A model generated the notes under the pieces. The model worked only from the letters and a program-made list of their open reading frames with translations. It ran no database searches and was not told where the DNA came from. Source: Amycolatopsis pithecellobii (lineage in GTDB: Bacteria; Actinomycetota; Actinomycetes; Mycobacteriales; Pseudonocardiaceae). From it: a stretch of DNA of 64,000 bases. This document shows, in pieces, positions 1 through 64,000 of the stretch. The stretch's first letter is position 1. Each line of letters starts with the position of its first letter. The DNA is taken from the NCBI RefSeq assembly GCF_009707865.1, contig NZ_WMBA01000043.1:1-64000 (forward strand). The letters are read 5' to 3'. The position numbers and the translations under genes are program-made.

Positions 1-81
1 GGTCAGGACCACGCCGCCGCCCCCCGCCCAGCGCCAGCCACCACCTCCGCGGCCGCGGATGCGCTGATCAGCGCTCGCTGA
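1..81 (+). CDS. Possible C-terminal tail of a gene entering from the left
   Basis: Frame 1 is open from the window edge to a TGA at 79-81. It gives an Ala/Pro-rich tail of 26 residues ending DALISAR. Third positions are mostly G or C, which fits coding DNA here, but the stretch is too short to recognise. It may be the low-complexity end of a gene lying upstream, or chance. Confidence 0.2.
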   Translation, partial: GQDHAAAPRPAPATTSAAADALISAR

Positions 82-220
82 CCGGGCAACCGCCGCACCC
101 ACCGGGCGAACAGCCGGCTCCGTACCGGTGCTCGGTCAGACCCGGGCCCGGCGTGAGGCGGGGACGGCGTGAATACCGCGGCACCAAGGGACGCGGGGCC
201 ACCAGCGAGGCCCACCCCCG

Positions 221-370
221 GCGGCTCACCCTGGGTGGTCTTCACCAAGCCCCGCAGCTTCCCCGCCCATCAACCACCCGGCCGCTCACACCCCTGGGTG
301 GCCTTCACCAAGCCCGCAGCTTCCCTGCCGCCAGCCCACAACCCCGCGTGATCTTCACCAAATCCACAGC
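221..370. repeat. Three imperfect direct repeats in a gene-free stretch
   Basis: No credible gene is seen between about 82 and 401. Two near-identical blocks (about 221-266 and 281-327) share CTGGGTGG, then YCTTCACCAAGCCC and GCAGCTTCCC. A third, weaker copy at about 345-370 keeps TCTTCACCAA and CCACAGCC. Starts are spaced about 60 and 52 bp apart, so this is not a strict tandem array. It lies just downstream of the regulator gene that ends at 402, and its function is unknown. Confidence 0.6.
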
Positions 371-401
371 CGCCCAGCCACCAACCACCGCCCGGCGGCA
401 C

Positions 402-2540
402 TCATCCGCGTCGCGCCCGGGCCTCGCCGAGGACGCGTGGCTCCAGGGGTACTCCGAGGGCGTCCGCGGCGGACCAGTGGGCTGCGGCGGCCTCCGCGGA
501 ACCGCGGGCGTGGGCCACGTTGCCCAAGCCGGTCAGCGCGCGAGCCCGTTCGTAGTCGCTCGCCGCCAGGACCGCCAGTTCCGCTGCCTCCCGGTACCCG
601 CGCTCCGCGGCCTCCAGATCACCCGCACGGAAACGCGTCCACGCCAGGCAGTTCACCGCCATCAGCACCTCGACCGGCAGCCCAGCCAGCCGCCGGGCCT
701 CCTCGGCGTGCTCGACGGCCGCACCGAACCTGCCCAGTTCCGTCTCCGCCAACGCGATACCCCGCAACGCGATCGCGACATTCCTTCGCCGCCCCGCGGC
801 CCGGTACACCTCCAGCGCAACGCTCAGGTCGCGTACCGTCGCCGACGGCTCGCCCTGATACAACCGCACCCACGCCAGGCTCGACAACGCATCCGTCGCA
901 CCCCGTTCGTCACCGGCCTCGGTGCACCGCTCCCGGGCCCGCCGGTGACATTCGGCCGCCTCGTGCAGCTCCCCCATCTCGATATACGCCATCCCCAGGC
1001 TGTTGAGGATCATGCCCTCCGCATCCGGGCCGGCCGCTTTCAACGCGCACTGGTGCGTCCGCAGCCACGGCTGGAAAAGCTTGTCGCGGAAGAAAATCGC
1101 CCGCAAGACGAACGCGATCTGCCAGCACCGCCGGCGCAGCCCGTGCTCTGCGGCCAGCTCCACGATCCCGGCCAGCGCCGGCCACCACGCACGCAGCCAC
1201 GCCAGCGCGTCCGCGGCCGACGCGAACGGCAACCGAGCCGGGCGCGGGCAGTCGATCTCCGGGCGGAACCGGTGCGGCTCAACCAGTTCGTCCGCCGCGA
1301 CAAGCATTCCCGCCGCGTACTCGACGAGCCGTGACACCGCCGCCGCCCGGTCCACGGCGCTGATCCGCGGCAGCGCGTACCGGACCGCGAACAACCGCAC
1401 CAAGTCATGCATGTGAACGACTCCGTCCTCGTCGAGCGTGATCAGATGGGCGTCGTGCAACCGGTCGAGCAGGGTGTCCGCCTCGGCTCCGGCGAGCTCC
1501 GTGGCGGCCACCGCGTCAATCGGGGTGGCCGGATGCAACGCCAGCAGGCCGAACAACCGGCGCTGCCCGGCGGGCAGCTCCTCATACGAGACGGTGAACG
1601 CCGCGGCCACGCTCCGTTCGCCGTCGTCCAGTGCCGCCAGCCGGGCCGCCGCGAGCCGCCCGGCCAGCCGCCGCGCGCTCCAGCCGCCCGCGACCAGCCG
1701 GGCCGCGGCGATGCGGATCGCCAACGGCAGCAACCCGCACAGTTCGACGATCTCGACGGCCACCTCGTCCGCGGGCAGCCCGCTGATCGAACCGAACAGC
1801 GCCAGCGCGTCCGCGCGCGAAAGCATCCCCGCGTGCAGGTGCCACGCGTCGTCGAGCGCGGGCAGCCGGGCGCGGCTGGTCACCAGCACGCGGCACGCCG
1901 GTTCCGCCGGGATCAGCGGGCTGATCTGCGCGGCACTGCGCACGTTGTCGAACACGAGCAGCATGCGACGCCCGGACAGCTTGTCCCGCACCAGGTTCGC
2001 CCGCCCGTCGACCCCGGGCGGCAGCTGGTCACCCGGCACGCCCAGCAGGAGCAGCAGCTGTTGCGCCCCCTCGGCGGGCGAGAGTCCGGGCACGCCGGGC
2101 GTGTGCCCGCGCAGGTCGAAGAACAGGCAACCGTCCGGGAAACCCGGTGCGGCCTGCCGGGCGGCGGCGATCGCCAGCGCGGTCTTGCCGGCCCCGGCCA
2201 TCCCGTGCACGACGCAGACCCGCACATCTTCGGAATGGCTCAGCACCGCCGAAAGCGCGGCGAGCTCGGTTTCCCGGCCGATGAAGTGCCGGGTTCGTGC
2301 GGGCAGTCCCGCGATCCCGGCACCGGCTCGCGGCGGTTCGCCGGGCACCAGCGCGGTGAGCTCTCCACCGGCACCCAGCGCTTTGTCATAGGCTTCCACG
2401 ACGCTCCGATTCGCCCGGACACGACCGTTTTCGACCTTACTCAGATAACCTTTCGTGAAATGCGCCAGCACCGCCAGCCTGGCCAGTGACAAACCGGCCG
2501 ACTCTCGCCGCCGGCGTAATTCCGGACCCAGTTCCGCCAT
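402..2540 (-). CDS. HTH (XRE)/NB-ARC/TPR transcriptional regulator
   Basis: 712 aa. Residues about 5-60 form an XRE-type helix-turn-helix (LSLARLAVLAHFTKGYLSKVE). An NB-ARC/AfsR-like NTPase follows, with P-loop GMAGAGKT near 113-120 and Walker B LLVFDN near 195-199. The C-terminal half is helical with TPR-like repeats. Such proteins are ATP-dependent, signal-responsive DNA-binding regulators; the ligand cannot be told from sequence. I chose the ATG at 2540 because GGGAGGA lies 7 nt upstream; an in-frame ATG six codons earlier has no usable spacing. The gene follows a strong hairpin and a possible 17-residue peptide ORF on the same strand, so its expression may be conditional on read-through. 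Family call is firm, physiological role unknown. Confidence 0.85.
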   Translation of the reverse strand: MAELGPELRRRRESAGLSLARLAVLAHFTKGYLSKVENGRVRANRSVVEAYDKALGAGGELTALVPGEPPRAGAGIAGLPARTRHFIGRETELAALSAVLSHSEDVRVCVVHGMAGAGKTALAIAAARQAAPGFPDGCLFFDLRGHTPGVPGLSPAEGAQQLLLLLGVPGDQLPPGVDGRANLVRDKLSGRRMLLVFDNVRSAAQISPLIPAEPACRVLVTSRARLPALDDAWHLHAGMLSRADALALFGSISGLPADEVAVEIVELCGLLPLAIRIAAARLVAGGWSARRLAGRLAAARLAALDDGERSVAAAFTVSYEELPAGQRRLFGLLALHPATPIDAVAATELAGAEADTLLDRLHDAHLITLDEDGVVHMHDLVRLFAVRYALPRISAVDRAAAVSRLVEYAAGMLVAADELVEPHRFRPEIDCPRPARLPFASAADALAWLRAWWPALAGIVELAAEHGLRRRCWQIAFVLRAIFFRDKLFQPWLRTHQCALKAAGPDAEGMILNSLGMAYIEMGELHEAAECHRRARERCTEAGDERGATDALSSLAWVRLYQGEPSATVRDLSVALEVYRAAGRRRNVAIALRGIALAETELGRFGAAVEHAEEARRLAGLPVEVLMAVNCLAWTRFRAGDLEAAERGYREAAELAVLAASDYERARALTGLGNVAHARGSAEAAAAHWSAADALGVPLEPRVLGEARARRG

Positions 2541-2575
2541 ACCTCGATCCTCCCGCATCCACCCCGGAAACGGAA

Positions 2576-2605
2576 CTCCGGCCGGTGGGATTCCACCGGC
2601 CGGAG
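2576..2605 (-). terminator. 13-bp hairpin between peptide ORF and regulator gene
   Basis: CTCCGGCCGGTGG and its exact complement are separated by a 4-nt loop (GATT). It starts 10 bp after the stop of the 17-codon ORF and ends 35 bp before the regulator start. No long T-tract follows (TTCCGTTTCC on the minus strand), so it could be a terminator, an attenuator or an mRNA-stabilising stem. Confidence 0.6.
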
Positions 2606-2615
2606 CAGGGCTTTC

Positions 2616-2669
2616 TCAACCGAGCAAGGAGCTCAGCAGGTCCAGGAAGATCTGAAAGTGCGTGTGCAT
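2616..2669 (-). CDS. Possible 17-residue peptide (MHTHFQIFLDLLSSLLG)
   Basis: ATG at 2669 with an AAAGGGG Shine-Dalgarno about 11 nt upstream; stop TGA at 2616-2618. The product has a His-containing N-terminus followed by an amphipathic Leu/Phe-rich stretch (FQIFLDLLSSLLG). It could be a signalling peptide, a small membrane-active peptide or a leader peptide. It is co-oriented with the HTH/NB-ARC/TPR regulator and separated from it by a strong hairpin. No homologue is known to me. The ribosome-binding site and composition support translation, but an ORF this short can arise by chance. Confidence 0.45.
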   Translation of the reverse strand: MHTHFQIFLDLLSSLLG

Positions 2670-2756
2670 GACCGGGTCACCCCTTTCTTCGCGGATTCTT
2701 GCCGGAATTCGCTCCGGCCCATTAATCGTGAATCCGCGGTACCGGCCGGAAAAAGG

Positions 2757-2815
2757 GGTTTCCGGTTTCCGGATACAGGAAACCCGGGAAACCGTTTTTG
2801 CGCGGCATCGTTTCC
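2757..2815. promoter_or_regulatory. Cluster of GGTTTCC boxes, candidate operator
   Basis: GGTTTCC occurs at 2757-2763 and 2764-2770, its inverse GGAAACC at 2778-2784 and 2787-2793, and a further GTTTCC at 2810-2815. The first four make a nested dyad around 2771-2777. The cluster lies between the leftward peptide/regulator transcript and the rightward gene at 2857, where a repressor or activator of either could bind. The HTH regulator encoded at 402-2540 is the obvious candidate, by inference only. Confidence 0.55.
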
Positions 2816-2823
2816 GGTAGACT
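2795..2823 (+). promoter_or_regulatory. Possible promoter for the gene at 2857
   Basis: A -10-like TAGACT at 2818-2823 has a weak -35 (TTTTTG, 2795-2800) 17 bp upstream. It overlaps the right edge of the GGTTTCC cluster. The assignment rests on the -10 hexamer and position only. Confidence 0.35.
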
Positions 2824-2856
2824 GCCGGGTCGACGAGCTGACGCAGAGGTGAGTCC

Positions 2857-3813
2857 TTGAACTCGAACGGGCGTGACGAGATCGAAGCGCTGGTCTCGGA
2901 ACTGAAAAAAGTACGAAAGGGTCCCGGAGTCGAAGCGGCTTCGCTGCCGGACACGGTGGGCCCGCCGTTACGCCGCGCGGCCGGGGTCCTCGACACGGAC
3001 CCGCCCGCCACGGTCCGCGAGAAACTGGTCCGCACACTCTCCGACCTGATCACCCGCCTGCCCGACGGCAGCCGCGCGATCGGGCAGGCTGTGCTCGGGT
3101 TCGGTCCCACGTCGGGCAGGCGCTACACCCACCGGCTCGGGGAGCTGGGCCGGGTGGCCGACCGCGACATGCGCACGATGCAGCGCCGCGCCGACGAGGT
3201 CGTCTACCTGCTGGCCGAGCTGGCGGCGGCCGCCGCGCCGGCGCCGCCCGGGCCGGAAAGCCCTTGGCACACCACGGCTCTCGACGTCGATCTCATCCCG
3301 GACGGGCAGGGCGCGGAGGTGTTCGAGAAGCGCGAGATCGTCAGCCACGTGCCGGAGCTGGCGGAGATCGAGCACGGGATATCGCTCGGCCGCGTGCTCG
3401 GGCGGCCCGGCCCGGTCGATCTGGCGCAGCTCGGGATCGAGGTGCTACGCGGCGGCGAGGTCCACTCTGCCCGGATACTGTCCTCGAGCCGGGTCGGGTT
3501 CCAGCTGCGGCCCCCGCGCGTGCTCGGCGCCGGGGACCGGCACGAGTTCTTCGTCCGGATCCGGGTCGCCGAGATCTCGCCTTTCTATTGCTGCACGCCG
3601 GAATTCCCGTGTGAACGGTTCCGCCTCAACGTTCGCTTCGACCGGGTGCCGCCGCCGTCGCGGATCTGGCGGATCGACGGGGAATTCTCCAAGGACGCCG
3701 AGGATCCGCTACCGGTGCGCAAACCGTTGTCACTGAACGGTTCCGAGGTGTCGGCCGATTTCGAGAACCTGCAACCGGCCCGCTCCTACGGCGTCGGCTG
3801 GGAACGCGGCTGA
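2857..3813 (+). CDS. Unknown protein with helical N-terminus and C-terminal beta domain
   Basis: 318 aa from a TTG start with AGAGGTG about 7 nt upstream; no better in-frame start is seen. Residues about 1-130 are charged and probably helical (DEIEALVSELKKVRKG). After an Ala/Pro linker near 130-145, residues about 148-316 look like a beta-sandwich with Cys residues (PFYCCTPEFPCERFRLNVRF) and a terminal aromatic motif (SYGVGWE). Similar tails occur in uncharacterised actinobacterial proteins, some with HTH domains, but I cannot name a function. The last 28 bp overlap the convergent TPR gene. The GGTTTCC boxes lie just upstream. Confidence 0.75.
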   Translation: MNSNGRDEIEALVSELKKVRKGPGVEAASLPDTVGPPLRRAAGVLDTDPPATVREKLVRTLSDLITRLPDGSRAIGQAVLGFGPTSGRRYTHRLGELGRVADRDMRTMQRRADEVVYLLAELAAAAAPAPPGPESPWHTTALDVDLIPDGQGAEVFEKREIVSHVPELAEIEHGISLGRVLGRPGPVDLAQLGIEVLRGGEVHSARILSSSRVGFQLRPPRVLGAGDRHEFFVRIRVAEISPFYCCTPEFPCERFRLNVRFDRVPPPSRIWRIDGEFSKDAEDPLPVRKPLSLNGSEVSADFENLQPARSYGVGWERG

Positions 3814-5561
3814 GCCCGCGCGCGGGTGAACCAGCGGGAAACCGGGCCGGGCAGCTCGGCGAGCGCGGTCGCGGCCCTGGCGGTGGAAACCCAGTGCTGC
3901 CAAGGCCCGTGCTCGTCGTGAAGCGCTTTCACGGCCTCGGTCAGCAAGGGCCGGGCCCGCCGGACGTGGTTGAGCCTGGCCAGGCAGACACCGAGCTCCA
4001 GCCGGGTGAGCCGGGTGTCGGGATGATCGGCGCCGAAGGCGAGTTCCTGGCGGGGCGCCAGTTCCTCGAACTGGCGCGCGGCGGTTTCCCAGTCACGCAA
4101 CCGCATCCGGACGAGCCCGCGCCACTGCCGGGCCTTGAGCGTCAGCGGATGGTCCGCGCCGAGACCGGCTTCGGCACGGACCTCGGCGTCCGCGAGCACG
4201 GCGAGTGCTTCCAGGTTTTCCCCGTCGTTGCTGAGCGCTTGTGCCTGCAGAATGCGCAGTTCCAACGTCAGCGCGTGGTCATGGCCGAACCACGCGACGG
4301 AATCGGCGGCGGCGCGGCGGGCCGGCCCGGCCCCGTGCTCCCCCTCGACGAGCACGGCGACCGCCCCGCGGGCCAGCGGGTGGCGTGCCCACCCGGCGCG
4401 CGCGAACTGCCCGGCGAGCCGGCCCGCCACCTCACGGGACCGGGAAAGGTCCCCGGCCAGCAGGAGCAGCCGCGCGTCTTCCAGCGTCGCCACCGGCCAT
4501 GCCCCGCGATGGCTGCCGAACGGTTGCGCACGGCGGATTTCCGGTAGCAGCGTGTCGAGAAGTTCCCGCGCCACCCGGTATTCACCGCGCAGCCGCAGCG
4601 CCTGAACCCGCGCGAGCCGCACTTCGCGGCGTTCGTCCGCGCCGAGCCACACCGGCTCGGGTCCCTGGGCGGCGATGAGCGGATGCCGGTGGAAAACCTT
4701 GTCCGCACGCGCATACGAGCCGTTCGCGTCGTGCGCGAGCGCGGCCACGAACCGGGCGCGGTATTCGGTGCGGACGTCGTGGGCGCGCCGGGCGCCCTGG
4801 ATGAGCCGTGCGGTGCGGCGGATCGCGGCGGGCGGATCGCCGGTCTCGGCTTCCCTGCGTGCGGCGGCCAGCACGTCGGCGGGATCACCTCCGGCGGCGA
4901 CGAGCCCCCAAACCTGGGCGGCGGCGGGGAAATCGCCGCGTTGTTCGTACCCGCGCGCGACCGCGCGCAGCAATGCCGTTCGCTGGGAGGAGGCCGCCGG
5001 GTGCCGGGCGACTTCGAGGGCGTGCCGGTAGTTGACCAGCGATGTGGGCGTCCTCAGGAATCGTTCGAGCACCGTCGCGGCGCGCCGTACGCCGTGTGCG
5101 GTCGGCTCGAGCCGGCAGATCGCTTGCCACGCTTGACTTTCCCCGGACGCGGGCGCGACGAACGCGGCGAGTTCGGTGAGGGCACCGGCGACCAGCAACG
5201 GTGCGCGCGGCCCGAGCAGGTCCGACACCCCGGCCATCAGCAGGTCCGCGCCGACCGGTGCCGGGGCGAGCGCGGCGACGAAATCGAGCACGACGCGCGC
5301 CGGTTCGCTCAGCGGTCCGGCCTCGACGTCAGGAAGGTCCGGGCTCGGCCGCACGACGCTGCCGGGAAGCCGGAGTTCCCCACGCACGCCGTCCAGGATC
5401 CAGACCAGGTCATCCGGGGCGCGCTCACCGAGAATCCGCACGGCTTCGGCGAGTTCCAGCCCATGAGTGTCCACTTCGAACAGTTCGGCGGCTTCGCTGA
5501 CCGCCGCGGCCAGATGTGCTTCGTGTTCTGCCGCGGGACGCAGCCACACCACCGGGTTCAC
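3786..5561 (-). CDS. TPR protein, apparently an N-terminally truncated NB-ARC/TPR
   Basis: 591 aa. The start region (MNPVVWLRPAAEHEAHL...) and DDLVWILDGV resemble the middle and Walker B parts of NB-ARC/TPR proteins, but no P-loop precedes them. The rest is TPR-like, including the typical 'FGADHPDTRLTRLELGVCLARL' type repeat near residues 500-545. The GTG at 5561 has no strong ribosome-binding site. In that frame the sequence stays open further upstream, towards the MFS gene end at 5641, without a recognisable P-loop. Either it is a diverged stand-alone TPR scaffold or the 5' half of an older gene was lost. It is convergent with, and overlaps by 28 bp, the unknown gene at 2857-3813. Confidence 0.7.
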   Translation of the reverse strand: MNPVVWLRPAAEHEAHLAAAVSEAAELFEVDTHGLELAEAVRILGERAPDDLVWILDGVRGELRLPGSVVRPSPDLPDVEAGPLSEPARVVLDFVAALAPAPVGADLLMAGVSDLLGPRAPLLVAGALTELAAFVAPASGESQAWQAICRLEPTAHGVRRAATVLERFLRTPTSLVNYRHALEVARHPAASSQRTALLRAVARGYEQRGDFPAAAQVWGLVAAGGDPADVLAAARREAETGDPPAAIRRTARLIQGARRAHDVRTEYRARFVAALAHDANGSYARADKVFHRHPLIAAQGPEPVWLGADERREVRLARVQALRLRGEYRVARELLDTLLPEIRRAQPFGSHRGAWPVATLEDARLLLLAGDLSRSREVAGRLAGQFARAGWARHPLARGAVAVLVEGEHGAGPARRAAADSVAWFGHDHALTLELRILQAQALSNDGENLEALAVLADAEVRAEAGLGADHPLTLKARQWRGLVRMRLRDWETAARQFEELAPRQELAFGADHPDTRLTRLELGVCLARLNHVRRARPLLTEAVKALHDEHGPWQHWVSTARAATALAELPGPVSRWFTRARAQPRSQPTP

Positions 5562-5640
5562 CCCGGTAACAATGCCGGAAGAACCGGGAAAAAGGATCGA
5601 CGATAACCGGACACAAACATGACATTTTCGCGCGCCGCGC

Positions 5641-6864
5641 TCAGGCCGCCGCGAAGAGGCGTCGTCCGACCAGCGCCAGGATCACCAGCAGCAGTGCGGC
5701 GAACCCGGCGAGCGCGGCCTGCAGCGAGATCAGCTGGGTCGCAAGGCCGAGCGCCAGCACCGGGCCGGCAAGCCCCACGTACGCGGCAAGGAACAGGCCG
5801 GCCAGCGCCTCACCGCGCGCTTCCGGCATGGCGATCGAGAGCACGATGCTGACCGAACCCTTGAACGCCGCGCCCGCGCCACCACCCGCGAGTACCCCGG
5901 CGATGACGAACAGCACGAGGCTCGGCAGCTGCACCGCCACGGTCATCAGCACGATCCCGGACACGAGCAGCCCGAACCCGATGCTCAGCTGCCGCCGCAC
6001 TCCCGCGCGCGACAACAGGATCTGCGCACCGGTGGCCGCGGCGAACACGGCGAACGACACCGCGCCGGCCAGTACATGCGAATGCTGGTGCAGGACGTTC
6101 GCCAGGAAGGCGGGGGCCAGCGAGACGAACAGCCCGAACACCGCGAACTCCGCCAGCGCCGCCGCACCCGCGGCGAAGAACCGGCCGCGTGCCGCGCGCG
6201 GCACCGAGAGCCGCTGCGGCCGGTATTTCACCGGCGTCGCCTCGACGGTCTCCGGCACGAGCACGAGCACGACCGCGCCGAGCAGCATGAGCGCCTGGAA
6301 CACCAGGTACGGCACGTGCAGCGGGTCGCCGGCGTACTGCGCGAGCGCGCCCGCGACCAGCGGCCCGACCCCGAGACCGCCCAGGTTCGCTGCCGTCGCG
6401 ACCAGATCCGCGCGGCCGCGCGACGCACCGGGCCGTGCGGCCAGGTGCAGTTCGGTCAGGTGTGCGGTGGCCGTCGCGGTGAGCGCGCCGACGCCGAGGC
6501 CGGACAGGAACCGCGCCGCCAGCAGGGCCGGAACCGAGGACCAGGTAAGGAACATCACGGCGGCGAGCACGTTGATCAGCACCGCGGGCACCAGCACGTT
6601 GCGCCGCCCGACCCAGTCCGAGATGTGCCCGGCGAGGAACAGGCTGGCGATCACGCCGAGCGCGTACGCCGCGAAGACCACGGTCAGGGTGAACGAGCCG
6701 AAACCGTCTTTTGCCTGGTACAGCACGTAAAGCGGGGCGGGCACGGTGGAGAATGCCATCGTCACCGCGAAGGTGTAGGCCACCAGCCAGAAGCCGCGGC
6801 CATGCGTCCGCGAGTTCCCAGCCCGCCACACGGGCAGCTTGGCCGCCGTATCGATAGTCGTCAT
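5641..6864 (-). CDS. MFS transporter
   Basis: About 407 aa with some 12 hydrophobic segments and the MFS loop motif GHISDWVGRRN between helices 2 and 3 (near residue 80). It probably exports a small molecule by proton antiport across the cytoplasmic membrane; the substrate cannot be inferred. The start is taken as the ATG at 6864; an in-frame GTG at 6873 sits close to GGAGG and is possible. Transcribed divergently from a LysR gene with about 80 bp between them, so it is the likely LysR target. Confidence 0.88.
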   Translation of the reverse strand: MTTIDTAAKLPVWRAGNSRTHGRGFWLVAYTFAVTMAFSTVPAPLYVLYQAKDGFGSFTLTVVFAAYALGVIASLFLAGHISDWVGRRNVLVPAVLINVLAAVMFLTWSSVPALLAARFLSGLGVGALTATATAHLTELHLAARPGASRGRADLVATAANLGGLGVGPLVAGALAQYAGDPLHVPYLVFQALMLLGAVVLVLVPETVEATPVKYRPQRLSVPRAARGRFFAAGAAALAEFAVFGLFVSLAPAFLANVLHQHSHVLAGAVSFAVFAAATGAQILLSRAGVRRQLSIGFGLLVSGIVLMTVAVQLPSLVLFVIAGVLAGGGAGAAFKGSVSIVLSIAMPEARGEALAGLFLAAYVGLAGPVLALGLATQLISLQAALAGFAALLLVILALVGRRLFAAA

Positions 6865-6922
6865 AGCACCCACAGTGCCTCCGGCCAGCAATCACGTCCA
6901 ACGAATGTTTGTGCTTGCTACC

Positions 6923-6937
6923 ATCTCTGAAATAGAT
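6923..6937. promoter_or_regulatory. Candidate LysR-type operator (T-N11-A)
   Basis: ATC-N9-GAT (ATCTCTGAAATAGAT) fits the T-N11-A dyad expected for LysR-family sites. It ends 7 bp before the lysR ATG, a place where binding would repress lysR and could act on the divergent MFS gene. Confidence 0.45.
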
Positions 6938-6944
6938 TGATGCC

Positions 6945-7832
6945 ATGGAACTGCGCCAGCTCGAATATTTCCTCGCGGTCGCCGAAGACCTGAACTTCAC
7001 CAAGGCTTCCCGGCGGCTGCGGGTCGTGCAGTCCGGGGTCTCGACGGCGATCCGCGCGCTCGAACGCGAGGTCGGCGCGCCGCTGTTCCAGCGCGACAGC
7101 CGGCACGTGCGACTCACCGAGGCCGGCACGGCGATGCTGCCCGGCGCGCGTGCCGCGCTCGCGGCGGCCCGCGCCGCGCACGACGCGGTTCAGGAACAGC
7201 AGGGCCAGCTGCACGGCGAGGTCGTGGTGGGCACCATGCTGACCCTGCCGGGCATCGACATGGCGGCCGTGCTCGGCCGGTTCCACCGGGAGAACCCGGC
7301 CGTGCGGGTCCGGGTCCGCCATTCCACGACCGGCACCCAGGGGAATGTGGACGCACTACTGGCAGGCACGATCGACTTCGCGCTCGCGGCGTTCGCGCGG
7401 CGCCCGCCTGCCGGCCTGAACGTGGAGATCCTGACCGAGGACGAACTGGTTCTGCTGTGTGGTCCGGACCACCGGCTCTCCGGCGCCGGGCCGGTGCGGC
7501 TGACCGAGCTCGCCGGGGAGACCTTTGTGGACTGTCCCGAAGGCTGGGGCACCCGCGCGGTCATCGACCTCGCCTTCGACCGGCTGGGGATCAGCCGGTC
7601 GATCCCGCTGGAGACAACGGACTACGCGACGGTGGCGGCCTTGATCAGGCAGGGCCACGTGATCAGCTTCCTGCCCGCGGGCGTCGCCGCCCGGTACCCG
7701 GAACTGGTTGCGGTGCCGGTGAAAGGGGAACCCTTGTGGTGGAACGTGTCGCTGGCCAGCTCGGCGTCACGGCCGCTGTCGCGGGCCGCACTGGTGCTGA
7801 TGGCCCAGCTGCGGGATTCGGTCCGGCGCTGA
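6945..7832 (+). CDS. LysR-family transcriptional regulator
   Basis: 295 aa, standard length. The N-terminal winged HTH is clear (MELRQLEYFLAVAEDLNFTK, then 'VVQSGVSTAIRALEREVG'). The periplasmic-binding-protein-like effector domain spans about 88-290. LysR proteins are usually co-inducer-dependent activators of a divergent gene and repress themselves; here the divergent gene is the MFS transporter. The effector is unknown. Confidence 0.9.
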   Translation: MELRQLEYFLAVAEDLNFTKASRRLRVVQSGVSTAIRALEREVGAPLFQRDSRHVRLTEAGTAMLPGARAALAAARAAHDAVQEQQGQLHGEVVVGTMLTLPGIDMAAVLGRFHRENPAVRVRVRHSTTGTQGNVDALLAGTIDFALAAFARRPPAGLNVEILTEDELVLLCGPDHRLSGAGPVRLTELAGETFVDCPEGWGTRAVIDLAFDRLGISRSIPLETTDYATVAALIRQGHVISFLPAGVAARYPELVAVPVKGEPLWWNVSLASSASRPLSRAALVLMAQLRDSVRR

Positions 7833-7841
7833 GGCTCGGTA

Positions 7842-9992
7842 TCAGAACCACGTCCTCGGCCGGATCCGGTTGGCCTCGTCGACGAGGGCGATGCGGTCAC
7901 GCCGGGCGGTGGCCTGGCGTGCCAGGCACAGATACTCCTTCTCGAGCCCCCTGCGAAGCTCGTGTTCGGCCAACCGGTATCCCAGCACGGATCCGTTGCC
8001 TGTTCCGTTGCGGTGCACCCAGTCCAACGCCGCGGCCAGCAAGTCGCGGGAGGCCGGCGCGCGGCGGTACTCGTCGAGGTCCAATCCGGACAGTCGCGCG
8101 CCGGCGGTCACCAGGTCCTCTTCGGACAGTGAGCCGGCACCGGTCCGCAGCCCGATCGCGGCCAGCTGCGCGGCGACGTGGTTGCTCGACGTCTCCGGCA
8201 CCGATTCGAGCACCTCGGCGGCCCCGGCGCGGTCGTCGGAGTCCCGCAACACCCTGGCCAGCCCGAAGGCCGCGCTGATGAACGTGCGGTCGGTGCGCCA
8301 CACCGTGCGGTAGTACCAGTCCGCGTTCTCGCCCACCGCTTCCGCACACGCCGCGATCGCCAGTTTCGGGGCGAGCTCGCCGGGCGCCAGGTCGTACACG
8401 GTCTCGAAGGACTGCCGCGCCTGGTGCGGCCTGCCCTCGGCCAGCGCGGCGAGCCCGCGGTACCACTCGGCGCGCCAGTCGCCGGTGCCGAGTTTCGTCG
8501 TGTTGAGCGTTTTCCTTGCGTCAGCGGGTTTTCCGGCGTCGAGCTGGGCCCGCGCAAGGCGCAGTCTGATTTCGGCCCCCGGTACCGCCGCGCCGGACAG
8601 TTCGCGGATGATCGCCTCGGGATCGGTTTCCGCCAGCCCGGCCAGGAACGCGGTTCCCGGGTCGGTCAGATCCACGCGCGGCACGGGCAGCCCCGCCGCG
8701 ACCTCCTCGGGAGCCGGCAGATCCGGAACCCCGAAGGCACGGCGTTCCGGGGTGAACTCCGCCGACACCCCTGCCCGCGGCTGACCATCCACAGTGGACG
8801 CGACTTCACGGAACACGCCTTCCAGCTGGAGACGCATCTCTTCGGCCGAGCCGAACCGCTGATCCGGGTCGGGGTGCGTGGCGCGCAGCAGCAGCCGGTG
8901 GAACGATTCGTACTCGGCCAGCAACGGAACCTCGCTGGGCGGTGGCAGACTGTCCCGGTAGGCGTGATGGAAGTCGAACGGGAAGGTCATCACCGCGAGC
9001 GCGCGTCCGACGGTGTACACATCGGACACCGGTGACGGCAGTTCCCGGCCGATTTCCGGGGCCTGGTAACCGGGGGTGCCGTAGATGGGGCTGGCCTGAT
9101 CCGACCAGTGCCGCACGGCGCCGAGGTCGATGAGCTTGAGCTGGTCCTCCACCTGGATCGCGTTGTCCGGCTTGAAATCGCAGTACACCATGCCGCTGGC
9201 GTGCAGGTGTGCCAGCGCGGGCAGGATCTCCAGGGTGTAGGCGATGGCCTGGGTCAGCGGCAGGCACCCGGCCGGCTCGCCCGCCTGCTTCATCAGGTCC
9301 CGCAGCGAGGTCCCGCCGACATACTCCATCACGATGTAGCCGGTGCCGCGGTGTTCGACGAAGTTGTAGATACGCACGATCGACGGGTGCTCGACCCGGG
9401 CGAGGAACTCCGCCTCGGCCATCGCGGCGGCCATCGCGTCCGTGTCGCCGGTGTCGAGCAGGCCCTTGAGCACCACCCACCGGTCGGCGACGCGATGGTC
9501 GGCGGCGAGGTAGATCCAGCCGAACCCGCCGTGCGCCAGGCACCCCAGCACTTCGTACTGATCGTGCAGGAGCTCGCCGGGGACGAGCTTCGGGGTGAAG
9601 GAGAACCGGCGCCCGCACCGGGGGCAGAATCCTTCGACGCGGCCGGGTTTCCCTTCGCTGCCGCGGCCGACCTTGGCCCCGCAGGCACTGCAGAACCGTT
9701 TGTTCTCCGGCACCTGAGGATCGGTGAGCACGGCCGCACGCGGGTCACGGCGCGGCACCGGCGGGATGTCGATCACGCCGCGGCCCAGCAGGTTCCCGCT
9801 CGACGAACGGCCGGACGAGCGGCCGGGTCGCGACGAGGCGGACGCCGGCGTGCTCCAGGAAATGCTTGCGGGCGCGGCAAACCCGGTCGTGGCCGGGCCG
9901 ACGGTGTCCGGCGGCGCTTCGAGACCGCAGGTGTCGCAGAAACCGGCCTCGTCAAGCCGGCCGGCACAGCCGGGACGCGGACAGGCGCTCAT
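7842..9992 (-). CDS. pknG: Serine/threonine protein kinase PknG
   Basis: 716 aa. An N-terminal Cys-rich element (CPRPGC...CDTCG, residues 4-22) precedes the rubredoxin-like pair CSACG/CPRCG (101-126). The kinase domain (about 145-405) has K176 in VVLK, CDFKPDN (D272; Cys replaces the usual Arg) and DLG at 289-291. A C-terminal TPR domain follows, as in mycobacterial PknG. PknG is a soluble kinase that controls 2-oxoglutarate/glutamate metabolism through a GarA-like FHA protein in response to amino acids sensed by GlnH/GlnX. The ATG overlaps the upstream stop (ATGA, 9989-9992). It is the last gene of the operon. Confidence 0.95.
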   Translation of the reverse strand: MSACPRPGCAGRLDEAGFCDTCGLEAPPDTVGPATTGFAAPASISWSTPASASSRPGRSSGRSSSGNLLGRGVIDIPPVPRRDPRAAVLTDPQVPENKRFCSACGAKVGRGSEGKPGRVEGFCPRCGRRFSFTPKLVPGELLHDQYEVLGCLAHGGFGWIYLAADHRVADRWVVLKGLLDTGDTDAMAAAMAEAEFLARVEHPSIVRIYNFVEHRGTGYIVMEYVGGTSLRDLMKQAGEPAGCLPLTQAIAYTLEILPALAHLHASGMVYCDFKPDNAIQVEDQLKLIDLGAVRHWSDQASPIYGTPGYQAPEIGRELPSPVSDVYTVGRALAVMTFPFDFHHAYRDSLPPPSEVPLLAEYESFHRLLLRATHPDPDQRFGSAEEMRLQLEGVFREVASTVDGQPRAGVSAEFTPERRAFGVPDLPAPEEVAAGLPVPRVDLTDPGTAFLAGLAETDPEAIIRELSGAAVPGAEIRLRLARAQLDAGKPADARKTLNTTKLGTGDWRAEWYRGLAALAEGRPHQARQSFETVYDLAPGELAPKLAIAACAEAVGENADWYYRTVWRTDRTFISAAFGLARVLRDSDDRAGAAEVLESVPETSSNHVAAQLAAIGLRTGAGSLSEEDLVTAGARLSGLDLDEYRRAPASRDLLAAALDWVHRNGTGNGSVLGYRLAEHELRRGLEKEYLCLARQATARRDRIALVDEANRIRPRTWF

Positions 9993-10762
9993 GACCGGTC
10001 CTCCAGTGCCCGCTGATAAGCACGCAGCGCGATCGTCGCGGCCCGCAGATCACACGGGATCGCGTACAGCACTTCGTACGCCCGGCCATCCAACCTGATG
10101 AGCTCCGGATCCGCGGCCCGGCCCAGTTTGCAGGCTTTCACCCGGCACGCGTCGAGCCGGCCGCGCAACTCCAGCCGGTGATCCAGCAGCCCCTTGGCGA
10201 ACGCCAGCCGCGCCCGTGCGTCCGCCAGCGCGGCCCGCGCATCAGCGTCCAATGTGGACATCTTGCCGGCCAGGGTGCGCCACCGCCGGGCCTGCCAGAG
10301 ATCCGTCAGCTCGGTGAGCCGCACACGCAACGCCGGGACGCTCTCGCCCGGCGCCCCGAGTGCCGGCGACGCGATCTTCACCAGCACGTTCGCCCGCACC
10401 GTACGGACTTCGGCATCGACGGCGGCGACCCGGTCGACGACGGCCTCCAGTTCCTGTTGCCGCTCGGCGAAATCGTCACGGGCCGAGACCAGATCCTCCA
10501 GCGTGGCAAGGACTTCCGCCAGTTCCGCGGTGAGTTCGGCCGCATCCCCGAGCACGGAGGTCAACTCGGCCAGGTCCGCGGCACCCGCGCGCGCCCGGAT
10601 CTCGCCAGCACGGCTCACCAGCTCCCGATGCCGGGCAAGCTGTTCCCTCAGCCGGTGCCCGGGGTGAACGTCCATCGCGACAAGCGCTTCGGCGATCCGG
10701 GCACCGTCCGCGGCTGCTTCGGCCGGCACGCGATCGGCCTGTTCGAAGTCCGGCACGGGCAT
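9989..10762 (-). CDS. Coiled-coil protein inserted in the glnH-pknG operon
   Basis: 257 aa starting MPVPDFEQAD at an ATG overlapping the glnH stop (ATGA, 10759-10762). It is mostly helical with heptad-like Glu/Leu/Ala stretches at about 35-130 (AELTAELAEVLATLEDL) and no signal peptide or membrane segment. The C-terminus (ACKLGRAADPELIRLDGRAY) is more mixed. In Mycobacterium tuberculosis glnH and pknG are adjacent, so this gene is an addition. Its tight coupling suggests an adaptor or regulator for PknG, by inference. I recognise no family. Confidence 0.85.
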   Translation of the reverse strand: MPVPDFEQADRVPAEAAADGARIAEALVAMDVHPGHRLREQLARHRELVSRAGEIRARAGAADLAELTSVLGDAAELTAELAEVLATLEDLVSARDDFAERQQELEAVVDRVAAVDAEVRTVRANVLVKIASPALGAPGESVPALRVRLTELTDLWQARRWRTLAGKMSTLDADARAALADARARLAFAKGLLDHRLELRGRLDACRVKACKLGRAADPELIRLDGRAYEVLYAIPCDLRAATIALRAYQRALEDRS

Positions 10763-11730
10763 CAGTCCTCGTACCGGGGCACCGGCGGGGCGGGGACCGG
10801 GCCGGGCAGCAGCCCGTAGAGCCAGCGCTGGTACGACGCCGCCCAGGCGCCGCCGGTGCGGACCCGGTCCAGCACCCCGTTGACGAACCGGACCAGGTCG
10901 ACGTCCTCCTTCGGCACCGCGATCCCGTACGGCTCGGCGGCCAGCGACGCGCCGACGACTTCGGTGTAGCGGTCCTGCGCCGCCATGCCGGCGAGGATCA
11001 CGTCGTCGGTGGACACCGCGTCGGCCTGTCCTTGCTGGAGCAGGACGAGGCAGTCCGTCCAGTCCGCGACCGACACCACGACCGGCCGCTGCGGGAGCGC
11101 CTGCACGGTGGCCAGCGACGTCGAGCCTTTGGTGGCACACACCCGCTTGCCCGCCAGCTGCTCCGGACCGGTGATGCCCGAGTTCTTCTTGACCAGAATG
11201 CGTTGCTGCGCCTGGTAATACACCGACGAGAATGTCACCTCTTCCCGCCGGTCACAGGTGATCGTCATGGTCCGCACGACCATGTCCACGTCACCCTGCT
11301 GGAGCGCGGGGATCCGCTGGTCCGACGTCAGCGCCCGCAACTGGATCGCGTGCGGGTCACCGAACAGCGCCTGCGCGACCGCGCGCGCCATGTCGATGTC
11401 GAATCCCTGGATCTGCCCGGTGAACGGGTCGCGGAAACCCATGTTGAGGGTGTTCTGGTCGACGCCGACGACGAGCTTGCCGCGCTGCGCGATCTTCGCC
11501 ATCGTCGAGCCGGCCGGCGGTTGCCCCGGCGCGGGCATCGGGCTGAGCGGCCGCGGGCTGGCGAGCAGATCACCGCACTGCTGTTGCACGGGCGGTGCGG
11601 CGGCTTCGGCGGTGGTGACCCCGGCCGGCGTGGGCACCCGCGCCGGCACGGTCGGCAGCGTGGTCGTGCTGACCGCCGTGCACCCCGTCAGCACCAGGGC
11701 CGCGACGAGCAGGCCGAGCACTCGTTTCAT
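10762..11730 (-). CDS. glnH: Glutamate/aspartate-binding lipoprotein GlnH
   Basis: 322 aa. Signal peptide with lipobox LTGC (Cys17), a Pro/Ala linker, then a type II periplasmic binding fold (GKLVVGVDQNTLNMGFRDP from about residue 88, DIDMARAVAQALFGD). It binds acidic amino acids outside the cell and passes the signal to GlnX and PknG. I chose the ATG at 11730, which overlaps the glnX stop (ATGA); the longer frame upstream is the shadow of glnX. No ABC permease or ATPase gene is linked, which supports a sensing rather than transport role. Confidence 0.92.
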   Translation of the reverse strand: MKRVLGLLVAALVLTGCTAVSTTTLPTVPARVPTPAGVTTAEAAAPPVQQQCGDLLASPRPLSPMPAPGQPPAGSTMAKIAQRGKLVVGVDQNTLNMGFRDPFTGQIQGFDIDMARAVAQALFGDPHAIQLRALTSDQRIPALQQGDVDMVVRTMTITCDRREEVTFSSVYYQAQQRILVKKNSGITGPEQLAGKRVCATKGSTSLATVQALPQRPVVVSVADWTDCLVLLQQGQADAVSTDDVILAGMAAQDRYTEVVGASLAAEPYGIAVPKEDVDLVRFVNGVLDRVRTGGAWAASYQRWLYGLLPGPVPAPPVPRYED

Positions 11731-13025
11731 CGGTAGTCCCTCAGCCGTCGCCAGATCCCGGCCACCGAACCGGCCGCGACGAGCACGGCCAGCGCGATCA
11801 CCGCGGCCATCGCACCGGACAGGTCGCGGGCGGCGGCGTTCACCTCGGCGCCGAAGGTGTCGCGGGCGCGGTCGATCGCGGACCGCAGGTCGCGGTCGAG
11901 CCGGTCGAAGCTTCCCGCCGCCCCCACGGGTCCGGCGTCGGTGGCCCGCCGCACCGCGGTCACGTAGTCGCCCTGGTCGTCGGCGGCGCGGATGGCGGTA
12001 TGCGCGGACGCCCACGCCTGCGCGTCCGCGCGCGCCGACTCGACGATCCGCGCCACCTCCGGGTCGGTCGCCCGTGCCCTGGCCTCGTCGAGCAGCCCCG
12101 CGAGCTGCCCGGCGGATTTCACGTAGTCGTCCTGGTAGGCGCTTCCCGCACCGCGGGCGACCAGGGTCAACGTCTCGTCCACGCGGGCGCTCAGCGTCGC
12201 GATTCTGGCCTCTGCCAGCACATCCACCTGCGCGGACCCGTCCGCGCGACTGTCCGCGGTGTCGTTCATCGCCGACACCGTCGCGATCAGCACCCAGCCC
12301 AGGGACAGCACCGCGGCGGCGGTCGCCACCAGCAGGCCCGCGTTCAGCACCCGGTTCGTGCGGCGCCGCAGAAACCCTTGTGCGACAAGGAGAAGCGCGA
12401 GCACCACGAGCGCGAGCAGAACCTCCGCCCACGGCGGTCTCGTCGCCCGGTCCTGATCGGCCGCGAGCTGACCGGATTCGCCCTGGTAAAGCTGCTGTGC
12501 CGCGGGCAGCAGCTCCGAGCGCAGGAGATTCGAGGCTTCCCGCTGGTAGGCGGCGCCCAGCGGCAGGCCCTGCCGGTTGTCGGCGCGAGCGGTCTCGATC
12601 AATCCCGTGTAGACCGGCAACTGCCCGGTGAGGACCGCCAGCGGGCTGTCCTGTGCGGTGACGTCCGCCGGTTCCCGCGCCGCGACGGCGATCGCGAGCG
12701 CGTTGCCGGCCTGCGCGATGTCGGCCTCGTAACGCTGACGTGTTTCGGCCGGTTCGAGTCCCCCGGCGAGGAACGCGCCGGTCGCGGTCGCGTCGGCGTC
12801 CGCCAGCGACCGGTAGATCTCCTGCGCCGCGGCGGTGAGCGGACCGCTGCGGGTCGCCAGCTCGTCGACAGCCTGACTCCGCCCCCGCACGCTGAGTGAG
12901 GTCAACAGCCCGGCCAGCAACGAGGCAAGGACCAGGACGAGCGCGAGCACGGTCAGCACCCCGGGCGTGGTCCGGGCGAGCGCGGCGGCTTCCCGGACTG
13001 GCCTGCTGGTCAGGACCGCGGTCAT
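11727..13025 (-). CDS. glnX: Membrane sensor protein GlnX
   Basis: About 432 aa from ATG 13025 (a GTG at 13082 is less likely). Transmembrane segments lie near residues 22-45, 210-230, 240-265 and 405-425, with two mainly helical extracytoplasmic regions. This matches the GlnX partner of GlnH, which relays amino-acid occupancy to cytoplasmic PknG. First gene of the glnX-glnH-ORF-pknG operon; all three junctions are 4-bp ATGA overlaps, so translation is coupled. No strong ribosome-binding site precedes it. Confidence 0.88.
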   Translation of the reverse strand: MTAVLTSRPVREAAALARTTPGVLTVLALVLVLASLLAGLLTSLSVRGRSQAVDELATRSGPLTAAAQEIYRSLADADATATGAFLAGGLEPAETRQRYEADIAQAGNALAIAVAAREPADVTAQDSPLAVLTGQLPVYTGLIETARADNRQGLPLGAAYQREASNLLRSELLPAAQQLYQGESGQLAADQDRATRPPWAEVLLALVVLALLLVAQGFLRRRTNRVLNAGLLVATAAAVLSLGWVLIATVSAMNDTADSRADGSAQVDVLAEARIATLSARVDETLTLVARGAGSAYQDDYVKSAGQLAGLLDEARARATDPEVARIVESARADAQAWASAHTAIRAADDQGDYVTAVRRATDAGPVGAAGSFDRLDRDLRSAIDRARDTFGAEVNAAARDLSGAMAAVIALAVLVAAGSVAGIWRRLRDYR

Positions 13026-13125
13026 GCCCGCAAGAATCGCCGACTCACCCGATGGCAGGACAGCGCCGGCCGGCTTTGCCACGACATTGGTGCCGACATG
13101 TGACCCACGCCCTGCGACCGTCCGG

Positions 13126-13626
13126 TTACAGCAGAGCGCGCAGTTTCGTCAGTGCGCGATGCTGCGCCACCCGCACCTGCCCGATGCTCAACCCCAGTAC
13201 CGACGCGGTCTCGGCGGCCGAAAGCCCGGTCGCCACGCGCAGCAGCACGATGTCGCGATCCAGCGGGGGCAGCGTCGGCAGCAGCGCCGTGAGTTCGGTC
13301 CCGGCGGCAGGCGGGCCACCGAGGGAGAACTCGTCGACCGTGCGGGTCACGACCTCGTACAGCAATCGCAGAAAGGGGCCGCCGGCGTAACCCGGCAGTG
13401 CGGCCAGCACCGCCCGGCCGGCGTCGGCGGCCACCTCGTCCGCGTCGCGGTAGGAATCCCCGCGCCGGCCCAGCCGCGCGCGGCAGTAGCGCACCAGCAG
13501 CGGCGCGATGCCGGTCAGCAGCCGGCCGACGAGTTCGGGGTTACCGAGGGCGGCGTCGCGTGCGAGCCGATCCAGTTCCGACCCGGCTCCCGCCGACACC
13601 GTCACCGCATCACCATCCTCATTCAC
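13126..13626 (-). CDS. ECF-type RNA polymerase sigma factor
   Basis: About 166 aa with a short sigma-2 region (ARDAALGNPELVGRLLTGI, ADEVAADAGRAVLAAL) and a clear sigma-4 HTH (LSAAETASVLGLSIGQVRVAQHRALTKLRALL). It resembles the SigD/ShbA type of ECF factor without an adjacent anti-sigma gene. The GTG at 13626 has no good ribosome-binding site; GTG at 13605, about 10 nt after GAGGA, is an alternative. It overlaps the end of the VOC gene by 8 bp, so the two are likely co-transcribed and coupled. Confidence 0.82.
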   Translation of the reverse strand: MNEDGDAVTVSAGAGSELDRLARDAALGNPELVGRLLTGIAPLLVRYCRARLGRRGDSYRDADEVAADAGRAVLAALPGYAGGPFLRLLYEVVTRTVDEFSLGGPPAAGTELTALLPTLPPLDRDIVLLRVATGLSAAETASVLGLSIGQVRVAQHRALTKLRALL

Positions 13627-14386
13627 GGTTCAGCGTGATCACACCGAAAGCCGCGCCGGCCGGGTCGGTCACCACGGCGAACCGGCCCACCGGCACATCG
13701 GTCGGCTCCTGCATCACCGTGCCACCGAGCCGGGTCGCCGACGCGACGATGTCGTCGGTGCCGGACACCGCGAAGTAGATGACCCAGAACGGGGGCGCCT
13801 CGGCCGGCCACCGCTCGTCCATCGGGAGCATGCCGGCGATCGGGCTGTCTCCCAGCTGCCAGGTCGTGTACTCGATGCCGTCCATCGGCTGCCGGTTCGC
13901 GCTCCACCCGAACACCGCGTGGTAGAAGTCGGCCGCCGCGTCCGGATGCCGGGTCACCAGCTCGTTCCAGCTCAGCGTGCCGGGCTCGTTGACCAGCGCG
14001 GCACCGGTGAACGGGCCGGGCTGCCACCCCCCGAACACGGCACCGCCCGGGTCGGCGTAGATCGCCATCGTGCCGGTGCCAGGCACCTCCATCGGCTCGA
14101 CGTAAACCTGTCCCCCGGCCGCGGTGACCGCCTTCGTCGTCACGTTCGCGTCGGCGACCGCCACGTAGCTCGTCCAGGTCGGCGGCATCCCGGGCTGCTG
14201 CTGCGGCCCCATGCCCGCCACCGGCTTACCGCGCAGCTGGCACATCCGGTACCCGCCGTACTCGCTGCCCTGGTCGATCACCTCCCAGCCGAACAGCTCG
14301 GAGTAGAACCGCGCCGCCCCGTCGATGTCCGGTGTCGTCAGGTCAACCCAGCACGGGGTGCCGGGGTCGTATCCGGTCTTCTCCAC
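13619..14386 (-). CDS. Two-domain VOC (glyoxalase-fold) protein
   Basis: About 255 aa with two vicinal-oxygen-chelate repeats: WVDLTTPDIDGAARFYSELFGW near 14-35 and WNELVTRHPDAAADFYHAVFGW near 140-160. Both resemble the CFP30B/glyoxalase-like proteins of mycobacteria. Metal ligands are not clear, so it may be a binding protein or hydroxyacylglutathione-independent lyase rather than a classic glyoxalase. GTG at 14386 has GAGGT 8-9 nt upstream; GTG at 14395 is too close to that site. A DosR-like box lies about 70 bp upstream. Confidence 0.82.
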   Translation of the reverse strand: MEKTGYDPGTPCWVDLTTPDIDGAARFYSELFGWEVIDQGSEYGGYRMCQLRGKPVAGMGPQQQPGMPPTWTSYVAVADANVTTKAVTAAGGQVYVEPMEVPGTGTMAIYADPGGAVFGGWQPGPFTGAALVNEPGTLSWNELVTRHPDAAADFYHAVFGWSANRQPMDGIEYTTWQLGDSPIAGMLPMDERWPAEAPPFWVIYFAVSGTDDIVASATRLGGTVMQEPTDVPVGRFAVVTDPAGAAFGVITLNRE

Positions 14387-14454
14387 TTCCGTCACACCTC
14401 ATTCCCGACTGCACACCCTCCCCTTCGAGAATCGCTTTCCCGGCTGGTTCCTGG

Positions 14455-14474
14455 TTAGGGCCTAAAGACCCCTT
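14455..14474 (-). promoter_or_regulatory. DosR/DevR-like palindrome upstream of the VOC gene
   Basis: TTAGGGCCTAAAGACCCCTT matches about 15 of 20 positions of the mycobacterial DosR consensus core (GGGAC-TWW-AGTCCC), keeping GGG, CT, AAAG and CCC. It lies about 70 bp before the VOC start and about 165 bp before the AbiEi-like gene. No dosR gene is in the window. The rest of 14387-14636 shows no other feature. Confidence 0.35.
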
Positions 14475-14636
14475 ATCCCCGTTCACCACAGTTCCCGGCA
14501 CCCGAATGCTCCACTGTGGACTGACCGGGTGGCGGAAAGCCGTGGCACGACAGCGGGAAGTGACGGTCAAGTTCGTCCATCCGATGACTTGTCAGTGCCG
14601 AGGGCGGCTCCGTAACCTCGACCGAGGGTGATGGAC

Positions 14637-15269
14637 ATGGCACGCGAAGTGATGATCGATCTGCTACCGGCCCTGCTACGCCGCGCGGTCCGCGTGGTAC
14701 CGGCACAAGAGGACGACAACGGCATGCCGGTGCACGCGGGCATGCTCCGGCTGGTGCGCAGCGGTGTGCTGCATCGGCTGGCGCGTGGCTACTACGCCCT
14801 CATCGGCAGTGAGCGGCTGGGCCAGTCGTGGCTGCCGGCGCTCGAATCGGCGGCCTGGGGTATCGCCGCCGCGGACGACGGGCCGCGCTCGGTCGCGCTG
14901 ATGGGACTGTCGGCGGCGCAGGTGCACGGCGCGTTCGGCGAGTCACCGGAGGTCGGCATCGTCGCCACCACCCGCAACCGCCCGTCGCTGCGCCTGGTCG
15001 ACCGCCCGGCCACGGTGTCCTTCGTCCGCCGCGACGCCCGGCGGCTCAAGATCGAGCGCTACGCCAGCGAACTCGGCGCCGGCTGGGTCACCACGATCGA
15101 GCAGACGCTGCTGGACCTGGCGGCTTACCCGCAACTGGGCGGCCGCCCCGACCTCGCCGAGGACGGCATCACCGCGCTGATCGACAAGGCCGACCCGCAT
15201 ATTCTCTACAGCCTCGCCGCCGCCCAGCGCCGCCTCGGTGCCCTGGACCGCATCCTGCTCCAGGTCTAG
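14637..15269 (+). CDS. AbiEi-family antitoxin-like protein, no toxin partner
   Basis: About 210 aa. The N-terminal winged-helix part (HAGMLRLVRSGVLHRLARGYYAL) and C-terminal body (SVALMGLSAAQVHG, 'TTIEQTLLDLA') are typical of type IV AbiEi antitoxins. These repress their own operon and counter an AbiEii nucleotidyltransferase toxin. No AbiEii gene follows: the next gene is hmgA on the other strand, 12 bp away. ATG 14637 is 8 nt after GAGGG; ATG 14631 is possible. It may be a free-standing regulator. Confidence 0.75.
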   Translation: MAREVMIDLLPALLRRAVRVVPAQEDDNGMPVHAGMLRLVRSGVLHRLARGYYALIGSERLGQSWLPALESAAWGIAAADDGPRSVALMGLSAAQVHGAFGESPEVGIVATTRNRPSLRLVDRPATVSFVRRDARRLKIERYASELGAGWVTTIEQTLLDLAAYPQLGGRPDLAEDGITALIDKADPHILYSLAAAQRRLGALDRILLQV

Positions 15270-15281
15270 CCGCGCGGGTCA

Positions 15282-16592
15282 TCATCCCTGGCCGGTGAAG
15301 GTGCGGCGGATGCCGCGCCAGACGTCGTCGTAACCCGGCTGCAGGTGTGCGGCCGAGCGGGCGAATTCGGTGGTGACCAGCGGCCAGCGCGTCTCGAACA
15401 TGAACGCCAGCGTGTCCTCGACCTTCTGCGGCACCAAGTCCTGTGCGCTCGCCTTCTCGAAGGTCTCCGCGTCCGGGCCGTGCGCCGACCACATGTTGTG
15501 CAGGCTCGCCCCGCCCGGTTCGAAACCCTCGGCCTTCGCGTCGTAGACCCCCTTGACCAGCCCCATGAATTCGCTCATCACGTTGCGGTGGTACCAGGGC
15601 GGGCGGAACGTGTCCTCGCCGACGAGCCAGCGCGGCGCGAAGATCACGAAATCCGCTCCCGCCTGTCCCGGCGTATCGGTCGGCGACGTCAGCACCGTGT
15701 AGATCGACGGGTCGGGATGGTCGAAACTGACCGTGCCCATCACGTTGAACCGCGCTGTGTCGTACTTGTACGCCGCGTGGTTTCCGTGCCACGCCACGAC
15801 ATCCAGCGGGGAATGGTCGTAGTCCGCCGCCCACAGCCCGCCGCCGAACTTCTGCACCACCTGCACCGTCTCCTCGCGGTCCTCGAACGCCGCGACCGGG
15901 TACTGGAAGTCACGTGGGTTGGCCAGGCCGTTCGCGCCGATCGGCCCGAGTTCGGGCAGGGTGAACGCCTGGCCGTAGTTCTCACAGACATAGCCGCGGG
16001 CCCGCGCGCCGAGCAGCACGACCCGGAACCGCACCCCGCGGCCGATCACCGCGATCTCCCCCGGCTCGACCCGCACCCGGCCGTACTCGGTGATCAGCAG
16101 CAACCCGCCCAGTTGCGGAACGAGCAGCAGTTCGCCGTCCGCGTCGACGAAGTAGCGGTCCTCCATCGACTTCGTGGCGAGGTACCAGTGAATCGCGATC
16201 CCGCTGCGCTGCAACACATTCCCGTTGGCGCCCACCGTGTACAGGCCGTCCACGAAATCCGTCGGCGTCTCCGGCAGTGCGGGTGCGCTCCAGCGCAGCC
16301 GGTTCGGGTCGGCCACCCCGGCCGGCACCGGCGCGCTGCGCAGCAGGCCCGCGGCATACGGCCGGAACGGGGGATGCGCGGCGGATGGGCGGATCCGGTA
16401 CACCCAGCTGCGGCGGTTGTGCCCGCGCGGTTCGGTGAACGCCGTCGCGCTGTGCTGCTCCGCGTAGAGCCCGAGCGGCGCGCGCTGCGGCGAATTCCGC
16501 CCGACCGGCAAGGCCCCCGGCACGGCTTCGCTGTGATGTTCATTGCCGAACCCCGCCGAGTACTCGAGCTGAGTCTCGATCGTGCCCGTCAT
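15282..16592 (-). CDS. hmgA: Homogentisate 1,2-dioxygenase
   Basis: 436 aa, the usual family length. It opens the ring of homogentisate to maleylacetoacetate in tyrosine/phenylalanine catabolism. Diagnostic stretches are [13 protein letters not shown] near the start, [20 protein letters not shown], and the iron-ligand region [15 protein letters not shown] (His and Glu six residues apart) with [10 protein letters not shown] supplying the second His. ATG 16592 is preceded by GAGGGGAG at 6 nt. No other tyrosine-degradation gene is adjacent. The long open frame that continues upstream only reflects the 102-bp repeats, whose unit is a multiple of three. Confidence 0.97.
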
Positions 16593-16653
16593 CGCGCACT
16601 CCCCTCGTCTCCTCCCCAGCGTGCCAGCCCGGTCAACCCGGCGCGATCTATCC

Positions 16654-16974
16654 GGTCGGATCAGTACTGCGCCGTTCGTTAATGATCCGACCGCAGCCAC
16701 GGCGGAAACGGGTTGCCCCGAGCAGGTCGGCAGCCGACCGTATCCGCCTACTTCCGGTCGGATCATTACTGCGCCGTTCGTTAATGATCCGACCGCAGCC
16801 ACGGCGGAAACGGGTTGCCCCGAGCAGGTCGGCAGCCGACCGTATCCGCCTACTTCCGGTCGGATCATTACTGCGCCGTTCGTTAACGATCCGACCGCAG
16901 CCACGGCGGAAACGGGTTGCCCCGAGCAGATCGGCAGCCGACCGTATCCGCCTACTTTCGGTCGGATCATTAAA
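16654..16974. repeat. 102-bp tandem repeat, three full copies plus a partial, with internal dyads
   Basis: Copies at 16654-16755, 16756-16857 and 16858-16959 differ at only one to three positions; a 15-bp fourth start is at 16960-16974. Each unit holds a 39-bp dyad (GGTCGGATCATTA, 13-nt loop, TAATGATCCGACC) and a 15-bp palindrome GGTCGGCAGCCGACC (for example 16725-16739). The block fills the gap between hmgA and the esterase start. It could be a multi-site operator, an mRNA structure or a replicating small repeat. Confidence 0.95.
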
Positions 16975-16988
16975 GTGGTGGCGTGGTG

Positions 16989-18353
16989 ATGATCAGTGGC
17001 GGTGAGCTCCGCGGACTGACCACGCCATCCGGGCTGACCGTGTTCCGCGGCGTCCCTTATGCCCGCGCCGGCCGGTTCGCGCCGCCCCGTCCCGTCGAGC
17101 CGTGGACCGGGGTGCGGGACGCGACCGGCCACGGGCCGATGAGCCCGCAGCCACGGGCCCGCCCCGGCGCGGTGATGGGCGTGCCACCCGAAGCGGCGCA
17201 GGGCGAGGACTGCCTGAACCTCACGATCGTCACCCCGGCCACCGCCGGGAAAAGACCGGTGCTCGTGTGGATTCCGGGTGGCGCCTACGTGACCGGCGCC
17301 GGGTCGCTGGACATCTACGACGGGCAACGGCTCGCGGTCGAAGGCGACGTGGTGGTCGTCGGCGTCAACTACCGGCTCGGCGCACTGGGTTATCTCAAGC
17401 TCGCCGGGGTTTCGCCGGGCAATCTCGGCCTGCTCGATCAGCTGGCGGCGCTGCGCTGGGTGCGGGACAACATCGCCGCGTTCGGCGGGGACCCGGACCA
17501 GGTCACGGTGTTCGGGCAGTCGGCGGGCGCGCATTCCATCGCATGCCTGATGGCGATGCCCGGCGCGGACGGGCTGTTCCGCCGGGCGATCCTGCAGAGC
17601 GCGCCGATGGCGATGAAGATCGCGAAACCGGCGCGCGCGGCCAGGGTCGCGCGGCTGTTCACCGCCGCGCTGGGCACCGACCCGCGCACCGCCAGCGTCG
17701 CGGAAATCCTTGCCGCGCAAGAGAAGGCGATCGTGCGCGCGGCCGGTCCCGGCGGGTTGTACTCGGTACCGCCGTTCAGCCCGGTCGCCGAAACCGGGCC
17801 GCTGCCGACGGTCGCGGGCTGGCTGCCCGCCGCCGTACGCCGGGCTCGCGACGTGGATGTCCTGATCGGCACCACGAAGGACGAGATGAACACGTTCCTC
17901 AACGACAAGCCGGGAATCCCGCTCATCGAGGCGAACCCGTTGGGCCGCAAGGGAATGGCGGCGGCGAAGAACGCCATCACCCGCTGGATGTTCGACGCGC
18001 CGTCACGCCGGTTCGCCGACGCGCTCGCCGCAGCGGGCGGCCGGGTGTTCACCTACCGGTTCGACTGGTCCGCACCGGCTTCGGGATTCGGTGCCTGCCA
18101 CTGCATCGAGCTGCCGTTCCTGCTGGGCGACCGGGAATCCTGGGCGGCGGCGCCGATGCTCGCGGGGACCGGCTGGGAGGAAATGGCCGAGCTAAGCCGG
18201 AAACTGCGTGCCGCCTGGTTGTCTTTCGCGAAGACCGGTGCTCCTTGCCTTGACTGGCAACGACATCTGCCCGGTGCCCCGCCCGGGTACACGTGGGCGG
18301 AAATTGGTCCGGACCGGCAAACTCGCGCCGGCGATCCCGCCGGGGTAGGGTGA
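16989..18353 (+). CDS. Type B carboxylesterase
   Basis: About 454 aa. Alpha/beta hydrolase of the carboxylesterase/para-nitrobenzyl esterase family: '[11 protein letters not shown]' near the start, EDCLNL, oxyanion-hole GGAYVTG, nucleophile elbow FGQSAGAHS and a late His in [13 protein letters not shown]. It hydrolyses short-chain esters; there is no signal peptide. Three in-frame starts cluster at 16983-16991; ATG 16989 is used, with only a weak GGTGG upstream. The fourth, partial repeat copy ends 14 bp before this start, so the repeats are its promoter region. Confidence 0.9.
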
Positions 18354-18380
18354 CGAGCGCCGATCCGCTGGGGGGTGCTC

Positions 18381-19466
18381 ATGCGAATTCCGGGCCGGGT
18401 ACTACAGGTTGTGCTCGCCATCGCGCTCGGGGCGGTGTTCGCGCAGGCCGGAACCTCGCACGCGCAAGGGCTTTCGCCCCGTCAGCAAGCCGGTCAGCGG
18501 GTCATCTACTCCTATTCCGGGCTGACCCCGCCGCGGAGCCTGCTCGACCGGATCCGCGCGGGCGAAGCCGCCGGCGTGATCTTCTTCGGCGAGAACATCT
18601 CCGACCTCACGCAGATCGCAAACGTGATCCGGCAGCTCCAGGACGCCAACGCGGCGAGCCCGGTGAAGGCGCCGTTGTTGCTGATGACCGACCAGGAGGG
18701 CGGCCAGGTGCGGCGGCTGCCCGGTGAGCCGGTGCTGTCGGAGAAACAGGTCGGCCAGGCGGCCGATCCCGTCGCGGCGGCGACCCAGGCGGGCACCGGC
18801 GCGGGCCGGAATCTCGCCGGCGTCGGCATGAACGTCAACCTCGCGCCGGTGCTGGACGTGTACCGCACGGCCGGCGACTTCATGGACCGCTTCGGCCGTT
18901 CGTACAGCAGTGATCCGGCGGTGGCCGCGCAACTGGGCAAGGCGTTCATCGAAGCACAGCAGCAGGCCGGAGTCGCGGCGACGGCCAAGCACTTCCCCGG
19001 TATCGGCGCGGCCGCCAGGGACCAGAACACCGACACCGCACCGGTGACCCTCGACGTGCCGCTGCCGACGCTGCGCGACGTCGACGAAGCGCCCTACCCG
19101 GCGGCGTTTTCCGCCGGGGTGAAACTCGTCATGGTCTCGTGGGCGACCTATCCGGCGCTCGACGCGGACCATCCGGCGGGGTTGTCCTCCGCGGTGGTGC
19201 GCAACGAACTGCGCGAGCGGCTCAGGTTCGCGGGGGTGACGATCACCGACGCCCTCGAAGCCGGCGCGCTGCAAGGCACCACGAGTGAGCGCGCCGTGTC
19301 CGCCGCCGCGGCCGGTATGGACCTCATCCTGTGCTCGGCCCGCGATGTGGCCCAGGGCGACGAAGCCGGGGACGCACTGGCCACCGCGGTTCAGTCCGGC
19401 CGGCTGAACCCGGCCGACTTCACCGCCGCCGTCAACCGGGTCTCGGCACTGCGCGCTTCGCTGTGA
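18381..19466 (+). CDS. Secreted glycoside hydrolase family 3 (NagZ/LpqI-like)
   Basis: 361 aa. A signal peptide (residues 1 to about 25, ending around GTSHAQG) precedes one GH3 N-terminal domain. MTDQEGGQVRRLPG, the catalytic His motif AKHFPGIG and late ITDALEAGAL fit beta-N-acetylglucosaminidases that trim muropeptides. The cleavage site lacks a lipobox Cys, so it is probably secreted rather than lipid-anchored. ATG 18381 follows GGGGGG at 4-5 nt. It starts 27 bp after the esterase stop. Confidence 0.9.
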   Translation: MRIPGRVLQVVLAIALGAVFAQAGTSHAQGLSPRQQAGQRVIYSYSGLTPPRSLLDRIRAGEAAGVIFFGENISDLTQIANVIRQLQDANAASPVKAPLLLMTDQEGGQVRRLPGEPVLSEKQVGQAADPVAAATQAGTGAGRNLAGVGMNVNLAPVLDVYRTAGDFMDRFGRSYSSDPAVAAQLGKAFIEAQQQAGVAATAKHFPGIGAAARDQNTDTAPVTLDVPLPTLRDVDEAPYPAAFSAGVKLVMVSWATYPALDADHPAGLSSAVVRNELRERLRFAGVTITDALEAGALQGTTSERAVSAAAAGMDLILCSARDVAQGDEAGDALATAVQSGRLNPADFTAAVNRVSALRASL

Positions 19467-19469
19467 CCG

Positions 19470-20378
19470 CTACTCGCCCCGCTCCTGTTGCTCGGCGAGG
19501 AACCGCTCGAACTCGGCGCCCAGTTCCTCCGCCGTCGGCATCTGGGTGACGTCGCCGGCGAGCAGGTTCTCCTTGTCCTTGGCGTCGACGAACGCGTCGT
19601 ACTGTCGTTCGAGCGCGGCCACCACCTCGGCGACCTCGTCGGACTCCGCGACCTGGCGCGCGATCTCGCTGTCGGTGCGGCGCGCCGACTCCACGAGCGC
19701 CTCGTCCGGGATGGACAGGCCCGTCATCCGGGAGATCGAGCCCAGCAGCGTCACCCCGGCGGCCGGATACCGCGACTGTGCCAGGTAGTGCGGCACGTGC
19801 GCGGCGAAACCCACCGCGTCGTGGCCTGCCTCGGCGAGCCGCAATTCCGTCAAAGACACGGCGCTGCCGGGCACCTGGACCCGGTTGAACACCGACTGGT
19901 AGTCCCCGATCAGCTCCGCCCGGCTGGCGTGCGCCGTCACCCCCAGCGGCCGCGTGTGCGGGGCACCCATCGGGATCCCGTAGGCGCTGACCACCATCCG
20001 CAGCTGCCACCGCTCGACGAGGCTGCGCACCGCGGCGGCGTAACGCTCCCACTCGCGGTCCGGCTCCGGCCCGGTGAGCAGCAGGAACGGCGTGCCCGCC
20101 TCGTCGTGGAACAGGCGCACCACCAGCTCCGGGGCCTCGTAGTCCGACCAGTGGTCCACGTCGAAGGTCATCATGGGGCGACGGGCCCGGTAGTCGACGA
20201 GCCGGTCCACGTCGAACCGGGCGACGACGGTGTGCTCCAGGCGGGACTCGAGGTGCTCGGTGACGGTCTTGGCGGCCATCCCGGCGTCCACGAACCCGTC
20301 GAGCTGGTGCAGCAGCACCGCGCCACTGAGCTCGGGAAGCTCCGAGTCCACCTCGTAGAGCTCCTCGGGATCGAACAC
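19470..20378 (-). CDS. PAC2 family protein
   Basis: 302 aa. PAC2 (proteasome assembly chaperone-like) fold: LHQLDGFVDAGMAAKTVTEH near residue 25, LTGPEPDREWERY and GIPMGAPHTRP. Actinobacterial members are soluble and linked to proteasome function only by similarity; their exact role is unsettled. GTG 20378 follows AGGAGG at 6 nt; the longer upstream frame lacks such a site. It converges with the GH3 gene, with 3 bp between the stops. Confidence 0.88.
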   Translation of the reverse strand: MFDPEELYEVDSELPELSGAVLLHQLDGFVDAGMAAKTVTEHLESRLEHTVVARFDVDRLVDYRARRPMMTFDVDHWSDYEAPELVVRLFHDEAGTPFLLLTGPEPDREWERYAAAVRSLVERWQLRMVVSAYGIPMGAPHTRPLGVTAHASRAELIGDYQSVFNRVQVPGSAVSLTELRLAEAGHDAVGFAAHVPHYLAQSRYPAAGVTLLGSISRMTGLSIPDEALVESARRTDSEIARQVAESDEVAEVVAALERQYDAFVDAKDKENLLAGDVTQMPTAEELGAEFERFLAEQQERGE

Positions 20379-20624
20379 CTTAGCCTCCTGGGTCGCGTTT
20401 GGCCTTCCTTCTAGTGGATGAACGTACTGGCACCGTGGATTCATCCCGCAGCGGGCAGCCGGGTCGCAACCCCTCTTCCGTAGCAAAACGATCGGCCAGT
20501 AGGACGAAACCCGGCCTTGTTGGCAGCTTGCGATGCTACGTTGGATTTCTCCCTGTCACAGCAGCCGCGAGTCCGCGGCGGGTCCCGCACACCTGCGCCG
20601 CCGCAATTTTATGGGGGATGCGGA

Positions 20625-22190
20625 ATGAATCTGGCCGACGAGGCACAGCGGCTTCTCGCCGCGATGGCAACCGATTCCTTCGGGGATTTCTCCCCGTCGT
20701 TGTACGAAACCGCGAGGGTCGTCGCATTGGCGCCCCGGCTGGCCGGGCACGCAGGCAGAATTCGCTTCCTTCTCGGTGAGCAGAAAACGAGTGGAGAGTG
20801 GGGCGGACCAGGGGCGTATGCCTTGCTGCCCACACTGTCGGCGACCGACGCACTGTTCGCCGAACTGACCCGCACGGCGGATCCGCAAGCGGTACGAGCG
20901 GTTCACCGTGGACTGCTGGCGTTGTCCGGCATGCTGGAGCGGGACATCGCGTTGCCCGACACGGTCGCGATCGAGATTCTGGTGCCGTACCTGGTGATCA
21001 CGCTCAACACCCGGCTCGCCGGGCTCGAGGCGAATCCCTTGCCGGGACTGGAGTTCTGGCGGCACGGGCCACGGCTGCCCGTTCCGCCCGGGGCGCGGCC
21101 GGAGCTCCTGGTGCGGTTGCGCGAAGCGGTCGAGCGTGGCGCGGCGCTGCCGGACAAGCTCTGGCATTCACTGGAAATGCTGGGCCCGGTGGCGCGGGGC
21201 GCGTCGTTCGTGCACGCCGGGCGTTTCGGGGTGGGCTGCTCCCCCGCCGCGACCGCCGCCTGGTTCGGAACCGAGGCGGCACAAGGAAATCCGCATCCCG
21301 GAGTGCGCTACCTGGAACACCTGCAGGCCCGCCACGGTGGCCCGGTGCCCGTCGCCGCGCCGCTGGACGTGTTCGAGCGTGCCTGGGTGCTGACCACCCT
21401 GACCGACGTGGGACTGCCCGTCACGGTCCCGCCGGAACTCACCGCGGGACTGCGGGCGGCCTTCGGTGCGTCCGGCGCGCCCGGTGGCGCCGGCCTGCCG
21501 CCCGACGCGGACGACACCGCGACGGCGCTGCACGCGCTGGCAAACCTCGGGATGCCGTACCCGCTGGATTGCTTGTGGGAGTACCAGGTGGGCGAGCATT
21601 TCGCCACCTATCCGGACGAGCGCACTTCGTCGGTCAGCACGAATGCCCATGTCCTGCAGGCACTTGCGGCCTACCCACCCGGGGACAGCCGCATCGCCGC
21701 CACCATGACCGGCCTCGCGCGGTGGCTGGGTGACCGCCAGCAGGCCGACGGCAGCTGGACCGACAAGTGGCACGCGTCGCCGTACTACGCGACTCAGGCC
21801 TGTGTCGTCGCCCTCGCCGGCCGCGAGGAAAGTGTTGCGGTGACACGGAAATCGGTGCGCTGGGCGCTCGAAACCCAGCACGACAACGGTTCCTGGGGGT
21901 TCTGGGAGGGCACCCACGAGGAAACCGCGTATGCCGTGCAGATCCTGGTGCGCGCCGACGCGGACCTGGTCGATCCGGCGATCGAGCGGGCGGCGGCGGA
22001 CGGATGCGCGTACCTGCTGGAAAACACGGGCGGGCCGTGCCCACCCTTGTGGCACGACAAGGATCTCTACACACCGTCGCGCATCATCCACGCCGAAACG
22101 CTCGCGGCGCTGCATGTGGCCGGTACCCATCCTCGCGTCGCCGCCCGCCTCGCGCGGCGGCGCGGCGAGCGGACGGAACGGACGGCTTGA
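20625..22190 (+). CDS. Class II terpene (diterpene) cyclase
   Basis: 521 aa. Squalene-hopene/copalyl-diphosphate-synthase fold: the protonating DxDD motif is DADD at 294-297, with QW-like repeats QQADGSW (near 371-377) and QHDNGSW (near 418-424). Length and motif fit bacterial enzymes that fold geranylgeranyl diphosphate to a labdane-type bicyclic diphosphate; a smaller prenyl diphosphate is possible. There is no class I DDxxD/NSE pair. ATG 20625 lies about 7 nt after GGGGGA. Its stop overlaps the P450 start. The 246 bp upstream, shared with the divergent PAC2 gene, hold its promoter; I see no clear hexamers. No GGPP synthase is in the window. Confidence 0.9.
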   Translation: MNLADEAQRLLAAMATDSFGDFSPSLYETARVVALAPRLAGHAGRIRFLLGEQKTSGEWGGPGAYALLPTLSATDALFAELTRTADPQAVRAVHRGLLALSGMLERDIALPDTVAIEILVPYLVITLNTRLAGLEANPLPGLEFWRHGPRLPVPPGARPELLVRLREAVERGAALPDKLWHSLEMLGPVARGASFVHAGRFGVGCSPAATAAWFGTEAAQGNPHPGVRYLEHLQARHGGPVPVAAPLDVFERAWVLTTLTDVGLPVTVPPELTAGLRAAFGASGAPGGAGLPPDADDTATALHALANLGMPYPLDCLWEYQVGEHFATYPDERTSSVSTNAHVLQALAAYPPGDSRIAATMTGLARWLGDRQQADGSWTDKWHASPYYATQACVVALAGREESVAVTRKSVRWALETQHDNGSWGFWEGTHEETAYAVQILVRADADLVDPAIERAAADGCAYLLENTGGPCPPLWHDKDLYTPSRIIHAETLAALHVAGTHPRVAARLARRRGERTERTA

Positions 22191-23407
22191 TGAACCGGAC
22201 GGAGTTCGAACTCGCGTTCCGCACCCTGCCTTTTCTCGACGCCCATGCCGATCTGCCTGCCGGGATCCTGCCGGTCCGGCCGGGCCGGTTGCTGGTGTGG
22301 GAACCCGAAGCGCTGGACCGGATCTTCCGCGACGACAAGCGGCTCCGCCATCCTGGCAGCCGGTCGCTGAACCCACTGCTGGGGCCGAAATCCCTGCTGT
22401 GGGCCGACGGCGACCGGCACGCCGCGTACCGACGGGTGCTCGGCACGCCGTTGCGGGGGCGCCATCTCGCGCACTACCACGACATGATCACCGAGGTCAC
22501 CGGTGACGCGGTGGAGAAACTGGTGCCGGGCAAGACTTTCGTGCTCGCGGACTGGACCCGTCAGGTCGCGCTGAACATCGTCTCGCGGATCGTCCTCGGC
22601 GGCGCGGACGAAACCGCGCTGACCGCCTTCACCCAGTGGATCGACCGCGCGCTGGGCTCACGCCGGCGCACCCTCGCCTACCGCCTGTTGCGTGGCAAGC
22701 TGCCCGGGTCCGGCGAGCACCTGGACAGCGCACTCGTCCGGGTCGCGAAGTCCACTTCGGACGCACACAGCCTGGTCGCGCTGATGCTGGCGCCGGGCAA
22801 CCCGATCGGCCGGATCGATGACGGGGAGCTGCGCGACCAGATCGTGTCGCTGCTGTTCGCGGGACACGAGACGACGGCTTCGGCGACGGCGTGGACGCTG
22901 TACCAGCTGACCAGGCGCCCGCGGCTGCGCCAGGACGTACTGTCCGAATTGGACACCGGAGGCAACGCGAGCGATCCGGGCCGGGTTCCGTTGCTGCAGG
23001 CGGTGATCCAGGAGGTGCTGCGACTTTCCCCACCCGTCGAGGTCGCCGGAAACCGGCTGCTCACCGAGGAAACCGAGCTGCTCGGGCATCGCTGCCCGGC
23101 CGGCACGGTGGTGACCCCGGCGATCTACCTCGCGCATCACCGGTCCGGTCTTTTCCCACGGCCACACCGGTTCGACCCCGGCCGGTTCCTCGACCGCAAG
23201 GGAACTCCGGACGGTTACCTGCCCTTCGGCGGCGGGACGCGGTACTGCCTCGGCAGCCAGCTGGGGCAGCTGGAGATCCGGATGATCACGGCCGCCCTGG
23301 TGCGGCGGCGGACCTTGCGGGTGGTCAACCCGCGGGCCGGGAAACCGGCGTTGCGCGGGCACGCGATGGCGCCGTCGAACAGGCTGCGCGTGGAGGTGCT
23401 CAACTGA
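22190..23407 (+). CDS. Cytochrome P450
   Basis: 405 aa. I-helix AGHETT at 224-229, K-helix ExxR (EVLR) at 275-278 and heme loop FGGGTRYCLG with Cys353. Class I soluble bacterial P450; no ferredoxin or reductase gene is adjacent. ATG 22190 shares a base with the cyclase stop (TGATG), and its own stop overlaps the next start in the same way. The arrangement implies oxidation of the cyclase product. Confidence 0.95.
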   Translation: MNRTEFELAFRTLPFLDAHADLPAGILPVRPGRLLVWEPEALDRIFRDDKRLRHPGSRSLNPLLGPKSLLWADGDRHAAYRRVLGTPLRGRHLAHYHDMITEVTGDAVEKLVPGKTFVLADWTRQVALNIVSRIVLGGADETALTAFTQWIDRALGSRRRTLAYRLLRGKLPGSGEHLDSALVRVAKSTSDAHSLVALMLAPGNPIGRIDDGELRDQIVSLLFAGHETTASATAWTLYQLTRRPRLRQDVLSELDTGGNASDPGRVPLLQAVIQEVLRLSPPVEVAGNRLLTEETELLGHRCPAGTVVTPAIYLAHHRSGLFPRPHRFDPGRFLDRKGTPDGYLPFGGGTRYCLGSQLGQLEIRMITAALVRRRTLRVVNPRAGKPALRGHAMAPSNRLRVEVLN

Positions 23408-24309
23408 TGCTCGAAACGCGGGCTCACCGCGTGTGGCGCGACGTGGTGCTGGTGCACCGGCTGCAGTTCCCGCTGCCGGTCAGCTATCTCGGCGTGGCAC
23501 TGTGGGGCGCCTGCTTCGCGGTCGGCGCGCCGGAACAACTGGCGTCCTGGCCGGTGCTGACCGTCATCGTGGCGAATATCCTGCTGATTCTGGGCCCGCT
23601 CGCACTCAATGTCGCACTCGACAGGGAATTGGACAGCCGTCACCGCGAAAAAAACACACTCGCGACGGCGGCGAAACATTTCGGCGGAAACGGTCTCGTC
23701 GTGGCGTCAGTCGCGGAAATGGTGGCCGGCCTCCTCATCGCGGGCACGGTTTCGGTCGTACTCGGCCGGCCCCAGATCACACTGACCGCGGCCGGCATCG
23801 TGGTCCTGCACCTGCTCTACAACGTCGAGCCGGTCCGCCTGAAACGCCACGGCATGACCGGCGCGGCGGTGTTCGGCATCGGGGCGACCACCGGTCCCGC
23901 CCTGCTCACCTACTTCGCGGTGGCCGCGAACGTGCCCGCGCCAATCCGGCTCGCCTTCGCCGGGCTCGGCGTCATGGCGATCGGCCGCACCGCCTGGTGG
24001 TCGCTGCCCGACCGCGCCGCCGACCTGGCCGCGGGGCAGCAGACCCCGGTTGCCCGCTACGGCCTGCGGGGCACGGTCGTGCGATCGTGCCTGCTGCTGG
24101 TGGCCGGTCTGGTGTTGCTGGCCTGGGGGCTGGTGTGGCGATTCGGTCCGGCCTTGGCGGTGGCCGGGATCGCGGCGTACGCGCTGTTCCTGGCCGACGT
24201 GCTGCGCACCCGCCGGCATCCGGGGACCGCCCGGCGCATGCTGCGCCGGGCGATGCCCCTCATCGCATGCGGGGACGTCCTGCTGGCGGTGATCGCCCTG
24301 GCCGGCTAG
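23407..24309 (+). CDS. UbiA-superfamily membrane prenyltransferase or terpene cyclase
   Basis: 300 aa with about 8-9 membrane segments. First Asp-rich motif NVALDRELD (N68, D72, D76) is intact. The second (PDRAADLAAG; D202, D206) lacks the third Asp usual in DxxxDxxxD, having Gly there. LLYNVEPVRLKRHGMTG is the typical UbiA loop. Its place after a DxDD cyclase and a P450 suggests it either prenylates a small acceptor or ionises the bicyclic diphosphate as a class I cyclase, as known for some UbiA-type terpene cyclases. Its TAG shares CTAG with the convergent methyltransferase stop. Confidence 0.88.
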   Translation: MLETRAHRVWRDVVLVHRLQFPLPVSYLGVALWGACFAVGAPEQLASWPVLTVIVANILLILGPLALNVALDRELDSRHREKNTLATAAKHFGGNGLVVASVAEMVAGLLIAGTVSVVLGRPQITLTAAGIVVLHLLYNVEPVRLKRHGMTGAAVFGIGATTGPALLTYFAVAANVPAPIRLAFAGLGVMAIGRTAWWSLPDRAADLAAGQQTPVARYGLRGTVVRSCLLLVAGLVLLAWGLVWRFGPALAVAGIAAYALFLADVLRTRRHPGTARRMLRRAMPLIACGDVLLAVIALAG

Positions 24310-25112
24310 TGCTTGCGGGCGAGCCCGGCGTAGACCTCGGCCAGGTGCGGGTTGCGGTCGATGGGCTCGGTGTCCGGGCGCCACAACGGCACCGGCACCA
24401 GACCCGGCTCGACCATCTCCAGGCCGGTGAAGAAGCGGGCCTGCTGCTCCGGCGAGCGCAACGTCACCGCCGGCGGCGCACCGAACATCCGGCTGAAAAT
24501 GTTCAGCCCCTTCTCCAGGTCCTCGTTCGGGCTGAAATGCGAGATCCCGAGGTAACTACCCGGCGCCAGCGCCGCGACATAAGAGCCGACGACCCCCTCC
24601 GGGTCATCGCTGTCGGGCAGATGCAGCAACGTCTCGATCAACAGCACCGCGACCGGCTTCCGCAGATCAAGCAGATTCCGCGTCTCGGGCGCGTCGAGCA
24701 CGTCCGAGGGACGCCGGATATCGGCCTCCAGATAGGCGGTGTTCGGCTCTCCGGCGAGCAGCGCCCGCGCCTCACCGGCGAGGCTGGCATCAATGTCGAC
24801 GTAGACGACCTTGGCGTCCGGGTTGACCTGCTGAGCGATCTGATGCACCTGACCATCGGCCGGAACACCCGAACCCAGGTCGAGGAACTGGGTGATGCCC
24901 TGCTTGGCCAGGTAGCGGACCATCCGGGCCAGCAACAGCCGCTGCGCGCGCACCAGGAACGGCAGGTGCGGCGCGCAGACCAGGATGTGCTCACCGATCT
25001 CCACGTGCGCCGAGGTGTGGTGACTGCCGTCCAGCCAAGCGTCCCGCACCCTGGCGATGGTGCCGGGGGCGACCGCTCCTTCCACCGACGGAACCTGCAT
25101 AGGCGATGCCAC
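24306..25112 (-). CDS. SAM-dependent methyltransferase (DUF574 / Methyltransf_19 type)
   Basis: 268 aa. SAM-binding motif I is FLDLGSGVPADGQVH, then VVYVDIDASL. The N-terminal RVRDAWLDGSHHTSAHV and the C-terminal FFTGLEMVEPGLV match the large Streptomyces/Amycolatopsis family once called DUF574. Substrate unknown. GTG 25112 has GGAGG 10 nt upstream; ATG 25100 is an alternative. It converges on the ubiA-like gene, the two stops sharing CTAG at 24306-24309. It is not in the terpene operon but could still tailor its product. Confidence 0.88.
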   Translation of the reverse strand: MASPMQVPSVEGAVAPGTIARVRDAWLDGSHHTSAHVEIGEHILVCAPHLPFLVRAQRLLLARMVRYLAKQGITQFLDLGSGVPADGQVHQIAQQVNPDAKVVYVDIDASLAGEARALLAGEPNTAYLEADIRRPSDVLDAPETRNLLDLRKPVAVLLIETLLHLPDSDDPEGVVGSYVAALAPGSYLGISHFSPNEDLEKGLNIFSRMFGAPPAVTLRSPEQQARFFTGLEMVEPGLVPVPLWRPDTEPIDRNPHLAEVYAGLARKH

Positions 25113-25303
25113 GTCCGGTACGCCTCCCTGGGCTGCCCTCCACCGATCGGCAACCGATCTTCGGTCACCAAGGTGAGCGATTCTACTGCGGCATACCGCG
25201 GCATGGTGCGTTCAGTACCGCGGACTTCATCAACCGACCTGACGAGGGAAAGAGACTCGCCAACCGAGGGGAACGGCTGACGGTCAGTGACCAGCGAGTT
25301 CAC

Positions 25304-26143
25304 TCACACGAGTGCCGCGAGGGTGGTAATGGCCGCCGGGCCGACCCGGCAGCAGCCACCGGCAAGATCGGCTCCGGCCACCCGTCCGGGCGTGAACGTG
25401 ACCCGGCCGGCCCAACGCCGTGCCACGGGGTCCCAGGTTTCGCCACTGTTCGGATACGCGATCACCGGCTTGCCGCTGACCTCGCGCGCGAGCGAGATGG
25501 CCCGCGCGGCGTCGTCCGGTTCGCAGCAGTTGACGCCGACGGCGAGCACGTCGTCCCGGCCCGCGGCCACCGCGAACGCCTCCGCCAGCGGCTGCCCGGC
25601 GCGCGTGTACTCGCCGTCGATCGTGAACGACAACCAGGCCGGCACCCCGAGCCCCTCGACCGCGGCGAGCAGCGCGACCGCCTCGTCGACGTCCGGCACC
25701 GTCTCCAGCGCGAACACGTCCGGCCCGGCTTCGGCGAGCGCCTCGGCCCGCGGCCGGTGGAACGCGGTCAGTTCCGCGACGCTCAGCCCGTATCGTCCGC
25801 GGTACTCCGAGCCGTCCGCGAGCGTCGCGCCGTAGGGCCCGACCGACGCGGCCACCCATCGCTCGCCGCCGGCCTCGGACGCCGCTTTCCTTGCCAGATC
25901 GACACTTCTGCGCAGCAAGGCGCCCGCTTCGCGCATCGTGAACCCGCGTGCGGCGAAGCCCGCGAAGCTGGCCTGGTAACTCGCCGTCGTCGCGACCTTC
26001 GCGCCGGCACGGAAGAACGCCTCGTGCGCCGCGACGATCGCAAGTGGATCGTCGGCAAGCAACCGGGCCGACCACAGCGCATCGGAGAGATCATGGCCAC
26101 GGGCTTCGAGCTCGGTCGCCAGCCCGCCGTCCAGCACGATCAT
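25304..26143 (-). CDS. mmuM: Homocysteine S-methyltransferase
   Basis: 279 aa. Pfam S-methyl_trans barrel: LDGGLATELEARGHDL at the start and the zinc cysteines in GVNCCEP and GGCCRVGP. It probably transfers a methyl group from S-methylmethionine or SAM to homocysteine, making methionine in the cytoplasm. ATG 26143 overlaps the TetR stop (ATGA), so the two are coupled. A dyad GGTCAGTGACC lies just past the stop (25282-25292). Confidence 0.92.
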   Translation of the reverse strand: MIVLDGGLATELEARGHDLSDALWSARLLADDPLAIVAAHEAFFRAGAKVATTASYQASFAGFAARGFTMREAGALLRRSVDLARKAASEAGGERWVAASVGPYGATLADGSEYRGRYGLSVAELTAFHRPRAEALAEAGPDVFALETVPDVDEAVALLAAVEGLGVPAWLSFTIDGEYTRAGQPLAEAFAVAAGRDDVLAVGVNCCEPDDAARAISLAREVSGKPVIAYPNSGETWDPVARRWAGRVTFTPGRVAGADLAGGCCRVGPAAITTLAALV

Positions 26144-26766
26144 GGCCGATCTTCGCCCAGTACCGTCAGTTCGCGAAACCACAGATCGGCCAGGATGTCC
26201 AGCAGTTGGTCGCGATCATGTTCGACCCCGCGCACAAGCCAGTGGTAGCACAACCGTTCGAGCTGCAGGACCAGCAGCGACGCGCGGGTCAGCCCGGTCG
26301 GCACGCCGGTGCCGGGCCAGCCCGCGAGCCGGACCGCGTCGACGATCCACTGGTAGTGCCGCGCCGCGACGGCCGGGTCCGCAGCCATCGCGTGGTTGAC
26401 CGCCTCGACCTCGACCCGGTGCCGCGACCAGAATCCCAGCACCTGCTCGTCCAGCCAGGCACGCACGATTTCCCGGTTCAGCTCAGGGAATTCCACGACC
26501 CTGTGGTACATCGCGGTGCCCGACGGCAGCGTCCGCTCGAACAGGCACGCCGCGATATCGGCCTTGTCCCGGAAATGCGCGTAGAACGTCGCGCGGCTGC
26601 CGTTGGCCGCGACCACGATGTCCGCGACCGTCGCGCCGTGATAGCCCAGCCGCTCGAAAACTGTGCGCGCACAGACGAGATAGCGCTCATGTGCCTCCTG
26701 CCACTGCTGCTCGCGGAAGGCGTTACGCACCGGAACCGCCGTCGTGGGAGACCTCACCTTCGCCAT
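26140..26766 (-). CDS. TetR-family transcriptional regulator
   Basis: 208 aa from ATG 26766. The N-terminal HTH reads TVFERLGYHGATVADIVVAANGSRATFYAHFRDKADI. The C-terminal ligand domain is divergent. First gene of an operon with the homocysteine methyltransferase, so it probably represses both; no clear operator was found in 26767-26880. Confidence 0.9.
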   Translation of the reverse strand: MAKVRSPTTAVPVRNAFREQQWQEAHERYLVCARTVFERLGYHGATVADIVVAANGSRATFYAHFRDKADIAACLFERTLPSGTAMYHRVVEFPELNREIVRAWLDEQVLGFWSRHRVEVEAVNHAMAADPAVAARHYQWIVDAVRLAGWPGTGVPTGLTRASLLVLQLERLCYHWLVRGVEHDRDQLLDILADLWFRELTVLGEDRP

Positions 26767-26879
26767 GGTAATGGTGGAAAAACCTTGCCGCCGCGCGGAA
26801 TCGGCGCAATCGTGCCGCACCGGCCACTGTGGAGCCCGGTGCGGGGAGGGTGAAGCGGCACTCGGCGCCGGGGATCGGC

Positions 26880-26901
26880 CCGGGACAAGGATTCATCCCG
26901 G
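26880..26901. other. Small inverted repeat in the 26767-27007 intergenic region
   Basis: CCGGGA, a 10-nt loop, TCCCGG. It lies midway between the divergent TetR and HTH-TPR genes, so it may be an operator rather than a terminator. The rest of this 241-bp gap shows nothing else I can support. Confidence 0.3.
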
Positions 26902-27007
26902 CGACGAGTGCCTGCCTCTAGGCTGAACGAAGGAATTACCAGCGCATACGTACCGGTGTTGCACTTTCGCTGTACTTGGTGTGCCCGCGGCCGGTTAACC
27001 TCATCGA

Positions 27008-28102
27008 GTGGCTTCCGGGGACGCCTGTCAGGTCGCCGCGACGGCGCACCACTGGAGTGGACGCGAGGCGCGGCTGCTCAGGCATGCGATGCGGCTTTCG
27101 GTCCGGGCATTCGCGTCCTATCTCGGGGTGGCGGCCAGAACGGTCGCCAAATGGGAATCCGGTGGCGTGTCCACGGTGCCGCGCCCCGACACGCAGGCCA
27201 TCCTCGACACCGCGCTCTCGCGCGCCGATCCCGAAGCGCGCCACCGGTTCGATGTGCTGGTGACGCGGCCCGACGGGGACGGGCGGGCCGCGCAGCCGGT
27301 GGCCGGGTACGACTACGAGGCGTGGGCCGACGATCTCGACCGCACCATGGCCTGCTTGGGCCGTCAGGAATTCTCGCTCGCCCGCACGTGGCTGGACCGG
27401 TGGCTGCGCCGCTATCACCCCAACAGCAACGACACCCGTGGCATGCACCTCTACGGCCGTTCGCTGCGCCTGCTCGGCGAGGTACTGCAAGATCAGGGCG
27501 TCATTTCCGGCCCGGCGTCGGCCGAACACACCTATCGCAAGGCGCTACAGGTGTTCACCGAACTCGGCACGCCGCGGCGGGTCGCGCAGATCGAGTTGAA
27601 ACTCGTCGTACTCGAGGAAATGGCCGGCCGCCTGGAAACCGCGGCGCGGCGCTACGAATCACTCACCGCCGATGAGCGCCTGTCCGCGCACGACCGCACC
27701 CGGGCGCGCCTGTGGATCGGGACGGCATTGAGCAAACGCGGGCTCAACGAATCGGCGACCCGGCACATCGTGCCCGCGATCCACGATTTCGAAACGATGG
27801 AGGAGCCAGAGGACTGGTCCATCGCGCACCAGAAACTGGCGCTCGCGCACCGCGGGGCCGGGGATCTCAACGCGGCGGGCAAGGCGATCGACGTGGCGCT
27901 GACGCACCGGGTCAACGACACCCCGTTGCAGCGGGTGCGCCTGGACACCGCGCACGCGCACATCCTGCTGTCGGACCGGGCGACCGCGGCGGGCGGGCTG
28001 ACCATTCTCGATCGCTGTGCCCGCATTTCCACCAGGTTCGGGTTGCTGCATCAATTGCAGAGCATCGACGGAATTCGCCGTGCTTTCGAGCGGCAGGCGT
28101 GA
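27008..28102 (+). CDS. HTH-TPR regulatory protein
   Basis: 364 aa from GTG 27008. An HTH near residues 18-60 (RHAMRLSVRAFASYLGVAARTVAKWE) is followed by a TPR-like helical body (RGMHLYGRSLRLLGEVLQDQG, 'RTRARLWIGTALSKRGL'). The layout is common in actinomycete orphan regulators that bind a small ligand or peptide through the TPRs. There is no Shine-Dalgarno; TTAACCT 7-13 nt upstream could be a -10 of a leaderless transcript. Probably co-transcribed with the YdcF-like gene 18 bp on. Confidence 0.78.
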   Translation: MASGDACQVAATAHHWSGREARLLRHAMRLSVRAFASYLGVAARTVAKWESGGVSTVPRPDTQAILDTALSRADPEARHRFDVLVTRPDGDGRAAQPVAGYDYEAWADDLDRTMACLGRQEFSLARTWLDRWLRRYHPNSNDTRGMHLYGRSLRLLGEVLQDQGVISGPASAEHTYRKALQVFTELGTPRRVAQIELKLVVLEEMAGRLETAARRYESLTADERLSAHDRTRARLWIGTALSKRGLNESATRHIVPAIHDFETMEEPEDWSIAHQKLALAHRGAGDLNAAGKAIDVALTHRVNDTPLQRVRLDTAHAHILLSDRATAAGGLTILDRCARISTRFGLLHQLQSIDGIRRAFERQA

Positions 28103-28120
28103 GAATCGGTCGCGACTCGA

Positions 28121-28774
28121 ATGCAGAAGAACGTGATCGACCACACCTGGACGGACGCCGAGATCATCTGGTGCTATCACCGGCTGAATCACCGTCCGAA
28201 GAAATGCGACGCCGCCATTGTGCTCGGTTGTCATGATCTGAGCGTCGCCGCCTACGCGGCAGAATTGTTCCACCGTGGACTTTTTCCGGTGATGGTGTTC
28301 AGCGGGGCGAACAGCCGCGAGACCTTCGAGATGTTCCCGCGCGGCGAAGGGGTGCACTACCGCGAGCGGGCGCTGGAACTCGGGGTGCCGGAGGCGGCGA
28401 TCCTCGTCGAGCCGAAGGCGGCGAACACCGGCGAGAACATCATGCTTTCCCGCGAAATCCTCTGCGGGGCCGGGGTTCCCGCGGCATCGGTGATGCTGGT
28501 GTCCATGCCGTACATGGAGCGCCGGGCGTACGCCACGACGCGGAAGGTGTGGCCCGAGGTCGAACCGGTGTGCGCGTCGGTACCGCTCTCGCTCGTGGAG
28601 TACCGGAAGGATCGTGACCACGGCACGGAGCTGATCGACATGATGATCGGTGATCTGCAACGGGTCATCGAGTATCCCGGTCAGGGTTACGCGATTTCCC
28701 AGTACGTTCCACCATTCGTGTTAGCCGCGTATGAGCGACTGGTGGCCGCTGGGTTCTCGAGCCGCATGCTGTGA
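28121..28774 (+). CDS. YdcF/SanA-like (DUF218) protein
   Basis: 217 aa. DUF218 signatures are present: DAAIVLGCHD near residue 30, VMVFSGANSRET and ILVEPKAANTGENI. Unlike E. coli SanA it has no membrane anchor. Members are linked to envelope maintenance, and some bind SAM; reaction unproven. It lies 18 bp after the HTH-TPR gene and 13 bp before the WbqC-like gene, suggesting one operon. Confidence 0.82.
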   Translation: MQKNVIDHTWTDAEIIWCYHRLNHRPKKCDAAIVLGCHDLSVAAYAAELFHRGLFPVMVFSGANSRETFEMFPRGEGVHYRERALELGVPEAAILVEPKAANTGENIMLSREILCGAGVPAASVMLVSMPYMERRAYATTRKVWPEVEPVCASVPLSLVEYRKDRDHGTELIDMMIGDLQRVIEYPGQGYAISQYVPPFVLAAYERLVAAGFSSRML

Positions 28775-28787
28775 TCGAATACGGCTC

Positions 28788-29504
28788 GTGGCCGTGACCG
28801 ACCCGAGACCCTGCGCAGTCCATCAACCGAATTTCTTTCCCCGTCTGACCACCATCGCAAAAATATTTCAGGCCGAGGTGTGGGTCGTCCTGGACGATGT
28901 CCAGTTCAACGCTCGCGACTACCAGCACCGCGCCCGCCTCGCCCCGCTGCCCGACCCGGCCGCCCAGCGCTGGCTGACGGTTCCGGTGCACCGCCCCCGC
29001 GGGCGCGACAGCCGCATCCGGGAGCTGCTGCTGGCCGACCCGGACCTGAGCAGGCGGCGCGTCGGGCAGCTCGTGCACCAGTACTACCGCCGGGCCCCGC
29101 ACTGGGCGCGCACCCGCGACGCGGTCGACGAAGTTCTCGCCGCGCTGGAGCTGAGCGACCATCTCGCGGAGGTTGCCGAAGTCTCCACGCGCGCGCTGCT
29201 GGCTCAGCTCGGCTGGCGGGGCGAAGTCGTGCGCAGCAGCGAACTGCCGGCGAGCGACGAGCGCTCGGCGCGGCTGGCGGACCTGACCCTCGCCGTCGGC
29301 GCGGACACCTACCTGTGCGGCCGCGGCGGGGCGCGTTATCTGCAAGAAAGCGCTTTCACCGCCCGCGGGCTCACTGTCCGTTACCCGCCGGCGCCCGAGC
29401 TCGCCGGCCGGGACGGCATGCGCACGCTCAGCGCGCTGTGGGCCTTCGCCGCGCTCGGCCCGGACGCGGTACGGGAGCAGATCGGCGCGGCCGTCCCCGT
29501 GTGA
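28788..29504 (+). CDS. WbqC-like protein
   Basis: 238 aa from GTG 28788 (GTG 28794 equally possible). WbqC family hallmarks: AVHQPNFFPRLTTIAKIF at the start, VVLDDVQFNARDYQHR, and TYLCGRGGARYLQE. WbqC-like proteins occur in O-antigen and glycopeptide/sugar loci and are thought to act on activated carbohydrates or amino-sugar intermediates; the chemistry is uncertain. It follows the YdcF-like gene. The 133 bp after it, before the PBP gene, hold only a weak stem (AGCCC/GGGCT). Confidence 0.85.
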   Translation: MAVTDPRPCAVHQPNFFPRLTTIAKIFQAEVWVVLDDVQFNARDYQHRARLAPLPDPAAQRWLTVPVHRPRGRDSRIRELLLADPDLSRRRVGQLVHQYYRRAPHWARTRDAVDEVLAALELSDHLAEVAEVSTRALLAQLGWRGEVVRSSELPASDERSARLADLTLAVGADTYLCGRGGARYLQESAFTARGLTVRYPPAPELAGRDGMRTLSALWAFAALGPDAVREQIGAAVPV

Positions 29505-29637
29505 GGCCGGCCGGGTCGCGAACCCGTCCCAGGGCAAGAATCTTGCTGGTTTACCCGGAGATGGGAAACACCGTGGGTTGAGTCAAGACGGAACCGCACA
29601 CCGGTAATGAAAAAGCCCTCAACAGCGGGCTCACGGA

Positions 29638-31764
29638 ATGTTGTCTATCGTCGCCGGTGTGCGGCTTTCCCGTGATGTGCCCAGGTTCCTCGGTTCGTGC
29701 GCGCTGGCCGGCGTGCTGCTCGCCGGTGTGCTGGCACCGGTGACCATGGGCGTGGGCGTGCTGTCGAACCAGGTGAGTGATTCCGTCGACGGCATCTCGG
29801 CGTCGCTGGCCACGAGCCGCCAGCCGCTGGTCACCACGGTCACCGATCGCGACGGCAATCCCATCGCGACCCTGTTCGACCAGTACCGGCTGCCCGTCAC
29901 CTTCGACCAGATCGCGCCCACGATGACCGCGGCGATCGTGTCGGTGGAGGATCGCCGGTTCTGGGCCGAAGGCGGGGTCGACCCGAAAGGCATGCTCCGC
30001 GCCGCATTCCACGACAGCTCGGGCGGCTCCACCCAGGGCGGGTCGACGATCACCCAGCAGTACGTCAAGAACTACCTGATCAACGTTGCCGACCGGAACA
30101 ACAAGGCCGCTCAGTTCGCCGACCGCGCGGACACCATCGCGCGCAAGCTGCGCGAAGCGAAGATCGCGGTGCAGCTCGGTCAGACTCAGTCCAAACAGGA
30201 CATTCTCGCCGGCTATCTCGACGTGGTCGAGTTCTCCGGCAACGTCTACGGCGTCGGCGCGGCCGCGCACGCGTATTTCCACACCACGCCGGACAAACTC
30301 ACCGTGCAGCAGGCCGCGTTGCTGGCGGGCATGGTGAACAACCCGAACCTGTACAACCCGTACACGCATCCCCAGCAGGCACTCGAGCGCCGCAACAGCG
30401 TCATCGACGACATGGTGACCAACCGGATGCTCGCCGCGCCGGACGCCGCGATCGCCAAGGCCGGCCCGCTCGGGGTGGTCGAAGACGGTCCGGACATCCC
30501 GTCCAGCACCTGCATGGGCGCGCCGCCCGACGCCGGATTCTTCTGTGCCTACGCGCAAAACTACCTGCAGCAGGCCGGCTTCACCGCCGACGATCTGGAG
30601 ACCGGCGGCTACACCATCAAGACCACAATGGACCCGGCGGCGAGCCAGGCGGTGAAGAACGCGGTCGAGGCGAACGTACCGACCGCACAGGACGGTGTCG
30701 CCAACACGTTCGCGGTGATCTCTCCCGGGCAGCAGACCCACGAGGTGCTCGCGATGATCGCGAACCGCAACTATGGCACCGATCCCGCGCGCGGTGAGAC
30801 ATCGACCAACATCGTCGCCAATGCCGCCAACGTGTTCGGCGCCGGTTCGTCGTTCAAGATCTTCACCTCGGCGGCCGCGATGGAGGCGGGCAAGGCGGGA
30901 CTGGACACGCCGCTGCCGAACCAGGCCGGTCAGTGTTTCACCCCGCCCGGCGCGAACAAGTACACCCCGCCCTACTGCATCCAGAACGACGGGGTGAACT
31001 ATCCGAACCCGATCTCGCTGCGCGACGGGCTCGCCACCTCCCCGAACGTCGCCTTCGTCAACCTCGAACAGGAGGTCGGCCTGCCGGCGGTGCTCGACAT
31101 GGCGCGGCGGCTGGGCCTGCGCAACACGCTGACCACCGACGAACTCGGCGGCACCCCGGACCCGCGGTCACCGAACGATCAGTACAACGAGCCGCAGTCG
31201 CAGTACTTCCAGAACAAGCTGTCCTTCACCCTCGGCGACAGCCCGGTGAGCCCGCTGGAAATGGCGAACGTCTCCGCGACGCTGATGAGCGGCGGCGTCT
31301 GGTGCCCGCCCAACCCGATCCTGTCCGTCACCGACCGCGACGGCAAACCGGTCCCGGTGAAGCAGCAGGGGTGTGAGCAGGTCGTGCCGCCGGGGCTGGC
31401 GAACTCCCTGGAGGCAGGCCTGAGCCAGGACACCATCAGCGGCACCTCCGCGCAGGCGGCGCACGCGGCCGGGTGGACGCACCCGGACATCGGCAAGACC
31501 GGGACCACCCAGTTCAGCGAGTCCGTCGCGTTCGTCGGCGGGGTGGACAACTACGCCGTGGCGTCCATGGTGTTCGCCGATGGCTCGCACCCGCAGGAGA
31601 TCTGCCCCGGCACGCCGGTGCACCTGGGCAACTGCGGGCACGGCGCGTTCGGTGGCACGGTGGCGGCACCGCCCTACTTCCGCGCGTTCGGCCAGCTCCT
31701 CGCGGGCAAGCCGGACATCCCGCCACCGGCGCCGGACCCGGCCTATCTCAACGCGCGGCGCTGA
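29638..31764 (+). CDS. Class A penicillin-binding protein (transglycosylase/transpeptidase)
   Basis: 708 aa. One N-terminal membrane helix (about 17-40), a GT51 domain (catalytic Glu near 104 in SVEDRRFW, GGSTITQQYVKN) and a transpeptidase domain with SxxK (SSFK, 404-407), SPN and KTG (620-622). It polymerises and cross-links peptidoglycan outside the membrane. All motifs are intact. ATG 29638 has no ribosome-binding site; GTG 29659 would remove seven residues. The stop lies 5 bp from the convergent SsgA-like gene. Confidence 0.93.
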   Translation: MLSIVAGVRLSRDVPRFLGSCALAGVLLAGVLAPVTMGVGVLSNQVSDSVDGISASLATSRQPLVTTVTDRDGNPIATLFDQYRLPVTFDQIAPTMTAAIVSVEDRRFWAEGGVDPKGMLRAAFHDSSGGSTQGGSTITQQYVKNYLINVADRNNKAAQFADRADTIARKLREAKIAVQLGQTQSKQDILAGYLDVVEFSGNVYGVGAAAHAYFHTTPDKLTVQQAALLAGMVNNPNLYNPYTHPQQALERRNSVIDDMVTNRMLAAPDAAIAKAGPLGVVEDGPDIPSSTCMGAPPDAGFFCAYAQNYLQQAGFTADDLETGGYTIKTTMDPAASQAVKNAVEANVPTAQDGVANTFAVISPGQQTHEVLAMIANRNYGTDPARGETSTNIVANAANVFGAGSSFKIFTSAAAMEAGKAGLDTPLPNQAGQCFTPPGANKYTPPYCIQNDGVNYPNPISLRDGLATSPNVAFVNLEQEVGLPAVLDMARRLGLRNTLTTDELGGTPDPRSPNDQYNEPQSQYFQNKLSFTLGDSPVSPLEMANVSATLMSGGVWCPPNPILSVTDRDGKPVPVKQQGCEQVVPPGLANSLEAGLSQDTISGTSAQAAHAAGWTHPDIGKTGTTQFSESVAFVGGVDNYAVASMVFADGSHPQEICPGTPVHLGNCGHGAFGGTVAAPPYFRAFGQLLAGKPDIPPPAPDPAYLNARR

Positions 31765-31769
31765 GCAGG

Positions 31770-32174
31770 TCAGACCTTGATGACCTGGGCGATGAACGCG
31801 TCGATGTCCAGCAGGTCGGTCTCGGTGCCGGGTGCGACGACCTGGCAGGTGGCGTCCACGAACCGCTCGACGTCCTGGCGGCGCATCTCGACGATCCCGT
31901 AGCCGTCCGGGGATTCCAGCTCGATCACCAGCATGTCGTCGGTGAACGCGAGATCGGGGCGGACGCGCACGTCACCGAGCCCGGCCGGTTCCTCCAGGCC
32001 GTCGATGAGCAGGTCCCTGGCGAAGCTCCAGTCGATCCAGTGGCCCCGTTCGGTGCGGAACGCCAGGGTCACCACGTACGGGTCGCCCGCGACGTAGGTC
32101 CACCGGGAGAACACCGGGGTGCCATTCCCGTTGAGGGTGACGAACTGATGCTGTTCGACGACGTCAGTGTGCAC
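31770..32174 (-). CDS. SsgA-like sporulation/cell-division protein
   Basis: 134 aa. SsgA/SsgB family pattern: SRWTYVAGDPYVVTLAFRTE, WSFARDLLIDGLEEPAGLGDVRVRP and the C-terminal VVAPGTETDLLDID. In Streptomyces these small proteins direct FtsZ or cell-wall enzymes to division sites. GTG 32174 follows GGGGAGG at 5 nt. It converges on a class A PBP, which fits the family's cell-wall link but may be chance. Confidence 0.92.
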   Translation of the reverse strand: MHTDVVEQHQFVTLNGNGTPVFSRWTYVAGDPYVVTLAFRTERGHWIDWSFARDLLIDGLEEPAGLGDVRVRPDLAFTDDMLVIELESPDGYGIVEMRRQDVERFVDATCQVVAPGTETDLLDIDAFIAQVIKV

Positions 32175-32241
32175 GGTGTCCTCCCCTGCCAGAGCAGCTT
32201 TCTCGGGAAAGACGCCGGAAGCCGCTGCACGTTACGCGGAT

Positions 32242-32273
32242 CAGGGTCACGAATTCGCACGCACGTGACCCTG
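32242..32273. promoter_or_regulatory. 10-bp inverted repeat between divergent genes
   Basis: CAGGGTCACG, 12-nt loop, CGTGACCCTG (perfect arms). It lies 68 bp upstream of the SsgA-like start and just upstream of the yibE -35. Placement between divergent starts favours an operator over a terminator. Confidence 0.5.
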
Positions 32274-32275
32274 CC

Positions 32276-32304
32276 GTGACCAGGATCGGGCGGGTGGGCA
32301 CGAT
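32276..32304 (+). promoter_or_regulatory. Possible promoter of a leaderless yibE transcript
   Basis: GTGACC (32276-32281), 17-bp spacer, CACGAT (32299-32304), then only 6 nt to the GTG at 32311. No Shine-Dalgarno is present, so initiation at or near the GTG is likely. Confidence 0.4.
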
Positions 32305-32310
32305 AACCCG

Positions 32311-33684
32311 GTGCCCCGTGACGACATCGCCGACGCCGAGACCGGCCCGATCCTCCGGGTCACCGGCGAGCCGCCGCGCGCCCGCAGGCCCGCGCCGAAG
32401 GCGAAACCTGCGGCCGGGCACGGGCACGGTCATGGGCATGGCCCGGCGGCACCCGCGTCCCGCCGGGTGCGCGTCCTGCTGACCTGGCTGCTCGCCCCCC
32501 TCGCGGTCGCGGCGCTCGCCGGTCTGCTCGTGCTGTACCCGTGGGGCAAGGCGAAGCCGGCGAGCAGCTACCAGCAGGGGCAGCCGGTGCACGGCAGCAT
32601 CACCACGGCGTTCAGCGGCCCGTGTCTCGCGCCCGGACAGGTCCAGGTCGGTGCTCAGCCCGCGCCGGGCGAAAAGCCGTGCCTGACCGTGGACGTGCGG
32701 CTCACCGACGGAGCCGCGGCCGGTACCTCGGTGAAGCTCGTCGTGCCGATCGAGCCGAGTACGCCGCGGTTTTCCGCCGGGGACAAGGTGGTCCTGTCCT
32801 ACACCGGCGGTGACGCGACGGACCCGGCGTCGTACCAGATCGTCGACTTCCAGCGTGGCCTGCCGTTAGTGCTGCTGGCCGCGCTGTTCGCGATCGCCGT
32901 CGTGGTGCTCGGCCGCTGGCAGGGAGTGGCCGCGCTCGGCGCGCTGGTGCTCAGTTTCGTGGTGCTGGTGCTGTTCGTGCTGCCGGCGATCCTGGCCGGG
33001 CAGAACCCGTTGCTGGTGGCGATCACCGGCGCCGGGGTGATCATGTTCGTCGCCTTGTACGCCACCCACGGGCTGTCCGCACGCACCTCGGTCGCGGTGC
33101 TCGGCACGATGGTGAGCCTGGTGCTGATCGGCGTGCTGTCGGTGATCTTCTCCGTCGCCTCGTCGCTCACCGGCCTCGACGACAGCACGGCCACCCTCAT
33201 CGGCGCGCTCGGCCACGGGATCGACGCGCGGGGCCTGCTGCTCGCCGGGATCGTCATCGGCGCACTCGGCGTGCTCGACGACGTCACGGTGACGCAGACC
33301 AGCGCGGTGTGGGAGCTGCGCCGCGCGAACCCCGCCCTCGGCCGCCGCGAGCTGTACCGGGCCGGGCTGCGGATCGGCCGGGATCACGTGGGCTCGGCGG
33401 TCAACACGCTCGTCATGGCCTACGCCGGGGCCGCGCTGCCGGTGCTGCTCTATTCGTCACTGTCGGGGGTCGGGCTGGGCACCATCCTGAGTTCACAGGA
33501 CATCGCCGAGGAGATCGTCCGCACGCTTGCCGGCAGTGTCGGGATCGTCGCCGCGGTGCCGGTGACCACGATCCTGGCGGCGCTCATCGCGAGCCGTGAA
33601 GATGTTCCCAGCGACCACAACAGTCCCAGGAGTAAGCAGAAACCACAGGTCAAGGCCCCGGTGTCACGGCGACGCGAAACGTGA
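32311..33684 (+). CDS. YibE/F family membrane protein
   Basis: 457 aa. A cytoplasmic N-terminus with a His-Gly run (GHGHGHGHG, about residues 36-44), one membrane helix near 52-75, an extracytoplasmic region, then about seven helices. 'HGIDARGLLLAGIVIGALGVLDDVTVTQ' is the YibE/F signature. Transport function is assumed but unproven; the His run suggests metal binding. GTG 32311 appears to start a leaderless mRNA. Confidence 0.88.
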   Translation: MPRDDIADAETGPILRVTGEPPRARRPAPKAKPAAGHGHGHGHGPAAPASRRVRVLLTWLLAPLAVAALAGLLVLYPWGKAKPASSYQQGQPVHGSITTAFSGPCLAPGQVQVGAQPAPGEKPCLTVDVRLTDGAAAGTSVKLVVPIEPSTPRFSAGDKVVLSYTGGDATDPASYQIVDFQRGLPLVLLAALFAIAVVVLGRWQGVAALGALVLSFVVLVLFVLPAILAGQNPLLVAITGAGVIMFVALYATHGLSARTSVAVLGTMVSLVLIGVLSVIFSVASSLTGLDDSTATLIGALGHGIDARGLLLAGIVIGALGVLDDVTVTQTSAVWELRRANPALGRRELYRAGLRIGRDHVGSAVNTLVMAYAGAALPVLLYSSLSGVGLGTILSSQDIAEEIVRTLAGSVGIVAAVPVTTILAALIASREDVPSDHNSPRSKQKPQVKAPVSRRRET

Positions 33685-33721
33685 GGTACGAAGGCGGGCA
33701 AGCGAACCGGAGGGGTCTGCG

Positions 33722-34015
33722 ATGGATCTCGCACTGCCGCGTCACCTGTCCCGCATCGCCCGCACCACGGTCGGCGCCGTGTGGGGCCTGCCCCGGCTGA
33801 TGACCGTGGTGACCGAACTGCGGGACGCGGTGAAACAGATCGAGCGGCTGGCCACGTTCGCCGCGCAGGAACTGCCGGAAGTCGTGTACCAGCTGGAAAA
33901 GCTGCGCGCTCAGCTGGCCGAGATCGAACACCGCCTCGCCGTCGCGTCCACCTCCCGGAACGGTCGGGAGGTCAGTCCAGCTGAGCGACGAAGCGGCTCA
34001 CGGCGTCCATCGTGA
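33722..34015 (+). CDS. Small helical protein of unknown function
   Basis: 97 aa. ATG 33722 is 6 nt after a perfect GGAGGGG, strong support for translation. Predicted helix at about 28-75 (TELRDAVKQIERLATFAAQELPEVVYQLEKLRAQLAEI) looks coiled-coil; the tail is basic and disordered. No family recognised. It starts 37 bp after yibE, so probably shares its transcript. Its last 44 bp overlap the convergent membrane-protein gene. Confidence 0.7.
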   Translation: MDLALPRHLSRIARTTVGAVWGLPRLMTVVTELRDAVKQIERLATFAAQELPEVVYQLEKLRAQLAEIEHRLAVASTSRNGREVSPAERRSGSRRPS

Positions 34016-34613
34016 ACCGCTGGGCGAGGCGTCCCGTGGGCGCGGCCGAGGCGAGCCGGTACAGCGGCCGGTCCGCGGCGGCGTCTCCGCGTGCCTCGGC
34101 TTTCAGTTGCGCGACAAGCAGTTCCGAGAACACCATGCCGTCGGCCTCGATGTTGTTCAGCAACGCGTCCGCGAGCCTGCGCAGCGCGAACACACCGAGT
34201 TCGCGCCCGCCGGTGCCCGCGTAGACAGCGAGGTCGATCTTCGCCGCCTCGCCGCGCCGGCCGGCGTTGAGCAGCAGGCTCACCGTCCGCATGCCGCGCA
34301 CGTCGGTCACCAGCAGATCGATCCGGCTCGCGTCGGCAATGCCGACCCGCCGCAGCCGCCAGGTGCGGACGAGCACCGTGGTGCCCTCGAGCCAGCTCCG
34401 GCGCCGCGCCGTGAACAACACGACGTACAGCAACGGCAACGCGACCACCGTGGCGACGATCAGCCCGGCCAGGCGCCCGCCGATGAATCCGGCGATACCG
34501 CCGAATGCGGCCGCGAACAGCAGCGTGCCGATCAGCCCCGAGACCAGCCGGCGACGGCGCAGCGCCGGGTCGTCGTGGTACAGCGGCAAGCGCTCCCCGC
34601 CCGGCTCGGTCAC
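33972..34613 (-). CDS. Two-helix membrane protein of unknown function
   Basis: 213 aa from GTG 34613, which overlaps the MBL hydrolase stop (GTGA); a GTG at 34631 is possible. Membrane segments at about 28-45 and 50-70, then a soluble cytoplasmic domain (SWLEGTTVLVRTWRLRRVGIADASRIDLLVTD) that looks like a PH-like fold. Function unknown. Translationally coupled to the hydrolase upstream. Confidence 0.72.
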   Translation of the reverse strand: MTEPGGERLPLYHDDPALRRRRLVSGLIGTLLFAAAFGGIAGFIGGRLAGLIVATVVALPLLYVVLFTARRRSWLEGTTVLVRTWRLRRVGIADASRIDLLVTDVRGMRTVSLLLNAGRRGEAAKIDLAVYAGTGGRELGVFALRRLADALLNNIEADGMVFSELLVAQLKAEARGDAAADRPLYRLASAAPTGRLAQRFTMDAVSRFVAQLD

Positions 34614-35170
34614 CGGGTCACCGCCGTCCACGCCGCACGCTCGCGCCCGATGGTGGTGGCGCCGCCGTGGCCCGGCAGCAGCACGGTGTCAGCCGGCAAC
34701 GGCAGCAACCGCTCACGCACCGACGCGGCCAGGGTTTCCTGATCACCGCGGCCCAGCGAACCGGCGAACACGGTGTCACCGGTGAGCGCGAGCCGCCCGC
34801 CTTCCGGGGTGTCGAGACGGAAGATCATCGAACCCGGAGTGTGCCCCGGTGCGTGCTCGGCGCGGATGCGGAGCCCGGCGGCATCGATCATCGTCGTGCC
34901 GAGATCGGTGGTGGGTATCGAGACGAGCTCGCGGTCCGCCGGGTGCAGCCACACCGGGACCCCGAACGCGTCCGCGGACTCCACGTGGTCGAAATGCCCA
35001 TGTGTCAGCAGCACCGCTTCCGGCGTCAAACCGTGTTCCCCCAAGGCTTTCTCCACGCCCGCGACCGCGTCCTGGCCGGGGTCCACGATGACGCAGCCGG
35101 CACCGGCCGCCGGCGCCAGCAGATAGCAGTTCGCTCCGAAACCGCCGGCCGCGAATCCGACGACGAGCAC
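34610..35170 (-). CDS. MBL-fold metal-dependent hydrolase (glyoxalase II-like)
   Basis: 186 aa. Metal-binding THGHFDHV near residue 56, a later His in HAPGHTPGS, Asp in LTGDTVF and a terminal PGHGG. It probably hydrolyses a thioester such as an acyl-mycothiol conjugate, by analogy. GTG 35170 lies 6 nt after GGAGGTG; a start 11 codons earlier has none. This gene sits next to cyclophilin and rel in many actinobacteria. Confidence 0.92.
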   Translation of the reverse strand: MLVVGFAAGGFGANCYLLAPAAGAGCVIVDPGQDAVAGVEKALGEHGLTPEAVLLTHGHFDHVESADAFGVPVWLHPADRELVSIPTTDLGTTMIDAAGLRIRAEHAPGHTPGSMIFRLDTPEGGRLALTGDTVFAGSLGRGDQETLAASVRERLLPLPADTVLLPGHGGATTIGRERAAWTAVTR

Positions 35171-35292
35171 GAAAGACACCTCCAAGAAGTCAGGCGAGTT
35201 CACCCTAACCGGCCCTGTACGGGGTTCTCACAGGCTGTGCCCATAGACTGCCGCCACCCGGTCGGTGAACACGAACAGATCTGGAGGGGCAG

Positions 35293-36150
35293 GTGGCGAC
35301 CAACCAGCAACGCCGTGAGGCCGCGAAGCGCAAACTCGAACGGCAGCTCGTCCGCCGTGCCGAGCGTGCGCGCCGTCGCAGGATCATCGGCGTCGGGGCG
35401 ACCGTGGGTGTGGTGGTCGTGGTCGCCGGGCTGGTGGTGTTCTTCGTGACGCGCGGTGGCGACGGCTCGACGTCCGCGGCGCCGCCGAGCGCCCCCGAGA
35501 GCAGCCCGATCCAGATCCCTACCCAGCGGGTCACCGAGGCGAACCGTCCCACCCCGCTGCCGAACCCGGCCACGTGCAACTACCCGGCATCGGCCGATCA
35601 GCAGAGCACGAAGAAGGCGACCGTGCCGGACGGCAAGAACGTCCCCGCGACCGGCACCGTGAACGTCACCCTCAAGACCACGGTGGGAGACATCCCGGTG
35701 ACGCTGGACCGCGCGCTCGCCCCGTGCACGGTGAACAGTTTCGTGAGCCTGGTGAACCAGGGCTTCTACACCGACACCTCCTGCCACCGCCTCGGCACCG
35801 AGGGGTTGCAGATGCTGCAATGCGGCGACCCGACCGGCACCGGGATGGGCGGGCCCGACTACACCATCCCCGACGAGAACTTCCCGCAGCTCACCTACGG
35901 GCGCGGCGTGCTCGCGATGGCCAAGACGTCACAACCCAACAGCGGCGGCAGCCAGTTCTTCATGGTGTACGGCACCGCGCAGCTGGACCCCGACTACACC
36001 GTGTTCGGCTCCATTTCGGACGCCGGCCTGCAGGTGCTGGACAAGGTCGCCCGCGACGGCGTCGACCCGGCTTCCGCCGCCCAGAGCCAAGACGGCACCG
36101 GCGCCCCCAAGACCCCCGTCAAGTTCACCGGCGCCACCGTCGCGGCGTAA
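35293..36150 (+). CDS. Membrane-anchored cyclophilin (peptidyl-prolyl isomerase)
   Basis: 285 aa. A basic N-terminus (KRKLERQLVRRAERARRRR), one membrane helix at about 31-53, a Ser/Pro linker, then a cyclophilin domain from about 120 (NSFVSLVNQGFYTDTSCHRL, QPNSGGSQFFMVYGTAQLDPDYTVFG). It probably assists folding of proteins outside the membrane. GTG 35293 follows GGAGGGG at 3 nt, slightly close. Confidence 0.92.
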   Translation: MATNQQRREAAKRKLERQLVRRAERARRRRIIGVGATVGVVVVVAGLVVFFVTRGGDGSTSAAPPSAPESSPIQIPTQRVTEANRPTPLPNPATCNYPASADQQSTKKATVPDGKNVPATGTVNVTLKTTVGDIPVTLDRALAPCTVNSFVSLVNQGFYTDTSCHRLGTEGLQMLQCGDPTGTGMGGPDYTIPDENFPQLTYGRGVLAMAKTSQPNSGGSQFFMVYGTAQLDPDYTVFGSISDAGLQVLDKVARDGVDPASAAQSQDGTGAPKTPVKFTGATVAA

Positions 36151-36233
36151 CAAATGTCCTGATACGGCTTGCGTAGCGGTGCGGGTGGCGGCGCAAGCTG
36201 CCAGCGTGGCGAAAAGCAACCAGGAAACCGGCC

Positions 36234-37004
36234 TCAGCGGTAAGGGAACCGCGGAGGGCGGCGCTCCAGGAAGGCTGCGACGCCTTCGGGATAGTCGTCG
36301 TGCACCGCGGCCGCGCGGATTTCTTCGATCTCCGCATCGGTTTCGGTCTGCCCGGCCACGATCTTCCCGATGATCCGGTTCATCCCGCGGATCGAGGCCT
36401 GCGAGCGGGCGCACAAAGTCGCGGCGAACTCCGCGACTTCGTCCTCCAGCGCCGGGAACACGTCGTTGACCAACCCGATTTCCCGGGCCCGCACCGCGTC
36501 GATCAGCTCGCCGGACAGCAGCAGGTACCGCGCGTGTGCGGGGCCGACCAGTGACACCAGCTGCCGCGTGGACAAGAAGTGATAGACGATCCCGAGCTTC
36601 GCCGGGGTGATCCCGAACCGCGCATCCGGTGCGGCGAAACGGAAATCGCAGGCGACCGACAGCTGGCACCCACCCCCGATGCAGTTGCCGCGGATCATCG
36701 CCACGCTCGGTTTCCGCATGTCGGCGAGCGCCGAGACCGCCTCGTCGACCGTCTTGTCGTACGCCGCCACGGCTTCGGCGCCCGAACGCAGCGTGCGGAA
36801 CTCGCCGATGTCCGCGCCCGCCGAGAAATCCCCGCCCGCACCGGTGATCACCAGCACCTTGAGGACGGGATCGGACTCGACGGCCGCGACGTACTCCGGG
36901 ATCGCCGACCACATCTCGTGGGTGATCGCGTTCTTCTTCTCCGGCCGCACGAACGTCAGCTTCCCGAGCTCGCCGTCCGTGCTGAATTCCAACCCCGATG
37001 CCAT
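36234..37004 (-). CDS. Enoyl-CoA hydratase/isomerase family protein
   Basis: 256 aa crotonase fold: the oxyanion-hole loop GAGGDFSAGADIGEF (near 58-72) and RGNCIGGGCQLSVACDFRFA. The catalytic Glu positions of classic hydratases are not obvious, so the reaction (hydration, isomerisation or other) is open. It begins 22 bp downstream of rel and may be read from the same transcript. Confidence 0.9.
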   Translation of the reverse strand: MASGLEFSTDGELGKLTFVRPEKKNAITHEMWSAIPEYVAAVESDPVLKVLVITGAGGDFSAGADIGEFRTLRSGAEAVAAYDKTVDEAVSALADMRKPSVAMIRGNCIGGGCQLSVACDFRFAAPDARFGITPAKLGIVYHFLSTRQLVSLVGPAHARYLLLSGELIDAVRAREIGLVNDVFPALEDEVAEFAATLCARSQASIRGMNRIIGKIVAGQTETDAEIEEIRAAAVHDDYPEGVAAFLERRPPRFPYR

Positions 37005-37026
37005 ACCGGCACCCTAGCGGGGCGGG

Positions 37027-39351
37027 TCAGGACGCCGACGTGACGCGATACACGTCGTAGACGCCCTCGACGCCGCGCACGACTTTCAGCACATGCCCCA
37101 GATGTTTCGGGTCACCCATCTCGAACGCGAACCGGCTCACCGCGACCCGGTCCCTCGACGTGGTGACCGACGCGGACAGGATGTTCACCTTCTCGTCGGC
37201 CAGCACCTTCGTCACGTCCGACAGCAGGCGGTGCCGGTCCAGCGCCTCGACCTGGATCGACACCAGGAACACCGAATTCTCCGACGGCGCCCATTCGACC
37301 TCGACCAGCCGCTCCGGCTGGCGGCGCAGGTCTTCGGCGTTGGTGCAGTCGGTGCGGTGCACGCTCACCCCGCCGCCGCGCGTGACGAATCCGAGGATCT
37401 CGTCCCCCGGCACCGGCGTGCAGCAGCGCGCGAGCTTGGCCCACACGTCACTGGCGCCCTTGACTACGACACCGACGTCGTTCGAGCCGCGCCGCCGGTG
37501 CACGGTCGACGGGGTGGAACGGGCGGCCAGTTCCTCCTCGGCCTCCTCGACCCCGCCGATCAGCGCGACCAGCCGCTGCACCACATGCTTCGCGCTGGTG
37601 TGGCTCTCCCCCACCGCGGCGTAGAGCGAGCTGATGTCCGGATGCCGCAGCTCGGCCGCGAGCGCGCCCATGGATTCCGCGTTGACCAGGCGCTGCATGG
37701 GCAGCCCGACCTTGCGGATCTCCTTGGTGATCGCGTCCTTGCCCGCCTCGATCGCCTCGTCGCGGCGTTCCTTGGCGAACCACTGCCGGATCTTGGCGCG
37801 CGCCTTGGGCGAGCGCGCGAACATCAGCCAGTCCCGGCTCGGGCCCGCGCTTTCCGCCTTGGACGTGAAGATCTCGACCACGTCGCCGTTCTCGAGCTTG
37901 CGCTCCAGCGCGACGAGCCTGCCGTTGACGCGGGCACCGATGCAGCGGTGCCCGACCTCGGTGTGCACGGCGTAGGCGAAGTCCACCGGTGTGCCGCCGA
38001 CCGGCAGCGTGACCACGTCTCCCTTGGGCGTGAACACGAAGATCTCGCGGGCGGCGAGCTCGTAGCGCAGCGAGTCGAGGAACTCCCCGGGGTCCGCCGC
38101 TTCCCGCTGCCAGTCCAGCAACTGCCGCATCCACGCCATCTCGTCGATGTCGACCGCGTTGGCCGTGGCGCTGTTGTGGGTGCCGCGTGTTTCCTTGTAC
38201 CGCCAGTGCGCCGCGATGCCGTACTCCGCGGTGTGGTGCATCTCGTAGGTGCGGATCTGCACTTCCAGGGGTTTGCCGTCCGGCCCGATCACCGTGGTGT
38301 GCAACGACTGGTACACCCCGAACCGCGGCTGGGCGATGTAGTCCTTGAAGCGCCCGGGCATCGGCTGCCACAAGGCGTGCACGACACCCATCGCCGCGTA
38401 GCAGTCGCGCACGTCCTCGACGAGGATGCGCACGCCCACGAGATCGTGGATATCGTCCAGATCGCGGCCGCGGACGATCATCTTCTGGTTGATCGAGTAG
38501 TAATGCTTCGGTCGGCCTTCGACCTTCGCGGTGATCCGCGAGTTCCCCAGGCTCAGGTTGAGCTCGTCGATCACCTTGCGCAGATAGATGTCCCGCGACG
38601 GGGCGCGATCGGCGACCAGGCGCACGATCTCGTCGTACTTCTTCGGCTGCAGGATCGCGAACGCCAGGTCCTCCAGCTCCCATTTGACCGTCGCCATGCC
38701 GAGCCGGTGCGCGAGCGGCGCGAGCACCTCCAGCGTCTCTTTCGCTTTGCGCGCCTGCTTTTCCGGCGGCAGGAACCGCATCGTGCGCATGTTGTGCAGC
38801 CGGTCGGCGAGCTTGATGACGAGCACCCGCGGGTCCCGGGCCATGGCGATGACCATCTTGCGGATGGTCTCGGCCTCCGCGGCGGTGCCGAGCTTGACCT
38901 TGTCCAGTTTGGTCACGCCGTCGACGAGCTGCGCGACCTTGTCACCGAAGTCCTCGGCCAGCTGCTCCAGCGAGTAGCCGGTGTCCTCCACCGTGTCGTG
39001 CAGCAGCGCGGCGACCAGCGTAACGGTGTCCATGCCCAGCTCGGCCAGGATGGTGGCGACGGCGAGGGGGTGCGTGATGTACGGGTCGCCGGACTTGCGC
39101 CGCTGGTCACGGTGCAGTTCCTCGGCGACGTCGTAGGCGCGTTGCAGCAGGCTGAGATCGGCACCGGGGTGCAGTTCGCGGTGGATCACCGCCAGCGGCT
39201 CGAGCACCTGCTTGACCGAGGCCGCGCGCTGGGCGGTGATCCGCCGGGCGAGCCGGGCCCGGACGCGCCGGGTGGCCGAGGGCGCCCTCGTCGCTCCTTG
39301 GTGCGTCAGCGCGTTTTCGGCGGGCGCCGGGGAACCGATCTCCTGGCTCAC
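37027..39351 (-). CDS. rel: (p)ppGpp synthetase/hydrolase
   Basis: 774 aa bifunctional Rel: the HD hydrolase ([26 protein letters not shown]), synthetase ([33 protein letters not shown]), TGS ([24 protein letters not shown]) and C-terminal ACT ([20 protein letters not shown]) domains all complete. It makes and degrades the stringent-response alarmone. GTG 39351 lies 5 nt after AGGAGG. In related genomes it directly follows apt; here a toxin-antitoxin pair lies between. Confidence 0.97.
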
Positions 39352-39443
39352 CCACACCTCCTGCTGCTGCGATGACCCTCTGGAACAACAAGCCTAACGC
39401 GCCGCCGCCGGATGGGGTCACGATCCCCGCGCGAGACCCGGTT

Positions 39444-39839
39444 TCAGCTGAGGATCTTGATGGGACAGGCGATCCCCGGCGCGCGGGCAAGCCGGTCGTC
39501 CGCGGTCAGCAGGCCGCAGTCGTACACCTCGGCGGCGGCGACATAGGCGGCGTCGTAGCTGGTGAGGTTGTTGCGCAACTCCCACATGCGCGGTAGCAGG
39601 ATCCTGGTGAGCGGCACCATGACGTGCAGGCGCGACACGGCCTCGATCGCCTCGGCGGCATGGTCCTCACGGATCTTCCCGCCGAGCAGGTTGCCCCGGA
39701 TGATCGAGAGCACTTCGACCATCCAGTGCTCGGGCGCGATCCACCTGTCGTCGGCCGCGAGCAGGTCGCGGCAGTTGTCACCGGTGGGTCCTTCGTCGAG
39801 CAGTGCGTACCCGAGCGCAGAGGCGTCGACCACGATCAC
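39444..39839 (-). CDS. VapC-type PIN-domain toxin
   Basis: 131 aa. PIN fold with acidic residues D5 (VVDASALG), E42, D96 (SYDAAYVAAA) and D114/D115 (LTADDRLA), all expected for an active RNase. It would cleave tRNA or rRNA when not bound by antitoxin. Its start overlaps the antitoxin stop (ATGA, 39836-39839). Confidence 0.93.
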   Translation of the reverse strand: MIVVDASALGYALLDEGPTGDNCRDLLAADDRWIAPEHWMVEVLSIIRGNLLGGKIREDHAAEAIEAVSRLHVMVPLTRILLPRMWELRNNLTSYDAAYVAAAEVYDCGLLTADDRLARAPGIACPIKILS

Positions 39840-40099
39840 TCGGGCGACTCGTCCCGGATCGACTCGTCACGCGCGGCTCTGGCCTCGTGCAGCGGGGACA
39901 CCACGTCCTCCCGGGTCAGCCGGGTGCCGTGCCTGCCCTCGCCGAAACGGCACAGCACGGCCAGATTGTCCTGCCTGCGGACTTCATCGCTGACGAGATC
40001 CAGCAGGTACGACTGCAACGACTGCCCCCTTTCCCGCGCGAGCTGGGCAAGCCTCGCCCGCACCGGTTCTGGCACGTCGCGGATCTGAATGGCTGCCAT
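39836..40099 (-). CDS. VapB/FitA-like ribbon-helix-helix antitoxin
   Basis: 87 aa. N-terminal RHH (AAIQIRDVPEPVRARLAQLA, RGQSLQSYLLDLV) and an acidic C-terminal tail that would wrap the toxin. ATG 40099 has no Shine-Dalgarno, and a -10-like TAGGCT ends 6 nt upstream, so the mRNA is probably leaderless. The palindrome at 40120-40135 is the likely autoregulatory operator. Confidence 0.9.
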   Translation of the reverse strand: MAAIQIRDVPEPVRARLAQLARERGQSLQSYLLDLVSDEVRRQDNLAVLCRFGEGRHGTRLTREDVVSPLHEARAARDESIRDESPE

Positions 40100-40105
40100 G
40101 AGCCG

Positions 40106-40135
40106 AGCCTACCCCCGTACATGCAGATATGCATG
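40106..40135 (-). promoter_or_regulatory. VapBC promoter and operator palindrome
   Basis: CATGCA-GATA-TGCATG (40120-40135; perfect 6-bp arms) lies just upstream of the -10-like TAGGCT (minus strand, 40106-40111) and would cover the -35/spacer. Ribbon-helix-helix antitoxins bind such short dyads. Confidence 0.6.
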
Positions 40136-40142
40136 CACTCGA

Positions 40143-40661
40143 TCAGGCGGTGCGCAGCGACTGCACCCGGCGTCCGTCGAGGGCATCCCGGCCACCGAGC
40201 GCCGCCAGTTCCAGCACCACCGATACCCCGGACACGACCGCACCCGCCTGCTCCAGCAGCCGGCACGCAGCGCCGACCGTGCCACCGGTGGCGAGCACGT
40301 CGTCCACCACGGCGACTCTGGCGTGCGGCGGGACCACGTTCACCGGCAGCTCGAGCGTCGCCGTGCCGTACTCCAGCGCGTACTCCACGCGGCCGGCGAC
40401 CGAGGGCAGCTTGCCGGGCTTGCGGACAAGCACCACGCCCAGGCCGCGCGCGTGCGCGACGGCGGCGGCGAGGAGGAAGCCGCGTGCTTCCACCGCGGCC
40501 AGCAGATCCACCTCCGGGTCGACCGTCGCCGCGAGCGCGTCCGTCACGACGCGGAACCCCTCGGCGTGCGCGAACAGCGGCGCCAGATCGCGGAAAAGCA
40601 CGCCGGGCACAGGGAAATCGGGGACCTCGGTGAGGAGGCCCAGCGCGGCGTCGAGGTCCAC
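40143..40661 (-). CDS. apt: Adenine phosphoribosyltransferase
   Basis: 172 aa. PRPP-binding motif VAVVDDVLATGGT and the N-terminal PVPGVLFRDLAPLF. It converts adenine plus PRPP to AMP. GTG 40661 starts 3 bp after the secF stop, in the secD-secF-apt order conserved in actinobacteria. Confidence 0.95.
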   Translation of the reverse strand: MDLDAALGLLTEVPDFPVPGVLFRDLAPLFAHAEGFRVVTDALAATVDPEVDLLAAVEARGFLLAAAVAHARGLGVVLVRKPGKLPSVAGRVEYALEYGTATLELPVNVVPPHARVAVVDDVLATGGTVGAACRLLEQAGAVVSGVSVVLELAALGGRDALDGRRVQSLRTA

Positions 40662-40664
40662 GCG

Positions 40665-41876
40665 TCAGCGCTTCCGCTTGCCCGAAGGACGGCCGCGGCG
40701 CGGCTGCGGCCGGGTGCCCTTCGGGGTACGCGCCGGCACGCTGGCCGCCGCGGCGTACGCCTTTTCCTTGCGCAGCTCGGCGGCGAGCGCTTCGTCGTCG
40801 GACGCGTCGAAGTCGTCTTCCTCGTCCTCACGTGCCGCGGCCTTACGGGCGAGGTTCGCGCGGCGGGACCGGACGCGTTCGGCCTGCTGCTTGTACTTCG
40901 GGTCGCGCATCTTGAAGTCGACCAGCAGCGGGGTGGCCAGCAGCAGCGACGACAGGACGCCCGCGAGCATGCCGGTGAGCTGGACGAGCGCGAGGTCCTG
41001 CAGCGTGCCCGAGCCGAGCAGGAGATACCCGACGATCAGCAGGCCCAGCACCGGCAGCAGCGCGATGATCGACGTGTTGATCGAGCGCATCAGGGTCTGG
41101 TTCAGCGCCAGGTTCGCCGTCTCGGCGTAGGTGCGGCGGGTCAGCCCGAGGATGCCGCGCGCATTCTCCTTGACCTTGTCGAACACCACCACCGTGTCGT
41201 ACAAGGAAAAACCGAGAATGGTGAGCAGGCCGATCACCGTCGCCGGGGTGACCTCGAAGCCCACCAGCGAGTACACGCCCGCGGTCACCACGATGTCGTG
41301 CACCAGTGAGATCAGCGCGGCCAACGCCATCCAGCGTTCGAAGTAGAGCGCGAGGAAGATCGTCACCAGCACCATGAACACGGCGAGCGCGATCAGCGCC
41401 TGCCGGGAGATCTCCCCGCCCCATGACGCGCTCACCGCGCTGTCGCTGATCGCCTGCGCGCTCGGCTGCCCGTTCGAACCGATCGGCTGCAGCTCGGTGA
41501 ACAGCGTCTGTTTGACCTTCGCGACGTCGTTCTCGTCCAGCGTCTCCGAGCGGAGCTGCACCGTCGCGGCATCGCCGACACCGACGGTCTGTGCCGAGGC
41601 GGGCTGCCTGCCCAGCGCGTCCGCGTAGGCCTGCTTGGCCTGGTCAGTCGTGATCACGCCGTGCGAACCGTGCGCCGGCAGCTGGATCTGCGTGCCGCCC
41701 TCGAACTCGATCCCGAGGTTGAACCCGCGGATCCCGATCGAGGCGATACACACGATCACCAGCGCGGCAAAGAAGATGTACCACCGCTTGCGCTTGCCGA
41801 TGATGTCGAACGCACCGGTCCCGACATACAGTCGGTGGAAAACGCTGCCCTTCTTCGCAGCCCCCGGGGTGGTCAC
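40665..41876 (-). CDS. secF: Protein translocase subunit SecF
   Basis: 403 aa. Six membrane helices; 'NLGIEFEGGTQIQ' in the first periplasmic part, GFSLYDTVVVFDKVKEN (the D/E-rich SecF signature), and a basic, Lys/Arg-rich C-terminal tail. It drives late protein export with SecD using the proton-motive force. GTG 41876 follows GGAGG at 6 nt and starts 1 bp after the secD stop. Confidence 0.96.
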   Translation of the reverse strand: MTTPGAAKKGSVFHRLYVGTGAFDIIGKRKRWYIFFAALVIVCIASIGIRGFNLGIEFEGGTQIQLPAHGSHGVITTDQAKQAYADALGRQPASAQTVGVGDAATVQLRSETLDENDVAKVKQTLFTELQPIGSNGQPSAQAISDSAVSASWGGEISRQALIALAVFMVLVTIFLALYFERWMALAALISLVHDIVVTAGVYSLVGFEVTPATVIGLLTILGFSLYDTVVVFDKVKENARGILGLTRRTYAETANLALNQTLMRSINTSIIALLPVLGLLIVGYLLLGSGTLQDLALVQLTGMLAGVLSSLLLATPLLVDFKMRDPKYKQQAERVRSRRANLARKAAAREDEEDDFDASDDEALAAELRKEKAYAAAASVPARTPKGTRPQPRRGRPSGKRKR

Positions 41877-41877
41877 C

Positions 41878-43449
41878 TCACGCCTCCTTCGCGGCCGCGG
41901 CGGCGGCTTTGCGCGCACTGCGGCGCTCGTCGGCCAGATGCTGCACGCCGCCGAGCCCGGTCAGCCTGGGGTTGGACAGGGTCTTCGACCGCGCGGCCAG
42001 CGCCACCAGCGGGTGCGTCACCAGGAACACCACGACCAGGTCCAGCACGGTCGACATACCGAGGGTGAACGCGAAGCCCTGCACGTCACCGACCGCGATC
42101 GCGTACAGCACCGCGGAGGCCAGGAACATGACCGCGTCGGAGGCCAGGATGGTGCGCCGCGCCCGCGTCCAGCCGCGCGGCACCGCCGAACGGAACGTGC
42201 GGCCCTCGCGGATCTCGTCCTTGAGCCGTTCGAAGAACACGACGAACGAGTCGGCCGTGACCCCGATGGCAATGATGAATCCAGCGACCCCGGCGAGGTC
42301 GAGGGTGAACCCGATCCAGCGTCCGAGCAGCACCAGCATCGCGTAGACCACGACACCGGACAGGCCCAGCGACACGATCGTCAGCGCGCCGAGCAGGCGG
42401 TAGTAGAACAGGCAGTACACGAACACCAGCGCCAGGCCGACCCCGCCGGCGATCAACCCCGCCTTGAGCGAGGCGAGCCCCAGCGTCGCGGACACCGTGG
42501 TGGCGTCCGACGAGGTGAACGACAGCGGCAGCGAACCGTACTTGAGGATGTCGGCCAGATCCTTGGTCTGCTGCTGGGTGAACTGGCCGGAAATCTGGGT
42601 GTTGCCGTCCACGATCGCACTCTGGATCGTCGGCGCCGAGACCACCTGCGTGTCCAGCACGAACGCGGCCCGCTGCTGGATGTTCTTCGTGGTGAAGTCC
42701 GCCCAGGTCTGCCTGCCCGCCGACTTGAACGTCAGATCGACCGTCCAGCCGGGCTTGTTCTGCGCCGGCGGCGAGGCCACCGCGTTGTCGATCTCCGTGC
42801 CCTGCAGGAACACCGGGCCCAGCAGGTACTTCTCGGTGCCGTCCTGGTTGCACGCCAGCAGCGGGGCGTTCGGATCATCGTTGCCACGCAACGGATCCTG
42901 CGCCGAGCAGGCGAATGTGGTCAGCGCCTGCTTCGCGGCCGGGGACTCGGCGAGGCTGTCCCCGGTGCCGGTCACCAGGGCCGGGTCCTGCCGGGTGGCC
43001 CTGGCCTGCTGGATCTGTTGCGGCGTCTGGTTGTCCGCGCCCGGTGCGGCCGGGGCCGGCGGCACCGTGGTCTGCTGCGCGTCGAGCACCTTGCGGAAGC
43101 CCAGTTTCGCGGTCTGGCCCAGTTTCTTCGCCTGGTCACCCTGCTCGCCCGGCACCGTGATCACGATGTTGCTGCCGTCGAGGACGACCTCGGTCCCGCT
43201 GACGCCGATGCCGTTGACGCGGGCTTCGATGATCTGGCGGGCCTGGTTCAGCGAATCCTTCGACGGCGCGGAGCCGTCCGGGGTCCGCGCGGTCAGCGTC
43301 ACGCGCGTGCCGCCCTGCAGGTCGATGCCCAGTTTGGGCGCCGGCTTGCCGCCCCCGGTGAAGAACACCAGCAGGTAGAGCACGACCACGATCAACACGA
43401 ACAAGCCGAGATAGCGTCCCGGGCGGATCCGCCCGGCGGGTGGTGCCAC
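41878..43449 (-). CDS. secD: Protein translocase subunit SecD
   Basis: 523 aa. Membrane helix at about 13-32, KLGIDLQGGTRVTL, a long periplasmic P1 region with a Pro/Gln-rich insert near 125-150 (usual in actinobacteria), then five helices with FVVFFERLKDEIREGR. GTG 43449; GAGGAG lies 11 nt upstream. Works with SecF. Confidence 0.96.
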   Translation of the reverse strand: MAPPAGRIRPGRYLGLFVLIVVVLYLLVFFTGGGKPAPKLGIDLQGGTRVTLTARTPDGSAPSKDSLNQARQIIEARVNGIGVSGTEVVLDGSNIVITVPGEQGDQAKKLGQTAKLGFRKVLDAQQTTVPPAPAAPGADNQTPQQIQQARATRQDPALVTGTGDSLAESPAAKQALTTFACSAQDPLRGNDDPNAPLLACNQDGTEKYLLGPVFLQGTEIDNAVASPPAQNKPGWTVDLTFKSAGRQTWADFTTKNIQQRAAFVLDTQVVSAPTIQSAIVDGNTQISGQFTQQQTKDLADILKYGSLPLSFTSSDATTVSATLGLASLKAGLIAGGVGLALVFVYCLFYYRLLGALTIVSLGLSGVVVYAMLVLLGRWIGFTLDLAGVAGFIIAIGVTADSFVVFFERLKDEIREGRTFRSAVPRGWTRARRTILASDAVMFLASAVLYAIAVGDVQGFAFTLGMSTVLDLVVVFLVTHPLVALAARSKTLSNPRLTGLGGVQHLADERRSARKAAAAAAKEA

Positions 43450-43534
43450 GGTGGTCGTTCTCCTCGGAAATGATCAACTGGGGCCGTGCCGGTGCCCGAA
43501 CAGTACCCGGCATCGGGTGAAGGCAGCGCTAGAG

Positions 43535-43559
43535 CCCCCGGCGCCCGGGCGCCAGGGGC
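43535..43559. other. GC-rich hairpin between yajC and secD
   Basis: The palindrome GGCGCCCGGGCGCC (43540-43553) is flanked by CCCC and GGGG, giving a stem of about 11 bp. It could trim or attenuate the yajC-secDF transcript. No T-tract follows. Confidence 0.45.
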
Positions 43560-43575
43560 CGCGAACCCTGCGGTC

Positions 43576-43965
43576 CTACTTCTTGCCGTGCTCGAGCGGC
43601 GGCGCGACCTGGGCGCCGGACGTCTCGGCGGCCGGGGTCTCGTCGACCACCTCGACCGCGGAGGCAGACTGCTCGGCGCTGTCGTCGAACTCGTCGTCCA
43701 CCGGGGGCGCGACCTTCTCACGGACGGCCTGGCGCAGCCAGGTGGTGACGACGCCCGGCGCGATCTCGATGTCGATCGTGGTGTCGTCACTGGTGTCGGC
43801 CACCGTGCCGTACAGACCCGAGGTCGTCATCACGCGGTCGCCCTCGGAGAGGCTCGTCTGCAGGTTCTTCTGCTCCTGCGCGGCACGCTTCTGCTTCCGG
43901 CTGCCCATGATCAGTGGGATGGCCACCACCAGCATGAGGAGCAACGGCAGGAAAAGCTGGTTCAT
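43576..43965 (-). CDS. yajC: Preprotein translocase subunit YajC
   Basis: 129 aa. One N-terminal membrane helix (LFLPLLLMLVVAIPLIMGSRKQKR), then the YajC core LQTSLSEGDRVMTTSGLYGTV, and an acidic actinobacterial tail. ATG 43965 follows GGAGA at 4 nt. Accessory to SecDF. Confidence 0.93.
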   Translation of the reverse strand: MNQLFLPLLLMLVVAIPLIMGSRKQKRAAQEQKNLQTSLSEGDRVMTTSGLYGTVADTSDDTTIDIEIAPGVVTTWLRQAVREKVAPPVDDEFDDSAEQSASAVEVVDETPAAETSGAQVAPPLEHGKK

Positions 43966-44061
43966 GATTCTCCATTCGGCGCACGCGGCTCGTACGCCCA
44001 ATTGTCCGGATGTGCACTACCGAGTGTGCCAGGTGCCACCACCGGTCACACAAGTGGCGTG

Positions 44062-45123
44062 TTAATCGAACAGCGCCGACTGGTCCGGCCTGGCGTACTC
44101 CGGGGGCGGGCGCAGGCCCAGATGTTCCCACGCACTCGCGGTGGCGACACGGCCCCTCGGCGTCCTGGCGAGCATGCCGGCGCGGACCAGGTACGGTTCG
44201 CACACCTCTTCGACCGTGCCCGGTTCCTCACCCACGGCGACCGCGAGCGTCGACACGCCGACCGGGCCGCCGCCGAACGAGTTGACCAGCGCGCCGAGCA
44301 CCGCCCGGTCGAGCCGGTCCAGGCCCAGCTCATCCACGTCGTAGACGGCCAGCGCCGCCCTGGTGACCTCCAGCGTGATCCGCCCATCCGCCCTGACCTC
44401 GGCGTAGTCGCGCACGCGGCGCAGCAGACGGTTGGCGATCCGGGGGGTGCCACGGGAGCGGCGGGCCAGCTCGGCGCTGCTTTCCTCGTCGATCCCGATG
44501 CCGAGAATCGTGGCCGCGCGCCGGACCACCAGGTCGAGCTCGTCGTCGGCGTAGAACTCCATCTGGCCGGTGAACCCGAACCGATCGCGCAGCGGGCCGG
44601 TCAGCGCGCCGGACCGGGTGGTGGCCCCGACGAGCGTGAACGGCGCGATCTCCAGCGGGATACTCGTCGCGCCCGGCCCCTTGCCGACCACGACGTCGAC
44701 CCGGAAATCCTCCATCGCGAGGTAGAGCATCTCTTCGGCGGGGCGCGCGATCCGGTGGATCTCGTCGATGAACAGCACGTCGCCCTCGACCAGGTTGGAC
44801 AGCATCGCCGCCAGATCACCGGCCCGTTCCAGCGCGGGCCCCGAGGTGATGCGGATCGACGCGTCCAGCTCCGCCGCGATGATCATCGCGAGGCTTGTCT
44901 TGCCCAGCCCCGGCGGGCCGGACAGCAGCACGTGATCGGGTGGGACACCACGGCGGCGGGCGCTTTCCAGCACCAGTTCCAGCTGCTCACGCACGCGGGG
45001 CTGACCGACGAACTCGGCCAGCTTGCGCGGGCGCAACGTCGTCTCGACCTCGCGCTCAGCGGTCTGCGGCAAGGCCGAGAGCGTCTCGTCGGAGTCGAAT
45101 CCGGTCACGCTGTCATCGTGCAC
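44062..45123 (-). CDS. ruvB: Holliday junction branch-migration ATPase RuvB
   Basis: 353 aa. Walker [10 protein letters not shown], Walker B LFIDEIHR, sensor I VGATTRSG and the C-terminal winged helix. It drives RuvA-bound junction migration. Starts 9 bp after ruvA. Confidence 0.98.
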
Positions 45124-45132
45124 GCCGCCGAC

Positions 45133-45726
45133 CTATCCCTTGCGGCCGAGGGTGGTCAGCGCCGCGCGCAGCACGGTCGAGGTGTCCGCATCCCCGCCGC
45201 CGGCCAGCACCTTCTCCACCGCCTGTTCCGCCTGTTTGAGCGGGAAACCGAGCCCGGTCAGCGCCTCGGTGACCTCGGCACGCACCGCCGAACCCACGGC
45301 GGGTATGGCTTCCGCCCCGCCGCTGCCCGCGGTGACCTTGTCCCGCAGCTCCAGCGACAACCGCTCGGCGCCTTTGCGGCCGATCCCGGGTACCTGGGTG
45401 AGTACCGTGATGTTGCCTTCGGCCAGTGCGGTGCGCAGCTTGTCCGGGTCGAGCACGGCGAGTGCGGCCAGCGCGAGCCGCGGCCCGATCCCGGACACCG
45501 TCTGCAGCAGTGTGAACAGCTCGCGCGCCTCGGCGTCGGCGAACCCGAACAGGGTCAGCGAGTCCTCGCGGACCACCAGCGCGGTGTGCAGCCGGGTCTG
45601 CTCGCCGCGCCGCAGCGTGGCGAGGGTGGCGGGCGTGGCCTGCACCGCCAGCCCTACCCCGCCGACCTCGACGACCACGTGGTCCAGCCCGATCGACAGC
45701 ACTTCCCCGCGTACCGAGGAGATCAT
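45133..45726 (-). CDS. ruvA: Holliday junction DNA-binding protein RuvA
   Basis: 197 aa. OB-fold start [13 protein letters not shown], double helix-hairpin-helix ([26 protein letters not shown]) and the C-terminal RuvB-binding domain. Its ATG overlaps the ruvC stop by 4 bp. Confidence 0.97.
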
Positions 45727-46325
45727 CGCGCCGCTCCCTTCCCTGCCGTACCGCCCGCGCTTTTCGCCTTCTTCGCCGCCGCGGCCAGGCGTGCCTTGTG
45801 CGCCCGCGCCAGCTCGGCCGCCCGCGCCTCCGCTTCGGCCAGCCGTGCGCGCATCGGCTCACGCCACAGATGACAGATCGCCAGCCCCAGCGCGTCCGCC
45901 GCGTCGGCCGGATTCGGCTTCTCCACCAGCCCCAGCAACCGGGTCACCATAGCGGTGACCTGCGCCTTGTCCGCGCGACCCGACCCGGTCACGGCGGCTT
46001 TCATCTCACTCGGCGTGTGGAACACGACCGGCAGCCCGCGGCGCGCGGCCGACAACGCCACCACTCCCCCGGCCTGCGCGGTGCCCATCACGGTGCGCAC
46101 GTTGTGCTGGCTGAACACGCGCTCGACGGCGACCGCTTCGGGACGGTAGCGGTCGAGCCACTCCTCCACCGCGTCGGAGATCCGCAACAGCCGGTGCGCC
46201 AGCGTCGCGTCCACCGGGGTGCGCACGACGTCCACCGCGACACAGGTGACCTGCCGGCCGGTGCCGCCGTCCACCACACCGAGACCGCACCGCGTCAGGC
46301 CCGGGTCGACACCGAGCACCCGCAT
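45723..46325 (-). CDS. ruvC: Crossover junction endonuclease RuvC
   Basis: 200 aa. [17 protein letters not shown] carries the first catalytic Asp; [20 protein letters not shown] and [17 protein letters not shown] carry the others. It resolves Holliday junctions. The Lys/Ala-rich tail is longer than in E. coli, as in mycobacteria. Overlaps ruvA by 4 bp. Confidence 0.97.
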
Positions 46326-46417
46326 GATTCACCCTTCCCGTCCGAACACCAGTTCGGAGGTTACCGGGCGCGGCGGTGATCGCCGGGCAGGACGCGCCGG
46401 GGACGGCGCAATGTCCA

Positions 46418-46951
46418 CTATGGACCGTCGACGCCGGGCGTCCAGCTCTCGGGGCGGCCGGAATCGGTCAGCACGGGCTGCCATTCGGCGAAACCCTCTG
46501 GCGCGTCGGCATCCCACGGCCACCTGCCTTCCGGGGTGGGCACGATGATCTGCAACGCGGGGAAGTCGCCGTCGGGGTAGACGAGGAACGCGCTGCCGAA
46601 GTACTCCGGGTAGTGCCCGGGATTCACCCGCTCGAAGATCACCGGCACGCCGTCGAAGAACTCCGTGCACACCTGGCCGGGCTCGAACGCGCCGCCGGTG
46701 GCCGCGCGGTCCACATAGGCGTCGAGCAGAACGTTGGCCATCTGCTCGGGCAGCCCGATGACGACGGCCTCCGGGACGTTGTGCATCGCCCACACGCATG
46801 CGGTGAAGCAGTAGCCGGATCCCTTGTCATCACTGGGAACCGAGATGACCGCGTTGCCTCTGCGCTCCGCCTCGGACACGATCCACTCGAGCAGCTCATG
46901 ATCTTCGGGGGCGAGCACTTCGGAGGTCGTCTCGGTGGTCACGGCGGCCAT
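46418..46951 (-). CDS. DUF4262 domain protein
   Basis: 177 aa. DUF4262 pattern: an early Tyr/Cys stretch (GSGYCFTACVWAMHNVPEAVVIGLP) and 'FGSAFLVYPDGDFPALQIIVP'. Cytoplasmic, function unknown. It stands alone between the yebC terminator and ruvC, where other actinobacteria usually have ruvC next to yebC. The 92 bp to ruvC carry only GTCCACTATGGAC (46413-46425), a weak dyad. Confidence 0.85.
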   Translation of the reverse strand: MAAVTTETTSEVLAPEDHELLEWIVSEAERRGNAVISVPSDDKGSGYCFTACVWAMHNVPEAVVIGLPEQMANVLLDAYVDRAATGGAFEPGQVCTEFFDGVPVIFERVNPGHYPEYFGSAFLVYPDGDFPALQIIVPTPEGRWPWDADAPEGFAEWQPVLTDSGRPESWTPGVDGP

Positions 46952-46990
46952 TGTGCCGGATGGGCTCGCACACGGACAGTGTCACCACAC

Positions 46991-47026
46991 AAAAAATCCC
47001 GGTATGCCTGGCATACCGGGATTTTT
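46991..47026 (-). terminator. Strong intrinsic terminator after yebC
   Basis: A 17-bp perfect stem (AATCCCGGTATGCC core) with a very short loop, flanked by A- and T-tracts, so it can stop transcription from both sides. It begins 26 bp after the yebC stop and ends about 40 bp before the DUF4262 start. Its AT-rich flanks are exceptional for this window. Confidence 0.92.
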
Positions 47027-47051
47027 CAGCCGATCGAGCTTCGCCGACGTC

Positions 47052-47801
47052 TCAGCCGACTTCGGCGAGCACCTCGTCGGACACATCGAAATTGGCGTAG
47101 ACGTTCTGCACGTCGTCACAGTCCTCGAGGGCGTCGATCAGTTTGAAAACCTTCTTCGCACCTTCGGCGTCCAGCGGCACATTGACCGACGGAAGGAAGC
47201 TCGCCTCCGCGGACTCGTAGTCGAATCCCGCTTCCTGCAAGGCTTTCCGCACGCCGACGAGATCGGTGGCCTCGGAGACGATCTCGAAACTGTCGCCGAG
47301 ATCGTTGACCTCCTCGGCTCCCGCGTCGAGTACGGCGAGCAGCACGTCGTCCTCGGCGAGATCGTTCTTCGGCATGAGCACGACGCCCTTGCGGTTGAAC
47401 AGGTACGCCACCGAGCCCGGGTCGGCGAGCGAGCCCCCGTTGCGGGTCAGCGCGGTCCGCACCTCCGAGGCGGCGCGGTTGCGGTTGTCGGTGAGGCACT
47501 CGATGAGCACCGCGACACCGTTGGGGCCATAGCCCTCGTACGTGATGTTCTGCCAGTCGGCGCCGCCGGCCTCTTCACCACCGCCACGCTTGCGGGCGCG
47601 CTCGATGTTGTCCTGCGGGACGGAGTTCTTCTTCGCCTTCTGAATGGCGTCGTACAGCGTCGGGTTGCCGTCCGGGTCGCCCCCGCCGGTCCGCGCGGCG
47701 ACCTCGATGTTCTTGATGAGTCTCGCGAACAGCTTGCCACGCTTGGCATCGACGGCGGCCTTCTTGTGCTTGGTTGTAGCCCACTTCGAGTGGCCGCTCA
47801 T
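47052..47801 (-). CDS. yebC: YebC/PmpR family protein
   Basis: 249 aa. [20 protein letters not shown] is the diagnostic start; [18 protein letters not shown] is the core. Known roles are transcription regulation or relief of ribosome stalling at proline runs. ATG 47801 follows GGAGGAG at 2-3 nt and overlaps the stop of a 27-codon leader ORF that begins with the same residues. A strong terminator follows. Confidence 0.96.
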
Positions 47802-47878
47802 GTCTCCTCCATGCTTCGTGTTGACGGAGGCTTGGTTGTAGCCACTGTGACATCCCCAACGCGGGAGTGGCCGCTCAT
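47798..47878 (-). CDS. 27-codon leader ORF, partial in-frame copy of the yebC start
   Basis: ATG 47878 has GGAGGAG 2-3 nt upstream, just like yebC. The 26-residue product starts MSGHS, contains ATTK after a 7-residue insert (Yeb[12 protein letters not shown]), then [10 protein letters not shown]. Its TGA overlaps the yebC ATG (ATGA, 47798-47801), so ribosomes finishing it could reinitiate at yebC. The pdxT TAG lies about 12 bp before its ATG. Seen directly at DNA level; whether the peptide matters is unknown. Confidence 0.6.
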
Positions 47879-47889
47879 CTCTCCTCCAT

Positions 47890-48495
47890 CTACTTCGTTT
47901 CGTGCACCATCTTCACGAAGAGCCGGTGCACGCGCTCGTCCCCCGTGAGCTCCGGATGGAACGCGGTGGCCAGCACCGGGCCCTGCCGGATCGCGACGAT
48001 CCTAGCCGCCTGGTCACCGGCCGCGGCCGTGTGCGCCAGTATCTCCACCCCGTCGGCGGCCTTCTCCACCCAGGGGGCCCGGATGAACACGGCATGCACG
48101 GGGCCGCCGTCGAGACCCGCGAAGTCGAGATCGGCCTCGAAGGAGTCGACCTGCCTGCCGAAGGCGTTGCGCCGCACGACCACGTCGAGACCGTCGAGCT
48201 GGCGCTGGTCGGGCCGCCCGTCGAGGACCTGGCGCGCCAGCAGGATCATGCCCGCGCACGACCCGTAGGCAGGCATGCCTCCGGCGATCCTTTCCCGCAC
48301 GGGTTCGAGCAGCTCGAAGGTTTCGAGCAGGCGCGACATCGTGGTCGACTCGCCACCGGGCAGCACGAGCCCGTCCACCCCGGCCAGCTCCGCCGGCCTC
48401 CGCACCGGCACGGCACGGGCACCCGCACGCTCGAGCAGGGCGATGTGCTCACGCACGTCACCCTGCAACGCGAGGACCCCGATCAGCGGTTCCAT
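47890..48495 (-). CDS. pdxT: Pyridoxal 5'-phosphate synthase glutaminase subunit
   Basis: 201 aa. Class I glutaminase: [15 protein letters not shown], nucleophile Cys in GSCAGMI, and the His/Glu of AFHPELTGD. It hands ammonia to PdxS for vitamin B6 synthesis. ATG 48495 is used. Unusually, pdxT and pdxS are separated by about 500 bp holding rightward small genes. Confidence 0.96.
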
Positions 48496-48605
48496 CCGGC
48501 CTCCCTCATACCCACTCTAAGCTGCACATTCACACCGCGTCCGGCCGCGACACGTACGCACAACGACGCGGTTTCCTGTCGGTGCCGGGCGCTAGCCTTG
48601 ACCCC

Positions 48606-48800
48606 ATGACCGACGGCAGTACCACCGACCTGGAGGCCTGTCTCGACCGCCGGCGCGCCGAGTTCGCCGACGGCACGACCATGGCCGCACTTCTCGAAGA
48701 GCTCGACCGGTATCGCGCCGGTGGCATTTCCGGCGAACTCATCACGGAAACCATCCGCGCCACCCGCGATGCGGGCGAAGCTCGCCTGGACATCCCATGA
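48606..48800 (+). CDS. Small protein, first of a duplicated pair
   Basis: 64 aa from ATG 48606. LEACLDRRRAEFADG and GGISGELITETIRATRD recur in the next ORF. There is no ribosome-binding site, but TAGCCT ends 7 nt upstream, so the mRNA may be leaderless. Soluble, helical, acidic. No family recognised; an antitoxin-like regulator or chaperone is possible. Confidence 0.6.
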   Translation: MTDGSTTDLEACLDRRRAEFADGTTMAALLEELDRYRAGGISGELITETIRATRDAGEARLDIP

Positions 48801-48979
48801 TCGAGGACGGCTCGTCCAGCCTCGAGGCGTACCTCGGCCGCCAGCGGGCTGAGTTCGCCGATGGCCCGGCCATGGCCGAGTTCCTCCGACGGGCCGGTAC
48901 TCGCCGGGCGGGCGGCGTACCCCGTGAGGTCATCGCGGCCTCCGTTCGCGAGAACCGGGATGCCTGGAGCCGGGCCCGG
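48797..48979 (+). pseudogene. Second copy of the small gene, lacking its own stop
   Basis: ATG 48797 overlaps the first copy's stop (ATGA). About 61 codons align with the first copy (LEAYLGRQRAEFADG, GGVPREVIAASVRENRD). After that the frame does not stop at the expected place and runs antisense through pdxS to 49564, where coding is implausible. I read it as a decaying duplicate or one with a lost stop; a functional extended protein is less likely. Confidence 0.5.
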
Positions 48980-49011
48980 CGTCGAGCATCCGGCTCGCGC
49001 GACCCCGCCGG

Positions 49012-49926
49012 TTACCAGCCGCGGTCGGCCAGGCGGTGCGGTTCGGGCACGTCGTCGACGTTGATGCCGACCATGGCCTCGCCGAGGCCGCGGGAGACCT
49101 TCGCGATCACGTCCGGGTCGTCGTGGAAAGTGGTGGCCTTGACGATCGCCTCGGCGCGCTTCGACGGGTTGCCCGACTTGAAGATGCCCGAGCCCACGAA
49201 CACGCCCTCGGCGCCGAGCTGCATCATCATCGCCGCGTCCGCCGGGGTCGCGATGCCGCCCGCGGTGAACAGCACCACCGGCAGCTTCCCGCGCTCGGCC
49301 ACCTCGCGGACCAGCTCGTACGGCGCCTGCAGCTCCTTCGCCGCGACGTACAGCTCGTCCTCCGGCAGCGACGTCAGCCGCTTGATCTCGGCGCGGATCT
49401 TGCGCATGTGCGTGGTCGCGTTGGACACGTCGCCGGTGCCCGCCTCGCCTTTCGAACGGATCATCGCCGCGCCCTCGTTGATCCGGCGCAGCGCCTCGCC
49501 CAGGTTCGTCGCCCCGCACACGAACGGCACGGTGAACGCCCACTTGTCGATGTGGTTGGCGTAGTCGGCCGGGGTGAGCACCTCGGACTCGTCGATGTAG
49601 TCCACGCCGAGCGACTGCAGCACCCGCGCCTCGACGAAATGCCCGATCCGCGCCTTGGCCATCACCGGGATCGACACGGCCTCGATGATGCCGTCGATCA
49701 GATCGGGATCACTCATCCGCGCCACCCCGCCCTGCGCACGGATGTCGGCCGGCACGCGCTCCAGCGCCATCACGGCCACCGCACCCGCGTCCTCGGCGAT
49801 TTTCGCCTGCTCGGCGGTGACCACATCCATGATCACGCCGCCCTTGAGCATCTCGGCCATCCCACGCTTGACGCGCGCGGTCCCGCGCTCGGACTCGGGC
49901 GAACCAGGGGCTTGAACTTCGGACAC
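49012..49926 (-). CDS. pdxS: Pyridoxal 5'-phosphate synthase lyase subunit
   Basis: 304 aa. [23 protein letters not shown] holds the first active-site lysine region; [19 protein letters not shown] and [20 protein letters not shown] are diagnostic. It builds PLP from ribose 5-phosphate, glyceraldehyde 3-phosphate and ammonia from PdxT. GTG 49926 has AAAGG 9 nt upstream; the longer frame is not supported. Confidence 0.97.
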
Positions 49927-49960
49927 GACAGAACGCCTTTCGAATCTGGGGTACGCACCT

Positions 49961-49980
49961 ATTCTAGGTCCAGGTGGACC
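49961..49980 (-). promoter_or_regulatory. pdxS promoter -10 with adjoining palindrome
   Basis: On the minus strand TAGAAT (49961-49966) lies 34 bp before the pdxS start. Immediately upstream, GGTCCAGGTGGACC (49967-49980) is a perfect 6-bp-arm dyad in the spacer, a likely operator. No PdxR/MocR-type gene is in the window. Confidence 0.5.
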
Positions 49981-50126
49981 GGTTCCCCAGGCCAGTAAGC
50001 CGCGATTTCGGAAGGCCACTTTCGCCACCATGGCGGGTCGTGGTGAACACGGGGTTGCCGGGGCGCGTCCGACGGGTGTGTGATCGAGGGCACACCACTA
50101 GCAGACTTCCCCGGGGAGGCCACGCC

Positions 50127-52244
50127 ATGGCCGAGAAGCAGACGAGAAACGGTGATGCCGGGGCCGCGGTCGCTGTCGGCGATCCCCGCATGCTGCGCAA
50201 CGTCGTCCTGGTAGGCCCGTCCGGTTCGGGCAAGACGACGCTCACCGAGGCCCTGCTCGCGGTGTCCGGCACCGTGAGCAGGGCCGGTTCCGTCGTGGAG
50301 GGCACCACGGTGTGCGACCACGATCCGGCCGCGGTGCGGCAGCAGCGTTCGGTCGGCCTGTCGGTGGCACCGGTGCTGCACAAGGGTTACAAGGTCAACC
50401 TGATCGACACCCCCGGTTATTTCGATTTCGTCGGCGAGCTGCGGGCCGGGTTGCGCGCCGCGGACGCCGCCTTGTTCGTGGTGTCCGCGGCCGAGGGCGT
50501 GGACCCGGCGACGGTGACGCTGTGGGAGGAGTGCGCCGCGGTCGGCATGCCACGGGCCGTGGTCATCGCCAGGACCGACCACCACCGGGCCGACGTGACC
50601 GGCGAAATCGCCGCGTGCCAGGAGGCGTTCGGCGCCGGGGTGCTGCCGCTGTACCTGCCCGCCACCGGAGACGGGCCCGGCCTGATCGGGCTCATCACGC
50701 AACAGCGCTACGACTACTCCGGCGGCTACCCGCCGGTGCTCGCCGAGCCCGACCCGGCTGACCTGGAACGAATGGCGCAGGCCCGCAACGAGCTCATCGA
50801 GGGAATCATCGCCGAGAGCGAGGACGAGGGTCTGATGGACCGCTACCTCGAAGGCGAGGAGATCCCCGAGGCGACGTTGATCTCCGATCTGGAAACCGCC
50901 GTCGCGCGTGGCACTTTCCACCCCGTCATCCCGGTGTGCGCGACCAGCGGGCTCGGCCTCGCCGAGCTGCTCGACGGGATCACCCGCGCGTTCCCGTCCC
51001 CGCTGGAACATCCGGTGCCCAAGGTCCGCGGCGTCGACGGCGGCCCGCATGACGAGCTGCGCGCCGATCCGGGCGGACCGCTGGCGGCGGAGGTCGTGCG
51101 GACGGCCGTGGACTCCTACGTCGGGCGTGTCTCGCTGGTCCGCGTCTTTTCCGGGACGCTGCGGCCGGAACATCCCGTGCACGTCTCGGGGCACGGGCTC
51201 GCCGAGCGCGGTCACTCCGACCACGACGCCGACGAACGGGTCGCGCACCTGTACTCACCGCTGGGCGCGAACCTGCGCGAGGTGCCGTACTGCGTGGCCG
51301 GAGACCTGTGTGCGCTCACCAAGATCGGGTCGGCCGAAACCGGGGACACGGTGTCCTCACCGGAGGATCCGGTGCTGATGCGGCCGTGGACCATGCCGGA
51401 GCCGCTGCTGCCGGTGGCGATCGTGGCGCACAACCGCAGCGACGAGGATGCGTTGGCGCGTAACCTTTCCCGGCTCGTCGCGGGTGATCCGACGCTGCGG
51501 CTGGAGCGCAACGCCGAGACGAGCCAGCTCGTGCTGTGGTGCATGGGCGAGGCACACGCCGACGTCGTGTTGTCGCGGTTGCGGGCCGGCGGCGCCGAGG
51601 TCGACACGGAACCGGTGAAGATCAGCCTGCGCGAGACGTTCGCGAGCCCGGCGAAGGGCCACGGCCGGCATGTGAAGCAGTCCGGCGGGCACGGGCAGTA
51701 CGCCGTGTGCGATATCGAGGTCGAGCCGCTGCCGCGGGGTGGGGGTTTCGAGTTCGTGGACCGGATCGTCGGCGGCGCGGTGCCACATCAGTTCATCCCC
51801 AGCGTGGAAAAGGGGGTGCGCGCGCAGTTGCAGCGCGGGCTGGCGTCGGGCAATCCCGTGGTCGACATCCGGGTGACGCTCGTCGACGGCAAGGCACACA
51901 GCGTCGACTCCTCCGACGCGGCGTTCCAGACGGCGGGTGCGCTGGCACTCAAGGACGCCGCCGCGGCGGGCCGGATTTCGTTGCTGGAGCCGGTGGACGC
52001 GGTCACGGTGCTGCTGCCGGACGAGCATCTGGGCACGGTGCTGGGCGACCTGTCGTCACGACGCGGCCGGGTGCTCGGCACGGAATCGGCCCACGGCGGG
52101 CGCACCCTGGTCCGCGCCGAGGTCCCGGCGACGGAGTTGTTGCGTTATGCGACGGACTTGCGGTCGCTGACCTCGGGTACGGCCACCTTCACCCGGCGGC
52201 ACGCGCGCTTCGACCCGATGCCGGACGGAGTGAAGACCGGCTAG
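50127..52244 (+). CDS. fusA2: EF-G-like GTPase (EF-G2 type)
   Basis: 705 aa. GTPase G1 GPSGSGKTT and G3 DTPGYFDF are present; the G4 motif is ARTDHHRAD where EF-G has NKxD. EF-G domains II-V follow (HVKQSGGHGQYAVCDIEVEP). These paralogues coexist with normal EF-G and are not the main translocase. ATG 50127 follows GGGGAGG at 7 nt. Divergent from pdxS. Confidence 0.93.
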   Translation: MAEKQTRNGDAGAAVAVGDPRMLRNVVLVGPSGSGKTTLTEALLAVSGTVSRAGSVVEGTTVCDHDPAAVRQQRSVGLSVAPVLHKGYKVNLIDTPGYFDFVGELRAGLRAADAALFVVSAAEGVDPATVTLWEECAAVGMPRAVVIARTDHHRADVTGEIAACQEAFGAGVLPLYLPATGDGPGLIGLITQQRYDYSGGYPPVLAEPDPADLERMAQARNELIEGIIAESEDEGLMDRYLEGEEIPEATLISDLETAVARGTFHPVIPVCATSGLGLAELLDGITRAFPSPLEHPVPKVRGVDGGPHDELRADPGGPLAAEVVRTAVDSYVGRVSLVRVFSGTLRPEHPVHVSGHGLAERGHSDHDADERVAHLYSPLGANLREVPYCVAGDLCALTKIGSAETGDTVSSPEDPVLMRPWTMPEPLLPVAIVAHNRSDEDALARNLSRLVAGDPTLRLERNAETSQLVLWCMGEAHADVVLSRLRAGGAEVDTEPVKISLRETFASPAKGHGRHVKQSGGHGQYAVCDIEVEPLPRGGGFEFVDRIVGGAVPHQFIPSVEKGVRAQLQRGLASGNPVVDIRVTLVDGKAHSVDSSDAAFQTAGALALKDAAAAGRISLLEPVDAVTVLLPDEHLGTVLGDLSSRRGRVLGTESAHGGRTLVRAEVPATELLRYATDLRSLTSGTATFTRRHARFDPMPDGVKTG

Positions 52245-52255
52245 CCACCGCGAAC

Positions 52256-52311
52256 GCTCAACTCGGACAACACGAAAGCTCAACTCGCGCACCGGGAAAG
52301 CTCAACTCGCG
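52256..52311. repeat. Three direct repeats with exact 22-bp period
   Basis: GCTCAACTCG starts at 52256, 52278 and 52300, and AAA precedes the second and third. The array fills the gap between fusA2 and the stop of the XdhC-like gene. The 22-bp spacing is about two helical turns. Confidence 0.8.
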
Positions 52312-52776
52312 TCAGAAGAAACCGCCGGGGCGGTCGTTGCGGTCGGCGAGCAAACCCGCCAGCGTGGCGATCGCGATCTCCGGCGGGGTGCGCGAGCCGA
52401 TGTTCAGCCCGATCGGCCGGTGCACACGGTCGATCTGCGCGGGCGGCACACCGAGCTGCCGCAGGGCTTCGACATGCGGGCCCGGGTGGCGCGGGTTGCC
52501 CATCACGCCGACCCATCGCACCGGGTGGACGAGCACGTCACGCAGCACCTCGCCGAGTTCGTCGCGATGGTGGTCGGTGACGACGACGTCCGTGGTGCCG
52601 TCCAGCTCGGGCAGCTCGCCGTCCTTCGGATCGTGCAGCACCGTGCGATAACCCAGGTCGGCGCCGTACTTGAGCAGGTAGCCGGCGACCGGGGTGTCGA
52701 ACACCGCCACCAGCGTGCGGGTTTCGGTCTTCACCTCGGCCTCGCCGTGGGCGACCGCGCAGGAAGGGTCCGTCAT
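52312..52776 (-). CDS. Short XdhC-like Rossmann protein
   Basis: 154 aa from ATG 52776. It matches only the C-terminal Rossmann domain of XdhC/CoxI (LVAVFDTPVAGYLLKYGADLG, TDVVVTDHHRDELGEVL, HRPIGLNIGSRTPPEIAIATLAGLL). XdhC proteins sulfurate or insert molybdenum cofactor into xanthine dehydrogenase; no such enzyme gene is near. The N-terminal XdhC domain is absent. Confidence 0.85.
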   Translation of the reverse strand: MTDPSCAVAHGEAEVKTETRTLVAVFDTPVAGYLLKYGADLGYRTVLHDPKDGELPELDGTTDVVVTDHHRDELGEVLRDVLVHPVRWVGVMGNPRHPGPHVEALRQLGVPPAQIDRVHRPIGLNIGSRTPPEIAIATLAGLLADRNDRPGGFF

Positions 52777-52786
52777 GGCCCCCAAG

Positions 52787-53281
52787 CTACAACTCTGGTT
52801 CCACGATCTCGAAGTACTCGGGCTGCGGCGCCGTCCCGGCGAGCTTGAAGTACCGGACTTTCCGCCGGCGCCGCAAGGTGAGCGTGTCGCGCACGGCGTC
52901 GTTGTGCACGCGCCGCGCGATGACGACGCGGTGCTCGGCGTCGGCCAGCTCGTCCGCCAGCCGCGACGGCAACTGTTCGCGCCGGATCAGGGCGAGTTGT
53001 TTGGTCAGCTCGTTCTCCGCCGCCTCACGTTCCGGGCGCGGCGCGGCTTCCGCGTCGTCGGCGGCCCGCAGTACGGCCGCCGCTTCGTCGCCGGGCAGCG
53101 CACCCGCGGCCACCGCGCGGGCGACCACCGCGCGCCGTGCGAGTGCCGCGTCCAGCGCCGCCCAGCCCGCGTCGAGCCGGACATGCAGGCGGTCGAGCCG
53201 GTTCGCCGTCGCCACCAGGAAAAGCCCGCCGAGCACGATGACCGCGGCGAGCACCACCATCAGCCACAGCAACGCGTTCAC
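52787..53281 (-). CDS. LemA-like membrane protein
   Basis: 164 aa. One N-terminal membrane helix (LLWLMVVLAAVIVLGGLFLV) and a LemA-type helical domain (DRLHVRLDAGWAALDAALARR). Equivalent to the small membrane gene next to pimA in mycobacteria. GTG 53281 overlaps the pimA stop (GTGA). Confidence 0.8.
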   Translation of the reverse strand: MNALLWLMVVLAAVIVLGGLFLVATANRLDRLHVRLDAGWAALDAALARRAVVARAVAAGALPGDEAAAVLRAADDAEAAPRPEREAAENELTKQLALIRREQLPSRLADELADAEHRVVIARRVHNDAVRDTLTLRRRRKVRYFKLAGTAPQPEYFEIVEPEL

Positions 53282-54417
53282 GACGGCACGTCCTGTGCGC
53301 TGACCCGGCGCGGATCGGCCGCGACCGCCGTCTCGTACACGCGCAGCACCTGCGTCACCACGACCGGCCAGTCGTAGATCGCCACCCGCTCCCCCGCGGC
53401 CGCGGCGAGTGAGCCGCGGCGCGCGGGATCGTGCAGCAGTTCGCGCAGCGCACCGGCCAGCGCCTCCGCGTCACCGGGGGGGGTGAGCACCCCGGCGCGG
53501 CCGTCGTCGAGCACCCGGCGGAACGAGTCCAGCCCACTGGCGGCGACCGCGGTGCCCGCGGCCATCGCCTCGGTCAGAATCATGCCGAAGCTCTCGCCAC
53601 CGAGGTTCGGCGCGCAGTAGACGTCGATACTTCGCAACGCGCGCGCCTTCGTCTCGTCGTCGACCTGGCCCAGCAACACGAGGTGCGCTGCCAGCTCCGG
53701 GCCGGCCATCCGGCGCAGCTCGTCCGGCTCTCCGCGGCCGACGACCAGAATTTCCAGGTTCGGGAATTCCGGCAGGATCCGCCGTGCCGCGTCGAGTAGT
53801 ACCGCCATTCCCTTGCGGGGTTCGGTGAACCGGCCGACGAAACCGAGCGTGCCGCCCGCCCGCGGGTAGCCGTCCAAAGGGGACGCCCGGGCGAAGAAAC
53901 CGGCGTCCACCCCGTTGGGGATCTCGACCGCGTCGCCACCGGCGTGTTCGACCTGGACCCGCCGCGCGAGCGCCGACACCGCGATCCGGGCGGTGATCTT
54001 CTCCAGCAACGGCCGCAGCACCGGCTGGAACGCCGAGAGTGTGCGCGATCGCGGGGTCGAGGTGTGGAACGTCGCGACGATCGGGCCGTCGGCGACCTTG
54101 AGCGCGAGCAGCGACAGGCTGGGCGCGACAGGCTCGTGCAGGTGCAGCACGTCGAAATTGCCGTCACGCAGCCACCGGCGCACGCGGGCATAGGACACCG
54201 GGCCGAACTGCAGCCGCGCGACCGAGCCGTTGTACGGGATGCCGAGCGCCTTGCCCGCGGGATGCACGAAGTCCGGCAGGACGGCGTCCTCGTCGGCGGG
54301 CGCGAGCACGGACACTTCGTGCCCGCGGGCGATGAGCGCACGGGCGAGGTCGACCACGTGTCCCTGCACCCCGCCAGGGACGTCGAACGAATACGGGCAG
54401 ACGATGCCGATCTTCAC
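53278..54417 (-). CDS. pimA: Phosphatidylinositol mannosyltransferase PimA
   Basis: 379 aa GT4 enzyme: MKIGIVCPYSFDVPGGVQGHV start, 'NGVDAGFF', and the GDP-mannose site ESFGMILTEAMAAG. Adds the first mannose to phosphatidylinositol on the cytoplasmic membrane face. GTG 54417 overlaps the acyltransferase stop. Confidence 0.95.
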   Translation of the reverse strand: MKIGIVCPYSFDVPGGVQGHVVDLARALIARGHEVSVLAPADEDAVLPDFVHPAGKALGIPYNGSVARLQFGPVSYARVRRWLRDGNFDVLHLHEPVAPSLSLLALKVADGPIVATFHTSTPRSRTLSAFQPVLRPLLEKITARIAVSALARRVQVEHAGGDAVEIPNGVDAGFFARASPLDGYPRAGGTLGFVGRFTEPRKGMAVLLDAARRILPEFPNLEILVVGRGEPDELRRMAGPELAAHLVLLGQVDDETKARALRSIDVYCAPNLGGESFGMILTEAMAAGTAVAASGLDSFRRVLDDGRAGVLTPPGDAEALAGALRELLHDPARRGSLAAAAGERVAIYDWPVVVTQVLRVYETAVAADPRRVSAQDVPS

Positions 54418-55328
54418 CCCGCCGCCTCCCGGACCGCCTCGGCGGCGGTATCGCCCTCGAAGTCGGCCGTCCACAGCTTCTGCAGCATGTGCCAGTCGGC
54501 GGGATGTGCCGCGATGTCCCCCGCGAAGATGTCGGCCGTCGCCTGCACGGCGGCGGGCACCTCGGACCGCGAGGTGACCCGGATGCGCGGATGCACCCGC
54601 GCGCCCCAGCCGTCCTCGGTGAACCAGCAGCCGGCAGGCAGCAGCGCAGCACCGGTGCTCAGGGCGAGCCGCGCGGCACCAGGTGGCATTTTCGTGCGCT
54701 CACCGAAGAATTCGACCGGCACGCCGGAGCCCGAGAGATCACGGTCACCGACGAGGCACACGATCTTGTTCTCCCGCAACCGTTGCAGCAGTAACCGGAA
54801 CGAGCCGGCGCCACCGTCCGCCGGCACGATCTCGAACCCGAGCGACTCGCGGTAGGCCACAAACCTGCGGTACAGCGAGTCGGGCCGCAGCCGCTCCACC
54901 ACCGTGGTGAACGAACCCGCGTAGCCGACCAGCCACAGCCCCGCGACATCCCAGTTTCCCATGTGGGGCAAGACGACCACCGCGCCGTTACCCTCGGCCA
55001 GCGCGGCGTCGAGGTTTTCCGCGCCGGTGAGCGCGAATCCGCGCCGGATGAGCGTGACGTCCATCGCGGGCAGCCGGAACGCCTCCTGCCAGTATCGCGC
55101 GTACGACCGCATCGCGTCGCGGGTCAGCTCGTCCAGCTCGGCGGCCCCGGCCTGCGGTACGACCCGGGCGAGGTTGCGGCGCAGCTGCCGCACCCCGCCG
55201 CCGCGGCGGCGCGTCGCGAAATCCGCCCCCAGCGCGAACGCGGCATCGGCGAACCCGGCGGGCAGCCGCCGGACCAGCCGCCAGCCGGCGGCGTAGCCGA
55301 GATCGCTCGCGTGCTGGGTGAACCTCAC
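54414..55328 (-). CDS. patA: Phosphatidylinositol mannoside acyltransferase
   Basis: 304 aa. LpxL/HtrB-like family: VVVLPHMGNWDVAGLWLVG carries the catalytic His, GDRDLSGSGVPVEFFGE the downstream motif. It acylates PimA product. GTG 55328 overlaps the pgsA stop. The much longer open frame upstream is a shadow of pgsA. Confidence 0.93.
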   Translation of the reverse strand: MRFTQHASDLGYAAGWRLVRRLPAGFADAAFALGADFATRRRGGGVRQLRRNLARVVPQAGAAELDELTRDAMRSYARYWQEAFRLPAMDVTLIRRGFALTGAENLDAALAEGNGAVVVLPHMGNWDVAGLWLVGYAGSFTTVVERLRPDSLYRRFVAYRESLGFEIVPADGGAGSFRLLLQRLRENKIVCLVGDRDLSGSGVPVEFFGERTKMPPGAARLALSTGAALLPAGCWFTEDGWGARVHPRIRVTSRSEVPAAVQATADIFAGDIAAHPADWHMLQKLWTADFEGDTAAEAVREAAG

Positions 55329-55936
55329 GGATGTGCCTTCCGCGCGGAGTCCGCGAGGGAGAACATGCGCTGGATCAGGGTCACCGCGGACAGCACCGCG
55401 AGCAGCCACTGGGTTGCCTCGACGAGGTACGGCAGACCGAAGCCCTGCAGTCCGGTCCCGACGAGCGCGATGATGAGGCGCTCGGCGCGCTCGATCAGTC
55501 CGCCGTCCGCGCTGAGCCCGGACGCCTCGGCGCGCGCCTTGACGTAGGAGATCACCTGGCCCAGCACGAGCGACAGGAGCGTCGCGGCGGCGGCGCGGGA
55601 GTTGCCCCAGTCGGCGAAGCACCACCAGGCGATCGCGGCGAACAGCACGCCGTCGACGAGGCGGTCGCACGTCGCGTCCAGGGTGGCGCCGAACGGGGTG
55701 CCGTGCCCGCGGGCCCGTGCGATCGCGCCGTCGAGCAGGTCCAGCATGGCGAAACCCCACACCGTGAACGTGCCCCACAGCAGCAACCCGGCGGGGAAGA
55801 AGCCGATGGCGCTCGCGACGGCACCGGCTGTGCCGATCACCGTCATGACGTTCGGCGTGACCCCGGCGCGCAACAGCACCTTGCCGAGTGGATCGAGGGC
55901 GCGGGACACCGAAGCGCGCGCGAAGATGTTCAGCAT
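55325..55936 (-). CDS. pgsA: CDP-alcohol phosphatidyltransferase (phosphatidylinositol phosphate synthase)
   Basis: 203 aa with about six helices. The CDP-alcohol signature reads DGAIARARGHGTPFGATLDATCDR. By context with patA and pimA it makes phosphatidylinositol phosphate. First gene of the four-gene pgsA-patA-pimA-lemA-like operon, all joined by GTGA overlaps. The 132 bp before it show nothing clear. Confidence 0.93.
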   Translation of the reverse strand: MLNIFARASVSRALDPLGKVLLRAGVTPNVMTVIGTAGAVASAIGFFPAGLLLWGTFTVWGFAMLDLLDGAIARARGHGTPFGATLDATCDRLVDGVLFAAIAWWCFADWGNSRAAAATLLSLVLGQVISYVKARAEASGLSADGGLIERAERLIIALVGTGLQGFGLPYLVEATQWLLAVLSAVTLIQRMFSLADSARKAHP

Positions 55937-56068
55937 CAGATCTGGGGTGCGGGGGCGGGCGTGCTCATCGCGGTCAACGTCACCTGGCTGCGGGGTCGGA
56001 GATGGTTCCTGCGAAGCCTATCCACCTCGTGCCGCGGGCGAGCGCCGCGGCGCGCCCAATGGGGCAGA

Positions 56069-56578
56069 TCAGGGTTCCGCTGCTGCCTCGGCGGCGTCGG
56101 CTTCGGCGAGTGCGGCGCCGCATTGCCTGCCCAGCCGGCCACGGATCGCGTCGGAAATCTCACCCAGTGCCCGCGTCTGGTCCGGGGTCAGCACATCGAA
56201 CAGTGCCTCGCGGACGGCCTCGACATGGCCGGGCGCGGCGGCTTCGATGGCTGCGAGGCCCTCGTCGGTCAGCCTCGCGAAGGCGCCGCGCTTGTCGGTC
56301 GGGCAGTTGGTACGGCTGACCCAGCCGGACTCCTCCAGTCGCGCCACCGCGTGCGAAAGCCGGCTGCGGGAGGAGCGACAGCGCTCGGCGAGCTCGCTCA
56401 TGCGCAGCATGTGGCCCGGTTCCTCGGACAGGGCGGCGAGCACTTCGTAGTAGGTGTGGGGCATGCCGGAGTCGCGCTGGAGCTGGCTGTCCACATGGCC
56501 GCGGACCATGTCGACCGCCGCCCCGAAGGAACGCCAGACGCGTTGCTGCTCGTCCGTGAGCCACCGAGTTCCCGACAT
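56069..56578 (-). CDS. MarR-family regulator
   Basis: 169 aa. Winged HTH: PHTYYEVLAALSEEPGHMLRMSELAERCRSSRSRLSHAVARLE, wing GWVSRTNCPTDKRGAFARLTDEG. ATG 56578 follows AGGA at 8 nt. Divergent from yceI; the two TTGA-N4-TCAA boxes between them are its likely operators. Confidence 0.93.
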   Translation of the reverse strand: MSGTRWLTDEQQRVWRSFGAAVDMVRGHVDSQLQRDSGMPHTYYEVLAALSEEPGHMLRMSELAERCRSSRSRLSHAVARLEESGWVSRTNCPTDKRGAFARLTDEGLAAIEAAAPGHVEAVREALFDVLTPDQTRALGEISDAIRGRLGRQCGAALAEADAAEAAAEP

Positions 56579-56598
56579 ACGGACAATCCTACCTGTCG

Positions 56599-56642
56599 TT
56601 GAACCCTCAATCAGCTTTGCTACAGTGTGGTTGAGAGCTCAA
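56599..56642. promoter_or_regulatory. yceI promoter with paired TTGA-N4-TCAA boxes
   Basis: Boxes TTGAACCCTCAA (56599-56610) and TTGAGAGCTCAA (56631-56642) are centred 32 bp apart, about three helical turns. Between them TTGAAC (56599-56604) and TACAGT (56621-56626), 16 bp apart, form a good promoter towards yceI. The boxes overlap -35 and the transcription start. Confidence 0.7.
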
Positions 56643-56672
56643 CAGCCAACAAGACATTCAAAAGGAGCTTGC

Positions 56673-57221
56673 ATGAGCGCCCCCACGACCGAGATCCCGG
56701 GCTACACCACTGGTACCTGGAAGATCGACAGTGCGCACTCCGACGTCACCTTCACCGTCCGCCACCTGGGCGTTTCCAAGGTCCGCGGCCGTTTCGACCA
56801 GGTCGACACCACGATCGTCACCGCGGAAAACGTGCTCGACTCGACGGTGACCACCACCATCCAGGCCACCAGCATCGACACGAACAACGAGCAGCGCGAC
56901 GGTCACGTCCGCAGCGCGGACTTCCTCGACGTCGAGCAGTTCCCGACGATCACGTTCACCTCGACCGGCGTCCGCGTCGACGGTGGCGACTACCTCATCG
57001 ATGGTGACCTGACCATCCACGGTGTCACCAAGCCGGTCACCCTGGCCGCGGAACTCGGCGGCTTCGGCGACGGCATGGCGCCGGGCAGCAAGGTCCTCGG
57101 CATCTCGGCGTCGACCGAGATCAGCCGCGGCGACTTCGGCATCGGCGCGGGCGTGCCGGGCGCGGTGGTCAGCGACAAGATCAAGATCGAGCTGGACATC
57201 GAGGCCGGGCTGCAGGCCTGA
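56673..57221 (+). CDS. YceI-family isoprenoid-binding protein
   Basis: 182 aa lipocalin-like YceI: TGTWKIDSAHSDVTFTVRHLG start, RSADFLDVEQFPTITFTST, and VTLAAELGGFG. No signal peptide, so cytoplasmic. YceI proteins bind polyisoprenoid chains. ATG 56673 follows AAAGGAG at 5 nt. Probably repressed by the divergent MarR protein. Confidence 0.95.
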   Translation: MSAPTTEIPGYTTGTWKIDSAHSDVTFTVRHLGVSKVRGRFDQVDTTIVTAENVLDSTVTTTIQATSIDTNNEQRDGHVRSADFLDVEQFPTITFTSTGVRVDGGDYLIDGDLTIHGVTKPVTLAAELGGFGDGMAPGSKVLGISASTEISRGDFGIGAGVPGAVVSDKIKIELDIEAGLQA

Positions 57222-57229
57222 GCCGCACC

Positions 57230-57268
57230 GGAAACGGCCGGTTCCCGCGGCGGAACCGGCCGTTTTCC
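57230..57268. terminator. Bidirectional terminator between yceI and HIT gene
   Basis: AACGGCCGGTTCC and its complement form a 13-bp perfect stem with a 6-nt loop (57233-57264), followed by TTTTCC on the plus strand. It separates convergent genes. Confidence 0.85.
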
Positions 57269-57333
57269 TAGGCGGTTATCCGGCCTCGGCGCACGCACAA
57301 TGGCCAGGAACTCTCGGCCGGTGTAGCGGGGTC

Positions 57334-57876
57334 CTATTTCCAGGCGGCGGCCAGCAGGGCGCGGGTCTCGCCCAGGAGCTGGGGCAGCACCTTCGTGTGG
57401 CCGATGACCGGCATGAAGTTCGCGTCGCCGCCCCAGCGGGGGACGATGTGCTGGTGCAGGTGGGCGGCTATCCCGGCGCCCGCGATCACGCCCTGGTTCA
57501 TCCCGATGTTGAACCCGTGCGCACCCGACACCGAGCGGATGACCGTCATCGCGTGCTGGGTGAACTCGGCCAGCTCCGCGGTCTCCTCCACGCTCAAATC
57601 CGGATAGTCCGCCACATGCCGGTACGGCAACACCATCAGATGCCCCGGGTTGTACGGGTACAGGTTCAGCACCGCCCAGACCTGCTCGCCCCGCGCGACG
57701 ATCAGGGCCTCTTCGTCCGGCAGCCCGAGCAGCCGGCAGAACGGGCAGCCCTCCGGATCATCGCCCTCGGGCTTGTCCTGCCCCTGCACGTAGGCAAGGC
57801 GGTGCGGGGTCCACAACCGCTGGAGCGCATCGGGGACCCCGATCCCATCCTGGGGAACGAAGTCGGGCCTGCTCAC
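57334..57876 (-). CDS. HIT-family nucleotide hydrolase
   Basis: 180 aa. CPFCRLL zinc-type Cys pair, [13 protein letters not shown] and the catalytic triad [10 protein letters not shown]. Likely an AMP-derivative or Ap4A hydrolase. GTG 57876 overlaps the thrS stop (GTGA), the usual actinobacterial pairing. Confidence 0.93.
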
Positions 57877-59909
57877 CCCAGAACCGCCTCGAACGCCTCC
57901 GCCGTCGGGGAGCCGTTCTCCCGGCGCGCGACCCACCCCGCGATCGCCTCCACCGCCGCGGTCACCGGCACCGAGTTGATCTGGCTGCCGTCGCGGAACC
58001 GGAACGACACCGCGCCCGCCTCGACGTCCTTGCCGCCTGCCAGCAACAGGAACGGCACCTTCTGCGTGGTGTGCGTACGGATCTTCTTCTGCATCCGGTC
58101 GTCACTGGTGTCGACCTCGACGCGAATCCCCTTGGCGCGCAAGGCTTTCTCGACCCCGCGAAGATGGTCGACATGCTCGTCGGCGATCGGGATGCCGACC
58201 GCCTGCACCGGTGCGAGCCAGGCCGGAAAGGCGCCGGCGTAGTGCTCGGTGAGCACCCCGAAGAACCGCTCGATCGACCCGAACAACGCCCGGTGGATCA
58301 TCACCGGCTGCTGCCGCGAACCGTCGGCGGCCTGGTAGCTCAGTTCGAACCGCTTGGGCTGGTTGAAGTCCAGCTGGATGGTCGACATCTGCCACGACCG
58401 GCCGATCGCGTCCTTGGCCTGCACGGAGATCTTCGGCCCGTAGAACGCCGCGCCGCCCGGGTCCGGCACCAGTTCCAGGCCCGAAGACTCCGCGGCCTGG
58501 CGCAGCGCCTCGGTGGCCTCCTGCCACTCCTCGGGCTCGCCCATGAACTTGTCCGAGTCACCGCGGGTGGACAGCTCCAGATAGAAGTCGTCGAGCCCGT
58601 AGTCACGCAACAGGTCCAGCACGAAGGTCAGCAACGAGCGCAACTCGCCCTGCATCTGTTCCTTGGTGCAGTAGATGTGCGAGTCGTCCTGGGTCATCCC
58701 GCGCACGCGGGTCAGCCCGTGCACCACACCGGACTTCTCGTAGCGGTACACCGACCCGAATTCGAACAGCCGCAGCGGCAGCTCGCGGTAGGAACGCCCG
58801 CGCGAGCGGAAGATCAGGTTGTGCATCGGGCAGTTCATCGCCTTGACGTAATAGTCCGCGCCCTCCAGGTGCATGGGCGGGAACATGCCGTCGGCGTAGT
58901 GCGGCAGGTGCCCGGAGGTCTCGAACAGCCCGCCCTTGCTGATATGCGGGGTGTTCACGAACTCGTAGCCGTGCTCCTGGTGCTTCTGCCGCGAGTAAGC
59001 CTCCAGCTCACGCCGGATGATGCCGCCGCGGGGATGGAACACCGGCAAGCCGGAACCCAGCTCGTCCGGGAACGAGAACAGGTCGAGCTCCGCGCCGAGC
59101 TTGCGGTGGTCGCGGCGCTCGGCCTCGGCGAGCATCTCCACGTACGCGTCGAGGGCTTCCTGGGACTCCCACGCGGTGCCGTAGATCCGTTGCAGCTGCG
59201 GGTTTTTCTCGTCCCCGCGCCAGTACGCGGCAGCGACCCTGGTCAGCTTGAAGGCCGGGATGTACTTCGTGGTCGGCACGTGCGGACCACGGCACAGGTC
59301 GCTCCAGACCCGGTCCTTCGTGCGCGGGTCGAGGTTGTCGTAGATGGTCAGCTCACCGGCGCCGACCTCCATGATTTCGGAGGTATCCACTGTGTCCGTG
59401 CTGGACTTGAGGTCGATCAGCTCCAGTTTGAACGGCTCGTTCGCCAGCTCCTCGCGCGCCTGCTCGGGCGAATCGAAGCGGCGGCGCGAGAACTGCTGCG
59501 CGCCCTTGATGATCTGCTTCATGCGCTTCTCCAGCGCCTGCAGATCCTCGGGGGTGAACGGGGTGTCGACCGCGAAGTCGTAGTAGAACCCGTCCCGCAC
59601 CGGCGGGCCGATGCCGAGCTTGGCCTGGGGGAACTGCTGCTGGACAGCCTGCGCGAGCACGTGCGCGGCCGAGTGCCGGATGACGCTGCGGCCGTCTTCG
59701 GTGCTCGCCGCGACCGGCTCGACCTCGGTGTCGGACTCGGGCGCCCAGGCGAGGTCCCGCAACCGGCCCTCGGGGTCGCGGACGACGACGACCGTGTCCG
59801 GCCCCTTGGTGGGCAGGCCCGCTTCGCGGATCGCGGCTCCGGCCGTAGTCCCGGCCGGCACCACCACGCTCGAAGCGGGTGCGGCTACGGCGGACGACGG
59901 CTGGTTCAC
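57873..59909 (-). CDS. thrS: Threonyl-tRNA synthetase
   Basis: 678 aa. TGS domain, the editing/SAD region ([20 protein letters not shown]), class II catalytic core ([30 protein letters not shown]) and anticodon domain. GTG 59909 follows AAGGGAG at 6 nt. The 74 bp upstream are too short for a T-box and show none. Confidence 0.98.
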
Positions 59910-59983
59910 GATGGGCTCCCTTGGACGAAGTGGTTACCCATCGATGCTATCCGCCGTCCGCCACCGGGTTTCCGCCAGGGAGT

Positions 59984-60601
59984 TCAGGCGGTTTCGACGA
60001 CCTCGTCGTAGTCCAGCCGCGGCAGCCGGTCGAACCACGGGTTCTCGCCGGGCTTGCCCACGTTCACCACGACCAGGGACTTCCACTTGCGGTCGGCGAA
60101 GAACTCCTTGTCGATGCCCGCGGCGTCGAAGCCGGTCATCGGGCCGGCGGCCAGGCCGGCGGCGCGGATGCCGATGATGAAGTAGCCGACCTGCAGCAGC
60201 GAGTTCAGCCGCGCGAAGCCCTCACGGGCCTCCTCGCTGCCGGCGAACATGTCCTTCGCGTCCGGCTTGTGCGGGAAGGTCTTGGGCAGGTTCTCGTGGA
60301 AGTCGGTGTCGGCGGCGAGCACGACGGTCACCGGTGCGGTTCCGGTCTTGGCGCGGTTGCCCTCGGACATGTGCGGCAGCAGCCGCTCCTTGCCCTCCGG
60401 GGTACGCACGACCAGTGCCCGCAGCGGCTGGGTGTTCATCGAGGTCGGCGCCCACTTGACGAGGTCGTAGATCGCCTGGATCTGCTCGTCGGACACCGGC
60501 TCGTCGCTGAACGTGTTGGCGGTCCGTGCCTCACGGAACAGCAGGTCCTGCACGTCCTGCGGCAGGTTCAGCGCGTCGGCCAGGCTGGCGGTCGAAGTCA
60601 T
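59984..60601 (-). CDS. Nitroreductase-family protein (malonic semialdehyde reductase-like)
   Basis: 205 aa. FMN-dependent nitroreductase fold resembling RutE: FSDEPVSDEQIQAIYDLVKWAPTSMNTQP and GIRAAGLAAGPMTGFD. Probably reduces a small aldehyde or enone with NAD(P)H. ATG 60601 follows AGGGAG at 5 nt. The 94 bp upstream contain TTGAGCGCTTGA but no true dyad. Confidence 0.9.
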   Translation of the reverse strand: MTSTASLADALNLPQDVQDLLFREARTANTFSDEPVSDEQIQAIYDLVKWAPTSMNTQPLRALVVRTPEGKERLLPHMSEGNRAKTGTAPVTVVLAADTDFHENLPKTFPHKPDAKDMFAGSEEAREGFARLNSLLQVGYFIIGIRAAGLAAGPMTGFDAAGIDKEFFADRKWKSLVVVNVGKPGENPWFDRLPRLDYDEVVETA

Positions 60602-60695
60602 GCGAACTCCCTGTGACAACTCGGGTTACCTTCCACAGAGAACCTACATTGTTGAGCGCTTGACTATTTCCCGGCAGGGCTGTGCGGCTGGTCAC

Positions 60696-61517
60696 TCAGC
60701 CGTAGAGGCGCACCCAGTCGATCTGCACGGAGGACTCCAGCGGGGCGCCGGGATGCTTGCGATTGTAGTTCTGCTGGATCACCAGGTGCATCGGCTGCTG
60801 CGGGATGAACTGCTTGTCCAGGTACGCGCCCCACGGCTCGCCGTCGAGGTAGAGGGTGATCCGGTCGGGCTGCCAGTCCACCGCGTAGTTGTGCCACTGC
60901 GTCATGTCGAACGGGTGGCTCTGCTGGTAGCCGCCGTCGGTGTTGCCGGGGCCGTGCAACCAGCTCTGCACATACTGCCGGGCCGGGTCGTACTCCTCCG
61001 CGAAATCGATCTCGCCGGTCTGCGCCCAGTTCGCGTCGTCGGCTGGCCAGAGCAGGAACACCGGGTTGAAGCCCGCGTCGGCGGGGGCGGGGAACCGGGC
61101 GCGGATCTCCCACCGGCCGAACGTCCGGTTCTGTTTCCACGCCAGGCCACAGGTGGTGCCGGCATCGTCGGCCGCCCCGGTGATCGTCAGCACCCCGCCG
61201 GACACGCGGCATTGCCGGGCACTCCACGTTTCCTTCGACGCCGCGTGGTATCCGTCGTAGACCCGCCAGCTGGTCGCGGGTTTCGGGCCGGTGAACTCGT
61301 CGCCGTCGACGCGCTGCCAGTTCTGCGCGACCGCGGCCTCACTGCTCGGCGGCCGAGTGGGCAGCACGCTCGGCAGGTTCGAACCGGGCGCCGGGCCGAG
61401 CTCCTTCGCCTCGGACGAGTCGAACCGCGCCGCCACCGCGCGCACCGCGAACACGACGCCCACGGCCAGCACGGCGCACATCATGACGACGATCACCCGA
61501 CGTTTCACGGGCGACAA
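60696..61517 (-). CDS. Membrane-anchored or secreted GH16 glycoside hydrolase
   Basis: 273 aa. N-terminal membrane helix/signal (VIVVMMCAVLAVGVVFAV), a Pro/Ser linker, then GH16 with the ExDxxE catalytic motif GEIDFAEEYD and WHNYAVDWQPDRITLYLDGE. It cleaves a beta-glucan or galactan outside the cell; linkage unknown. TTG 61517 lies about 7 nt after GAGGG; GTG 61508 is possible. Confidence 0.9.
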   Translation of the reverse strand: MSPVKRRVIVVMMCAVLAVGVVFAVRAVAARFDSSEAKELGPAPGSNLPSVLPTRPPSSEAAVAQNWQRVDGDEFTGPKPATSWRVYDGYHAASKETWSARQCRVSGGVLTITGAADDAGTTCGLAWKQNRTFGRWEIRARFPAPADAGFNPVFLLWPADDANWAQTGEIDFAEEYDPARQYVQSWLHGPGNTDGGYQQSHPFDMTQWHNYAVDWQPDRITLYLDGEPWGAYLDKQFIPQQPMHLVIQQNYNRKHPGAPLESSVQIDWVRLYG

Positions 61518-61545
61518 AATACATCCCTCGTACGGGTGGCGGTCA

Positions 61546-62385
61546 CTATTCGCCCGAACTCCGCTCAGCCTGGTGCTTGGCCAGCAGGAACAGGGCCTGA
61601 CGGCGTAGTCGCGCGCCGGGCGCCTTCGCTACTCCCACGAGCCGGTCGCGTTTGCGGACCTGCCAATCGGGTGATGACGCGAGGCTTTCGCTGAGGGTGC
61701 GCTGCTCGGCGTACTCCGCGCGCTGGGCCCGCGCCGAGACCGAACCGCGGCCGACGCGGAACGCGGCCAGTGACTCCCGGTTGCCGAAGAAGTCGCCGAA
61801 CTCCAGCAGCCGTATCCACAGCGCCAGATCCATCGGAAACCGCCACCGCGCGTCGAACCCGCCGACCTTCTCGAAATGCTCGCGGCGGAACAGCGCGCCA
61901 CCCGGCTCACCGAGCGGGTTGCCGCCGTGCCGGACGATCTTGCGGACGACGTCGGTGCTGGCCTGCCTGCCGAGCAAGCCGCGCAGCCCCCGGTTGCGGC
62001 TGATCACCGTGCCCTGCTCGTTGATCAGGTCGCGGCGGCTGCACACGAGCGCGAGGCCCGGGTCGAGCACCTCGTGCTGGCGCCGCAGGCAATGCGGATG
62101 CAGCAGATCGTCGGCGCACACGAGTTTCACCAGCGGGGCCCGCGTTTCGGCGACCGCCCGGTTCCAGTTGTCCGCGAGCGGCAGCACGTTTTCGTTGCGC
62201 ACCACGCGAAGCCGGGGATCGGCGAACCCGGCGAGGATCTCGGGGGTGCGGTCGGTGGAGGCGTTGTCGAGCACGACGAGTTCGAAATCGGTGAAGGACT
62301 GGGAAAGTACGCTGCGCACGGTGCCGGCCAGGTAGCGCTCGGCCTGGTACGCGGGGACGCACACGGAGATCGCGGGCGTGCTCAC
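61546..62385 (-). CDS. GT2-family glycosyltransferase
   Basis: 279 aa. ISVCVPAYQAERYLAGTVRSVLSQS and ELVVLDNASTDRT at the donor site; the DxD-like motif is CADDLLHP. No membrane segment. It probably builds surface polysaccharide together with the acyltransferase and membrane protein upstream. Confidence 0.92.
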   Translation of the reverse strand: MSTPAISVCVPAYQAERYLAGTVRSVLSQSFTDFELVVLDNASTDRTPEILAGFADPRLRVVRNENVLPLADNWNRAVAETRAPLVKLVCADDLLHPHCLRRQHEVLDPGLALVCSRRDLINEQGTVISRNRGLRGLLGRQASTDVVRKIVRHGGNPLGEPGGALFRREHFEKVGGFDARWRFPMDLALWIRLLEFGDFFGNRESLAAFRVGRGSVSARAQRAEYAEQRTLSESLASSPDWQVRKRDRLVGVAKAPGARLRRQALFLLAKHQAERSSGE

Positions 62386-62410
62386 GACGGCTCCTCCTCT
62401 CGTAACCGCC

Positions 62411-62641
62411 TCATACCGTCAGCCCCACGACGATCCGCCAGACCGCGCCGATCACGGTCAGCACGGTCAGCACGACGGCCACCACGTCGAGCGTGCGGAC
62501 CCGGTCGGTGCGCGCGCTGGCCGAGTCGGTCGAGCGGCGGCCGACGGCGAGTTCCTTGAGCACCGTGCGGACGATGAGCACGGCGAGCAGCGCCACCCCG
62601 AGGATCGCGGTGGCCAGGGTCAGGACATCAGCGGAATTCAC
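62411..62641 (-). CDS. Small two-helix membrane protein
   Basis: 76 aa. Helices at about 6-27 (LTLATAILGVALLAVLIVRTVL) and 52-74. GTG 62641 overlaps the acyltransferase stop (GTGA). Function unknown; coupling suggests a role in the polysaccharide locus. Confidence 0.75.
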   Translation of the reverse strand: MNSADVLTLATAILGVALLAVLIVRTVLKELAVGRRSTDSASARTDRVRTLDVVAVVLTVLTVIGAVWRIVVGLTV

Positions 62642-63177
62642 GTGGGCACAGTCTTCCGCACGAGCCGCGCCGGGACCCCGGCGTACACGCCCGGCTCCGG
62701 GCAGTCGCGGGTCACCACTGCGCCGGCGGCGATCACGACATCGTCGGCGATGTGCACACCGGGCAGGATCTGAGCGCGCGCGCCGACCCACACCCGGTCG
62801 CCGATCCGGACCTGGCGGCCCTCGGCGACGCGGGACACCCTGCCGTCGGGCAGCGTCGGATGGTGCGAGGTGATGATCATCGCCTGCGGGCCGAACTGGC
62901 AGGCCTCCCCGATCCGGATCGGCGCCACCGGCTCGAAGTAGCACTCGGCGTTGAGGAACGTGCGTCTGCCGATCTCCAGGTTGCGCATCGGCCCGTGGAC
63001 GCGCAGGCCGGGGAAGATGTTGCCCGAGCGCACGCGCGCGCCCAGGAGGCGGTAACCCACCAGCCGCAGCGGGCGCGGCATGAGCGCGCTGCCCAGCACC
63101 GCGTTGACGAGCACCCCCACGGTCATCGCCCACAGCTCGATCCGGACCTGGTTCATCAGCCGGCTCGCATTGCTCAA
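62638..63177 (-). CDS. Hexapeptide-repeat O-acyltransferase
   Basis: 179 aa. Left-handed beta-helix (IRIGEACQFGPQAMIITSHHP, GDRVWVGARAQILPGVHIADDVVIAAGAVVT), WcaF/NodL-like, with a hydrophobic N-terminus. It would acetylate a sugar. TTG 63177 follows GGAGG at 6 nt and overlaps the previous stop (TTGA). Confidence 0.9.
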   Translation of the reverse strand: MSNASRLMNQVRIELWAMTVGVLVNAVLGSALMPRPLRLVGYRLLGARVRSGNIFPGLRVHGPMRNLEIGRRTFLNAECYFEPVAPIRIGEACQFGPQAMIITSHHPTLPDGRVSRVAEGRQVRIGDRVWVGARAQILPGVHIADDVVIAAGAVVTRDCPEPGVYAGVPARLVRKTVPT

Positions 63178-64000
63178 CTGGTTCCTCCACCACTGCCCTG
63201 GACGATGCTCTCCGCGGGTGCGGTCCTGGCCAGCACCAGCGAGTCGTTGTCATTGAAGGCCAGCCGGTACAGGCCGGTGCCCTCCAACGCTTTCACGAGG
63301 CGATCACCGTAGTCGGCCGGGACGCCGTCGAAGATCTTGAGGTAGGCCAGCTGGGGCGGGGTGAGCACGAGATAGTCCGGCCCCTTCTCGCGGATACACG
63401 CGGTGAGCGGATCGAGCTGGTCGAGCCGCGTGCAGTAACCGTCCACTTCGTACTGTGACACCTCGCCGACCCTGGCGAACGACAGCGGCACCGAGTTCAC
63501 CAGCGAGTCCACCCGCTGACCCGGTTGCGCCTGCCCGACACCCCACGCCGCGGCGGCGATGTCGCTGCGGGTGAAGCTGGTGTAGGCGTCGTTGCCGCCG
63601 CGCGCGGTGACGGTCGTGGCGATCAGCCCGGTCAGCACCAGCCACGGAACCGCGGCCAGCACCATGGTCCTGACCGGCCGGTTGCGCCAGCGCATCCGGC
63701 GCGCGCTGGTCGCCGCGCGTTCCAGTGCGAGCGCGGCGGGCAGCGCCAGAATCGGCAGCGAGTACAGGAAGCAGCGCATGAACACCTCGCCGCCATAGGG
63801 CTGGGCGACCGCGATCCCGAACGGCGCGAGGCACAACACCGGCAGCAGCCATGAGCGCAGCGAGTCCCGGCGCATCAGCACGATGCCCACCGCGGCAAGG
63901 CCCATCACGAACACCGTGATCCCGACCCGGACGGCGAGCACGATGAGATGCCCGGTGCCACCGGCGAAGCGGTTCACGATCCCTTCGTCGACGGACGAGC
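63174..64000 (-). CDS. Multi-spanning membrane protein, 5' end beyond the window
   Basis: The frame stays open from the stop at 63174 to the window edge (about 275 codons), so the start may lie outside; GTG 63977 is the only in-window candidate. About three helices are seen (LIVLAVRVGITVFVMGLAAVGIVL, SWLLPVLCLAPFGIAVAQPYG, LAAVPWLVLTGLIATTV), then an extracytoplasmic domain. It resembles the C-terminal part of a membrane glycosyltransferase or polymerase, unproven. Confidence 0.7.
   Translation of the reverse strand, partial: SSVDEGIVNRFAGGTGHLIVLAVRVGITVFVMGLAAVGIVLMRRDSLRSWLLPVLCLAPFGIAVAQPYGGEVFMRCFLYSLPILALPAALALERAATSARRMRWRNRPVRTMVLAAVPWLVLTGLIATTVTARGGNDAYTSFTRSDIAAAAWGVGQAQPGQRVDSLVNSVPLSFARVGEVSQYEVDGYCTRLDQLDPLTACIREKGPDYLVLTPPQLAYLKIFDGVPADYGDRLVKALEGTGLYRLAFNDNDSLVLARTAPAESIVQGSGGGTS

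Follow-up and report, generated by a model that had tools for sequence, protein, structure and literature searches.

Which enzyme uses the product of a class II diterpene cyclase when no soluble class I synthase is encoded beside it? The first-pass annotation raised this question for a compact operon in the window (the 64 kb stretch of DNA that was analysed as a whole), and a search of the window indeed found no such synthase; the family Terpene_syn_C_2 had no match on the window's contig. The features concerned are the following:

20625..22190, plus strand: class II diterpene cyclase (P0001, 521 aa), predicted (ent-)copalyl diphosphate synthase
22190..23407, plus strand: cytochrome P450 (P0002, 405 aa)
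23407..24309, plus strand: UbiA-fold membrane enzyme (P0003, 300 aa), predicted PtmT1-like type I diterpene synthase
24306..25112, minus strand: Methyltransf_19 S-adenosyl methyltransferase, convergent, with a 4-base overlap with the UbiA gene

The three plus-strand reading frames overlap stop to start, with TGATG at both junctions as first described (cyclase/P450, CTTGATGAAC; P450/UbiA, ACTGATGCTC; both read from the window), and their proposed joint action is backed by these overlaps and by the inheritance of the genes together. Profile searches matched the three proteins to SQHop_cyclase_C (4.7e-9), p450 (5.2e-51) and UbiA (1.7e-19), and no NCBIfam family scored above cut-off for any of them. 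A sigma-70-like promoter site was sought for the cassette and not found; such a search says little for organisms of this type, and the promoter argument was dropped. The same three-gene order, which it had been proposed to look for across Pseudonocardiaceae, stands at 49 of the 60 loci fetched from this family as well as in the window, the full cassette being absent at 11 of the 60 fetched UbiA loci. The convergent methyltransferase gene (PF04672, 7.2e-70), overlooked in the first-pass annotation, is probably a fourth cassette member: it faces 39 of 50 cassettes directly in convergent orientation (the other 11 have no adjacent copy), and the cassette methyltransferases form their own clade (SH-aLRT 100) in a tree that left out copies shorter than 180 residues, including L034 and L070.

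The cyclase carries DADD exactly at residues 294-297, where a DxDD motif had been claimed, together with DTVAIE (112-117) and LWHDKDLY (475-482). No DDxxD/E or NSE/DTE-type motif turned up in a pattern search of the cyclase, and the prediction that the product keeps its diphosphate is supported. DxDD, LWHDKD and DTxAxE are present in 50 of 50 cassette cyclases, and the possibility that the protein is non-catalytic, named at the outset as one that would undo the proposal, was ruled out. Its best solved relative is PtmT2 (5BP8, E 1.4e-104), followed by Tpn2 (7XKX); the match to Rv3377c (6VPT), at 1e-26, lies far below PtmT2's 1e-104. In PMC9814783, the DxxxxE motif of class II cyclases is proposed to have a metal/diphosphate role, and an Asp at the position of PtmT2 D502 / Tpn2 G485 is described as steering towards labdane rather than clerodane formation. 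This labdane-directing Asp is present within LWHDKD in the window's cyclase, as expected for a labdane-type (copalyl) intermediate. The stereochemistry of the predicted copalyl diphosphate is probably ent, kinship to PtmT2 being the one hint.

The layout is already known: it has a characterised precedent in the platencin core (PtmT2/PtmT1). In a stretch inferred to come from Streptomyces (L158), the cyclase shares 97% identity with PtmT2, which makes ent-copalyl diphosphate for platencin, and the arrangement ptmT2 - P450 - ptmT1 shares families, order, strand and TGATG/ATGA overlaps with the window. Between the two loci the cyclases are 45.1%, the P450s 51.9% and the UbiA proteins 38.1% identical; the L158 cyclase and P450 fall in clades matching those of the window, and the UbiA and P450 trees nest both loci together. 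The L158 UbiA protein would be PtmT1, judging from its position and the published description; reviews give PtmT1 as the ent-atiserene synthase and describe the atiserene branch as employing a UbiA-type synthase, an enzyme published as acting on the product of PtmT2. PtmT1 has the accession ACO31274, and PMC10847714 describes SB12054, an S. platensis strain of the kind that lacks ptmT1 and ptmT3. The P450 encoded between ptmT2 and ptmT1 may be PtmO5, described in the literature as a C11 hydroxylase, and its homologue in the window has AGHETT (224-229) and haem-loop FGGGTRYCLG (346-355) motifs. Also encoded in the L158 stretch are IspH, a polyprenyl synthase, a class I synthase and an acyl-CoA dehydrogenase, fitting a platensimycin cluster. 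The platensimycin/platencin core sits inside a larger cluster that also provides a polyprenyl synthase, a class I synthase and acyl-CoA chemistry. The window's cassette differs in standing among unrelated-looking genes, with Methyltransf_19; no further platensimycin/platencin genes (GGPP synthase, acyl-CoA chemistry) were found among the ten neighbours scanned, and no polyprenyl synthase match on the window's contig. Of the earlier proposal of a small, possibly undescribed labdane-type pathway, the copalyl intermediate is supported, but the undescribed layout is not, given this precedent beside a 97% PtmT2 homologue.

The window's UbiA protein has the UbiA fold and both of its diphosphate/metal motifs, NxxxDxxxD (68-76) and DxxxD (202-206). 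A 61-row set in the UbiA tree (90/91, with long outgroup branches) holds all 50 cassette UbiA proteins and that of L158; outside it fall L093 and the five other UbiA proteins of the window's genome, which score 15-65 against 494 for the L158 protein. These alignment scores and the tree led us to reject a role in core metabolism, such as menaquinone or haem O synthesis, for the window's UbiA. Because the L158 protein nests, with L069, L073 and L080, inside the clade of the window's UbiA (99/96), the latter is most likely a class I diterpene synthase.

Prenyltransferases make up most of the UbiA proteins described so far, aromatic prenyltransferases share the fold, and homogentisate is an acceptor for some UbiA prenyltransferases. 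We consider it unlikely that the window's protein is of this kind, joining the cyclised C20 diphosphate to an acceptor from elsewhere so that the P450 and methyltransferase decorate a meroterpenoid. The nearest solved UbiA structures, as found by fold search, are of the prenyltransferase type (a PDB sequence search with the UbiA protein alone gave no match up to E 1), the convergent methyltransferase could modify such an acceptor, and a homogentisate dioxygenase gene lies nearby (15282-17720, three genes upstream). That gene was observed only at loci from the window's genus, and Methyltransf_19 is the only flanking gene family of the window that recurs at loci outside the genus. No acceptor-making gene was found among the ten neighbouring genes scanned (HgmA, GH3, PAC2, Methyltransf_19, homocysteine S-methyltransferase, TetR, HTH, DUF218, WbqC and penicillin-binding protein), and the nesting with the presumed PtmT1, which the literature treats as a class I diterpene synthase, argues against a prenyltransferase and for a terpene synthase.

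A synthase role for the UbiA protein is further suggested by what accompanies related cyclases elsewhere. Of 45 stretches fetched from outside the family for their kindred cyclases, 40 carry a class I synthase at a distance of up to 5 kb and lack such a UbiA, 4 have neither partner, and L158 has both; since these 40 have a class I synthase instead, the UbiA protein appears to fill the class I slot. Class I synthases were detected in none of the 60 UbiA stretches fetched from the family (the cassette is complete in 49), using HMMs built from 37 and 28 sequences on flanks with a median of about 7 kb and a minimum of 1.6 kb. Of the family's class II stretches, 31 more were examined: 9 carry a class I synthase no more than 5 kb away and the other 22 neither partner, these 22 including some with several P450s and some that are detached cassette cyclases. 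The UbiA-linked cyclase clade also includes rows with a class I synthase or with neither partner, in a tree that left out L164, L211, L214, L219 and rows shorter than 380 residues, including L137-L140.

The window's genome does encode five Terpene_syn_C_2 matches (contigs C134, C59, C80 and C74), and one of these might use the cyclase product, leaving the UbiA protein another task. This is very improbable, given the contrast between the family UbiA stretches and the kindred-cyclase stretches outside it, and given that, across 390 family genomes, the cyclase occurs in 71 of the 75 with this UbiA, even where the genes lie apart, versus 24 of the 315 without it (Fisher p 1.4e-51, uncorrected for relatedness). 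A class II match at 1e-20 is absent from four UbiA-positive genomes (G234, G238, G245 and G334), and 24 family genomes match class II but lack this UbiA. Together with the L158 kinship, this co-retention supports the original suggestion that the linked UbiA protein is the enzyme using the cyclase's product.

Some genomes keep parts of the cassette at separate places. Six UbiA copies that have no class II gene beside them, two of them from the window's genome, make up one clade (98/99), and StlTC of S. lydicus is reported in a review to be a UbiA-type diterpene cyclase that acts on GGPP and makes lydicene. That the window's UbiA likewise cyclises GGPP directly, in parallel with the class II cyclase and giving two separate scaffolds, is nevertheless the least credible alternative: four of the six detached copies share genomes with a full cassette (G000, G174 and G176) and the remaining two (G172 and G263) with a cassette-type cyclase elsewhere in the genome, and a shared intermediate is favoured because one operon couples UbiA and class II cyclase tightly.

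Read from its genes, the cassette is thus probably a minimal diterpenoid pathway in which the UbiA protein would serve as the class I synthase, like PtmT1. GGPP would be supplied by a polyprenyl synthase encoded elsewhere in the genome. The DADD motif would protonate it, and cyclisation would give copalyl diphosphate, probably ent, which would enter the membrane with its diphosphate retained. There, the UbiA protein would bind it via Mg2+ at NxxxDxxxD and DxxxD, ionise it and cyclise it further, as PtmT1 does in its class I synthase role. The P450 would then hydroxylate the resulting hydrocarbon; a hydroxyl or carboxyl group may in turn be capped by the convergent methyltransferase. The end product should have a labdane-related skeleton that has been cyclised further, and not a plain labdane one. 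An ent-atiserene-type skeleton would be a first guess; another is quite possible, since the UbiA sequences have diverged far enough for that. The identity of only 38% between the UbiA proteins of the window and L158 counts against this reading.

What is new is a four-gene version that stands alone and occurs in nearly the whole genus, and whose parts are retained together even in those genomes where they have been split. A search of the open-access literature, which mostly leaves subscription journals uncovered and is weak evidence, found no description of the cassette in Pseudonocardiaceae. Tentatively, and with somewhat less than even expectation that it holds as a whole, we propose that the class II cyclase, P450, UbiA synthase and Methyltransf_19 form an old, self-contained module of this family, near-core in the window's genus, whose product would be an oxidised, possibly methylated, polycyclic diterpenoid not yet described. 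Lineages would vary the product by P450 and UbiA swaps and by divergence while keeping the copalyl diphosphate synthase, detached UbiA and P450 copies at other places in the genome would tap the same intermediate, and Streptomyces would have taken one cassette as its platensimycin/platencin core. The gene trees disagree on the placement of the window's cassette; those of the cyclase, P450 and methyltransferase are quick trees without bootstrap and with long-branch warnings (L033 was excluded everywhere as a duplicate of L067). A recently acquired island was ruled out: no mobile gene lies among the ten neighbours, and several flanking genes stand at the same place in loci of the window's genus.

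Little is known about UbiA-type type I diterpene synthases. PtmT1 had seemed an odd branch enzyme of one antibiotic cluster, and its family now appears as the regular partner of a copalyl diphosphate synthase in dozens of species. The diverged UbiA proteins beside conserved cyclases offer a ready panel for studying the way in which polycyclic diterpenes arise from a prenyltransferase fold within the membrane. The cassettes also point to where the platencin core may have come from, and to a conserved family of predicted metabolites.

Other known systems share parts of this design. To our knowledge, the partner enzyme of Rv3377c is not a UbiA protein. The Rv3377c/Rv3378c-type pathway (halimadienyl diphosphate and a transferase) likewise pairs a class II cyclase with a separate diphosphate-using enzyme, but Rv3377c has Ala at the labdane-directing position, according to PMC9814783. 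Labdane clusters on Streptomyces plasmids (L145 and L146) also place the class II cyclase, then a P450, then the diphosphate-using enzyme; they differ in having a soluble class I synthase in place of UbiA, their own polyprenyl synthase ahead of the cyclase, and a P450 only 29.5% identical. Clusters of the type P450 - class I synthase - class II cyclase (L123-L126, L128, L129, L131-L135 and L137-L141, mostly of family code f19, and the Micromonospora plasmid L144) share a P450 and a kindred class II cyclase (41-48% identity, tblastn) with the window, but have a class I synthase, another gene order and another P450 family (27.2% identity for L144). In the survey PMC9814783, likely UbiA cyclases are counted in 14% of 342 actinobacterial ent-CPPS clusters. 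A plasmid search with the UbiA protein returned one weak Rhodococcus record, and one genome-contig scan a single locus, identical to L067, in Gandjariella thermophila.

Three overlapping genes in the window, here called the cassette, quite probably form a diterpenoid pathway of minimal size, with an intramembrane UbiA enzyme as its class I synthase, a role canonically filled by a soluble partner of the class II cyclase. TGATG is found at both junctions, and a methyltransferase gene converges on the third gene:

20625-22190, forward strand, class II cyclase gene (521 residues; Pfam SQHop_cyclase_C)
22190-23407, forward strand, P450 gene (405 residues; Pfam p450)
23407-24309, forward strand, UbiA gene (300 residues; Pfam UbiA)
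24306-25112, reverse strand, Methyltransf_19 gene (PF04672, 7.2e-70), overlapping the convergent UbiA gene by 4 bases

As stated in the first-pass annotation, DADD lies at residues 294-297 of the cyclase; a pattern search finds no class I motif in this protein. The cyclase product would be copalyl diphosphate, which the UbiA protein, whose fold is predicted, would cyclise further, and hydroxylation and perhaps methylation of the product would follow. Because the five polyprenyl synthase matches in the window's genome all lie on other contigs, GGPP should be supplied in trans.

The genes are co-inherited within the family of the window, taken to be Pseudonocardiaceae from locus L067, which carries the same family code and matches the Gandjariella thermophila record L033 (same locus). 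Among 390 genomes of the family, UbiA relatives are present in 75 (cut-off 0.001), cyclase relatives in 95 (cut-off 1e-20) and both together in 71; in the genus of the window, both genes are present in 18 of 19 genomes, and several genes flanking the cassette are found again at the same place. Sixty stretches around UbiA matches were fetched, covering part of the matching genomes only. The window and 49 of these stretches share the one-strand order cyclase, P450, UbiA. In these 50 cassettes, with start codons chosen by script, the first junction (cyclase/P450) ranges from -7 to +19 bases while the second (P450/UbiA) overlaps in 49, by 13 bases in 38. A class I synthase was detected in none of the 60 stretches; 2 of the 50 cassette loci encode a polyprenyl synthase. 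The four loci L082-L085, which belong to a single genus (code g25), carry a reduced version of the cassette, with much shortened proteins throughout (431-432, 363-371 and 276-278 residues) but the checked motifs intact.

Across 394 scanned genomes of the class, kindred cyclases of near full length occur chiefly in another family (code f19); a UbiA-family profile at 1e-25 had its sole match, among 394 genomes of the class, in the window's own genome. Forty-five kindred-cyclase stretches from outside the window's family, 5 of them plasmid records, were compared: in 40, a class I synthase is encoded within 5 kb and such a UbiA is absent; 4 lack both partners, and one (L158) has the two together. 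Two Streptomyces plasmid clusters read polyprenyl synthase, cyclase, P450, class I synthase. Thus, the UbiA gene occupies the slot in which these clusters place the class I gene, after cyclase and P450.

L158 encodes a cyclase 97% identical to PtmT2, the ent-copalyl diphosphate synthase of platencin, and it is from this homologue, found in one genome, that we took genus code g71 to be Streptomyces. PtmT2 relatives matched in 24 of 392 g71 genomes, one at 97% identity, and of these 24, the class II loci of 21 were examined, among which just one (L158) has the UbiA. In L158, the cyclase gene is followed by a P450 gene overlapping it by TGATG and then by a UbiA gene overlapping the P450 gene; the surrounding IspH, polyprenyl synthase, class I synthase and acyl-CoA dehydrogenase genes match expectation for the platensimycin cluster. 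Identities between window and L158 are 45.1% (cyclase), 51.9% (P450) and 38.1% (UbiA). Since two reviews (PMC4004862, PMC10847714) give PtmT1 as the ent-atiserene synthase using PtmT2's product, and a third (PMC10301674) has the atiserene branch rely on a UbiA-type synthase, the L158 UbiA is taken as putative PtmT1, by position and published description. The two cassettes share ancestry. The L158 UbiA is nested in the cassette set of the UbiA tree, beside L073 (100/85) and with L069 and L080 (99/96), and L093, like five further UbiAs from the window's genome, falls outside that set (90/91; long branches). In the cyclase tree, PtmT2 and the cassette cyclases belong to the same 63-row set (SH-aLRT 96), whose members also include 7 rows that have a class I synthase and 4 that lack either partner. 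In the P450 tree, the L158 P450 clusters with L073 and L080 together with four further P450s (99).

The cassette is split in some genomes. G172 keeps cyclase and P450 together with the UbiA about 2 Mb off, and G263 and G378 are also split; the sole cyclase match of G172 and of G263 is situated elsewhere in the genome from the UbiA. One clade of the UbiA tree (98/99) comprises six UbiAs that have no class II gene next to them and that may draw on the same pool of copalyl diphosphate:

L034:9015-9929, window's own genome
L035:8978-9907, window's own genome
L079, L081, L086 and L092, remaining members

The trees place the cassette of the window (20625-24309) and of its closest relative, L036, differently: the cyclase joins L048/L054 (SH-aLRT 96), the P450 joins the L044 group (99), and the UbiA, on a long branch, shows a loose association with the L048 and L040 groups (92/83, not starred). 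This discordance suggests that parts were exchanged within the cassette.

The Methyltransf_19 gene converges on the UbiA gene in 39 of 50 cassettes. Of the 55 copies in its tree, a set of 44 (SH-aLRT 100) takes in all 40 UbiA-adjacent copies analysed, as well as copies beside a detached cyclase (L206), near detached UbiA genes (L035, L086) and at another place in a cassette locus (L077); the 11 copies outside include one from a plasmid. The gene therefore tracks the cassette system, in which it would O-methylate a hydroxyl or carboxyl, and this system-specific clade may give a route to the role of one family member.

The cyclase-UbiA pairing is not new, as 14% of 342 actinobacterial ent-CPPS clusters had likely UbiA cyclases in a published survey; what is added here is a widely retained four-gene form that stands alone, together with its tie to the platencin core. 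One further gene could bear on the role of the UbiA protein:

15282-17720, reverse strand, gene for homogentisate 1,2-dioxygenase, located three genes upstream of the cassette

Homogentisate is an acceptor for some UbiA prenyltransferases. This gene is near the cassette only in loci of the window's genus, and its placement there is probably a coincidence. Its proximity, together with the number of cyclases having neither partner, weighs very slightly against the diterpenoid pathway with the UbiA protein as class I synthase, which we still favour clearly, and a little more against an old, self-contained four-gene module, a tentative idea to which we give somewhat less than even weight.

Other class II loci differ in layout. 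L194 and L199-L202, from the window's family, belong to another kind of class II cyclase cluster, which has three or four P450 genes; neither class I synthase nor UbiA was detected there, and the enzyme following the cyclase is not evident. The L159-L161 (g71) cyclases fall inside the UbiA-linked clade (SH-aLRT 96), yet their genes adjoin those of a polyprenyl synthase and a class I-like synthase, which may reflect reversion to the canonical partner. In L137-L140, from four genomes, the class II cyclase homologue occupies two adjacent or overlapping reading frames, with a P450 and a class I synthase beside them, as if the cyclase halves were separate genes.
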